In this document: positions 1 through 35,880 of the stretch, one piece after another
Layout: every line of letters starts with the position of its first letter
Numbering within the stretch: the first letter of the stretch is position 1
Assembly (NCBI RefSeq): GCF_020532825.1
Contig: NZ_MQTS01000231.1
Coordinates: 56,280-92,159, forward strand
DNA from: Arthrobacter sp. SO3
GTDB lineage: Bacteria; Actinomycetota; Actinomycetes; Actinomycetales; Micrococcaceae
Direction of reading: 5' to 3'
DNA: 35,880 nt
The notes under the pieces: model-generated
Database searches by the model: none
Told to the model about the DNA's origin: nothing
What the model saw: the letters and a program-made list of their open reading frames with translations, nothing else
Made by a program: the position numbers and the translations under genes

Positions 1-85
1 GGCGGACTGCCTGGCGGGCTGCGGTGTCCGAGCCGGTGACGAGGACTTCGCGGCCGCTGAGATCGATGCTGAGCTGCATGGTCAT
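1..85 (-). CDS. cobA: N-terminus of probable uroporphyrinogen-III C-methyltransferase (partial)
   Basis: Only the first 28 codons are in the window; the rest lies beyond base 1. The reading frame starts at ATG 83-85, which overlaps the nirB stop (TGA 82-84) in an ATGA junction, so translation is probably coupled to nirB. A second ATG in frame at 77-79 could also serve. The visible peptide contains VLVTGSDTAARQAVR, a glycine-containing stretch like the start of actinobacterial siroheme-synthase or CobA-type proteins. NirB needs siroheme, so a siroheme biosynthesis gene directly downstream fits. The identification rests on context and a short match; any small Rossmann-like protein would look similar over this length. 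Confidence 0.45.
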   Translation of the reverse strand, partial: MTMQLSIDLSGREVLVTGSDTAARQAVR

Positions 86-2805
86 ACCTCGTTCTTGTCG
101 CTTGCACGGACCGGGATGGAAGAACCGATGATTACTGGCTGCCTGCCGGCCAGCGCCTTCTCCTCCGCTGTGGCGGGGCGCATCTGACCGCGCTCGTCGG
201 GGACGAAGGTGATGGAATCGTCCAACTGGCCCGGCGCGTTGACGAACGAGCGGAACCGGCGCAGGCGCTCGGGGTCCTTCAGCGTGTCGGCCCACTCGTC
301 CACGTAGGTGTCGACGTGCTTGGCCATGGCGGCCTCGAGTTCCGCGGCGATGCCGAGCGAATCCTTCACCACCACCTCCTCGACGTGCTTCAGGCCGCCG
401 TCGAGCTCCTCCTGCCAGCGCGCGGTGCGCTGCAGCCGGTCCGCGGTGCGGATGTAGTACATCAGGTAGCGGTCGATGTACTTCAGCAGGGTGTCGTCGT
501 CGAGGTCTTTGGCCAGCAGCTGGGCATGTGCCGGGGTGGCGCCGCCGTTGCCGCCGACATAAAGGTTCCAGCCGTCCGCGGTGGCGATGACGCCGACGTC
601 CTTTCCGCGGGCTTCGGCGCATTCCCGGGCGCAGCCGGAGACGCCCATCTTGAGCTTGTGCGGGCTGCGGAGGCCGCGGTAGCGCAGCTCCAGGTTGATG
701 GCCATGGCCACCGCGTCCTGGACCCCAAAGCGGCACCAGGTGGACCCGACGCAGGACTTCACCGTGCGCAGGGACTTGCCGTAGGCCTGGCCGGACTCGA
801 ACCCGGCGTCGACCAGTTCCTTCCAGATTTCCGGGAGCTGCTCCAGCCGGGCGCCGAACATGTCGATCCGCTGGCCGCCGGTGATCTTGGTGTAGAGGCT
901 GTACTTTTCGGCGACGGCGGCGATCACACCGAGCTTCTTCGGGGTGATCTCGCCGCCCGCGATCCGCGGGACCACCGAGTAGGTGCCGTCCTTTTGCATG
1001 TTGGCCAGCGCGCGGTCGTTGGTGTCCTGCAGGGTGCCGCGGCCGGCGTCCAGGACGTACGCGCTGTTCTGGCTGGCCAGGATGTTGGCGATGGTCGGCT
1101 TGCAGATGTCGCAGCCTTCGCCGGTGCCGTATTTGGCCATGACCTCCTCGAAGGAGGTCAGCTCCAGGACCCGGATGGTCTCGAAGAGTTCCTGCCGGGA
1201 CAGTTCGATGTGCTCGCAGAGGGCCTTGGAGACCGCGACGCCGGACTTGGTCAGTTCGGTTTCGAGCAGCTTCTTGAGCATCGGCACACAGGAACCGCAG
1301 CTGGTCCCGGCGCGGGTGCAGCCTTTCAGTTCGCCGAGCTCCTGGACGGGGGCGTTGCCGTCGCAGGCACCGCAGCCGTTGACGGTGTCGCGGATGGTTC
1401 CGGCGGACACGTTGTTGCAGGAGCACAGGATGGCGTTGTCCGGGAGTTGGGTCTCAAAGACTTCGTCCCCGGCGTCGCCGCCGCCGGCCGCGGTGAGGTA
1501 GGCGCCGGGTTCGGCGGCCAGTTCGCGGCCCAGCATGGGGCGCAGGGAGGTGTACGGGGTGGCGTCGCCGACGAAGATGCCGCCCAGCAGGGTCTTGGCA
1601 TCGTCCGTGGTGACGATCTTCTGGTAGACGCCGCGGGCCGGGTCGGCGTAGACGATTTCCAGCGCGTGCTCGGTCCGGGCGAACGCGTCGCCGAAGCTGG
1701 CGACGTCGACGCCGGAGAGCTTGAGCTTGGTGGCGGTGTCAAAGCCCGGGAACGTCGCGTCGCCGCCGTGCAGCCGGTCCGCGACGATCTCCGCCATGGT
1801 GTTGGCGGGCGCCACCAGGCCCAGGCACATGCCGCCGAAGTTGGCGACCTCGCCGATTGCCCAGATGCCGGGGACCTGCGTTTCGCAGCCCTCGGAGATC
1901 ACGACGCCGCCGCGCGGGCCGAGGTCGAACAGGGGTGCGGTGTCCTCCGCCGCGGCGCCTTCCAGTGCCGTGTCTCCGGCTGTGCCGTTGGCGGCGCGGA
2001 ACAGCTCGTCGCGGGGTTTCACGCCGATCGCGACGATCACAAGGTCGGCGTCGATGATGCGGCCGTCGGCCATCAGCACGCCGGTGACCTGGCCGTCGTC
2101 GTCGGACAGGACCTCGGAGGGGAACACGCCGCCGTGGACCGTGAAGCCCTTGGCTTCGATCAGGCGGCCGAGGGCCTGCCCGGCGCCCTGGTCCAGCTGG
2201 GTGTTCATCAGCCACGGGGAGCCGTTGATGACGATCGGGGTGGCGCCGAGCTGCTCGGTGCCGGCCGCGGATTCCAGGCCCAGCAGGCCACCGCCGATGG
2301 TGACGGCGTTGACCTTGCGGCCCAGCTTCTCCGTCAGTTCGGCGATGGCCTTGTTGATGGCCCAGACATCTTCCAGCGTGCGGTAGACGTGGGTAAGTTC
2401 GGAGCCAGGGATCGGCAGGCGGGCGGCGTCGGAGCCGGTGGCGATGACGAGGTCGTCATATCTGTACACGGTGCCGGCCGCGGTGGTCACGGCCTTGCCC
2501 GGGATGTCGATGCCGGTGACGCGCTCGCCGGTCTGCAGCGTCAGCGCCTGGTGGTCCCACATCGAGGCGGTACCCAGGGTGAGGTCGACGCCGGAGTCGG
2601 TGAGGGCCTTGCTCAGCGCGACGCGGTCGTAGGGGAGGTGCGCTTCCTCGGTGAGGACGGTGACGTTCCAGCCATCGAGGCCCCGGGCGTGCATTGCGTC
2701 GGCGAATCGGTGGGCGGCAGGGCCGCCGCCGGCAACCACGATGCGGCGCGCAGCTGTGCTGCGCTGAGCATCCTGGTTCTGGGGGCTTGAAGTCTGTCCG
2801 GTCAC
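82..2805 (-). CDS. nirB: Assimilatory nitrite reductase [NAD(P)H], large subunit
   Basis: Cytoplasmic siroheme enzyme that reduces nitrite to ammonium with NAD(P)H. With a GTG start at 2803-2805 it has 907 residues, a little longer than the usual 830-850. Order of parts: FAD/NAD-binding reductase domain (GGGPAA at about 26-31, second Rossmann GGGLLGLES at about 171-179), a BFD-like [2Fe-2S] domain with C461, C463, C496, C503 and C506, a second cysteine pair at C565/C568, and the nitrite/sulfite reductase half with [4Fe-4S]-siroheme cysteines C685/C691 and C725/C729. The frame stays open 43 codons further upstream, but I prefer GTG 2805: it has a GAAAGG ribosome site about 8 bases before it, and the extension would run through the GlnR-like box. 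The small subunit nirD is divergent, which is unusual. Confidence 0.96.
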   Translation of the reverse strand: MTGQTSSPQNQDAQRSTAARRIVVAGGGPAAHRFADAMHARGLDGWNVTVLTEEAHLPYDRVALSKALTDSGVDLTLGTASMWDHQALTLQTGERVTGIDIPGKAVTTAAGTVYRYDDLVIATGSDAARLPIPGSELTHVYRTLEDVWAINKAIAELTEKLGRKVNAVTIGGGLLGLESAAGTEQLGATPIVINGSPWLMNTQLDQGAGQALGRLIEAKGFTVHGGVFPSEVLSDDDGQVTGVLMADGRIIDADLVIVAIGVKPRDELFRAANGTAGDTALEGAAAEDTAPLFDLGPRGGVVISEGCETQVPGIWAIGEVANFGGMCLGLVAPANTMAEIVADRLHGGDATFPGFDTATKLKLSGVDVASFGDAFARTEHALEIVYADPARGVYQKIVTTDDAKTLLGGIFVGDATPYTSLRPMLGRELAAEPGAYLTAAGGGDAGDEVFETQLPDNAILCSCNNVSAGTIRDTVNGCGACDGNAPVQELGELKGCTRAGTSCGSCVPMLKKLLETELTKSGVAVSKALCEHIELSRQELFETIRVLELTSFEEVMAKYGTGEGCDICKPTIANILASQNSAYVLDAGRGTLQDTNDRALANMQKDGTYSVVPRIAGGEITPKKLGVIAAVAEKYSLYTKITGGQRIDMFGARLEQLPEIWKELVDAGFESGQAYGKSLRTVKSCVGSTWCRFGVQDAVAMAINLELRYRGLRSPHKLKMGVSGCARECAEARGKDVGVIATADGWNLYVGGNGGATPAHAQLLAKDLDDDTLLKYIDRYLMYYIRTADRLQRTARWQEELDGGLKHVEEVVVKDSLGIAAELEAAMAKHVDTYVDEWADTLKDPERLRRFRSFVNAPGQLDDSITFVPDERGQMRPATAEEKALAGRQPVIIGSSIPVRASDKNEV

Positions 2806-2885
2806 GGTGGGCCTTTCGCAGGGGCCGCAGTCAATGCACTGCGGCCTTCTCAAATCGAGGTGTCCATCCAGACTAGGCAAGCGCA

Positions 2886-2923
2886 GTTTCGCTTCAGTTT
2901 CCCTTATGTTTCGTGATCTTAAC
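2886..2923 (-). promoter_or_regulatory. GlnR-like nitrogen control box upstream of nirB
   Basis: Read in the nirB direction the site is GTTAA-N6-GAAAC-N6-GAAAC-N6-GAAAC, with elements at 2919-2923, 2908-2912, 2897-2901 and 2886-2890, each 11 bp apart. The known actinobacterial GlnR box is gTnAC-N6-GaAAC repeated twice. Both GaAAC positions match exactly. The first gTnAC differs by one base (GTTAA), and the second is replaced by another GAAAC. It lies 81-118 bp before the nirB start and about 150 bp before nirD, so it could serve both. AmtR or a local regulator cannot be excluded. Confidence 0.7.
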
Positions 2924-3075
2924 TTCTGCATCACGGACGCGTTTCCGGCGGCGTGAGGTCTCTTTTACCCGCCGGACACATTATCTGCACGCTGCTGTTA
3001 CACCCCGGACCTAGCTTGGGTATGTGGCCGCAGTTGCGGCTGAGCCCGGGAGAGATGTACCAGAGAGGGGCCGGA

Positions 3076-3453
3076 ATGACTGCCGTACTTGAGAGCGCAG
3101 CACGGAGCTTTATTGAACACCCCAGCTACGGGACCGGCTGGCACCGCGTGTGCGCAGTGGATGACCTGGAACCGGCCTGGGGCGAGGCCGCGCTCATTGC
3201 GGGGCGCCAGGTGGCGTTGTTCCGCACAGGGGCCGGTGAGGTTTTTGCGGTCGCCCAGGAGGATCCGGTGACCGGGGCGCACGTGATGGCCCGGGGCATC
3301 ACCGGGTCCCGTGGCTCGCGCCCGACGCTTGCCTCGCCGCTGCACAAGGAGGTCTACGACCTCGGAACGGGGGAGTGCCTTGGCTCGCCGGAACTCCGCC
3401 TCCCGACCTTCGGTACCCGGATTGTGGGCGGGTACATTGAGGTCGAGCTCTAG
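3076..3453 (+). CDS. nirD: Nitrite reductase [NAD(P)H], small subunit
   Basis: A 125-residue Rieske-fold protein of the NirD family, the small partner of NirB. It has the family pattern WHRVCAVDDL near residue 24, a central segment giving cofactor-free Rieske strands (GRQVALFR, EVFAVAQEDP), and the closing ASPLHKEVYDLGTGECLG. The cysteines and histidines that hold a cluster in true Rieske proteins are not arranged as ligands, as is normal for NirD. I start at ATG 3076 (MTAVLESAAR) behind AGAGGGG; an in-frame ATG at 3055 behind GGGAGAG is an alternative and would add seven residues. The gene is divergent from nirB and ends just before the convergent phosphomutase gene. Confidence 0.9.
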   Translation: MTAVLESAARSFIEHPSYGTGWHRVCAVDDLEPAWGEAALIAGRQVALFRTGAGEVFAVAQEDPVTGAHVMARGITGSRGSRPTLASPLHKEVYDLGTGECLGSPELRLPTFGTRIVGGYIEVEL

Positions 3454-3461
3454 GGGCTGAG

Positions 3462-3493
3462 CCGCGAGGCGCTAGAGTCCCAGCGCCTCGCGG
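3462..3493. terminator. Bidirectional hairpin between nirD and the phosphomutase gene
   Basis: Perfect 12-bp stem (3462-3473 with 3482-3493) and an 8-base loop. The right arm is the last part of the phosphomutase coding sequence, and its stop codon lies at the junction of left arm and loop. There is no clear T-run on either side, so strength is uncertain. Confidence 0.6.
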
Positions 3494-5214
3494 ACGTCCG
3501 CGAGGACGCCGTCGAGCGCGGCACGTGCCTCGTGCCGCGCCGCGGGCAGTTCGGCGGCGGAGTCCACGCTGCGGATGACCTCCAGGTAGCACTTGAGCTT
3601 GGGCTCGGTGCCGCTGGGGCGGATGATGATGCGGCTGAGGTCCCTGGTCAGGTATAGCAGGCCGTCGGTGGGCGGCAACTGTGCAGTGCCTTCGGCGAGG
3701 TCGGTGATGGTTTCGACGGCGGAGCCGCCAAAGGATCCCGGCGGGCTGACGCGCAGCCGGTTCATCATGGCATCCAGCAGGCCCAGGTCAGCAACGCGGA
3801 TGCTGAGCTGGTCGCTCGCATGCAGGCCGTGCACCAGGTACAGCTCGTCGAGCGTGTCGAAGATCGTCTTGCCTTCGGCCTTCGCGGCTGCCGCGAATTC
3901 CGCGATCAGCACTGCCGCGGAGATCCCGTCCTTGTCCCGGACCAGGGCGGGCGCGACGCAGTAACCCAGCGCCTCCTCGTAGCCGTAGAGCAGTCCGGGA
4001 ACGCGGGCGATCCACTTGAACCCGGTGAGGGTTTCCTCATGGGCGTAGCCCGCCGTCGCCGCGATCCGGGCCAGCAACCGCGAGGACACGATCGAATTCG
4101 CGAACACCCCTGCTGTGGTTTCTCCGCTGCCGCTGCCCAGCCGCGCCACGACGTGCGCGCCGAGCAGGGCACCGACCTCGTCGCCGCGCAGCATGCGCCA
4201 GGCGCCGGTGTCCGGATCCTTCGCAGCAACCGCGGCGCGGTCGGCGTCGGGGTCGTTGGCGATCACAATGTCCGCATCCACCCGGGCGGCGGTTTCGAGG
4301 GCCAGGTCCAGGGCGCCGGGCTCCTCGGGGTTCGGGAAGTTCACCGTGGGGAAGTCGGGGTCCGGCTCGGCCTGCTCGCTCACCAGCGTGACGTCGGCGA
4401 AGCCGGCCGCGTGCAGGACCGCCACGGCGGTCCCGCCCCCCACGCCGTGCATGGGGGTCAGGACGATCTTGAGGTCGCGGGCCGGGAAGTGCTCCGGGTC
4501 GGCCAGGGCGGCGACGGCGGCCTCGTAGCCGGCGGCGATGGACGGGTCCAGCACGGTCCAGCCCTCCGTGGCCAGGGCGACGCCCGACAGCTCGCCGACG
4601 GCGTCGATCTTCGCCGCGATCAGCCCGTCGTAGGGCGCCACGATCTGGGCGCCGCGCCCGTTCTCCTCGACGGCGTGCCGGCCCAGGTAGACCTTGTAGC
4701 CGTTGTCCTGCGGCGGGTTGTGGCTGGCGGTGACCATCACGCCGCCGTCGCACTCCAATGCCCGCACCGCGTAGGCGAGCAGCGGGGTCGGCAGGGCGGC
4801 CGGCATCAGGAAGGTCTCGACGCCGGCAGCGGTGAGGACAGCGGCGGTTTCTGCCGCGAAGATCGCGGAGTTATGGCGGGCGTCGTAGCCCACGACGGCG
4901 CGCGGCCGGACTCCGGGGGCGGCCTGGGCGACGGCGCCGGTCAGGAATGCCGCAAATCCGGCGGCGGCGCGGCGCACCACCACGCGGTTCATCCGGTTCG
5001 GACCGGGGCCGAGGGGCGCCCGCAGGCCCGCGGTGCCGAACTGCAGGGTGCCGTTGAAGCTGTCGGCGAGCTCCTGCCGGGCCGAGGCCGTGCCGTCGCC
5101 GGCGAGCCGGACCAGTTCGGTCAGGGTGGCAGCGGTCGCGGGATCCGGGTCCTGGGCGGCCCAGGTCCGGGCTTCGCTCAGCAGGCGGGTGAGGTCGGCA
5201 TCAGGAGACGTCAT
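3472..5214 (-). CDS. pmmB: Phosphomannomutase/phosphoglucomutase
   Basis: Alpha-D-phosphohexomutase of 580 residues, interconverting the 1- and 6-phosphates of glucose or mannose. All four family signatures are visible: the phosphoserine loop TASHNP (Ser164), the metal loop DPDADR (321-326), the sugar loop GYEEALGY (411-418) and the phosphate-binding loop RPSGTEPK (532-539). The start is placed at ATG 5214 (MTSPDADLTR). The frame stays open 15 codons further, but those residues do not look like the family. No good ribosome site precedes the ATG. Nearness to a purine nucleoside phosphorylase gene recalls the deoD-pmmB pair of mycobacteria, which suggests a role in ribose/deoxyribose-1-phosphate or glucose-1-phosphate metabolism. 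Substrate preference cannot be read from sequence. Confidence 0.92.
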   Translation of the reverse strand: MTSPDADLTRLLSEARTWAAQDPDPATAATLTELVRLAGDGTASARQELADSFNGTLQFGTAGLRAPLGPGPNRMNRVVVRRAAAGFAAFLTGAVAQAAPGVRPRAVVGYDARHNSAIFAAETAAVLTAAGVETFLMPAALPTPLLAYAVRALECDGGVMVTASHNPPQDNGYKVYLGRHAVEENGRGAQIVAPYDGLIAAKIDAVGELSGVALATEGWTVLDPSIAAGYEAAVAALADPEHFPARDLKIVLTPMHGVGGGTAVAVLHAAGFADVTLVSEQAEPDPDFPTVNFPNPEEPGALDLALETAARVDADIVIANDPDADRAAVAAKDPDTGAWRMLRGDEVGALLGAHVVARLGSGSGETTAGVFANSIVSSRLLARIAATAGYAHEETLTGFKWIARVPGLLYGYEEALGYCVAPALVRDKDGISAAVLIAEFAAAAKAEGKTIFDTLDELYLVHGLHASDQLSIRVADLGLLDAMMNRLRVSPPGSFGGSAVETITDLAEGTAQLPPTDGLLYLTRDLSRIIIRPSGTEPKLKCYLEVIRSVDSAAELPAARHEARAALDGVLADVREALGL

Positions 5215-5307
5215 AGGAACCAAACTAGTGCCAATCGCCGCGGATGCCTCCCCCGACAAGCGAGAGCCCGGCTTGCGGATCGATCACGGCCGTCCCGCAC
5301 CCAGCCC

Positions 5308-5345
5308 TTGACAGGCAATTTTCCGGACACGTAGCGTCTGGAATA
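5308..5345 (+). promoter_or_regulatory. Promoter giving a leaderless Rrf2 regulator mRNA
   Basis: A perfect -35 TTGACA (5308-5313) is followed after 18 bp by TAGCGT (5332-5337), which fits the TAnnnT pattern. The ATG of the next gene begins only 7 bases after the -10 box, where transcription should start, and no ribosome site is present. The mRNA is therefore probably leaderless. Confidence 0.65.
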
Positions 5346-5827
5346 TGAAGATGGGCCGTGGGGTGGAATGGGCGGTGCACAGTTGCGTCAACATGGCGTG
5401 GACACCGGCCGGGGAGGCCGTCAACAGTGCCCGGCTGGCGGAGTACTACAGGCTCCCGGGCGCCTATCTGAACAAGCAGCTCCAGTCGCTGGTCCACGCG
5501 GGCATCCTGGGCTCCGTCTCGGGCCCGCGCGGCGGGTTCCACCTGGCGCGCAGGCCCGAAAACGTTACGGTGCTGGACATCGTCCTGGCACTGGAAGGCC
5601 CCGAACCGGTGTTTCGCTGCGACGGCATCCTGGGCAATGTCCCGGATGCCGACACGGACCACAACTTCGTCCGGACCTGCCTGATCTCCCAGACCATGCG
5701 CCAGGCCGAACTCGCCTGGCGGCAGGCCCTGGCCCGGCAGACCATCGCCGGGATCGCCGATTCGATGGAGCGGCGCTTCCCGCAGGACAAGCTGAAGGCC
5801 GTGCGCTACCTGGCGTCCGGGAGCTGA
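5345..5827 (+). CDS. Rrf2-family transcriptional regulator
   Basis: A 160-residue DNA-binding protein of the Rrf2 (BadM/IscR/NsrR) family. The N-terminal winged helix-turn-helix covers roughly residues 1-75, with the characteristic wing SGPRGGFHLAR (59-69). A linking helix follows. Cysteines are at 14, 92 and 112. This is not the C92-C98-C104 spacing that binds a [2Fe-2S] cluster in IscR, so a cluster-sensing role is doubtful; it may respond to thiols, metal or a small ligand. The start follows the typical family beginning MKMGRGVEWAVH and the leaderless promoter in front of it. Its targets are not evident. It converges on the purine nucleoside phosphorylase gene with only 16 bp between the stops. 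Confidence 0.88.
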   Translation: MKMGRGVEWAVHSCVNMAWTPAGEAVNSARLAEYYRLPGAYLNKQLQSLVHAGILGSVSGPRGGFHLARRPENVTVLDIVLALEGPEPVFRCDGILGNVPDADTDHNFVRTCLISQTMRQAELAWRQALARQTIAGIADSMERRFPQDKLKAVRYLASGS

Positions 5828-5843
5828 GCGCCGGAACCCGCAC

Positions 5844-6662
5844 TCAGAGCTTCGCGATGATCTCCGCAAGCAGCTTGGAGATCCGCGGGCCGGCGGCCTG
5901 GCCGGCCTCAAGGACTTCCTCATGGCTCAGCGGCACAGGGCTGATGCCCGCGGCGAGGTTGGTCACGAGTGAAATGCCGAAGACCTCCATGCCCGCGTGG
6001 CGGCCGGCGATGGCCTCGAGCGCGGTGGACATGCCCACCAGGGACGCGCCGATCCGCTTGGCGTACTGCACCTCGGCGGGGGTTTCGTAGTGCGGGCCGG
6101 TGAACTGGGCGTAGATGCCTTCGTCCAGCGAGGGATCGACTTCGCGGGCGAGGCCGCGGATCCGCGAGGAGTACAGGTCGGTGAGGTCCACGAAGGTGGC
6201 GCCCTCAAGCGGTGAGGTGGCGGTGAGGTTGATGTGGTCGCTGATCAGGACCGGGGTGCCGGGCGTCCAGTCCTCGTTGAGGCCGCCGCAGCCGTTGGTC
6301 AGGACCAGGGTCTTGCAGCCGGCCGCCGCGGCGGTGCGCACTCCGTGGACGACGGCGCGCACCCCTTTGCCCTCGTAGTAGTGCGTGCGGGCGCCCAGGA
6401 CCAGGGCGCGCTTGCCCTCCCTGGTCAGCACGGAGCGGATGGTGCCGACGTGGCCCACCACCGAGGGGGAGGAGAAGCCCGGGACCTCGTCCGCGGACAG
6501 GGTGGCCGTGGTCTCGCCGATCAGGTCGGCGGCGTCGGCCCAGCCGGAGCCGAGCACGAGGGCGACGTCGTGTGCGTCGATGCCCGTCTCCTCGGCGATG
6601 TAGTCGGCGGCGGCGCGTGCGGCGTCGAAGGGGTCCGTGTTCAGGAATTCTGTTGTACTCAC
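5844..6662 (-). CDS. punA: Purine-nucleoside phosphorylase
   Basis: A 272-residue trimeric-type (class I) purine nucleoside phosphorylase. It cleaves inosine, guanosine and their deoxy forms with phosphate to give free base and (deoxy)ribose-1-phosphate. Family segments seen in order: VALVLGSGW (phosphate loop, about 33-41), ARTHYYEGKG (about 90-99), LTNGCGGLN (base/phosphate pocket, about 120-128), ISDHINLTATSPL, TGPHYETPAE and SLVGMSTALEA (about 205-215). The start is GTG 6660-6662, with a TAGCTT -10 box only six bases upstream and no ribosome site, so the mRNA is likely leaderless. It is divergent from lpdA and near pmmB, as in mycobacteria, which supports a nucleoside salvage role. Confidence 0.94.
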   Translation of the reverse strand: MSTTEFLNTDPFDAARAAADYIAEETGIDAHDVALVLGSGWADAADLIGETTATLSADEVPGFSSPSVVGHVGTIRSVLTREGKRALVLGARTHYYEGKGVRAVVHGVRTAAAAGCKTLVLTNGCGGLNEDWTPGTPVLISDHINLTATSPLEGATFVDLTDLYSSRIRGLAREVDPSLDEGIYAQFTGPHYETPAEVQYAKRIGASLVGMSTALEAIAGRHAGMEVFGISLVTNLAAGISPVPLSHEEVLEAGQAAGPRISKLLAEIIAKL

Positions 6663-6674
6663 CGGTACAAGCTA
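6660..6674 (-). promoter_or_regulatory. -10 box and leaderless start of the purine nucleoside phosphorylase gene
   Basis: TAGCTT (6669-6674 on the minus strand) is followed by six bases and the GTG start at 6662. That puts the expected transcription start on the start codon. No convincing -35 box is visible. Confidence 0.45.
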
Positions 6675-6792
6675 TCCTGCCGGCGGCGTGCTGCCCAGCA
6701 CCGGGTCCGGCAACTGCTCCGGCATTCTGCCCGGTGTGATGCGGGCCCGGATTCTTGGTGGTGCCGGTCCGAATGGTGGACAATGGCTGATT

Positions 6793-8208
6793 GTGACTAC
6801 GCATCCCGATTTCAGCTCACCCCGCATCGCAATCCTGGGCGGAGGGCCCGGCGGCTACGAAGCCGCCATGGTCGCCGCCTCCCTTGGCGCGACGGTCACC
6901 ATCATCGAACGGGCGGGGCTCGGCGGCTCCGCGGTGCTGACCGACGTCGTGCCCTCCAAGACCCTGATCGCGACGGCGGACCTGATGACCCGCGTCGGCG
7001 AGGCCGGCGAGCTCGGCGTGAAGTTCGACCTCGACGGCGGCGACTGCACCCCGACGATGCGCGCGGACCTCAAGCACATCAACGACCGCCTGCTGCGGCT
7101 GGCCCGGCAGCAGTCCTCGGACATCCAGAAGGGCCTGGAGAACCAGGGCGTCCGGATCATCCTGGGCTCCGGCAGGATGCTGGACAGCCACACCATCGAG
7201 GTCCTCACCGCCGACGGCACGGAAACCATCGAGGCGGACGCGATCCTGCTGGCCGTCGGTGCCCACCCGCGCGAGCTGCCGACCGCCCGCCCGGACGGCA
7301 TCCGGATCCTGAACTGGGCGCAGATCTATAACATGGACGAGCTCCCCGAGGACCTGATCGTGGTGGGTTCCGGCGTGACCGGCGCCGAGTTCGCCTCCGC
7401 CTACAACGGCCTCGGATCCAGGGTCACCCTGATTTCCAGCCGCGACCGCGTGCTGCCCGGCTCGGACACCGACGCCGCCGAGGTCCTGGAAGGCGTCTTC
7501 GAACGCCGCGGCGTGAAGGTGCTGTCCCGCGCCCGGGCCGAGACCGTGGAGCGCACCGAGGACGGTGTCATCGTCACCCTCGGCGACGGCTCCAAGATCA
7601 CCGGCAGCCACTGCCTGGTCGCCGTCGGGTCCATCCCGAACACCGCCGGGATCGGCCTCGAGGAAGCCGGCGTGGCACTCACCGAGAGCGGCCACATCAA
7701 GGTCGACGGCGTCTCCCGCACCACCGCGCCGAACATCTACGCCGCCGGCGACTGCACCGGGGTGCTGGCGCTCGCGTCGGTCGCCGCGATGCAGGGCCGG
7801 ATCGCGATCGCCCACTTCCTCGGCGACAGTGTGATGCCGCTGAAGTTGCACCAGGTCGCGTCCAACATCTTCACCTCGCCCGAGATCGCGAACGTGGGCG
7901 TCTCCGAGGCCGAGATCGAATCCGGCAAGTACCAGGCCGACATTGTGAAGCTCTCGCTGCGCAGCAACGCCCGCGCCAAGATGCGCAACCACCGGGACGG
8001 CTTCGTCAAGATCTTCGCCCGCAAGGGCTCCGGCACCGTGATCGGCGGTGTCGTGGTGGGTCCGAACGCCTCCGAGCTGATCTTCGCCATCTCCCTCGCA
8101 GTCACCCAGAAACTGCACGTCGACGACGTCGCCAGCACCTTCACGGTGTACCCGTCACTGAGCGGCTCGATTTCCGAAGCGGCCCGGCGCCTGCACGTCC
8201 ACATGTAA
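6793..8208 (+). CDS. lpdA: NAD(P)H quinone dehydrogenase-type flavoprotein (LpdA family), redox disulfide missing
   Basis: A 471-residue member of the flavoprotein disulfide reductase family, with FAD loop GGGPGG (16-21), NAD(P) loop VVGSGVTGAEFAS near 190-205 and the FAD segment IYAAGDCTG. Where lipoamide dehydrogenases have the redox pair C-x4-C before IPSK, this protein has A47 and V52 (GGSAVLTDVVPSK). The C-terminal His-Pro dyad is also replaced (VYPSLSGS). It therefore cannot be a lipoamide dehydrogenase. Mycobacterial LpdA (Rv3303c) carries the same losses and is known as an NAD(P)H:quinone reductase. Start chosen at GTG 6793; the frame is open 52 codons upstream, but that part overlaps the divergent phosphorylase gene. 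A weak TTGGTG/GACAAT promoter (6755-6784) would make it leaderless too. Confidence 0.88.
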   Translation: MTTHPDFSSPRIAILGGGPGGYEAAMVAASLGATVTIIERAGLGGSAVLTDVVPSKTLIATADLMTRVGEAGELGVKFDLDGGDCTPTMRADLKHINDRLLRLARQQSSDIQKGLENQGVRIILGSGRMLDSHTIEVLTADGTETIEADAILLAVGAHPRELPTARPDGIRILNWAQIYNMDELPEDLIVVGSGVTGAEFASAYNGLGSRVTLISSRDRVLPGSDTDAAEVLEGVFERRGVKVLSRARAETVERTEDGVIVTLGDGSKITGSHCLVAVGSIPNTAGIGLEEAGVALTESGHIKVDGVSRTTAPNIYAAGDCTGVLALASVAAMQGRIAIAHFLGDSVMPLKLHQVASNIFTSPEIANVGVSEAEIESGKYQADIVKLSLRSNARAKMRNHRDGFVKIFARKGSGTVIGGVVVGPNASELIFAISLAVTQKLHVDDVASTFTVYPSLSGSISEAARRLHVHM

Positions 8209-8229
8209 CAAACAACGGAGGCCGTAGCC

Positions 8230-8955
8230 ATGCAGAGTCCTCGCACCCTGGTTGAGTCCGTGGAACACAACCCCGCGCTGCCCTCCGGCCCGGGGGAACG
8301 CTTTGCCGGCTTCGGTGTGATGGGTGTTCCCTTCAGCTCCGGCTACATCCTGGCCCTGCGGCGTTTTGCTGCCTCCTCCGTCGGCCCGGGCTACACCTCT
8401 GTCTGGATCCGCGATCCTGCCGGGGTCTGGACGATGCACAGCACCACGGCCCCGGGGTCCTCCTGTCCCCGCTACTTCGGCAGCGCCCTCGGATCGACGT
8501 CGACGGTCGGGATCTCCATCCGGTGGCGTGACGACTCCTCCTTCAGCGTGGAGGTCGGTGACGGGGTGGACCTGAGCTGGGACATGACGCTGGCTGCCAC
8601 GCCGATCACCCGGCTCATGTCGGCAGTGGCCGGGTCGGTCCCGGAGCAGCTGTGGCGGAACCGGACGTTCCTGCGCGCCATGGGGGCTGTCGCCGGCCCG
8701 GTGCTGGGGGCAGGGCACATCGGGCTGACGGGGAGGGTGCCCAACGGCCAGGCCTTTGGTGCGCGCCCGCGGCAGATGTGGTTTGTCCGCGCGAGCAATG
8801 CGCACCTGCAGGGACACAACCTCGGGCAGGTTTCGGCACTGCCCGTCCAGGACAAGCTCGGGGACTTCTGGATCCCGCAGCGCGGCATCTTCATGATCGG
8901 CTCGTCAGTGTTCGAGCCCTTCGACCCCGTCAAGCACCTCGCCGCGGAGCACTGA
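8230..8955 (+). CDS. Conserved hypothetical protein, possibly lipocalin-like
   Basis: A 241-residue soluble protein starting at ATG 8230 behind a GGAGGC ribosome site, 21 bp after lpdA, so probably in the same transcript. I do not recognise a family with certainty. The middle (about 45-130) is rich in alternating beta-type segments with aromatic residues (TSVWIRDPAGVW, VGISIRWRDDSSFSVEV), which recalls the AttH/CrtC-type lipocalin-like fold. There is no signal peptide, no clear membrane helix and no obvious catalytic motif. The C-terminus has FGARPRQMWFVRASN and ends in GSSVFEPFDPVKHLAAEH. The fold assignment is an inference from pattern only. Confidence 0.75.
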   Translation: MQSPRTLVESVEHNPALPSGPGERFAGFGVMGVPFSSGYILALRRFAASSVGPGYTSVWIRDPAGVWTMHSTTAPGSSCPRYFGSALGSTSTVGISIRWRDDSSFSVEVGDGVDLSWDMTLAATPITRLMSAVAGSVPEQLWRNRTFLRAMGAVAGPVLGAGHIGLTGRVPNGQAFGARPRQMWFVRASNAHLQGHNLGQVSALPVQDKLGDFWIPQRGIFMIGSSVFEPFDPVKHLAAEH

Positions 8956-8968
8956 ACCGCGTCAGGTC

Positions 8969-9015
8969 AGGACGGGGAGGACCCGGCGGCAGCTGCCGCC
9001 GGATCCTCCTGTCCT
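8969..9015. terminator. Terminator between two convergent genes
   Basis: Long, nearly perfect GC-rich hairpin: an inner CCGGCGGCAG/CTGCCGCCGG arm, an outer GGAGGA/TCCTCC arm and a further AGGAC/GTCCT arm after single mismatches or bulges. It lies in the 80 bp between two convergent stop codons, so it can serve both directions. There is no T-run. Confidence 0.6.
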
Positions 9016-9035
9016 CCAGCTGGAACGGGTGGGCC

Positions 9036-10493
9036 CTAGAACGGGTACGGGGCGATGTCCGGACGCACCGTGAGCCACTGGATTTCCGTGAAGGACTCCA
9101 TATTGGCGTGGTGCCCGCCGATCCGGGAGCCGTTGCCGGAGTTCTTCGTCCCGCCGAACGGTGAGTTCGCCTCGTCGGACACCGTTTGTTCGTTGATGTG
9201 GACCTTCCCGGAGTCCAGCTGGTCGGCAATGGTCATGGCCATGCCCACATCGCCCAGGATGCCGATCGAGAGCCCGTATTCGTTGCCGTTGGCGAGGGCC
9301 ACGGCTTCCGCCACGGTGGAGAACTTCATCACCGGGGCCACGGGGCCGAAGATCTCGTCCTTCCATGCGGGGCTGGCGACGTCGAGGTCGGCGAGGACGG
9401 TGGGCTGGTAGAACCTGCCGTCGTGGGTTCCGCCGGCCGCCAGCCGGGCCCCGCCCTGAACGGCGTCCTGGACGATCGAATCGACCCGGTGCAACTGCTT
9501 CTCGTCGATGATCGGGCCCAGCGCCACGGTCCCGCTCTTGGGGTCTCCGACGGGAAGATGCGTGGCCTTCTCCGCGAGGGCGCTGACATAGTCGTCGTAG
9601 ATGTCCTCATGGACGATGTGGCGCCCGGCGGCCATGCAGATCTGGCCCTGGTGCATAAAGGAGCCGAACGCCGCGGCGGAGGCGGCTTTGGGCAGGTCCG
9701 CGCCCGGCAGCACAATGAGCGCGTTGTTGCCGCCGAGTTCCAGGTGCGCGCGTTTGAGCAGCCGCCCGGCCGCCTCGCCGATCTTCCGCCCGGCCGCCGT
9801 CGAGCCGGTGAAGGCGATGACGGCGACCTCGGGGGCCTCGACGACGGCAGCGCCGATGTCGGCTCCGCCGGGAAGCAGCGCCAGGAGCCCGGGAGGCAGC
9901 CCGGCCTCCTCGAAGATCCGGACCAGGGTGACCCCGCCGCAGACGGCGGTGCGGGGATCCGGTTTGAGCAGCACGGCGTTGCCTAGGGCCAGCGCCGGGG
10001 CGACGGCGCGGATGGAGAGGATCAGCGGGAAGTTGAACGGCGCAATCACGGACACGACGCCGACCGGACGCCGGCGGGCGAAGGACCAGCGGTTTTCGTT
10101 CGAGGTGAGGACGTCCCCGGCCGGGAGGGAGGGCAACGCCGAGGCGTCGTAGCATTCGTTGGCCGCGATGTGCGTTTCCAGGCCTGCCTTGGGCCCAATG
10201 CCGCCGGACTCGCGCACGATCCAGTCCTGGATCTCGGCGGCATGCTCCTCCCAGAGCATCCCGGCGCGGCGCAGCACGGCGGCGCGGTCCTCAGGGTTGA
10301 GTTTCGCCCAGTCCTTTTGGGCGGCCGCCGCTGTTGTGGCGGCTTCACGGACATCGTCCACGGAGGCGAGGCCGTAGCTGCCCAGCGATTCGCCGGTGGC
10401 GGGCTCGACGGCGTCGGCTGTCCCGCCGCCTCCCGGGCGCCAGCCGTTGAGGTAGATCTTTCCCTCCCAGAGGGAGGCGTCAAGCAGGGACAT
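9036..10493 (-). CDS. NAD(P)-dependent aldehyde dehydrogenase (benzaldehyde/salicylaldehyde type)
   Basis: A 485-residue aldehyde dehydrogenase. The oxyanion asparagine is N154 (IAPFNFPL), the cofactor loop is FTGSTAAGRKIGE (228-240), the general base is E252 (LELGGNN) and the nucleophile is C286 (HQGQICMAAG). DEIFGPVAPV follows near 380. The segment NGWRPGGGG at the start and the HQGQICMA form are common in aromatic-aldehyde dehydrogenases such as XylC, but the substrate is not fixed by sequence. The start is ATG 10493 behind AAAGGACAG. The frame is open 13 more codons without support. The neighbours do not form a pathway with it; it appears to be a single transcription unit. Confidence 0.92.
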   Translation of the reverse strand: MSLLDASLWEGKIYLNGWRPGGGGTADAVEPATGESLGSYGLASVDDVREAATTAAAAQKDWAKLNPEDRAAVLRRAGMLWEEHAAEIQDWIVRESGGIGPKAGLETHIAANECYDASALPSLPAGDVLTSNENRWSFARRRPVGVVSVIAPFNFPLILSIRAVAPALALGNAVLLKPDPRTAVCGGVTLVRIFEEAGLPPGLLALLPGGADIGAAVVEAPEVAVIAFTGSTAAGRKIGEAAGRLLKRAHLELGGNNALIVLPGADLPKAASAAAFGSFMHQGQICMAAGRHIVHEDIYDDYVSALAEKATHLPVGDPKSGTVALGPIIDEKQLHRVDSIVQDAVQGGARLAAGGTHDGRFYQPTVLADLDVASPAWKDEIFGPVAPVMKFSTVAEAVALANGNEYGLSIGILGDVGMAMTIADQLDSGKVHINEQTVSDEANSPFGGTKNSGNGSRIGGHHANMESFTEIQWLTVRPDIAPYPF

Positions 10494-10673
10494 GTCCTGT
10501 CCTTTCATCGTGGGGGAAACGTCGTACCGCACCGACCAGCCGACTGTGAACCGGACCGGGGCCTTTGTACATCACATGCCGCTGGGCCCGGGCCGTCAAG
10601 AGTGCGGTGCCGTTTCGAGACGGCGGGGCGTTCGGCCCTACTTCTTCACCCCGCCGCGCGGACACACTGGGAC

Positions 10674-11213
10674 ATGGCCAGGATCTACATCCCTTACGGG
10701 AGTGTTGAAGGACAGACAGCCCAGATCGCGGAGTACATTTCCGAGCTGATCCGGGCCCACGGGCACCAGACAGAAACGGCGGACCTCAAGCGCTCCGGGC
10801 ACACCCTGCCGGGCGGCTTCGACGGCGTCATCGTGGCGGCATCGGTGCACATGGGGAAGCACGAGGGCTACGTCACGGATTTTGTGAAGAAGAACCGGGG
10901 GGAGCTTGAGCGTCTCCCGTCTGCCCTCATCTCGGTCAGCCTGGCCGCCCACGGGGAGGGGGAAGAGGCCGAGAGCTACGTCGCGAAGTTCGGGGAGGAG
11001 ACCGGCTGGCATCCTGCCCATGTCGGGATGTTCGGCGGCGCGCTGCTGTACACCCACTACAATTTCCTCAAACGCCAGATCATGAGGAAGATCACCAGGG
11101 ACAAGGGGTCCCCTGCCCTGGATACGTCCCGAGATTACGTCTACACCGAGTGGGACGGCGTCCAGCGGTTCACCGAGGACTTCCTGGCCGGACTGGCTGC
11201 CCCGTCCAGGTAG
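10674..11213 (+). CDS. Flavodoxin-domain protein similar to HemG
   Basis: A 179-residue protein of the flavodoxin fold that matches, in order, the long-chain flavodoxin HemG (menaquinone-dependent protoporphyrinogen IX dehydrogenase). It has the FMN phosphate loop YGSVEGQTAQIA (about 6-17), FDGVIVAASVHMGKH (about 50-64), VKKNRGELERLPSALISVSLA, WHPAHVGMFGGALLYTHYNF (about 108-127), and the ending YTEWDGVQRFTEDF. Actinobacteria mostly use other protoporphyrinogen oxidases, so it may instead serve another quinone- or flavin-linked oxidation. Start at ATG 10674 by family alignment; no ribosome site precedes it and the frame is open far upstream without family similarity. It is divergent from the aldehyde dehydrogenase gene. 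Confidence 0.85.
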   Translation: MARIYIPYGSVEGQTAQIAEYISELIRAHGHQTETADLKRSGHTLPGGFDGVIVAASVHMGKHEGYVTDFVKKNRGELERLPSALISVSLAAHGEGEEAESYVAKFGEETGWHPAHVGMFGGALLYTHYNFLKRQIMRKITRDKGSPALDTSRDYVYTEWDGVQRFTEDFLAGLAAPSR

Positions 11214-11249
11214 GAACAGGCACCGTCCAGCTAGGGACAGGCATACGGC

Positions 11250-11942
11250 TCAGGAGCAGGCGTAGGGCGGGACTGTGTCCCCGGCGCTGAAGGGCGTGTA
11301 CCAGTGCTCGAAGCCCAGCCTGTCGGCGTCGTCCTCGAGGACGTCGAGGCTGTCCGAGTACAGGGCTTCGCTGTCCGCGTCCTCCAGCAGGACTTCCTCA
11401 ACCTGTGCCCGCCAGTCCTCCTGGAGGTCGAGTTCGTAGATGTCCTCGGTGATCTCCGCCTGATCGAGCAGACAGCGGACGGCGAGTTCGGCGGCGAGGC
11501 ATCCGGGGGCGGTCCAGCCGCGGACCAGGGACGCGGTGACGTCGGAGGCGACGACGATGAATTTCTGGGTGAATTTCGAGTCGTAGCTGGACGCGAACTG
11601 GGGCGGCAGTGAGGTCAGCACCGAGGTCCCGGCGATGTCGGTCGGGGTGATGGTCTCCAGCCGGCTCAGGGTTCCCAGATCGCGGAAGAGCTGGTCGATG
11701 AGGACGCTCGATGAATTCCACAGCAGCCCCGCCAGCAGGCCCTTCTGGCTCACCGCTTTTAGGCGTTCCTCCGGCAAGACGGCGGCCATTTCCTCCAGGT
11801 CTTCCGGATCGAACTGGAGCCGCTGCTCCGGGGTCATGTCATCCGGGTGGGGATCGAGGCCCAGCAGTTCGAGGCTCAGCCCGGTCAGCTTGCCGGCGTC
11901 AGCCAGGAGTTCTTCGGTGATGTCGTCGTCGTCGGCGCTCAT
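11250..11942 (-). CDS. Acidic conserved hypothetical protein
   Basis: A 230-residue, strongly acidic soluble protein (start MSADDDDITEELL, many Asp/Glu throughout) with no membrane segment, signal peptide or recognised motif. The N-terminal half has helical amphipathic stretches (DPEDLEEMAAVLPEERLKAV). The middle has TSLVRGWTAPGCLAAELAVRCLL, and two cysteines lie there. The end is WYTPFSAGDTVPPYACS. Start at ATG 11942; seven more codons upstream are open. I do not recognise the family and propose no function. Codon use is like its neighbours. Confidence 0.75.
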   Translation of the reverse strand: MSADDDDITEELLADAGKLTGLSLELLGLDPHPDDMTPEQRLQFDPEDLEEMAAVLPEERLKAVSQKGLLAGLLWNSSSVLIDQLFRDLGTLSRLETITPTDIAGTSVLTSLPPQFASSYDSKFTQKFIVVASDVTASLVRGWTAPGCLAAELAVRCLLDQAEITEDIYELDLQEDWRAQVEEVLLEDADSEALYSDSLDVLEDDADRLGFEHWYTPFSAGDTVPPYACS

Positions 11943-12007
11943 GGCCCCGATGCTACCCGCCATCTGTTCCCGGCCCGATTCGCGTTACGCGAAGGGGTCC
12001 GGCCGGA

Positions 12008-12646
12008 TCAGGCCGCAGCTGCCCGGATATTGCCCGACGCCGAACTGCCCCGCGCCATCCGGGCGGACACGAGATAGACGATCCCCGCGATCAAGGGGAT
12101 CACGCTGGCCGCGGTGAGCGACGCGACCGGGCCCGACCTTCCGATGATTGTGATCAGCAGCGGCAGCACTCCCAGGGACACCAGCAGCCAGCCGGCCAGG
12201 GCAGTCCGTTTCAGGCCGAGCACGGCGGCAGGGAACGCCAGGGCGATGACGCTGACGGCGATCACGGGTCCGTTGTCGCTGATGAAGTTGCGCAGGGCCG
12301 CGGGATCGAAGGCCAGCCAGACGCATGCCGCGATAAAGGCAGACGTGAGGGCGATCAGCAGGGGAGCGGTCGGGGCCGGCCAGAACCAGGCCGCGGCCGC
12401 GAGGATGAGCATCGGCAGGACCCAGGCGAGGGTCATCAGCAGGCCGGCGTTTCCGCCCGGATCCGACATCGCGTAGCCCCCGATGAAGAATCCCCCGAGA
12501 ACGGTGAACACCGCCATGATGGCCGCCCCGGTCCGCGTCAGCGCCGTGGCCCGGCGCAGCGGATCCTTCTCTCGTGCGAAGACAATTCCCAGCACGGCGG
12601 CGACCACAATGATCGCTCCGAGGGCCAGGATGATGGCGACGTTCAT
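12008..12646 (-). CDS. Small polytopic membrane protein
   Basis: A 212-residue integral membrane protein with about six hydrophobic helices. The first is at residues 3-23, others at about 42-60, 70-88, 95-112, 127-144 and 150-190, with short loops and few charges. The start ATG 12646 follows a perfect AGGAGG six bases upstream, which fixes it. No catalytic or transporter motif is recognised, and the C-terminus (MARGSSASGNIRAAAA) is a short cytoplasmic tail. It is adjacent to the acidic hypothetical gene on the same strand, 65 bp apart, so both may be co-transcribed. Function unknown. Confidence 0.78.
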   Translation of the reverse strand: MNVAIILALGAIIVVAAVLGIVFAREKDPLRRATALTRTGAAIMAVFTVLGGFFIGGYAMSDPGGNAGLLMTLAWVLPMLILAAAAWFWPAPTAPLLIALTSAFIAACVWLAFDPAALRNFISDNGPVIAVSVIALAFPAAVLGLKRTALAGWLLVSLGVLPLLITIIGRSGPVASLTAASVIPLIAGIVYLVSARMARGSSASGNIRAAAA

Positions 12647-12990
12647 GGGGTGCCTCCTGCGGACCTACGGGATCTAGGTTCAGTACACGCCGGCAGGAGG
12701 GACGGGCCAAGGGGAGAAAGGCCCGTCTGGCTGGTCGACGGTGGTCGCACTCAAGTCCGGCCTGCCCGTGGTGTAAGCAGCCCTGCGCTCTAGCGTCAGA
12801 CGTCAAAACCTGAACGTGGATTGCACTGGTGGAGCATGACCGCTTCGAAATAGCGGTCGATATTCCCAACGATGGTGTGCGGACGATCAGGACGACGTTC
12901 GTTCAGTCGATCAGGGACTAGGGCCCTACCGGGCGACTGGCTGAAGGTGAGACACTGGCTCCATAACACACCGTTGAGTCGGAGGCGGCA
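12647..12990. other. Intergenic region, 344 bp, no convincing gene
   Basis: It separates the divergent membrane protein genes. One short frame (12811-12921, plus) ends in a stop after VEHDRFEIAVDIP-like residues and could be a gene remnant, but it has no ribosome site and I do not call it. The GGAGG at 12981-12985 belongs to the next gene. Confidence 0.5.
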
Positions 12991-13407
12991 GTGGCTTCAT
13001 CGAGAAAGACCCATTCAGGAGGCTCCGGGATGGGCGGCGTCGTGATCGTAATCGTCCTGCTGGTGGTCGCTTTTTGGCAGTACATCCTGGCCGCGCTCGT
13101 CCTTGCGGCGCTTATCATCCTGATCAGGCGTGCCGTGGTCGCCGAGAGGAAGAGGGCGCTGCTGGAGCCAAAGCCGGCGCCAAAGCCCGTCGAGGTACGG
13201 CCAACGCCGCAGGCGAAGCCCCGGGCCCCCGACACGCCAGAGATCTGGCGGAAGTGGGACGGGACCCGCAAGTGGGTCGTATCCCAAGACAAAGCCGCAT
13301 GGGACCGTGACTTCAGGGAAGCTGAGGAGTGGGCGGAGCTGCAGGCGCAGGCCACGTCGGAGGACGTCTTCGCCCGGTTGAGGACCCGGTTGGGAAACCT
13401 CGGCTAG
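12991..13407 (+). CDS. Small membrane-anchored hypothetical protein
   Basis: A 138-residue protein starting at GTG 12991, with GGAGG six bases upstream. After a short polar lead, one long or two tight hydrophobic helices run from about 15 to 46 (containing VVAFWQYILAALVLAALIIL). A basic turn (RRAVVAERKR), a proline-rich linker (about 59-82) and a charged C-terminal segment with a tryptophan-rich motif (IWRKWDGTRKWVVSQDKAAW) follow. The probable topology is a membrane anchor with a cytoplasmic tail. Function unknown. The WQYILA motif of its helix is repeated in a decayed fragment at 14158-14229. Confidence 0.7.
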   Translation: MASSRKTHSGGSGMGGVVIVIVLLVVAFWQYILAALVLAALIILIRRAVVAERKRALLEPKPAPKPVEVRPTPQAKPRAPDTPEIWRKWDGTRKWVVSQDKAAWDRDFREAEEWAELQAQATSEDVFARLRTRLGNLG

Positions 13408-13692
13408 AGCGGGCCTGCCCCGCCGGGCCGGGGGTCCACAAAGGCAGTTGCGCGGCCGCGCCGGAGCACGGCGGGGCAAGGTATTCCGCCCCAGGGCGCA
13501 GAACCATGGACGGTCGCGACAGTGTCCGGCGCACCGAGTGTGGGACCCGGGGTGACCTGTTCACAAGGAACCAGATGCAGGCCACGCATGGAGGCCGGTT
13601 CGGTCTTGAGGCCACGCATCCGATGGCGATCCTAAAGGCAACCTGTTTCAGCAGTGTCCGGGCTGCCCGTTCTTTAGTAGCTACGGTCGGCT

Positions 13693-13914
13693 CTACTGAC
13701 GGTTAAACTCCTGCTGCCACCGCGCCTTGCTCTGCCTCTCGCTCAACCTTCGGTCCATGGTCCACTTGCTGTCCCATGTGTCGAAGTTGGCCTTGAAGGT
13801 GGGCACGTAGTAGATCGACCCCCTCCAGCGGGTTCTTGCCCTGAACTTTCGCCAGAGACCGGACATGAGGCATGCGACGATCAGAATTACGACCAGGAAG
13901 AATATCGTCTCCAC
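13693..13914 (-). CDS. Small single-pass membrane protein
   Basis: A 73-residue protein with GTG start at 13914, preceded by GAGGAC about ten bases upstream. Residues 3-20 form one hydrophobic helix (IFFLVVILIVACLMSGL). A strongly basic, aromatic cytoplasmic tail follows (WRKFRARTRW, then STIYYVP-like and FDTWDSKW segments), ending in charged residues. No family is recognised. It lies in a stretch with lower GC than the surrounding genes and near other small membrane proteins. The ribosome site and the clean membrane pattern support it, but it is short. Confidence 0.55.
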   Translation of the reverse strand: METIFFLVVILIVACLMSGLWRKFRARTRWRGSIYYVPTFKANFDTWDSKWTMDRRLSERQSKARWQQEFNRQ

Positions 13915-14289
13915 GGGTAACCAGTCCTCGAAGGGGTTTAATGCCTCCAGTTTAATCCAACTAGCACCGGATCACTAAGCGTGCCGCTTCCCATCGGCAG
14001 TGCCACTGCCCGTACCGCTGTGGCGCGAACAGGAGTTCTGTTCGCCGGGATTAGCCAGTGTCCAAATCCCGGAGAACCAGGGCGCATCTGACTGACCCTG
14101 GCCGGACTCGGACTTGCCTGAGGTGCGGTTACAGCTGGCCGGAGGTTGTTTCTTTTCGTGCTATTAGCAATCCTCTTACTGGTCTTGTTGTGGCAGTACA
14201 TCTTGGCTGGGCTCGGCTTGTGTCGGTGACGGCATGCCCAGTGGGGGCATCGGCCATGTCCAGTTTTCACGCAGGGTCTCGTCCGACAC
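13915..14289. other. 375-bp stretch with small-gene remnants
   Basis: No intact gene is supported. On the plus strand a frame from GTG 14058 begins with a possible zinc-ribbon half (TCLRCGYSWPE), but then loses protein-like character. In another frame, 14158-14229, a 23-codon hydrophobic peptide with WQYILAGLG is preceded by GGAGG (14141-14145). It resembles the helix of the protein encoded at 12991. This looks like a decayed, frameshifted paralogue. Confidence 0.4.
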
Positions 14290-14418
14290 CTACTCTGAGG
14301 GCCGCGGCCCCGCGCCGTCGTTCCCTCGCCGGGTCCGGCGCACCGTCCAGACAGCGATGAGCGTCACCACGACAACGACGGCGGCGATCATCACCAGCAT
14401 CGCCAGGAGCACCATCAC
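14290..14418 (-). CDS. 42-residue single-pass membrane peptide
   Basis: A very short gene with GTG start at 14418 (ATG at 14415 also in frame), preceded by GAGGG eight bases upstream, and stop TAG at 14290-14292. Residues 1-25 are almost wholly hydrophobic (VLLAMLVMIAAVVVVVTLIA), followed by a basic stop-transfer segment WTVRRTRRGND and a short polar tail. It lies 63 bp downstream of the lipoprotein gene on the same strand and may be co-transcribed with it. Function unknown; its size makes the call tentative. Confidence 0.5.
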   Translation of the reverse strand: MMVLLAMLVMIAAVVVVVTLIAVWTVRRTRRGNDGAGPRPSE

Positions 14419-14481
14419 GTGCCATCCCTCAAGCCTCACCGGTTCCCCATTCCCGTTCGGATGCTTTGAGCATACTTGCTC

Positions 14482-15027
14482 TCATTGGACCGTGATCTTA
14501 ATTCCGGCGACCGCCCCGGTCCAGGCCCCGGTGGGGTCGTGCCGGGTCAGGTGGGCGCTGACGTACCCCTTCTGCAGTTGGACGACCTGCGACTGGACTC
14601 CTGAGCAATCGACGTCGAACATCACGTGCTCGGTGCCGCCCTTGGTCTCTTGGGAGAGGGCCATCTGGGCATGAGGGGTGCCCACGCACGCCGCGGTGAC
14701 CGTGTGGGGACCGGCAGTCATGACCGTTGCCGCTTTGCTGAAGCCCACCCCGGGCCCGTCGGCCGGGCCGGAGTCGGCGAGCAGCACAGACCCAGGGGCC
14801 GCTGAAAGGCGCTTTTCGAGTTCGGCGTAGTTGCGGGTTTCCGCGCCCAGGATGTCCGGGCCCTTCGAGGGGACGGAAGGCGCGGGCCGGCGGCTCAGCC
14901 CGGCCGCCGTCGGCTGCGGATCCCCGCTGCCCTCATAGGCGCAGGCGGCCACGCCCCCGGCCAGCACCACGCCAACCATGAGTGCCGCAGCACAGCGGAC
15001 CGTTCTTGTTCCCCCAGGACCAGACAT
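14482..15027 (-). CDS. Secreted lipoprotein, unknown function
   Basis: A 181-residue protein with a lipoprotein signal peptide: basic start (MSGPGGTRTVR), hydrophobic core (AALMVGVVLAGG) and lipobox VAAC with the lipid-bearing cysteine at residue 29. The mature part begins with a Pro/Ser/Ala-rich linker (about 35-60), then a compact domain with cysteines 114 and 140 that could form a disulfide in the cell envelope. I recognise no family. The start ATG 15027 lies six bases after a TAGACT -10 box, so the mRNA is probably leaderless. It follows the nitrate reductase operon but has its own promoter. Confidence 0.8.
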   Translation of the reverse strand: MSGPGGTRTVRCAAALMVGVVLAGGVAACAYEGSGDPQPTAAGLSRRPAPSVPSKGPDILGAETRNYAELEKRLSAAPGSVLLADSGPADGPGVGFSKAATVMTAGPHTVTAACVGTPHAQMALSQETKGGTEHVMFDVDCSGVQSQVVQLQKGYVSAHLTRHDPTGAWTGAVAGIKITVQ

Positions 15028-15061
15028 GGGCAGAGTCTACGGCCCGTCCTCTGAATGGCAA
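15025..15061 (-). promoter_or_regulatory. Promoter of the lipoprotein gene (leaderless)
   Basis: On the minus strand, TTGCCA (15056-15061) is followed after 16 bp by TAGACT (15034-15039). Six bases separate the -10 box from the ATG at 15027. No ribosome site is present in the right place. Confidence 0.55.
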
Positions 15062-15081
15062 GTCATCACGCCACGCCGGCG

Positions 15082-16634
15082 TCAGGCCACAGCTCCCTGA
15101 AAGTGCTTCTCGATGATCCCCTTGATGTCGTCATGGCAGCCGCCGCAGCCTGTCCCGGCGCGGGTGGCGCCGGAGACGTCGGCGACCGTACCGCAGCCGT
15201 CGCTCACCGCGGCGGCAATCCTGGTCCCGCTGACCCCGGCGCACCGGCAGACGGTCCGCGCGGGATCAACCGCCCCGGCTGCGGCCGCCTGGTCCGGGCC
15301 GTCGAGACGCAGCAGCAGGGACCGGTCCGCGGGGAGCTCGGCACCGCGCTCGAAAAGCTGCACCAGCTCGGCCGCGGTGCGGGGCATGCCCACCGCCACC
15401 AGGCCTTCGAGCACTCCGGCCCGGGTGGTCATCTTCACGTACCGGCCGTGCTCGGGATCGGCCCACTGCGCGATCTGCAGCCGGGCGCGGCCGTTCACGG
15501 CCCCGGCGGCCAGGGCTTCCTCATCCCACGGTTCGGCGGAGACATCCCCGGCCACGGCCATGTTCATGCCGCGGGCCTTGAGCACCACCACACCCGGCAG
15601 TTCGGCCGGCAGCGCCGGAAGAGCCTCAGCGTCCGGCGTCCCGGACGCCAGCAGCGTCAGGTACTCGGCGAGCCATTCGGCCTGCCGCCAGCCCGGGCCC
15701 ACCAGTCCGGAGGGGCCGCGTGCGGTGCGGCACTGAAGGCATTCCGGATCGGGGCAGCGGACCTCGGCGCAGTCGCCGATCGCAAAGATGTGCGGCTCGT
15801 GGTGTGCCCGGAGCTTGTGGTCCACCAGGATCCCGGCCGCTGTCGACAGGCCGCAGCCTTCGGCGAGCTCGGTCCGCGGCCGGACGCCGCAGGAGAGCAC
15901 CAGCAGGTCGCCGTCGATCGCGGACCCGTCGTCCAGCAGCAGCGCCGAGAAGCCGCCGTCGGGCCCGTTGTGTTCCACGCCGGTGGAGCGTGCGTTGCCG
16001 GCCACCCGCACGCCGCAGTTCCGCAGCGACGCCGCGAGCACGGCGCCGCCGCCGCGGTCGATGTTGCGGCCCAGCGGATGCGGGCCGTTGTGCACCACCG
16101 TGACCGTAGCGCCTTCCTCGGCCGCGGCGAGGGCCGTCTCCAGGCCCAGCACGCCGCCGCCCAGCACCACCACGCGCTTGCCGCCGGCCACTGCCGCCTG
16201 CAGCACCGAGGCGTCGCTCAGGTCCCGGAGCGCGGTGACGCCGGCGGGCAACACGGGCGCGGCCGGGTCCGGGTTGAGCCCGGTGAGGTTGGGGATCACG
16301 GGGCGGGAGCCGGTAGCGAAGACCAGCCGGTCGTAGCCGGGGGTGCTGCCGTCGCTGAGAATCAGCTGCTGCCGGGCGCGGTCCACCCGGCGGACCCGGA
16401 CGCCCAGCCGGACGTCGACGCCGTCGGCAATCAGCGCGGCGGCGTCGGAGAGCGCCAGGGCAGACGCCGTGGTCCGGCCGACCCCGAGATCCGCCACGAG
16501 CACCCGGTTGTACGCGGCCGTTGCCTCCTCGCCGACCACCGCGAGGTGCGCGAGTCCGCTGCGGACCGCCGGCAGCAGTTCGTCGACCAGCCGCGCGGCC
16601 ACCGGCCCGAAGCCCACAACAACAATGCGTTCGG

Positions 16635-16638
<4 letters not shown>
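15082..16638 (-). CDS. FAD-dependent oxidoreductase with BFD-like [2Fe-2S] domain, nitrate reductase partner (NasB-like)
   Basis: A 518-residue flavoprotein resembling the N-terminal half of NirB and the NasB electron-transfer subunit. It has FAD loop VVVGFGPVAARLVDE (6-20), second Rossmann VVVLGGGVLGLETALA near 176-191, FAD-site IFAIGDCAEV near 288-297, and a C-terminal BFD-like [2Fe-2S] domain with C464, C466, C482, C498 and C501 (CRC, GCGT and GCGGC). It probably carries electrons from NAD(P)H to the adjacent nitrate reductase. Its ATG overlaps the stop of the nitrate reductase gene by 4 bp (ATGA), so the two are translationally coupled. An extra cysteine cluster CPDPECLQC near 302-310 is notable. 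Confidence 0.9.
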
Positions 16639-18884
<2,246 letters not shown>

Positions 18885-18885
18885 G

Positions 18886-20322
18886 TTAGACGTGTCCCAT
18901 CGCGTTTCGGCTGGCGTTGCGGATGTAGCAGAACCAGCAGACGGCCAGCATCAGGATGTAGGCCGCGACGAAGCCGTAGAACGCGGGGGTATAGGAGCCG
19001 CTGGCGGTGTTCGAGGCGTTGAGTACCTGCGGGATGACGAAGCCGCCGTAGGCGCCGATGGCCGAGATCAGGCCCAGTGCCGAGGAGGCCAGCCGCTGGG
19101 TGGCCACAGTGCTGGCCTCCGCCTTTGCTGCCCGGCTGGAGGTGGCGAAGATGATCGGGATCATCCGGTACGTTGCACCGTTTCCGAAGCCGCTGGCGGT
19201 GAAGAGCAGCAGGAACAGGCCCAGGAAGAGCCAGAAGTTCTTCAGCGGCAGGGTCCAGACCATGGTCAGGGTGATGACGGCCATCGCACCGAACGCTGCG
19301 ACGGTCATCCGGGCGCCGCCCATGCGGTCCGCCATGCGTCCGCCGTAGGGGCGGGCCAGCGAGCCGACCAGCGGGCCCAGGAATGCGAGGGACAGGGCCA
19401 CGGTGCCGACTCCGATGGAGGAGAACGCCGGGAAGTAGTCCTTGATGAGCTTGGGGAAGACGCCGGCGAAGCCGATGAACGAGCCGAAGGTGCCGATGTA
19501 CAGCAGTGCCATGATCCACAGGTGCGGTTCCTTGAGCGCGGCGAGTGAGCCCGCGACGTCGCCCTTGGCACTGGTGAGGTTGTCCATGTACTTCCAGGCG
19601 CCGAACGCGGCGAGCAGGATCAGCGGGACCCACATGAGTCCGGCGACCGGCAGGTTCACGGTGCCGGCGGCCAGCAGGGTGATCGCAATCGGAACGGCAA
19701 GCTGTGCGACGGCGGCGCCGAGGTTTCCGCCGGCGGCGTTCAGGCCCAGCGCCCAGCCCTTTTCACGGGCCGGGTAGAAGAAGGTGATGTTGGCCATCGA
19801 GCTGGCGAAGTTGCCGCCGCCGAAGCCCGCCAGCGCCGCCACGAACAGCATGGTGCCGAACGGGGTCTCCGGGTTGGAGACGCACATGGCCAGCCCCGTC
19901 GAGGGGATCAGCAGCAGCAGGGCCGAGACGATGGTCCAGTTGCGGCCGCCGAAACGGGGGACCATAAAGGTGTACGGGATGCGCAGGGTGGCCCCGACCA
20001 GGCTGGGCATCGAGATCAGCCAGAAGATTTCCGAGGTGGTGAAGGTGAAGCCGGCCGCGGGAAGCTGGACGACCACGATCGACCACAGCTGCCAGACCAC
20101 GAACCCCAGGAACTCGGCGAAGATGGACCAGTTCAGGTTGCGCTTGGCAATGGAGCGGCCCTGGGACTCCCACTGATCCTTGTTCTCGGCATCCCAGTTC
20201 GCGATCCAGCGGCCGGGACGGAACTCCAGGGCGGGGCCGCCGAGGGTGGTGCCGGCGTCGAGTCGGGGGGAAAGGCCGGGGGAAACGCCGGCTTCGGCGC
20301 TCGCAGTTCGTTCAGCAGTCAC
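18886..20322 (-). CDS. narK: Nitrate/nitrite transporter, NarK family
   Basis: A 478-residue major facilitator transporter with about 12 membrane helices and a roughly 70-residue cytoplasmic N-terminus. NarK-type features are the nitrate signature-like segments GFGGGNFASSMANITFFYPAREKG (about 171-194) and GFGNGATYRMIPIIF (about 378-392), both rich in glycine, and arginines in helices 2 and 8 (RIPYTF; ARPYGGRMADR). The start is GTG 20322, preceded by AAAGGAGGT, the strongest ribosome site in the window. The 11 codons open upstream are not needed. It is first in the operon with nitrate reductase and its electron partner, so it most likely imports nitrate and perhaps exports nitrite. Confidence 0.94.
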   Translation of the reverse strand: MTAERTASAEAGVSPGLSPRLDAGTTLGGPALEFRPGRWIANWDAENKDQWESQGRSIAKRNLNWSIFAEFLGFVVWQLWSIVVVQLPAAGFTFTTSEIFWLISMPSLVGATLRIPYTFMVPRFGGRNWTIVSALLLLIPSTGLAMCVSNPETPFGTMLFVAALAGFGGGNFASSMANITFFYPAREKGWALGLNAAGGNLGAAVAQLAVPIAITLLAAGTVNLPVAGLMWVPLILLAAFGAWKYMDNLTSAKGDVAGSLAALKEPHLWIMALLYIGTFGSFIGFAGVFPKLIKDYFPAFSSIGVGTVALSLAFLGPLVGSLARPYGGRMADRMGGARMTVAAFGAMAVITLTMVWTLPLKNFWLFLGLFLLLFTASGFGNGATYRMIPIIFATSSRAAKAEASTVATQRLASSALGLISAIGAYGGFVIPQVLNASNTASGSYTPAFYGFVAAYILMLAVCWFCYIRNASRNAMGHV

Positions 20323-20369
20323 GGGGGACCTCCTTTGGGGATGTTGTCCTTCCAAAGTAGGGAAGCCGC

Positions 20370-20407
20370 GTTTCCGGGACCCTCGCCGTTTGTTAACGTG
20401 CTGTGAC
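20370..20407 (-). promoter_or_regulatory. Possible GlnR box upstream of narK
   Basis: In the narK direction: GTCAC-N6-TTAAC-N6-CGAGG-N6-GAAAC, with the four 5-mers in the 11-bp phase expected for GlnR. The first and last elements match the consensus fully, the second matches in its last three bases, and the third does not match. It lies 48-85 bp before the GTG start, a sensible place for an activator. Confidence 0.45.
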
Positions 20408-20490
20408 GTTTGCCTATCGGCGCGTTTGTGGCGGCGTGAGGGGCGTCATGAGGCGTAGTGTGATGACCACCACGTGAGACGAATCCCAAT

Positions 20491-20525
20491 GTCCATATAG
20501 TGGAACATTTGTCCACTGACTGGAC
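20491..20525. promoter_or_regulatory. Tandem palindromic operator candidate upstream of the MHS transporter
   Basis: Two copies of GTCCA-N5-TGGAM, at 20491-20505 (GTCCA TATAG TGGAA) and 20511-20525 (GTCCA CTGAC TGGAC), repeat at a 20-bp step, two helical turns. The half-sites also form TGGAA-N5-GTCCA between them, similar in outline to IclR-type operators. A TATTAT hexamer at 20535-20540 may be the -10 box of the gene at 20611. Confidence 0.5.
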
Positions 20526-20610
20526 GTCAGAACTTATTATGTAAGCATACGAATCCTTTTCCGGGCGGTCTCGAGCAGCACCGGTCCGGCCTTCATGAAA
20601 GCGCTACTAC

Positions 20611-22023
20611 ATGTCATCCACTGCCACTTCCGCAGAGCAGGGGTCCGCCAAACAGGTGAACTCGCGCGGCCGCGTCATCGTCGCCAGCCTGATCGGCACC
20701 ACCGTTGAGTTCTACGACTTCTACGTGTACGCCACCGCCGCTGTGCTCGTCTTCCCGAAGCTCTTCTTCCCCGGCCAGAATGAGACCACCCAGCTGCTGG
20801 CCTCCTTCGCTGTGTTCGGAGTCGCGTTCATCGCCCGGCCGCTCGGCTCTGTTGTCTTCGGCCACTTCGGTGACAAGTTCGGCCGCAAGGGCACCCTGGT
20901 CGCATCGCTGCTGACCATGGGTATTGCCACCTTCCTGATCGGCTGCCTGCCGACGGCGACCGTTCCCGGCTGGACCTTCTGGGCACCGGCGCTGCTGGTT
21001 GTCCTGCGCTTTGCCCAGGGCCTTGCCCTCGGCGGGGAATGGAGCGGCGCGGCGTTGCTGGCCACCGAGAACGCCCCGGCGAACAAGCGAGCCATCTACG
21101 GCACGTTCCCGCAGCTGGGTGCGCCGATCGGCTTCATCATCGCCAACGTGATCTTCCTGGTCTTCAGCTACACCCTGACGCCCGAGGCCTTCATGGACTG
21201 GGGCTGGCGCGTGCCGTTCCTGCTCAGTGCCGTGATGGTCATCATCGGCCTGTACGTCCGGCTCAAGCTGATCGAGACCCCGGCCTTCACCAAGGTCCTG
21301 GAGTCCAACGAGGTCGCCAAGCTGCCGCTGGCCCGGGTCTTCAAGACCAGCTGGCGCCAGCTGATCCTGGGCACGTTCATCATGCTCGCCACCTACGTGC
21401 TGTTCTACCTGATGACCACGTTCACCTTGACTTACGGCACCCGCGCCGCCAGCCTGGACGCCGCTAAGGCCGCCGCCGAGAAGGCCGGCAAGCCGATGAC
21501 GGAGGCCGCTGCAGCCGCGTTCGTCCCCGGCCTGGGCTACAGCCGCAACGACTTCCTCTGGATGCTGATTGCCGGCGTCGTGTTCTTCGGCATCTTCACC
21601 CTGGTCTCCGGCCCGCTGGCTGAGAAGTACGGCCGCCGCAAGATGCTGATCGCCGTGACCATCGGCATCTTCGCCTTCGGACTGCTCTTCGTCCCGCTGT
21701 TCAGCGCCGGCTTCGTCGGCACGATGGCCCTGCTGATCATCGGCTTCTCCCTGATGGGGCTGACCTTCGGTCCCATGGGTGCGCTGCTGCCGGAGCTGTT
21801 CCCGACGAACGTCCGGTACACCGGCTCCGCCATCAGCTACAACTTCTCCAGCATTCTCGGTGCGGCCGTGGCCCCGTTCATCGCCGTCTGGCTCTGGGAG
21901 ATGGCGAAGGGCAGCTCCGTGCTGGTCGGCGTCTACCTCGCCCTTATGTCGGTGCTGACGCTGATCGCACTGTTCGTCAGCAAGGAAACCCGCGACCTGG
22001 ACTACACCAACAACGTGGCCTGA
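20611..22023 (+). CDS. MHS-family (metabolite:H+ symporter) transporter
   Basis: A 470-residue major facilitator protein of the sugar/metabolite:proton symporter branch (ProP, ShiA, KgtP, CitA relatives). The family opening ASLIGTTVEFYDFYVYATAA lies at about 25-44, followed by FPGQNETTQLLASFAVFGVAFIARPLG, the loop 2-3 motif GHFGDKFGRKGTL (about 84-96) and RFAQGLALGGEWSGAALLATE (about 134-154). The second half carries GPLAEKYGRRKML (about 336-348). About 12 helices are expected. It takes up a small organic acid or osmolyte with protons; the substrate is not determined. The start is ATG 20611, with only a weak ribosome site. The tandem palindrome upstream suggests control by substrate. Confidence 0.9.
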   Translation: MSSTATSAEQGSAKQVNSRGRVIVASLIGTTVEFYDFYVYATAAVLVFPKLFFPGQNETTQLLASFAVFGVAFIARPLGSVVFGHFGDKFGRKGTLVASLLTMGIATFLIGCLPTATVPGWTFWAPALLVVLRFAQGLALGGEWSGAALLATENAPANKRAIYGTFPQLGAPIGFIIANVIFLVFSYTLTPEAFMDWGWRVPFLLSAVMVIIGLYVRLKLIETPAFTKVLESNEVAKLPLARVFKTSWRQLILGTFIMLATYVLFYLMTTFTLTYGTRAASLDAAKAAAEKAGKPMTEAAAAAFVPGLGYSRNDFLWMLIAGVVFFGIFTLVSGPLAEKYGRRKMLIAVTIGIFAFGLLFVPLFSAGFVGTMALLIIGFSLMGLTFGPMGALLPELFPTNVRYTGSAISYNFSSILGAAVAPFIAVWLWEMAKGSSVLVGVYLALMSVLTLIALFVSKETRDLDYTNNVA

Positions 22024-22044
22024 CGCTCCGGCCCAATTACTGAC

Positions 22045-22085
22045 GGAAATGCCCGGCGTGTTCACCGAACACGCCGGGCATTTCC
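22045..22085. terminator. Strong bidirectional terminator
   Basis: A perfect 19-bp stem (22045-22063 with 22067-22085) around a 3-base loop, with AAA/TTT near the stem base on both strands. It sits between the convergent transporter and amidotransferase-like genes. Confidence 0.85.
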
Positions 22086-22105
22086 ATGTCGGCTGCCGGC
22101 CGGGG

Positions 22106-22852
22106 TCAGCGCGCGTACTGCTCCACGAAGTTCTGCAGGATTTTCATGGGTTCCCTGGCCGTGAACCGCCGGGCCTCTACCATCAGCACTTCGGCGGATT
22201 CCGGCGGGAAGTATCCGGCATGGCGGTAGATGTCGATCCTGGTGACCAGACCCAGCGCATCGAGCTCGGGGTGGAACTGGGTGGCGTACAGGTTGGTCTT
22301 GATCCGGAACATGTGCACCGGGCAGGCAGCGGAGCTGGCCAGGAGCACCGCGTGGGACGGGAGGATGGTGCAGGCTTCCTTGTGGCCGCTGAAAGCCGTG
22401 AAGCTCTCCGGCATCCCGCGCAGGAGCGGGTCCACCAGCCCCTCCTCGGTCAGCGTGATGGTCACGCCGCCAAGCCCCTCGCCGTAGGTTCGGTCGATCA
22501 TGGCGCCCTGGTGCCGGCCCAAGGTGCCGACCCCGTAGCAGGCGCCAAGGAAGGGAAAGTCCGCAGGCACGATCCGGTCGAGCAGGGCAGCAAGCTCATG
22601 CTCCACCCGGTGCTGTACTGCGCTTTTCTGCTCGGCGGGGTCGCTGGAGGTGAACGGGCTCCCGCCCACAATCACGCCGGAGTATTCGGAGAGGTCCAGC
22701 GGGGGCAGCGGAGCGGCTTCCATCCGGATGCGCCTCAGCTGTGAGGGTTCGAGTCCGCAGTAGCGGAGGTAGGCCTCGTATTCGTCCTCGGCGGCGGCGT
22801 CCTCGGCCCGGGAGGCAAGGAGCAGGAATGGCTTCACAGACCAAGTCTGCAC
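22106..22852 (-). CDS. Class I glutamine amidotransferase-like protein
   Basis: A stand-alone GATase1 domain protein of 248 residues, similar to the GMP-synthase-like amidotransferases. The oxyanion segment is VIVGGSPF (about 60-67), the nucleophile elbow is FLGACYGVGTL with C105, and the catalytic His is in ATQFHPELD (about 206-214). It probably hydrolyses glutamine or a gamma-glutamyl compound, but no synthetase partner is adjacent. Two starts are possible: GTG 22852 and GTG 22837 (VKPFLLLASRAED, the beginning usually seen in this group). Neither has a clear ribosome site. It lies downstream of the carboxylase gene but is separated from it by a hairpin. Confidence 0.85.
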   Translation of the reverse strand: MQTWSVKPFLLLASRAEDAAAEDEYEAYLRYCGLEPSQLRRIRMEAAPLPPLDLSEYSGVIVGGSPFTSSDPAEQKSAVQHRVEHELAALLDRIVPADFPFLGACYGVGTLGRHQGAMIDRTYGEGLGGVTITLTEEGLVDPLLRGMPESFTAFSGHKEACTILPSHAVLLASSAACPVHMFRIKTNLYATQFHPELDALGLVTRIDIYRHAGYFPPESAEVLMVEARRFTAREPMKILQNFVEQYAR

Positions 22853-22895
22853 GGGCGGGACACGGGGGCGCCAGAGGCGCGCCTGCGTCCCGCCC
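22853..22895 (-). terminator. Hairpin after the acyl-CoA carboxylase gene
   Basis: Perfect 9-bp stem (22853-22861 with 22887-22895), with a smaller GGCGCC-type stem in the loop, starting 9 bp after the carboxylase stop. No T-run follows. It ends at the start of the amidotransferase gene, so it may also attenuate it. Confidence 0.55.
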
Positions 22896-22904
22896 TTCGA
22901 GCTG

Positions 22905-24770
<1,866 letters not shown>

Positions 24771-24823
24771 GGCGTCTCCTTCTTTCCTTCAGGGAGCCTA
24801 GCGCGGTTTTGTGGGTTCCGCCG

Positions 24824-24850
24824 ATATTACTTGCGGATTCCGCGCGTAAA
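24824..24850 (-). promoter_or_regulatory. Likely promoter of the acyl-CoA carboxylase gene
   Basis: On the minus strand TTTACG (24845-24850) and TAATAT (24824-24829) are separated by 15 bp, a short spacer, with a GCGGA-A-TCCGC palindrome between them. Transcription would begin about 47 bases before the TTG start. Confidence 0.4.
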
Positions 24851-24859
24851 GCGCCCGGC

Positions 24860-24880
24860 CTTTGTAGGGTTGCTACAAAG
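24860..24880. promoter_or_regulatory. Palindrome CTTTGTAG-N5-CTACAAAG upstream of the carboxylase promoter
   Basis: A perfect 8-bp inverted repeat with a 5-base centre, ten bases upstream of the proposed -35 box and 15 bp after the maf stop. It has the size of a TetR- or MerR-type operator and could control fatty-acid synthesis. It could instead be a weak terminator of maf. Confidence 0.45.
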
Positions 24881-24894
24881 CTCTGCGAATTAGC

Positions 24895-25575
24895 TCACTC
24901 GGCCCGGAGCAGTGCGGGATCCGCAGCACCGCTGGTCCACAGTTCCGTGATGCCCACCTGCGCCTGGCCCAGCAGCCCGCGGAGGGTGGAAATGGACAGC
25001 CCGACGACGGCGTGCGGGTCGCCGTCGACCTTGCGGATGAAGGCCCCGCCGTAGCCGTCGATCGTGAAGGAGCCGGCGCACTGCAGCGGCTCCCCGGTCG
25101 CGATGTAGGCGTCGATTTCCCCGGCGCTCATCTCCATGAAATGGACCTCGGCGGAGGTGACGTGCCCGAGGGTCGCGCCGGAGCCAGCCGCCCCGGATTC
25201 ATCGGAGCTCCCGGTGTCGCGGCAGTCGACGAGCCAGTGGCCGGTGTGCAGCACACCCTTGCTGCCGCTCATCCGGAGCATCCGCTCCCGGGCGACCTCG
25301 GCGGTGTACGGCTTCCCGTGCGCCTCGCCGTCGAACTCAAAGACCGAATCGCAGCCGATCACCAGCGCGCCGTCGGCTTCGGGCAGTGAGGCGACGGCCT
25401 CGGCCTTGGCCCGGGCCAGGAGCAGGGCGGTGTCGTGCGGGTCGGTCACGCCGTAGCGGGCCTGGACGGCGTCCTCGTCCACATCGGAGACGAGGATCTC
25501 GTGCCGGATGCCGGCGTCGGTCAGCAGCTTGGTGCGGGCGGGGGACTGGGAGGCAAGAATGAGGCGGGTCACCAT
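24895..25575 (-). CDS. maf: Maf/HAM1-type nucleoside triphosphate pyrophosphatase
   Basis: A 226-residue Maf protein, which hydrolyses non-canonical or excess nucleoside triphosphates to monophosphates. The signature start LILASQSPARTKLLTDAG (5-22), the metal-binding LVIGCDSVFEFDGEAHGKP (about 71-89), THTG-type region LHTGHWLVD (about 109-117), and the end segment GEIDAYIATGEPLQCAGSFTIDGYGG (about 150-175) are all present. An acidic/Gly/Ser insert at about 119-134 is longer than usual. Start at ATG 25573-25575, followed directly by GTG. It stands upstream of the carboxylase gene on the same strand with 124 bp between them, the order known from other actinobacteria. Confidence 0.92.
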   Translation of the reverse strand: MVTRLILASQSPARTKLLTDAGIRHEILVSDVDEDAVQARYGVTDPHDTALLLARAKAEAVASLPEADGALVIGCDSVFEFDGEAHGKPYTAEVARERMLRMSGSKGVLHTGHWLVDCRDTGSSDESGAAGSGATLGHVTSAEVHFMEMSAGEIDAYIATGEPLQCAGSFTIDGYGGAFIRKVDGDPHAVVGLSISTLRGLLGQAQVGITELWTSGAADPALLRAE

Positions 25576-25595
25576 TCCAGCCTAGTTCACCGCGG

Positions 25596-25668
25596 CACAG
25601 CAACGCGGGGTCACCTCCGGCCCATCCGGCGGCGGATTATGGGCGCTAGGTGACCCCGCGTTGCTGTG
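25596..25668. repeat. Large palindrome between the esterase and maf genes
   Basis: Perfect 21-bp inverted repeat (25596-25616 with 25648-25668). The 31-base centre holds a further 6-bp stem (GCCCAT 25620-25625, ATGGGC 25639-25644). It lies between two genes on the same strand, so it may terminate the esterase transcript. Its size and clean arms resemble a dispersed intergenic palindromic repeat; only one copy is in the window. Confidence 0.65.
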
Positions 25669-25729
25669 GGTGGGGCTTGAGCTTGTCGAACGCGGGGGCG
25701 CCCGTGCGCCGTCGCTCGCCGGCTTGCGC

Positions 25730-27025
25730 CTACGAGGCGGGTTGGGAGAGCCCCAGCCGGGGGAAGAGGACTTCGAACCCCTTGTTCAGGCCTCCGTTCA
25801 GCGCCGCGATTCCGTGTCCCCCGTCCGGGACCTCGTAATAGGTGACGTCCATTCCCGCGGCAGCTGCTGCTGCCGAGACATGACGGGCAGCCTCGAGGTA
25901 GACGGGGTCGTCGGTGGAGGCCGTGAAAATGGCCGGGGTATTGGGAAACCTCTGTTGTTTCAGGATGTTGACTGGTTTTTCGGCGTCGTAGGCCGCCTGG
26001 TTGCCGCCGAACACTTCGCGGAGGTTGGTCTCGGGGTTCTCGGCTCCGGGGTATTCTTCCCCGGAGATGTCCAAAACGTTGCCCCAGATCGAGGGGTACT
26101 TGGCGGCGAAGGAAATGGCGCACTGGCCGCCATGGGAATAGCCCGCGATGGTCCAGTATTTCGGGTTGTCAATGATGTTCAGGTGGCTTCGTGCCCAGTC
26201 GACCACGTCGCGGTTGACAAAGGTTTCCGGACGTCCGTGAAGGGGTGAGTCGAGGCACAGATTGTCGACCAGGGGGTCGCCAAGCTGGTCGGCAACGATG
26301 ACGATCGGCGCCAGTCCGTCATGGTGTGCGGCGAAGTCGTTCAGGACCTCGGCGGCATGCTGGGGGTCCGGATCGCCGGGCTGTCCCATCATCAGAACCA
26401 CCAGCGGCAGAGCCGGAGGGTTGGGGACCTGTGCTGCCGGGGGCAAGTACAGACCCGCCGGGCGGGAGGAAAATCCGGATATTTGCGGCGGGATGACCAC
26501 TTGGGCCGTTGAACCCTCGGAGGGCATTCCTGCAGGCGCTTTCCAGGTCTCCCACAGCGGCTTCTGCGGTGCGGCGGCATGGGGTGTGGCTGGTCCCAAG
26601 TCAATCCTCGGGGCGAGGGAGACCCCCAGGAATGAGGCCAGGGTCGCGTTCAGTCCGTAATATGCGTTGATTCCTAAGGCAGCCGTGGCAGCGAAGGTGA
26701 GAGCTGCCACGGCTGCGAGCACCTTGCGCCAGGTGCCGGAGGCCCGGAGGTTTGCGCCGCAGAGGCCGAGGCCGGCGAAGAAGGCCATGGCCCAGATGCG
26801 CACGGGCCACCCGAGGGGACCGCCGAATGCGTGCATGATCCGCTCCGCCACCAGCAAGGCAACGGCCCCGACCGCGGCGCCGGCTGCGCCCGAGAGTACT
26901 GTCATGGCCATCGGCTTACGCGTGCGCCGCATCAGGAGAAAGGCGCAGAGGGCGACGCTGAGCACATATGACGCGACGATCAAGGGCCCGTCAATGATGT
27001 TGAGAGCCAGAATGAATTTTCCCAT
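25730..27025 (-). CDS. Membrane-anchored esterase of the alpha/beta-hydrolase fold
   Basis: A 431-residue protein with about four N-terminal membrane helices (about 5-32, 40-60, 75-92, 102-120) and an extracytoplasmic esterase domain from about 160. The nucleophile is S297 in the elbow AGYSHGGQ, and the catalytic His is probably H404 in DGGHGI; an acid (perhaps in STDDPVYLEA) precedes it. It resembles esterase-D/mycolyltransferase-like proteins. The start ATG 27025 follows GGGAGGTGCC. It lies near a large DUF2156 protein (28034-30763). In Pseudomonas the pair PA0919/PA0920 hydrolyses and makes alanyl-phosphatidylglycerol, so this esterase may remove aminoacyl groups from lipid. That function is inferred from context. 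Confidence 0.85.
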   Translation of the reverse strand: MGKFILALNIIDGPLIVASYVLSVALCAFLLMRRTRKPMAMTVLSGAAGAAVGAVALLVAERIMHAFGGPLGWPVRIWAMAFFAGLGLCGANLRASGTWRKVLAAVAALTFAATAALGINAYYGLNATLASFLGVSLAPRIDLGPATPHAAAPQKPLWETWKAPAGMPSEGSTAQVVIPPQISGFSSRPAGLYLPPAAQVPNPPALPLVVLMMGQPGDPDPQHAAEVLNDFAAHHDGLAPIVIVADQLGDPLVDNLCLDSPLHGRPETFVNRDVVDWARSHLNIIDNPKYWTIAGYSHGGQCAISFAAKYPSIWGNVLDISGEEYPGAENPETNLREVFGGNQAAYDAEKPVNILKQQRFPNTPAIFTASTDDPVYLEAARHVSAAAAAAGMDVTYYEVPDGGHGIAALNGGLNKGFEVLFPRLGLSQPAS

Positions 27026-27243
27026 GGCACCTCCCGCCTGCTTGCGCGGCTGCCGTCCCGCCGGAAATGCGTCTTCCGGAGTGCCGGGCGGTGACACCGC
27101 TTTACCAATCCCGGACTTCCCGTCCGGTCCCCGCCGCTGATCATAGCGGCTGAAGATGGCTGCCGGCTGGGAATCCAGATCCCCAGCGTCCGTGATGACC
27201 AGCGTGCTAGATAAGCCCGGGTAGCCCATGCAGCTGACGACCG

Positions 27244-27282
27244 CCGTGCTTTCCGTCCCAAGGGGGCGGGCTGAAAGCACGG
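27244..27282. repeat. 10-bp inverted repeat upstream of the esterase pseudogene
   Basis: Arms CCGTGCTTTC (27244-27253) and GAAAGCACGG (27273-27282), 19 bp apart, in the region between the divergent esterase and its decayed paralogue. It could be an operator left from the functional gene or a hairpin in the leader. Confidence 0.45.
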
Positions 27283-27307
27283 GCCATGCCAAAAAGAAGG
27301 AGGTGGG

Positions 27308-27954
27308 ATGGAAGAGCTTTTCAACCTCCGCATCGTCGACCAGTCACTGCTCTACGCCAGCTATGCTCTATGCTCTCTCCGCGCTGGCGGCGATCTACCT
27401 GCTCGTGCGCCCAGTGCTGTTGCCGGGCCCGATCCGCTACGGGACTGCCGGGCCACGACGCCGCTTATGGATTATCACCGCCAAGGGAGTGGCCGGTGGC
27501 GCCGTGGCAGGCGCCGCTACCCTGTTCAGCCGCGAAGTCGTCCTGAACGTTTTCGGTCTGCCTCTGGAGGCTGACACCCGCACCTTGGTTATCGTTGCGT
27601 TCGCTGGCGTGGGGCTCGCCGTCGTTAAACTGTGGCGGTCACGCTGGTGGCGCAAAGTGGCCGCTGGGGATCAATGCCCGGTACGGACTGAAACCTGCGC
27701 TGGGAGCCATGCTGGGCGTGAACCAGATCAGCCAACTGGTCTTACCGAACCTCAACCCGGTGTAGCAGGCGCAGAGCGGGACAGCGTTGTGGCAGAGCTG
27801 GAAGCCCCCAGCGGGGATCCCATCTGCCGGACTGCGCGGCACGGTCACGATACCGGCAGACGCATCTGGTTTCCAAGCCCGCGACGCCTACTTGTATCTG
27901 CCGCCCGCGGCCCTGATCGACATCCGGCAGTCACCGGGACGCACCCGCGGGTGA
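27308..27954 (+). pseudogene. Decayed paralogue of the membrane esterase
   Basis: The plus strand encodes, in three frames, a protein that parallels the intact esterase at 25730-27025. It begins at ATG 27308 (RBS GGAGGTGGG) with MEELFNLRIVDQSLLYASYA. The frame is then lost at a 7-bp tandem duplication of TATGCTC (27362-27375), and similarity continues in the next frame (ALSALAAIYLLVRP, then EVVLNVFGLPLEADTRTLV). A deletion near 27660 shifts the frame again (INARYGLKPALGAMLGV). An in-frame TAG is at 27763-27765; similarity resumes (LWQSWKPPAGIPS, YLYLPPAAL) and stops near 27930. The hydrolase domain with the catalytic serine is absent. The gene is divergent from the intact copy, as from an inverted duplication. 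Confidence 0.85.
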
Positions 27955-28033
27955 CGCCGTGCGCCGCGTCGCGTTGTCCCCGGCCTCGGACCGGCGTCCG
28001 TGAAGATTGCCGCAGGCGCTGGCGCCCGGACGC

Positions 28034-30763
28034 TTATCCGTTGTGCCCGTTGTGCCCGTTGTGCCCGTTGGCGTCCCTGGCGCCGGGGGCGGCCGCCAGG
28101 CTGCGGCGCGCGGCAGCCCGGGGTCGTTTGGGGCGGCGAAACATGCGGCGGACCAGGGCCAGACTTTCTCCGACGTTGATGGTGGGGAGGTAGGCCCTGG
28201 TGACGGCGTTTGCGATGGCGGGCAGCGACGCAGTGTCCGGATAGAGCATGTAGAGAGGTTCGTAGCGGGGCTGGAACTTCGCTTTGAACGCCAGCAGGGA
28301 TCTGAACCCGTAGACCGGTTCCAGGTTTGCACCCAGCCAATCGAGAAGCCGGTCCAGGCCGCCGGCGGTCTCCGGGCCCGAAGGCGCGGGATGGTGCAGT
28401 TCGTCCGGGTTCACCCGGGCCAGGGGCGCGCCGGAGAGGCTGATGAATTGGCATCCTTCGTCCTTGAAGCGGAGCGCGGCGGAGGCAATGAGGAATTCGA
28501 TGCCGGCACGGAATCCGGTGCTGCGGCGACGCATGTAGTCCAGGGTCCAGCCCTGGATGATGCCGTTGCGGTAGACGGGCAGCCAGGACAGGACAGCGTG
28601 GACCCTGTGTTGGCCGTCGATGGCGAGCAGCAGACGGACATCGGGGTCGTTGAGTTCGTCCAGGCCACCAAGGGTGAACCCCATCTCTGGCATCTTCTGG
28701 TCTGCCACCCATTCTTCGGAGATTTCCTGGATCTGGGCCAGGACCGAGAAGGGTGCGGTGGCGTATGTCGTCCACTCAGCGCGTATCCGGGCCTTTGCGG
28801 CGTTGTTCATAGCGGTGCGGATGTCCTGGAATTTCTTTCCCCTGAAGGACAGCGAGTCCAGCGGCAGGACGGTCTCCTGTGCCACCTGGACGGACCCCCA
28901 GCCGAGGGATACGGCGTGGTCGCGCAGGTCCAGTGGGACGGAATAGAAGCACGGTGTCCATCCCTGGCCGGTGCAGAACCGCGTGAACTCCACGAATGCG
29001 GCTTTACCCTGGGACCCGGGCCCGACAGGTACGCCCAGTGTCAGGGCGATCCCGGCGATGACACGGTAGGCGATGAAGACCTCACCGGTTGAGGAGAACC
29101 AGTAGCTGTTCCCCGGCCACGTCGTCATCCAGGACAGGTTGCTGCCCTCCTGTGTTTTGAGTATTTCCCGCGCGCGGGCGGCGCCGGCATGGTGTTGGAT
29201 CAGGGCCGGGCGCAGGAACGTCTTAAGGACAAGGACGGCAGTCGTGGCCCAGAAGATCACGCCGATGCCTTCGTACAGCAGAACCGCCGCAGTGCTTTGG
29301 GGGAAGAACGCCGGGGAAACGTCCAGCATGTATCCCAGTGGCAGGAACCTGTCCGGAATGTCGGCCAGGAGTTCGGCGGCTCCGGGAACGGGCGTGAAGC
29401 CGCCGGAGAGGGCCAGCCCCGCGAGCAGGTAAAACGCCCCGAGGACCGCCCCGACGGTAAAAACCTGTGACGCCAGCCGGGTGTAGGCGCCCGGCGGTAC
29501 CGCCACTTGGAAAAGTGGCCGTGCTATCAGCAAGAGAATGCTGAGGGCCACGGGCAGCAACAGCGGCAACACCAGGCTGACTGGATGTGAGTAGCCCAAC
29601 GCTTCCATGGTGGCGATTCCCTCGACGGCGGCGGTGTCCGGTGCCGCCTGGTAGAGGACACCGGCAATGGTGATGCCGGCCAGTACGGACAGAGCCAGCT
29701 GGATCAGCAGGGCACCGGCCCAGGCGAAGCGGCGTCCACGGCGAAGACCATCCGCGAGCAGCAGCAACAGGAACGATGGGAGGATCGCCATGAAGAGGCC
29801 GCCGGCCCCGGCACGCAGCTGCAGTTGGGCGGCCGCGCATTCCTTGGCCTGCCTAGGGTCGGCGCAGAGGCCCTGGAGTGTCTCCGGGTCTAAGGGCTGG
29901 ATGTTGGTAAACAGAAAACGCAGGACCGACAGGGGCCCGGCGGCGTGCGGTGTCAGGCCGGCGACGACGGGGCCGATGGCCGAGACCGCCACCAGAAGTG
30001 CGATCAAAACGCGTCCTTCATGCCGGGAGCTCACAGGACGGCCGAACCGGGGACGTCTGCCGAGCAGTACCGGGCCAAGGAGGGTGCCGGTACCTGCGGC
30101 GCCGAGCCTGACAAGGTCGGCGAATCCGCCGCTGTAGAGAGCCAGCAGTATCAGCAGGGCGAAGACCACCAGACGGACACGACGCCGCCACAGGGTCGGC
30201 ATCATCGCCGTCCCCGCCATCGTCGCCCCGGTCATCAGTGCACTGGGGCCAAGGAACACGTGCCCGCTCATTTCCTGGGTCCAGGTCCCCATCGTCTGAC
30301 GTGCGACGGCCAGGAACCCGAGAGCGGCCGCAATTCCGAGGATTTGGGGGACAAGAGCCGCCGCGGCGAACCGCAAGCTACCCATTCGGCGTTCAAAAGC
30401 CAGGCCGACGGAGAAAACCACGGCGCTTCCCAGAAGGTAAGCGGCCAGGTTCTGCGCCCAGAGGCCGGAGGTCAGCAGCGCCCACCAGTGGCCGGGCACG
30501 GAGTTCACCGTCGCTGCCACATGTGGCCGGAGGGGTCCGGTCGGGCCGGTGATGAGACTGGACGAAAGTGCACCCGCAGCCCAGAAGGCCAGGACAAACC
30601 CCACCGTCACCGGCGCGGCACGCAGTATTTTCAAGAGCCTCGGGCCGGACGATGCCGAGTTCGCTTGATCCGGCGGCAGCACTGGCAAGAGGTTTCCTTT
30701 CAGGGGGTCGGCATCAATACGCGCTCCAGAAGGTGCCCGAAGGTTGGTGGTCCACAGGCTCAC
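28034..30763 (-). CDS. Aminoacyl-phospholipid synthase-like membrane protein (rhomboid-like N-terminus, DUF2156 C-terminus)
   Basis: A 909-residue protein if it starts at GTG 30763. That codon has no ribosome site; TTG 30688 or GTG 30682 behind AAAGGA is as likely and would remove about 25 residues. Residues about 50-260 look like a rhomboid fold (WWALLTSGLW, FERRMGSLRFA, GPSALMTGATMAG). The GxSx serine is present, but the usual histidine of the later helix is not seen, so protease activity is doubtful. More helices follow to about 520. Residues about 535-850 match the DUF2156 domain of MprF/LysX-type lysyl- or alanyl-phosphatidylglycerol synthases (NSYWFSSTGEVFIAYRV, YMRRRSTGFRAGIEFLI, FKAKFQPRYEPLYMLY). 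The probable role is moving an amino acid from tRNA to membrane lipid. The C-terminus is a GHN tripeptide repeat. Confidence 0.85.
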   Translation of the reverse strand: MSLWTTNLRAPSGARIDADPLKGNLLPVLPPDQANSASSGPRLLKILRAAPVTVGFVLAFWAAGALSSSLITGPTGPLRPHVAATVNSVPGHWWALLTSGLWAQNLAAYLLGSAVVFSVGLAFERRMGSLRFAAAALVPQILGIAAALGFLAVARQTMGTWTQEMSGHVFLGPSALMTGATMAGTAMMPTLWRRRVRLVVFALLILLALYSGGFADLVRLGAAGTGTLLGPVLLGRRPRFGRPVSSRHEGRVLIALLVAVSAIGPVVAGLTPHAAGPLSVLRFLFTNIQPLDPETLQGLCADPRQAKECAAAQLQLRAGAGGLFMAILPSFLLLLLADGLRRGRRFAWAGALLIQLALSVLAGITIAGVLYQAAPDTAAVEGIATMEALGYSHPVSLVLPLLLPVALSILLLIARPLFQVAVPPGAYTRLASQVFTVGAVLGAFYLLAGLALSGGFTPVPGAAELLADIPDRFLPLGYMLDVSPAFFPQSTAAVLLYEGIGVIFWATTAVLVLKTFLRPALIQHHAGAARAREILKTQEGSNLSWMTTWPGNSYWFSSTGEVFIAYRVIAGIALTLGVPVGPGSQGKAAFVEFTRFCTGQGWTPCFYSVPLDLRDHAVSLGWGSVQVAQETVLPLDSLSFRGKKFQDIRTAMNNAAKARIRAEWTTYATAPFSVLAQIQEISEEWVADQKMPEMGFTLGGLDELNDPDVRLLLAIDGQHRVHAVLSWLPVYRNGIIQGWTLDYMRRRSTGFRAGIEFLIASAALRFKDEGCQFISLSGAPLARVNPDELHHPAPSGPETAGGLDRLLDWLGANLEPVYGFRSLLAFKAKFQPRYEPLYMLYPDTASLPAIANAVTRAYLPTINVGESLALVRRMFRRPKRPRAAARRSLAAAPGARDANGHNGHNGHNG
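28040..28067. repeat. Three tandem 9-bp repeats at the 3' end of the DUF2156 gene
   Basis: Three copies of GTTGTGCCC plus a partial, in frame, giving the C-terminal NGHNGHNGHNG. The number of copies can change by slippage without loss of frame. Confidence 0.8.
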
Positions 30764-31384
30764 GGCCCAAAATCGAGGTGTCGACTTCGTGCATCATATT
30801 CATAGTGGAGCGGCCGGAGCGCACGCAAAATCCACCAATTCGGGATCAATCACGGCTGCTGCTTCAGAGAGGAAGCATCAGGTGACGTCGCGGAGGCAGC
30901 ACACTCAGAGAAACTGGGGTCAGCAGCGGACGCGCCTCTGGAATGCCGACAAGGAACAGCCGCCGCAACCGGATACGAATGCGCGGATGATTGTCGCAGG
31001 CTCTGGTTTCGACCAAATACATTCCTTCATTCTCCGATGCCTGGCTGGGAGCACCATGAGCATCAACCGCGATCGACGCGCGGGAGCGGCAGGGCTGGGG
31101 TGGTTTACGGCCGCCGGACTTTATGAGGCGCCGCGCGATACCCCGCACAAATGGCGAAGCTCCGGTCAAATAGCGGTTGACCGGAGCTTCGGTCCATTAT
31201 GAGTGGGGGAACCTTGACGTTCGCTGGGAAAACCAGCCGAGCTTCTCGTAGGTGTCCGGGGGGCTGACCTTCCGGTCCCTCGCGGATCGGCCCGGGGGCT
31301 TGGCCGGGGGGGCGGAAGACCCTGTCAGCGGATGTTTGCCCGTGGTGGAGTTGAACGGGGATCCTACGGAGAATCGAGCAGCCC
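30764..31384. other. 621-bp region without a convincing gene
   Basis: It separates the DUF2156 gene from the cytochrome b operon and has lower GC than its surroundings. Long frames on both strands lack protein-like composition. A 48-codon frame at 31056-31202 (plus) has GGGAG before its ATG but overlaps a strong hairpin. A TTGACG at 31214-31219 lacks a matching -10 box. Confidence 0.5.
31156..31190. terminator. Isolated perfect hairpin
   Basis: 14-bp perfect stem (31156-31169 with 31177-31190) and a 7-base loop. No recognised gene ends here on either strand. It may end an unannotated small RNA or small gene, or protect the cytochrome operon from read-through. Confidence 0.5.
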
Positions 31385-31552
31385 ATGACTGGATGGCTAG
31401 TAGCAAGCCTTGGCACGGTTGGTGACGGAACGTATTTTGGCTGGGACGGCTTCACGATCCAGTCAGGAAACCTGATAGTGATCGTCGTGATGATCATCCT
31501 GTTCGTTCTGGCCCTGGTCCTTCCCTTTCCCGGCGGGAAGCGGCGGAAATGA
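31385..31552 (+). CDS. 55-residue membrane peptide, first gene of the cytochrome b operon
   Basis: A gene starting at ATG 31385 and ending TGA 31550-31552, overlapping the ATG of the cytochrome b gene by 4 bp (ATGA). The peptide has a short polar exterior part (MTGWLVASLGTVGDGTYFGW), one hydrophobic helix at about 30-48 (LIVIVVMIILFVLALVLP) and a basic tail GGKRRK. A weak GGAG lies 13 bases upstream of the ATG. The size, single helix and coupling to a cytochrome b gene suggest a small stabilising subunit, in the manner of the small Pet subunits of cytochrome b6f. No homologue is recognised from sequence. Confidence 0.7.
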   Translation: MTGWLVASLGTVGDGTYFGWDGFTIQSGNLIVIVVMIILFVLALVLPFPGGKRRK

Positions 31553-32274
31553 GCGCCCACGCGACACCGCGGCCCGGGATACCGGCCGATGAAACTGACG
31601 CCCACACCTGGACCGGCAGGGCCCGCCAGTGGCTCTTGAAGAAGCTTCCTCCGGACAAGCTCTTGCCCGAGGACCAGCCAAGCTACGTGGCGTCCTGGGC
31701 GTACGTCTTCGGCATGGGGGCCATCGCTTCCCTGCTGTGGATCATCATCTCCGGAATCGTGCTGGGACTGAACGGACCCCAGTGGTATCACGTGTCCTCG
31801 CTGGGGAGCTTCGTCAACAGCACCCATTTGTGGAGCGTGGAACTCTTCTTCATCTTCATGGTGGTGCACCTGTGGCTGAAATTCTGGATGGCGGCCTGGC
31901 GCGGGGGCCGGGTCCTGACCTGGATCACCGGAGTGCTCTCCTTTGTCGTTTCCATCGTGGCGGCCTTCACCGGGTACCTGCTCCAGACGAACTTCGATTC
32001 CCAGTGGATTGCCTTTGAAGCCAAGGATGCGCTGAACGCGGTCGGGGTAGGCGCCTGGTTCAATGTGGCCAACGTCGGGCAGCTCTTCGCCTGGCACATC
32101 ACGCTATTGCCCCTGGCCGTAGGTGCGGTGGTGGTCCTGCATGTCCTGCTGGTCCGGGTCCACGGCGTTGCACCGCCGCTTGAGGCCGCGGAGTCCGACG
32201 CCCAGCTGCTTCACCACCGCCCGGAGTCCACCCAATCTCCGGAGTCCACCGAATCCCGGGACGCAGTGCGATGA
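31549..32274 (+). CDS. b6-type cytochrome b (N-terminal domain only)
   Basis: A 241-residue membrane protein with the four-helix heme-binding core of cytochrome b. Two heme ligand pairs are in place: H93-x13-H107 (STHLWSVELFFIFMVVHLW) and H183-x14-H198 (WHITLLPLAVGAVVVLH). The 14-residue spacing in the second pair is the cytochrome b6 / menaquinol type rather than the bc1 type. Helices lie at about 50-72, 95-115, 122-145 and 180-205. The C-terminal tail after 210 is acidic and His/Ser/Glu-rich. It ends ATGA-overlapped with the next gene. There is no Rieske or cytochrome c gene in the window, so the electron partner is unknown. The role is probably quinol oxidation or transmembrane electron transfer. 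Confidence 0.9.
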   Translation: MSAHATPRPGIPADETDAHTWTGRARQWLLKKLPPDKLLPEDQPSYVASWAYVFGMGAIASLLWIIISGIVLGLNGPQWYHVSSLGSFVNSTHLWSVELFFIFMVVHLWLKFWMAAWRGGRVLTWITGVLSFVVSIVAAFTGYLLQTNFDSQWIAFEAKDALNAVGVGAWFNVANVGQLFAWHITLLPLAVGAVVVLHVLLVRVHGVAPPLEAAESDAQLLHHRPESTQSPESTESRDAVR

Positions 32275-33224
32275 CCCGGAAAAGCAGCAGCATCTCCTGG
32301 CGGAAGACGGACGACCTTGCCAGCCGGCCCTGGACGGGCAGCGTCCGCGAATATGACCTGATCAAGGAACTGATCATCGGTGTCGTGGTCGTCGGCCTGC
32401 TCGTGCTTGGCGTTTCCGCCATCTTCGGGTCCCCTGATGAGCCCAGCGTCAGCCTCAAAGCGTGGGCCACGGCCGCTCCGGCGGATTTCGTTGCCACCGC
32501 AACAAAGGAACTTGCCGGAACCAGCGATAGCGCGGGCTACGGGCCGCCCTACAACCCAACGCCGGACGCATCGCAGAAGATCGGCCCCGTGGACCTTCAA
32601 AGCCTCTCCGGCGTCCGCCTTCCGGTCGACAACGGCAACGACTTCGTGATCGCCCCGCTGGCGACGCTGCCGTCGCCGCCAGCCGACCTGGCACTCTGGA
32701 CGGCCGCCACCGACCAGCAACGCTCGGACTGGGCAGCTGCCTATTCCATCGCCCTTGCTGCTGCTCCCGACAACGACCCCGCCAAGGTCGCCGACGGCGA
32801 CTACGGCCCGGCCCCGGCGCTGACCGGGGCATTGCTGGACATGGCCCGCCAGGGCAGTCTGGACGGCGTGCTGCAGAACGGCGGAAACTTCTACAACACG
32901 GACTACACGCGAAGCCTCCTGTTTCTGGGAGACGGCAGCTATTTCCCTGGTCTTGCGGCAAGCCAGCACCTCTCCGGGGATCAATGGGGCGTGATGAACG
33001 AAACCGGCGATACTCCGGGGCAGTCCTGGCTGTGGCTCTTCTCGCTCCTTTACCAGGTGGAACCGTTCAAGTCCGCAGCTAATGCCGACGCCCTGGTCGT
33101 CGTGACGATGCTCGTGCTCACGGCATTGCTGACCTTCCTGCCGTTCATCCCCGGTCTCAGGTCGCTGCCACGGAAGATCCCTCTTCATCGTTTGGTCTGG
33201 AAGGACTACTACCGCAATCGTTGA
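32271..33224 (+). CDS. Membrane-anchored partner of cytochrome b, unknown family
   Basis: A 317-residue protein overlapping the cytochrome b gene by 4 bp, so presumably made with it. It has a cytoplasmic lead (about 1-30, with RPWTGSVREYDLIKE), one helix at about 33-53, a roughly 200-residue outer domain, and a second helix at about 274-293 followed by a basic end (RSLPRKIPLHRLVWKDYYRNR). There are no cysteines, so no heme c, Rieske cluster or disulfide. The segment QSWLWLFSLLYQVEPFKS before the last helix is placed like the PEWYFLxxYAILRS region of cytochrome b C-terminal halves, but the PEWY itself is lost. It may be a rebuilt subunit IV; I recognise no family. Confidence 0.82.
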   Translation: MTRKSSSISWRKTDDLASRPWTGSVREYDLIKELIIGVVVVGLLVLGVSAIFGSPDEPSVSLKAWATAAPADFVATATKELAGTSDSAGYGPPYNPTPDASQKIGPVDLQSLSGVRLPVDNGNDFVIAPLATLPSPPADLALWTAATDQQRSDWAAAYSIALAAAPDNDPAKVADGDYGPAPALTGALLDMARQGSLDGVLQNGGNFYNTDYTRSLLFLGDGSYFPGLAASQHLSGDQWGVMNETGDTPGQSWLWLFSLLYQVEPFKSAANADALVVVTMLVLTALLTFLPFIPGLRSLPRKIPLHRLVWKDYYRNR

Positions 33225-33256
33225 GTCTGCCGGCAGGCCAGGGCGCCGGACACAAG

Positions 33257-33288
33257 ACTGCCCGCCGATCCAGTGATCAGCGGGCAGT
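33257..33288. terminator. Terminator between the cytochrome operon and the MMPL gene
   Basis: Outer stem ACTGCCCGC/GCGGGCAGT (33257-33265 with 33280-33288), one C-A mismatch, an inner GATC/GATC stem and a 4-base loop. It sits between convergent stops and can act in both directions. Confidence 0.75.
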
Positions 33289-33307
33289 TGCGTGCCGACG
33301 GCGGACG

Positions 33308-35851
33308 CTAGCGTGCGGCGACCGTTTCAGGCTCAGCTTCGGGTGAGGCAGCTGCGGCGCGGGCCGGCTTGCGCAGCTTCGCGCCTTCAACGTCCACGTC
33401 CGGCAGGATGCGGTCCAGCCAGCGCGGGAGCCACCAGGCCTTCTCCCCGAGCAGGTACATCACGGCCGGGACGATCGTCATCCGGACCACGAACGCGTCA
33501 ATGAGGACACCGAAGGCCATCGCGAAGCCGAGCGGCCGGACCATGTTCAGATGCGAGAAGATGAAGCCCGAGAACACGCTGACCATGATGATCGCAGCCG
33601 CGGTGACCACGGCGGCAGCGTGGCTGAAGCCCGAGCGGACCGCATGCTTGGCCGGTTCGCCGTGCATGTAGGACTCGCGCATTCCCGAGGCGATAAACAC
33701 CTGGTAGTCCATCGCCAGGCCGAACAGCACGCCGATCAGGATGATCGGCAGGAAGCTCAGCACGGCGCCCGGGTTCTCGACGCCGAAGATGGTCCCCAGC
33801 CAGCCCCACTGGTAGACCGCGACGACGGCGCCGAAGGCGGCAGCGAGCGAGAGCAGGAATCCGCCGGTGGCCAGCAGCGGCACCCAGATGGAGCGGAACA
33901 CAAGCAGCAGCAGGATCAGCGAGAGGCCCACCACGATCGCCAGATACGGCGGCAGTGCGTCACCGAGTTTGGTGGACACATCGACGTTCCCGGCGGTCTG
34001 TCCGGTGAGCCCGATGCTGACGCCGGTGCTGTCTTTGATCTGGCCCTTTTCGGCGCGGAGTTCGGAGACCACCTGCACAGTGCTGGCGCTGGCCGGGCCT
34101 TCGTTCGGGATGACCTGGAACACCGCGGTGCGGCGGTCCTCGCTAAGGGCCAGCGGCACGGCGGCGCTGACGTTCTGGGTCCCGCGCAGGATGTCCGCGA
34201 CGTCGAACTGCTTGGCCTTCGCATCGGCTTCGCTGAGTCCGGCGGGGAGGTCGCCCACCACGATGATTGGGCCGGTCATCCCCTCGCCGAAGCTCCGTTT
34301 GGTGACGTCGTAGGCTTTGAAGGCCGGCGAGGAGACCGGCTCGGAGCTGGCGTCCGGCAGGGCGAGCCGGAGTTGGCTGGCCGGGAGCGCCAGGACACTG
34401 AGCAGCACCACACCGGCCAGCAGGGCCAGCCACGGGTGGTTGGTGACGATGCCGCCCCAGCCGTGGCTGCTGCGGTATTCGTCTTTGGCGTGGTCCTCGG
34501 TTTCGTGGCCCGGAGCGGCATTGTGCTTGTCCGCCTTGGCCCAGGCCCGCTTGGAGATCAGTTTCCGGCCCACGAGCGAGAGCACGGCCGGGGTCAGGGT
34601 CAGGGCGACGACGACGGCGACGGCCACCGTGGCGGCGGCGGAGAGTCCCATGACGGCCAGGAACGGAAGGCCCGGGACGACGAGGGCAGCGAGGGCGATG
34701 ATGACGGTCAGGCCGGCGAAAAGCACGGCATTGCCCGAGGTGCCGGTGGCCAGCGCCACGGACTCTTCGGGGTCCATGCCGGAGAGCAGCTGCCCGCGGT
34801 GGCGGTTGACGATGAACAGGGAGTAGTCGATCCCGACGGCGAGGCCGAGCATCAGCGCCAGCATCGGGGAGATGGAACTCATGTCGAAGGCCCCGCTCAG
34901 GGCGAAGGTGGCGCCCACACCGACGGCGACGCCGACGACGGCCATCAGCAGCGGAAGCCCGGCGGCGACGAGGGTCCCGAGCATGATGATCAGGACCAGG
35001 GCCGCCACGGCGATGCCAAGGATCTCGGCGGTGCCAAAGAGTTCGGAGATGTCCTCGCTGATTTCCTTGCTGGGCAGCGCGGTCACGTTGGCGGCGGAAA
35101 CCTCCTTGACGATGTCCTGGACTTCCTGGCGGACCTCGGGCTTGAGCCCGTTGATGGAGGTCTTGAACTGGATCTGCGCGATCGCAGCCTTGCCGTCCTC
35201 GGAGACGAAGCGGAGGCCCTTGGAAGCCTCCAGCTGGCGGGTGCCCAGGGCCAGCTTGGCTTCGCCGGCTTTCAGTTCCGTGGTGCCGGCGTCGATCTTG
35301 GCCTGACCTGCCGCGAGTGCTGTCTTCTGCTGGCCTAGCTGTGCCTCAATCGCAGCGGGCGGTAGTCCGGCGGCCGTCATCTGCTGTTCGGCAGCGTCGA
35401 TCTTGGCCTTTCCTGCGGCGAGGTCGGCGGCAGCCTGGTCCAGCTGGGCCTTGCCGGCAGCGGACTGCTCCTTGCCCGCGGCGAGGTCTGTGGCCGCCTT
35501 GTCCAGCTGCGCCTGGGTGGCAAACGGGTCAACCGTGCCCTGGACCTCCGGAAGGGTCTTGAGCTTGGCGAGGGCAGCCGTGACGGCTTCCTGGCCGGCC
35601 GGGCTGAACCGGGCGTCGTTGGCTTCGAACACCACGCTGGCGGAACCGCCGGATGACGAGGGGAGCTCGCGCTTGAGCTTGTCCGCCATCTGCTGGGTTT
35701 CGGTGCCCGGGATCTGGAAGTTGTTGGACAGGGTGCCGTGGAAGGCGGCTGCCGCGCCACCGACGGCGACCAGGACGGCAAGCCAGACGGAAATGACGAG
35801 CCAGCGGTGACGGTAGGAGAACTTGCCGAGGCGGTAGAGCAAAAGTGCCAT
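33308..35851 (-). CDS. MMPL/RND-type transporter
   Basis: An 847-residue RND-superfamily exporter of the MMPL type. One helix at about 15-37 is followed by an outer domain that contains an Ala/Lys-rich heptad-like repeat (about 110-215, with units such as DLAAGKAKIDAAEQQ) likely to form a long coiled coil. A helix bundle follows (about 270-430, with GLAVGIDYSLFIVNRHR carrying the family's Asp-Tyr proton-relay pair), then a second outer domain (about 480-600), and a second bundle with GLAMDYQVFIASGMRE (about 715-730). Proton-driven export of lipids, drugs or envelope components is expected; the substrate is unknown. Start ATG 35851, with no strong ribosome site visible. The upstream region lies outside the window. 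Confidence 0.93.
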   Translation of the reverse strand: MALLLYRLGKFSYRHRWLVISVWLAVLVAVGGAAAAFHGTLSNNFQIPGTETQQMADKLKRELPSSSGGSASVVFEANDARFSPAGQEAVTAALAKLKTLPEVQGTVDPFATQAQLDKAATDLAAGKEQSAAGKAQLDQAAADLAAGKAKIDAAEQQMTAAGLPPAAIEAQLGQQKTALAAGQAKIDAGTTELKAGEAKLALGTRQLEASKGLRFVSEDGKAAIAQIQFKTSINGLKPEVRQEVQDIVKEVSAANVTALPSKEISEDISELFGTAEILGIAVAALVLIIMLGTLVAAGLPLLMAVVGVAVGVGATFALSGAFDMSSISPMLALMLGLAVGIDYSLFIVNRHRGQLLSGMDPEESVALATGTSGNAVLFAGLTVIIALAALVVPGLPFLAVMGLSAAATVAVAVVVALTLTPAVLSLVGRKLISKRAWAKADKHNAAPGHETEDHAKDEYRSSHGWGGIVTNHPWLALLAGVVLLSVLALPASQLRLALPDASSEPVSSPAFKAYDVTKRSFGEGMTGPIIVVGDLPAGLSEADAKAKQFDVADILRGTQNVSAAVPLALSEDRRTAVFQVIPNEGPASASTVQVVSELRAEKGQIKDSTGVSIGLTGQTAGNVDVSTKLGDALPPYLAIVVGLSLILLLLVFRSIWVPLLATGGFLLSLAAAFGAVVAVYQWGWLGTIFGVENPGAVLSFLPIILIGVLFGLAMDYQVFIASGMRESYMHGEPAKHAVRSGFSHAAAVVTAAAIIMVSVFSGFIFSHLNMVRPLGFAMAFGVLIDAFVVRMTIVPAVMYLLGEKAWWLPRWLDRILPDVDVEGAKLRKPARAAAASPEAEPETVAAR

Positions 35852-35880
35852 GTCAGTGCCGATCTGGGGAAGGGGTGGCG

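Follow-up and report, generated by a model that had tools for sequence, protein, structure and literature searches.

A conserved cytochrome b module lacking nearby genes for Rieske and cytochrome c proteins in Actinomycetota and Chloroflexi, possibly a menaquinol-linked outlet at low oxygen

Introduction

Dependence on a Rieske protein is a hallmark of quinol oxidation by cytochrome b complexes, the Rieske protein being the component that splits the two electrons. The systems closest to the locus described here are the b6f complex with its cytochrome b6 (PF13631/PF00033; 1q90, 1vf5 and 6rqf), the actinobacterial QcrABC complex with its QcrB (NF050120), and ExtP (NF040969), a Geobacter b-type cytochrome encoded in the selenite/tellurite operon. 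The locus lies in a window of 35 880 nt, the whole stretch of DNA that was analysed. It is like b6f in a cytochrome b predicted to have four helices and carrying H-x13-H and H-x14-H spacings, in a second membrane subunit (p3) encoded after cytochrome b, and in a small single-pass peptide, but unlike b6f it has no Rieske gene, no cytochrome f gene and no PEWY. Our preferred reading, to which we give a probability of about 0.4, is that this is a conserved b6-type module free of Rieske protein and cytochrome c, apart from QcrB–Rieske, which would carry electrons between menaquinone and an outer acceptor, likely as a response to oxygen limitation (dormancy). A b lineage that keeps its heme ligands without a PEWY-type motif or a Rieske partner, and with p3, for which the PDB gave no fold match, as its partner, would reveal a b-heme wire acting alone; current annotation masks the module as 'cytochrome b N-terminal domain-containing protein' and 'hypothetical protein'.

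Organization and distribution of the module

Three plus-strand ORFs (31385–33224) are coupled by two ATGA overlaps, and the ORF calls thus agree with the three-gene set of the initial annotation. The first (31385..31552, + strand) is called as a 55-aa single-pass membrane peptide, a candidate small subunit; the second (31549..32274, + strand) encodes a b6-type cytochrome b of 241 aa with matches to PF13631 and PF00033; and the third (32271..33224, + strand) encodes p3, a 317-aa membrane protein with two helices in its AF2 model and the predicted partner of cytochrome b. At all 91 loci compared, the cytochrome b gene is upstream of p3, adjacent to it and on the same strand; the two genes share an ATGA overlap at 57 or more of these loci, a lower bound given that some cytochrome b ends were read beyond the stop codon. 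The 55-aa peptide, which has no Pfam or NCBIfam match, gave tblastn matches at 64 loci (E ≤ 1e-5) and can be aligned with 62 relatives, which have in common a pattern around W-G, I-Q/S, G/A-N, V-I and LPFP or PFP, as judged from every second row of the alignment. Small single-pass subunits are familiar from b6f, where PetG, PetL, PetM and PetN offer an analogy. Homologues number in the thousands, and this abundance, together with the alignable peptide, the invariable adjacency of cytochrome b and p3 and the ATGA overlaps, argues that the genes have not come together by chance.

Cytochrome b and p3 are also found fused. Five fusions of 528–538 aa occur among the 120 homologues listed and one more is present in a carrier genome assembled as a single contig (G080), making six distinct proteins in total. 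These fusions and the dormancy-type neighbourhoods of some loci (see below) are two points beyond the initial annotation. In all, 154 module loci were confirmed in GTDB species and, of the 80 loci kept, 67 are in Actinomycetota, 10 in Chloroflexi and 3 in genomes binned as Acidobacteria. The module is real yet patchy in its distribution, being present in 18 of 121 genomes of the host genus, and clustering of the flanking ORFs revealed no neighbour gene conserved across the family.

The cytochrome b subunit

The window cytochrome b matches PF13631 (57.4 bits, cut-off 27) and PF00033 (29.3 bits, cut-off 27.2), and in a profile search its closest solved relative is cytochrome b6 (1q90_B, E 1.8e-13), the likeness by fold being weak (E 0.017, TM about 0.4). 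Four transmembrane helices are predicted, in keeping with the four long helices of an AF2 model of middling confidence (pLDDT 72). The two heme-ligand histidine pairs that mark membership of the Rieske/cytochrome b group are present on helices B and D (H93-x13-H107 and H183-x14-H198); the initial annotation was right about both spacings, but H-x14-H is not specific to b6, as the host QcrB has both as well. The four histidines are kept in 195, 195, 194 (with one gap) and 192 of 195 aligned sequences and four helix glycines are never replaced in this alignment, which omits 22 of the 91 loci; 20 of those 22 show the same histidine pattern, one has an internal stop and one is cut at a contig end. 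Retention of both histidine pairs and the helix glycines at 98 % or more is typical of electron transfer, and it weighs, along with the absence of a signalling domain from the module, against the idea that the module is no redox enzyme at all but a scaffold, or a membrane sensor of oxygen or redox state; some copies do have dormancy-type neighbours and cofactor ligands are not evident in p3, as such a role would allow, but we regard it as very unlikely.

The outer CD loop is strongly conserved (mean identity 0.85) and the inner BC loop is likewise well conserved. In the alignment the CD loop is shorter than that of b6, the b6 segment GYSLPWDQVGYW aligning to GYLLQTNFDSQW in the module. The LPW segment that follows helix C in b6 was found at none of the 91 module loci, but we rejected its loss as a diagnostic feature of the module, since the host QcrB (GYSLPDD) also lacks it. 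ExtP is the best NCBIfam match (E 4.7e-15, profile positions 11–202 of 205); the score of 56 bits is far below the curated cut-off of 290, and we do not identify the protein as ExtP.

Relationship to QcrB and absence of Rieske and cytochrome c genes

Actinobacterial QcrB, including the host copy (C161), belongs to the same cytochrome b superfamily and has the same histidine spacing, but the two proteins are only 26 % identical over the matching part, lie on opposite sides of the tree and differ in that QcrB has PDWY, which is absent from the module; the module protein scores 25.8 on NF050120, against a cut-off of 500. The tree separates module cytochrome b from QcrB with support of 100/99, in an analysis with long branches in which the bootstrap had not settled. 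Each of the 11 carrier genomes checked has a separate QcrB with an adjacent Rieske match, and cytochrome b matches number two per genome in 10 of them and three in the other (G094). The Qo motif of the 11 QcrB-type loci of carriers is PDWY in nine, PVWY in one and PEWF in one. The initial annotation held that its proposal would fall if the cytochrome b branched inside QcrB or was its genome's only copy, and the tree and the 11 carriers show neither; synteny kept in genomes that retain QcrABC, which it expected of a separate system, is seen as far as QcrB and Rieske are concerned. Its distinct quinol-linked oxidoreductase accordingly stands as regards distinctness, the module being set apart from QcrB and coexisting with QcrB–Rieske, while the quinol link is something we infer.

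No Rieske genes were found in the 80 kept loci. When 94 loci were searched by tblastn with four queries (E ≤ 1e-3), the only match was in the QcrB locus itself, leaving none in the other 93, and there were none within 25 kb on the module contig in any of the 11 genomes, contig ends permitting. The sole Rieske-family match on the window's contig, about 28 kb away (ORF window 2953–3453), lacks the Rieske Cys-His pairs and looks by eye to be of NirD type. ORFs of less than 700 aa with CXXCH occur within 4 kb at 10 of the 80 loci when all frames are counted, just one of these passed the gene caller, and it appears thioredoxin-like by eye; by this search, no partner cytochrome of c1, f or diheme c type was found in the module operon. 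The absence of nearby Rieske and cytochrome c genes claimed for this locus is thus borne out in its relatives, where a gene of either kind in the operon, named at the outset as grounds for abandoning the proposal, was looked for and not found.

Partners could nevertheless be supplied in trans, as QcrB and Rieske are available in all 11 carriers, and the module cytochrome b might be an alternative QcrB that borrows the host QcrA (Rieske) and QcrC (diheme cytochrome c) at low oxygen to form a modified bc complex. The missing PEWY-type motif, the short CD loop and the separation in the tree all point away from this, as do the fusions, in which the partner of cytochrome b is p3, and the large outer domain that p3 is predicted to place on the side expected to receive the Rieske head. 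We consider such borrowing decidedly improbable and continue to favour a module that works apart from QcrB–Rieske.

The p3 subunit

No Pfam or NCBIfam family matches p3 above cut-off and no PDB fold match was found. Its AF2 model, of middling confidence (pLDDT 71), has helices at 30–52 and 272–292 with a helical domain between them, predicted to comprise about 200 residues on the outer side of the membrane. The order of elements (helix, amphipathic helix, helix) is that expected of subunit IV, and this topology and the fusions are compatible with the subunit IV place, but profile comparison was negative (hhalign probability 2.4 %, from shallow alignments). We predict that p3 is the cytochrome b partner standing in the subunit IV position, although it is unlike subunit IV in its predicted outer domain and in the lack of detectable sequence homology. 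The window p3 has no cysteine, as first noted, and most relatives are the same (77 of 91 related ORFs and 234 of 240 among the homologues listed). Residues 213–250 are well conserved (mean identity 0.81), and E244, P249, G250, Q251 and W253 are invariant in 47 sequences, with the glutamine substituted in two more distant sequences, L013 and L014; the motif ETG-x-x-[PS]G is present in 239 of 240 homologues among the matches listed. The only near-constant histidine, H233, is lost in L012–L014, and for this reason an outer cofactor cannot be named. A PEWY-type motif, P[ED]W[YFHL], occurs in none of the 91 p3 ORFs and in none of 240 homologues among the matches listed; the looser P-x-W[YFHL] occurs once in each set, near the C-terminus in both cases.

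The invariant residues, the near-universal ETG-x-x-[PS]G and the subunit IV-like order of helices in the model would all suit a novel kind of quinone site in the outer pocket, in which the glutamate of NETG would take the part played by that of PEWY and electrons would be exchanged between two quinones, or quinone pools, that differ in potential, with no Rieske protein involved. Homology of p3 to subunit IV is not measurable, however, and exchange within a single pool would merely leak protons, and we think this improbable.

Proposed function

Most likely the module is an accessory transmembrane b-cytochrome that is linked to menaquinol, does not bifurcate and serves at low oxygen; its acceptor, direction and regulation are what we infer. 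Cytochrome b, p3 and the 55-aa peptide would form a complex of four plus two plus one helices with hemes bL and bH, in which the two p3 helices would occupy the place of subunit IV. Menaquinol would donate electrons at the cytoplasmic (Qi-like) side, these would pass from bH to bL, and they would leave at an outer pocket made up of the cytochrome b CD loop and the NETG-x-x-PGQ-x-WLW segment of p3, which may hand them to a small acceptor or to a second quinone. Lacking a Rieske protein, it would not perform classical bifurcation or a Q-cycle, and we therefore propose that the complex would be a one-way electron outlet for a menaquinone pool over-reduced under scarce oxygen.

The step of this mechanism that we are least sure of is the direction in which electrons flow. 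Cytochrome b subunits of periplasmic dehydrogenases provide an analogy for the reverse, in which an outer donor would supply electrons to p3 and the b hemes would deliver these to menaquinone at the cytoplasmic face. A membrane anchor with two b hemes suits donors and acceptors alike, the outer CD loop, p3 213–250 and the inner BC loop are all well conserved, and inward flow could conserve energy; but a neighbour gene conserved family-wide was not found and p3 is almost free of cysteine and has no universal histidine, and we judge inward flow to be unlikely. The module might represent a third type of quinone complex built on cytochrome b, alongside bc1/bcc and b6f, Rieske-free and non-bifurcating, in which p3 would replace both subunit IV and the Rieske head, the NETG-x-x-PGQ-x-WLW pocket would replace PEWY, and the whole would serve as a hypoxia-induced menaquinol outlet in Actinomycetota and Chloroflexi; we advance this wider suggestion only tentatively and think it doubtful as it stands.

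Upstream boxes and genomic context

A candidate DosR/OsdR-type box, GGGGGCGGAAGACCCT (31308..31323, + strand), matches GGGNC-N4-GNCCC exactly and begins 77 nt upstream of the first start codon. It is weak, scoring 4.3 bits with published OsdR sites, a level reached by 14 % of control stretches, and the window contains two exact matches to the pattern against 4.8 expected by chance. Relatives carry boxes at a comparable upstream distance, and with the OsdR-site matrix 25 of 78 module upstream regions exceed the 95 % control level and 11 of 78 the 99 % level, the distal upstream region also being slightly enriched (8 and 2 of 77 respectively). Such boxes are thus significant at the level of the family and weak in the window.

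Two or more of nine dormancy marker families are present at 14 of 74 loci and in one of the 40 control stretches (p 0.0096), a count that omits the six loci that supplied the marker query proteins (19 of 80 with them included), the queries having been taken from module loci picked by eye. With the query loci likewise omitted, the presence of at least one marker does not reach significance (19 of 74 loci, 6 of 40 controls, p 0.14), the signal is mostly from Arthrobacter, with 5 of 23 labels carrying at least two markers and 2 of 23 at least three, and DevR, DevS, PPDK and Zn-dehydrogenase are not enriched near the module. None of the nine families is present at 56 of the 80 loci. Targets of Streptomyces coelicolor OsdR listed in PMC5069765 include Usp, PPDK, nitroreductase and pyridoxamine oxidase. 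The neighbours of some module copies resemble this OsdR/DevR (DosR) regulon of Streptomyces and Mycobacterium in including Usp and pyridoxamine oxidase and, singly, PPDK and nitroreductase (PMC5069765), and boxes of the same pattern lie upstream of many module copies; unlike the regulon, they frequently include a phosphoketolase, which is absent from Table 1 of that paper, and the word 'cytochrome' does not occur in its main text (PMC5069765).

Dormancy-type neighbours and upstream boxes are moderately enriched at the family level, and the module may be switched on at oxygen shortage under control of DevR/OsdR type. If the link with dormancy is true, it would provide soil actinobacteria with a respiratory outlet at low oxygen. 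The CBS, M50 and nitroreductase families were each seen solely in the locus from which the query was taken, and the operon in the window is itself flanked not by dormancy genes but by MprF-like and MMPL genes.

The cytochrome b operon

The operon at 31385–33224 (+) encodes a 55-residue peptide (31385–31552), a cytochrome b (31549–32274) and p3 (32271–33224), a 317-residue protein with two predicted membrane helices and a large outer helical domain between them; the three ORFs lie where the initial annotation placed them, and both of the ATGA overlaps that it described are confirmed. The window comes from contig C148 of a 4.75 Mb draft genome whose close relatives bear the names Arthrobacter and Pseudarthrobacter. 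The operon is flanked on one side by an MprF-like gene and on the other by an MMPL-family gene, both on the opposite strand. The MprF-type protein (28034–30763, −) matches LPG_synthase_C (1.8e-78), and its N-terminal membrane part has a weak, sub-threshold rhomboid match. A perfect 9 bp inverted repeat (ACTGCCCGC/GCGGGCAGT, 33257–33288) between the convergent ends of the p3 and MMPL genes is possibly a shared terminator lacking a T run, and terminator calling gave none; a 13 bp inverted repeat (AAGCTCCGGTCAA/TTGACCGGAGCTT, 31157–31189) lies ~200 bp upstream of the operon.

The cytochrome b scores above cut-off with the Pfam families PF13631 and PF00033 and falls below every NCBIfam cut-off, with the ExtP, cytochrome b6, SoxC and QcrB models far under theirs; no Pfam or NCBIfam family scores above cut-off for the 55-residue peptide or p3. 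Source databases name the cytochrome 'cytochrome b N-terminal domain-containing protein', 'cytochrome B6' or 'ubiquinol-cytochrome c reductase cytochrome b subunit', and 'hypothetical protein' is the other name given to parts of the module. No description of such a module was found in the open-licence PMC literature, a weak negative.

Distribution and conservation

The module is real and conserved: screening GTDB with one genome for each species confirmed 154 loci. Among 8000 candidates scored, 4373 are p3 homologues at E ≤ 1e-3; a distant-p3 profile matched 3118 of 7998, and the cytochrome b has 4969 homologues among 6319, a count that may include other cytochromes b. The best 80 of the 154 loci were retained; by title, 67 are from Actinomycetota, 10 from bins of Chloroflexi and 3 from bins that carry an Acidobacteria label. 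The last have p3 proteins 61–68 % identical to that of the window and may be misbinned. The Actinomycetota carriers are mainly Micrococcaceae and Microbacteriaceae, with further examples in Streptomyces, Kitasatospora, Amycolatopsis, Pedococcus and Acidimicrobiales. The module is accessory: with its own genome included each time, it is carried by 11 of 396 genomes in the phylum, 9 of 396 in the order (one a fragment) and 18 of 121 in the genus (two broken).

The cytochrome b and p3 genes are on the same strand in all 91 loci examined, no more than 60 nt apart in 71 and with an ATGA overlap in at least 57; three loci have a gap above 300 nt, namely L004, where the gene is a fusion, L059 and L064. 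The 55-residue peptide was matched in 64 loci (tblastn, E ≤ 1e-5), 62 copies being aligned, and was undetected at E ≤ 1 in seven of the ten Chloroflexi loci. Two genomes of this genus have a p3 gene that is divided between two frames or survives only in fragments (G822:C1:1114732–1115704 and G891:C6:1336–1594), and the cytochrome b of locus L056 has a stop within the gene; these represent module decay or assembly errors. One 2 Mb genome, G094, carries two copies (C8:1423–2313, locus L014, and C16:3425–4321, locus L013).

Separation from complex III

The module is distinct from complex III. Each of the 11 carrier genomes examined also encodes an ordinary QcrB-type cytochrome b, adjoined in every case by a Rieske match, and none has a Rieske match near the module; the only one within 300 kb on the same contig is 28 kb off, in the window's genome. 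The absence of Rieske and cytochrome c genes from the neighbourhood, reported initially for the window, extends to the relatives: across 80 loci, with flanks of up to 10 kb on each side, tblastn found no Rieske gene, and the nearest 4 kb hold no credible cytochrome of the c type. In a maximum-likelihood tree confined to 21 module proteins and 11 of the QcrB type, the two groups part with support of 100/99, although the joining branches are long and the bootstrap is unsettled. The cytochrome b is thus neither its genome's only copy nor a branch within QcrB, either of which would have spoken against a separate system.

The quinol-oxidation (Qo) motif PEWY, or a variant of it, is present at the QcrB-type loci of the 11 carrier genomes (PDWY in nine, PVWY in one, PEWF in one) and absent from all 91 p3 ORFs and the 240 p3 homologues listed. 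The LPW segment behind helix C is likewise absent from all 91 module cytochromes b, but since it is also missing from the QcrB of the window's genome its absence says little. Known cytochrome b quinone complexes are defined by Rieske, cytochrome c and Qo tests, and because all three are negative for the module we set it apart as a variant among them; that it represents a third kind of such complex is a tentative suggestion.

Heme sites, p3 and a possible mechanism

Conservation was assessed in 195 sequences (the window, 69 of the 91 loci, 120 listed homologues and five fusions), 22 loci being excluded because the read ran beyond a stop. Of the four heme-ligand histidines, the first two occur in all 195, the third in 194 (one gap) and the fourth in 192; none of the four helix glycines is substituted in any sequence of the set. 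The same histidine pattern is seen in 20 of the 22 excluded loci; the other two are L056, with its internal stop, and L054, where the cytochrome b is cut off at a contig end. Other parts are well conserved: mean identity is 0.85 in the outer CD loop, 0.88 in the inner BC loop and 0.81 in p3 residues 213–250, which lead into the segment QWG-x-x-NETG-x-x-PGQ-x-WLW. Since p3 has no cysteine in 234 of the 240 listed homologues and its near-constant histidine is missing in loci L012–L014, the outer domain probably carries no metal cofactor.

Cytochrome b and p3 most likely form one complex. Among the 120 distant-p3-profile homologues listed are five fusions of 528–538 residues that start with cytochrome b and finish with p3, and another is encoded on the single contig of genome G080. 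Fusion in the same order is the difference between a cytochrome b of the bc1 type and the pair of b6 and subunit IV. By topology and fusions p3 may be a homologue of subunit IV; a profile comparison with 10 QcrB-type C-terminal halves and one split subunit IV, made on shallow alignments, yielded no match (probability 2.4 %), and a PDB search with p3 found neither a similar fold nor a similar sequence. AlphaFold2 models the cytochrome as four long helices (pLDDT 72, pTM 0.52) and p3 as a helix (30–52), a helical domain and helices at 251–262, amphipathic by eye, and 272–292 (pLDDT 71, pTM 0.56). Basic residues predominate where a cytoplasmic location is presumed (the p3 termini and the BC loop) and the domain of p3 is acidic, in agreement with the positive-inside rule.

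The best overall explanation, to which we assign a probability of roughly 0.4, is a Rieske-free outward electron outlet used under oxygen limitation. A b core of four helices that keeps its two heme sites would form a wire across the membrane, and with no Rieske protein a quinol's two electrons could not be split in the classical way. The most economical reading, we infer, is that menaquinol is oxidized at a cytoplasmic pocket and its electrons exit outward, a direction that the membrane potential would favour. The same chain could be run inward, from an outer donor through p3 and the b hemes to menaquinone, and we regard this as less likely. An outer pocket of a new kind would hold the electron acceptor; that this pocket is a quinone site of a new type seems less likely still. 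Outward flow would, at times of oxygen shortage, relieve an over-reduced menaquinone pool.

Regulation and gene neighbourhood

The pattern GGGNC-N4-GNCCC, picked after a first look, agrees with the consensus for the dormancy regulator OsdR, published as AGGGCCGATCGGCCCT (PMC5069765). Upstream regions were taken from the window and 77 of the 80 loci (three were dropped), with the start placed 190 nt ahead of cytochrome b where no peptide was detected. The exact pattern occurs 40–140 nt upstream in 25 of these 78 regions (mean 0.55, maximum 4, in 200 shuffles), and with at most one mismatch in 44 (shuffle mean 12.1). With a matrix built from the 25 different sites in Table 1 of PMC5069765 (predicted, some EMSA-tested), 25 of the 78 score higher than 95 % of 4000 control stretches and 11 higher than 99 %; in the region farther upstream the numbers are 8 and 2 of 77. 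The window's own candidate box is weak at 4.3 bits, a score that 14 % of the controls attain, and exact matches to the pattern do not exceed chance frequency in the window. OsdR-type regulation is therefore supported for the family by the enriched boxes and merely suggested for the window's copy.

Clustering of flanking ORFs revealed no partner gene common to the whole family; universal stress protein (Usp), DevS/DevR-type, PPDK, CBS, M50 and nitroreductase genes, named by eye, stand beside single loci. Nine marker families were counted by tblastn at 80 loci and in 40 control stretches of 20 kb, giving Usp at 20 versus 1, pyridoxamine oxidase at 16 versus 0, phosphoketolase at 13 versus 0, and two or more markers at 19 of 80 (8 of 26 labels) versus 1 of 40, counts that are generous because the query proteins were chosen from module loci. 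When the six loci that supplied queries are left out, Usp remains at 15 of 74 (P=0.0062), pyridoxamine oxidase at 13 (P=0.0024) and phosphoketolase at 11 (P=0.0065), with two or more markers at 14 (5 of 23 labels; P=0.0096) and three or more at 11 (two labels). At least one marker is found at 19 of 74 loci versus 6 of 40 controls (P=0.14), and DevR, DevS, PPDK and Zn-dehydrogenase are not enriched in this comparison. These statistics treat loci that are related to each other, with positives mostly from Arthrobacter, and controls that span three genomes in a single order, with 14 of the 40 drawn from contigs of the window's genome already known from other matches; they argue with moderate strength for a dormancy context.

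In genome G087, 11 of 17 Usp matches lie within ~17 kb of the module. They are located away from it in G085 and in the window's genome, and the single DevS-like kinase of the latter has an in-frame stop and is on a different contig. Eight of the 13 Usp matches of G094 share contig C8 with a module copy, ~33 kb or more off. Six loci of an Arthrobacter group (L031, L032, L035, L036, L040 and L064) have Usp, phosphoketolase, pyridoxamine oxidase and P-type ATPase genes within 10 kb of the module, a recurring gene island.

Other genes in the window

A Rieske-family match at 2953–3453 (+) was rejected as a Rieske protein, the Pfam match being weak (E-value, 6e-5) and the Rieske Cys-His pairs absent; by eye this ORF resembles NirD, and its neighbour at 82–2934 (−) may be NirB. 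A nitrate/nitrite assimilation cluster, also recognized by eye, spans 15082–20355 and includes a molybdopterin reductase-like gene (16635–18884) and a transporter-like gene (18886–20355). The top site for the PMC5069765-derived OsdR matrix in the window (CGGGGCGTTCGGCCCT, 10624–10639, 13.3 bits) lies ~92 nt upstream of an apparent aldehyde dehydrogenase gene (9036–10532, −; by eye), which is possibly hypoxia-regulated.
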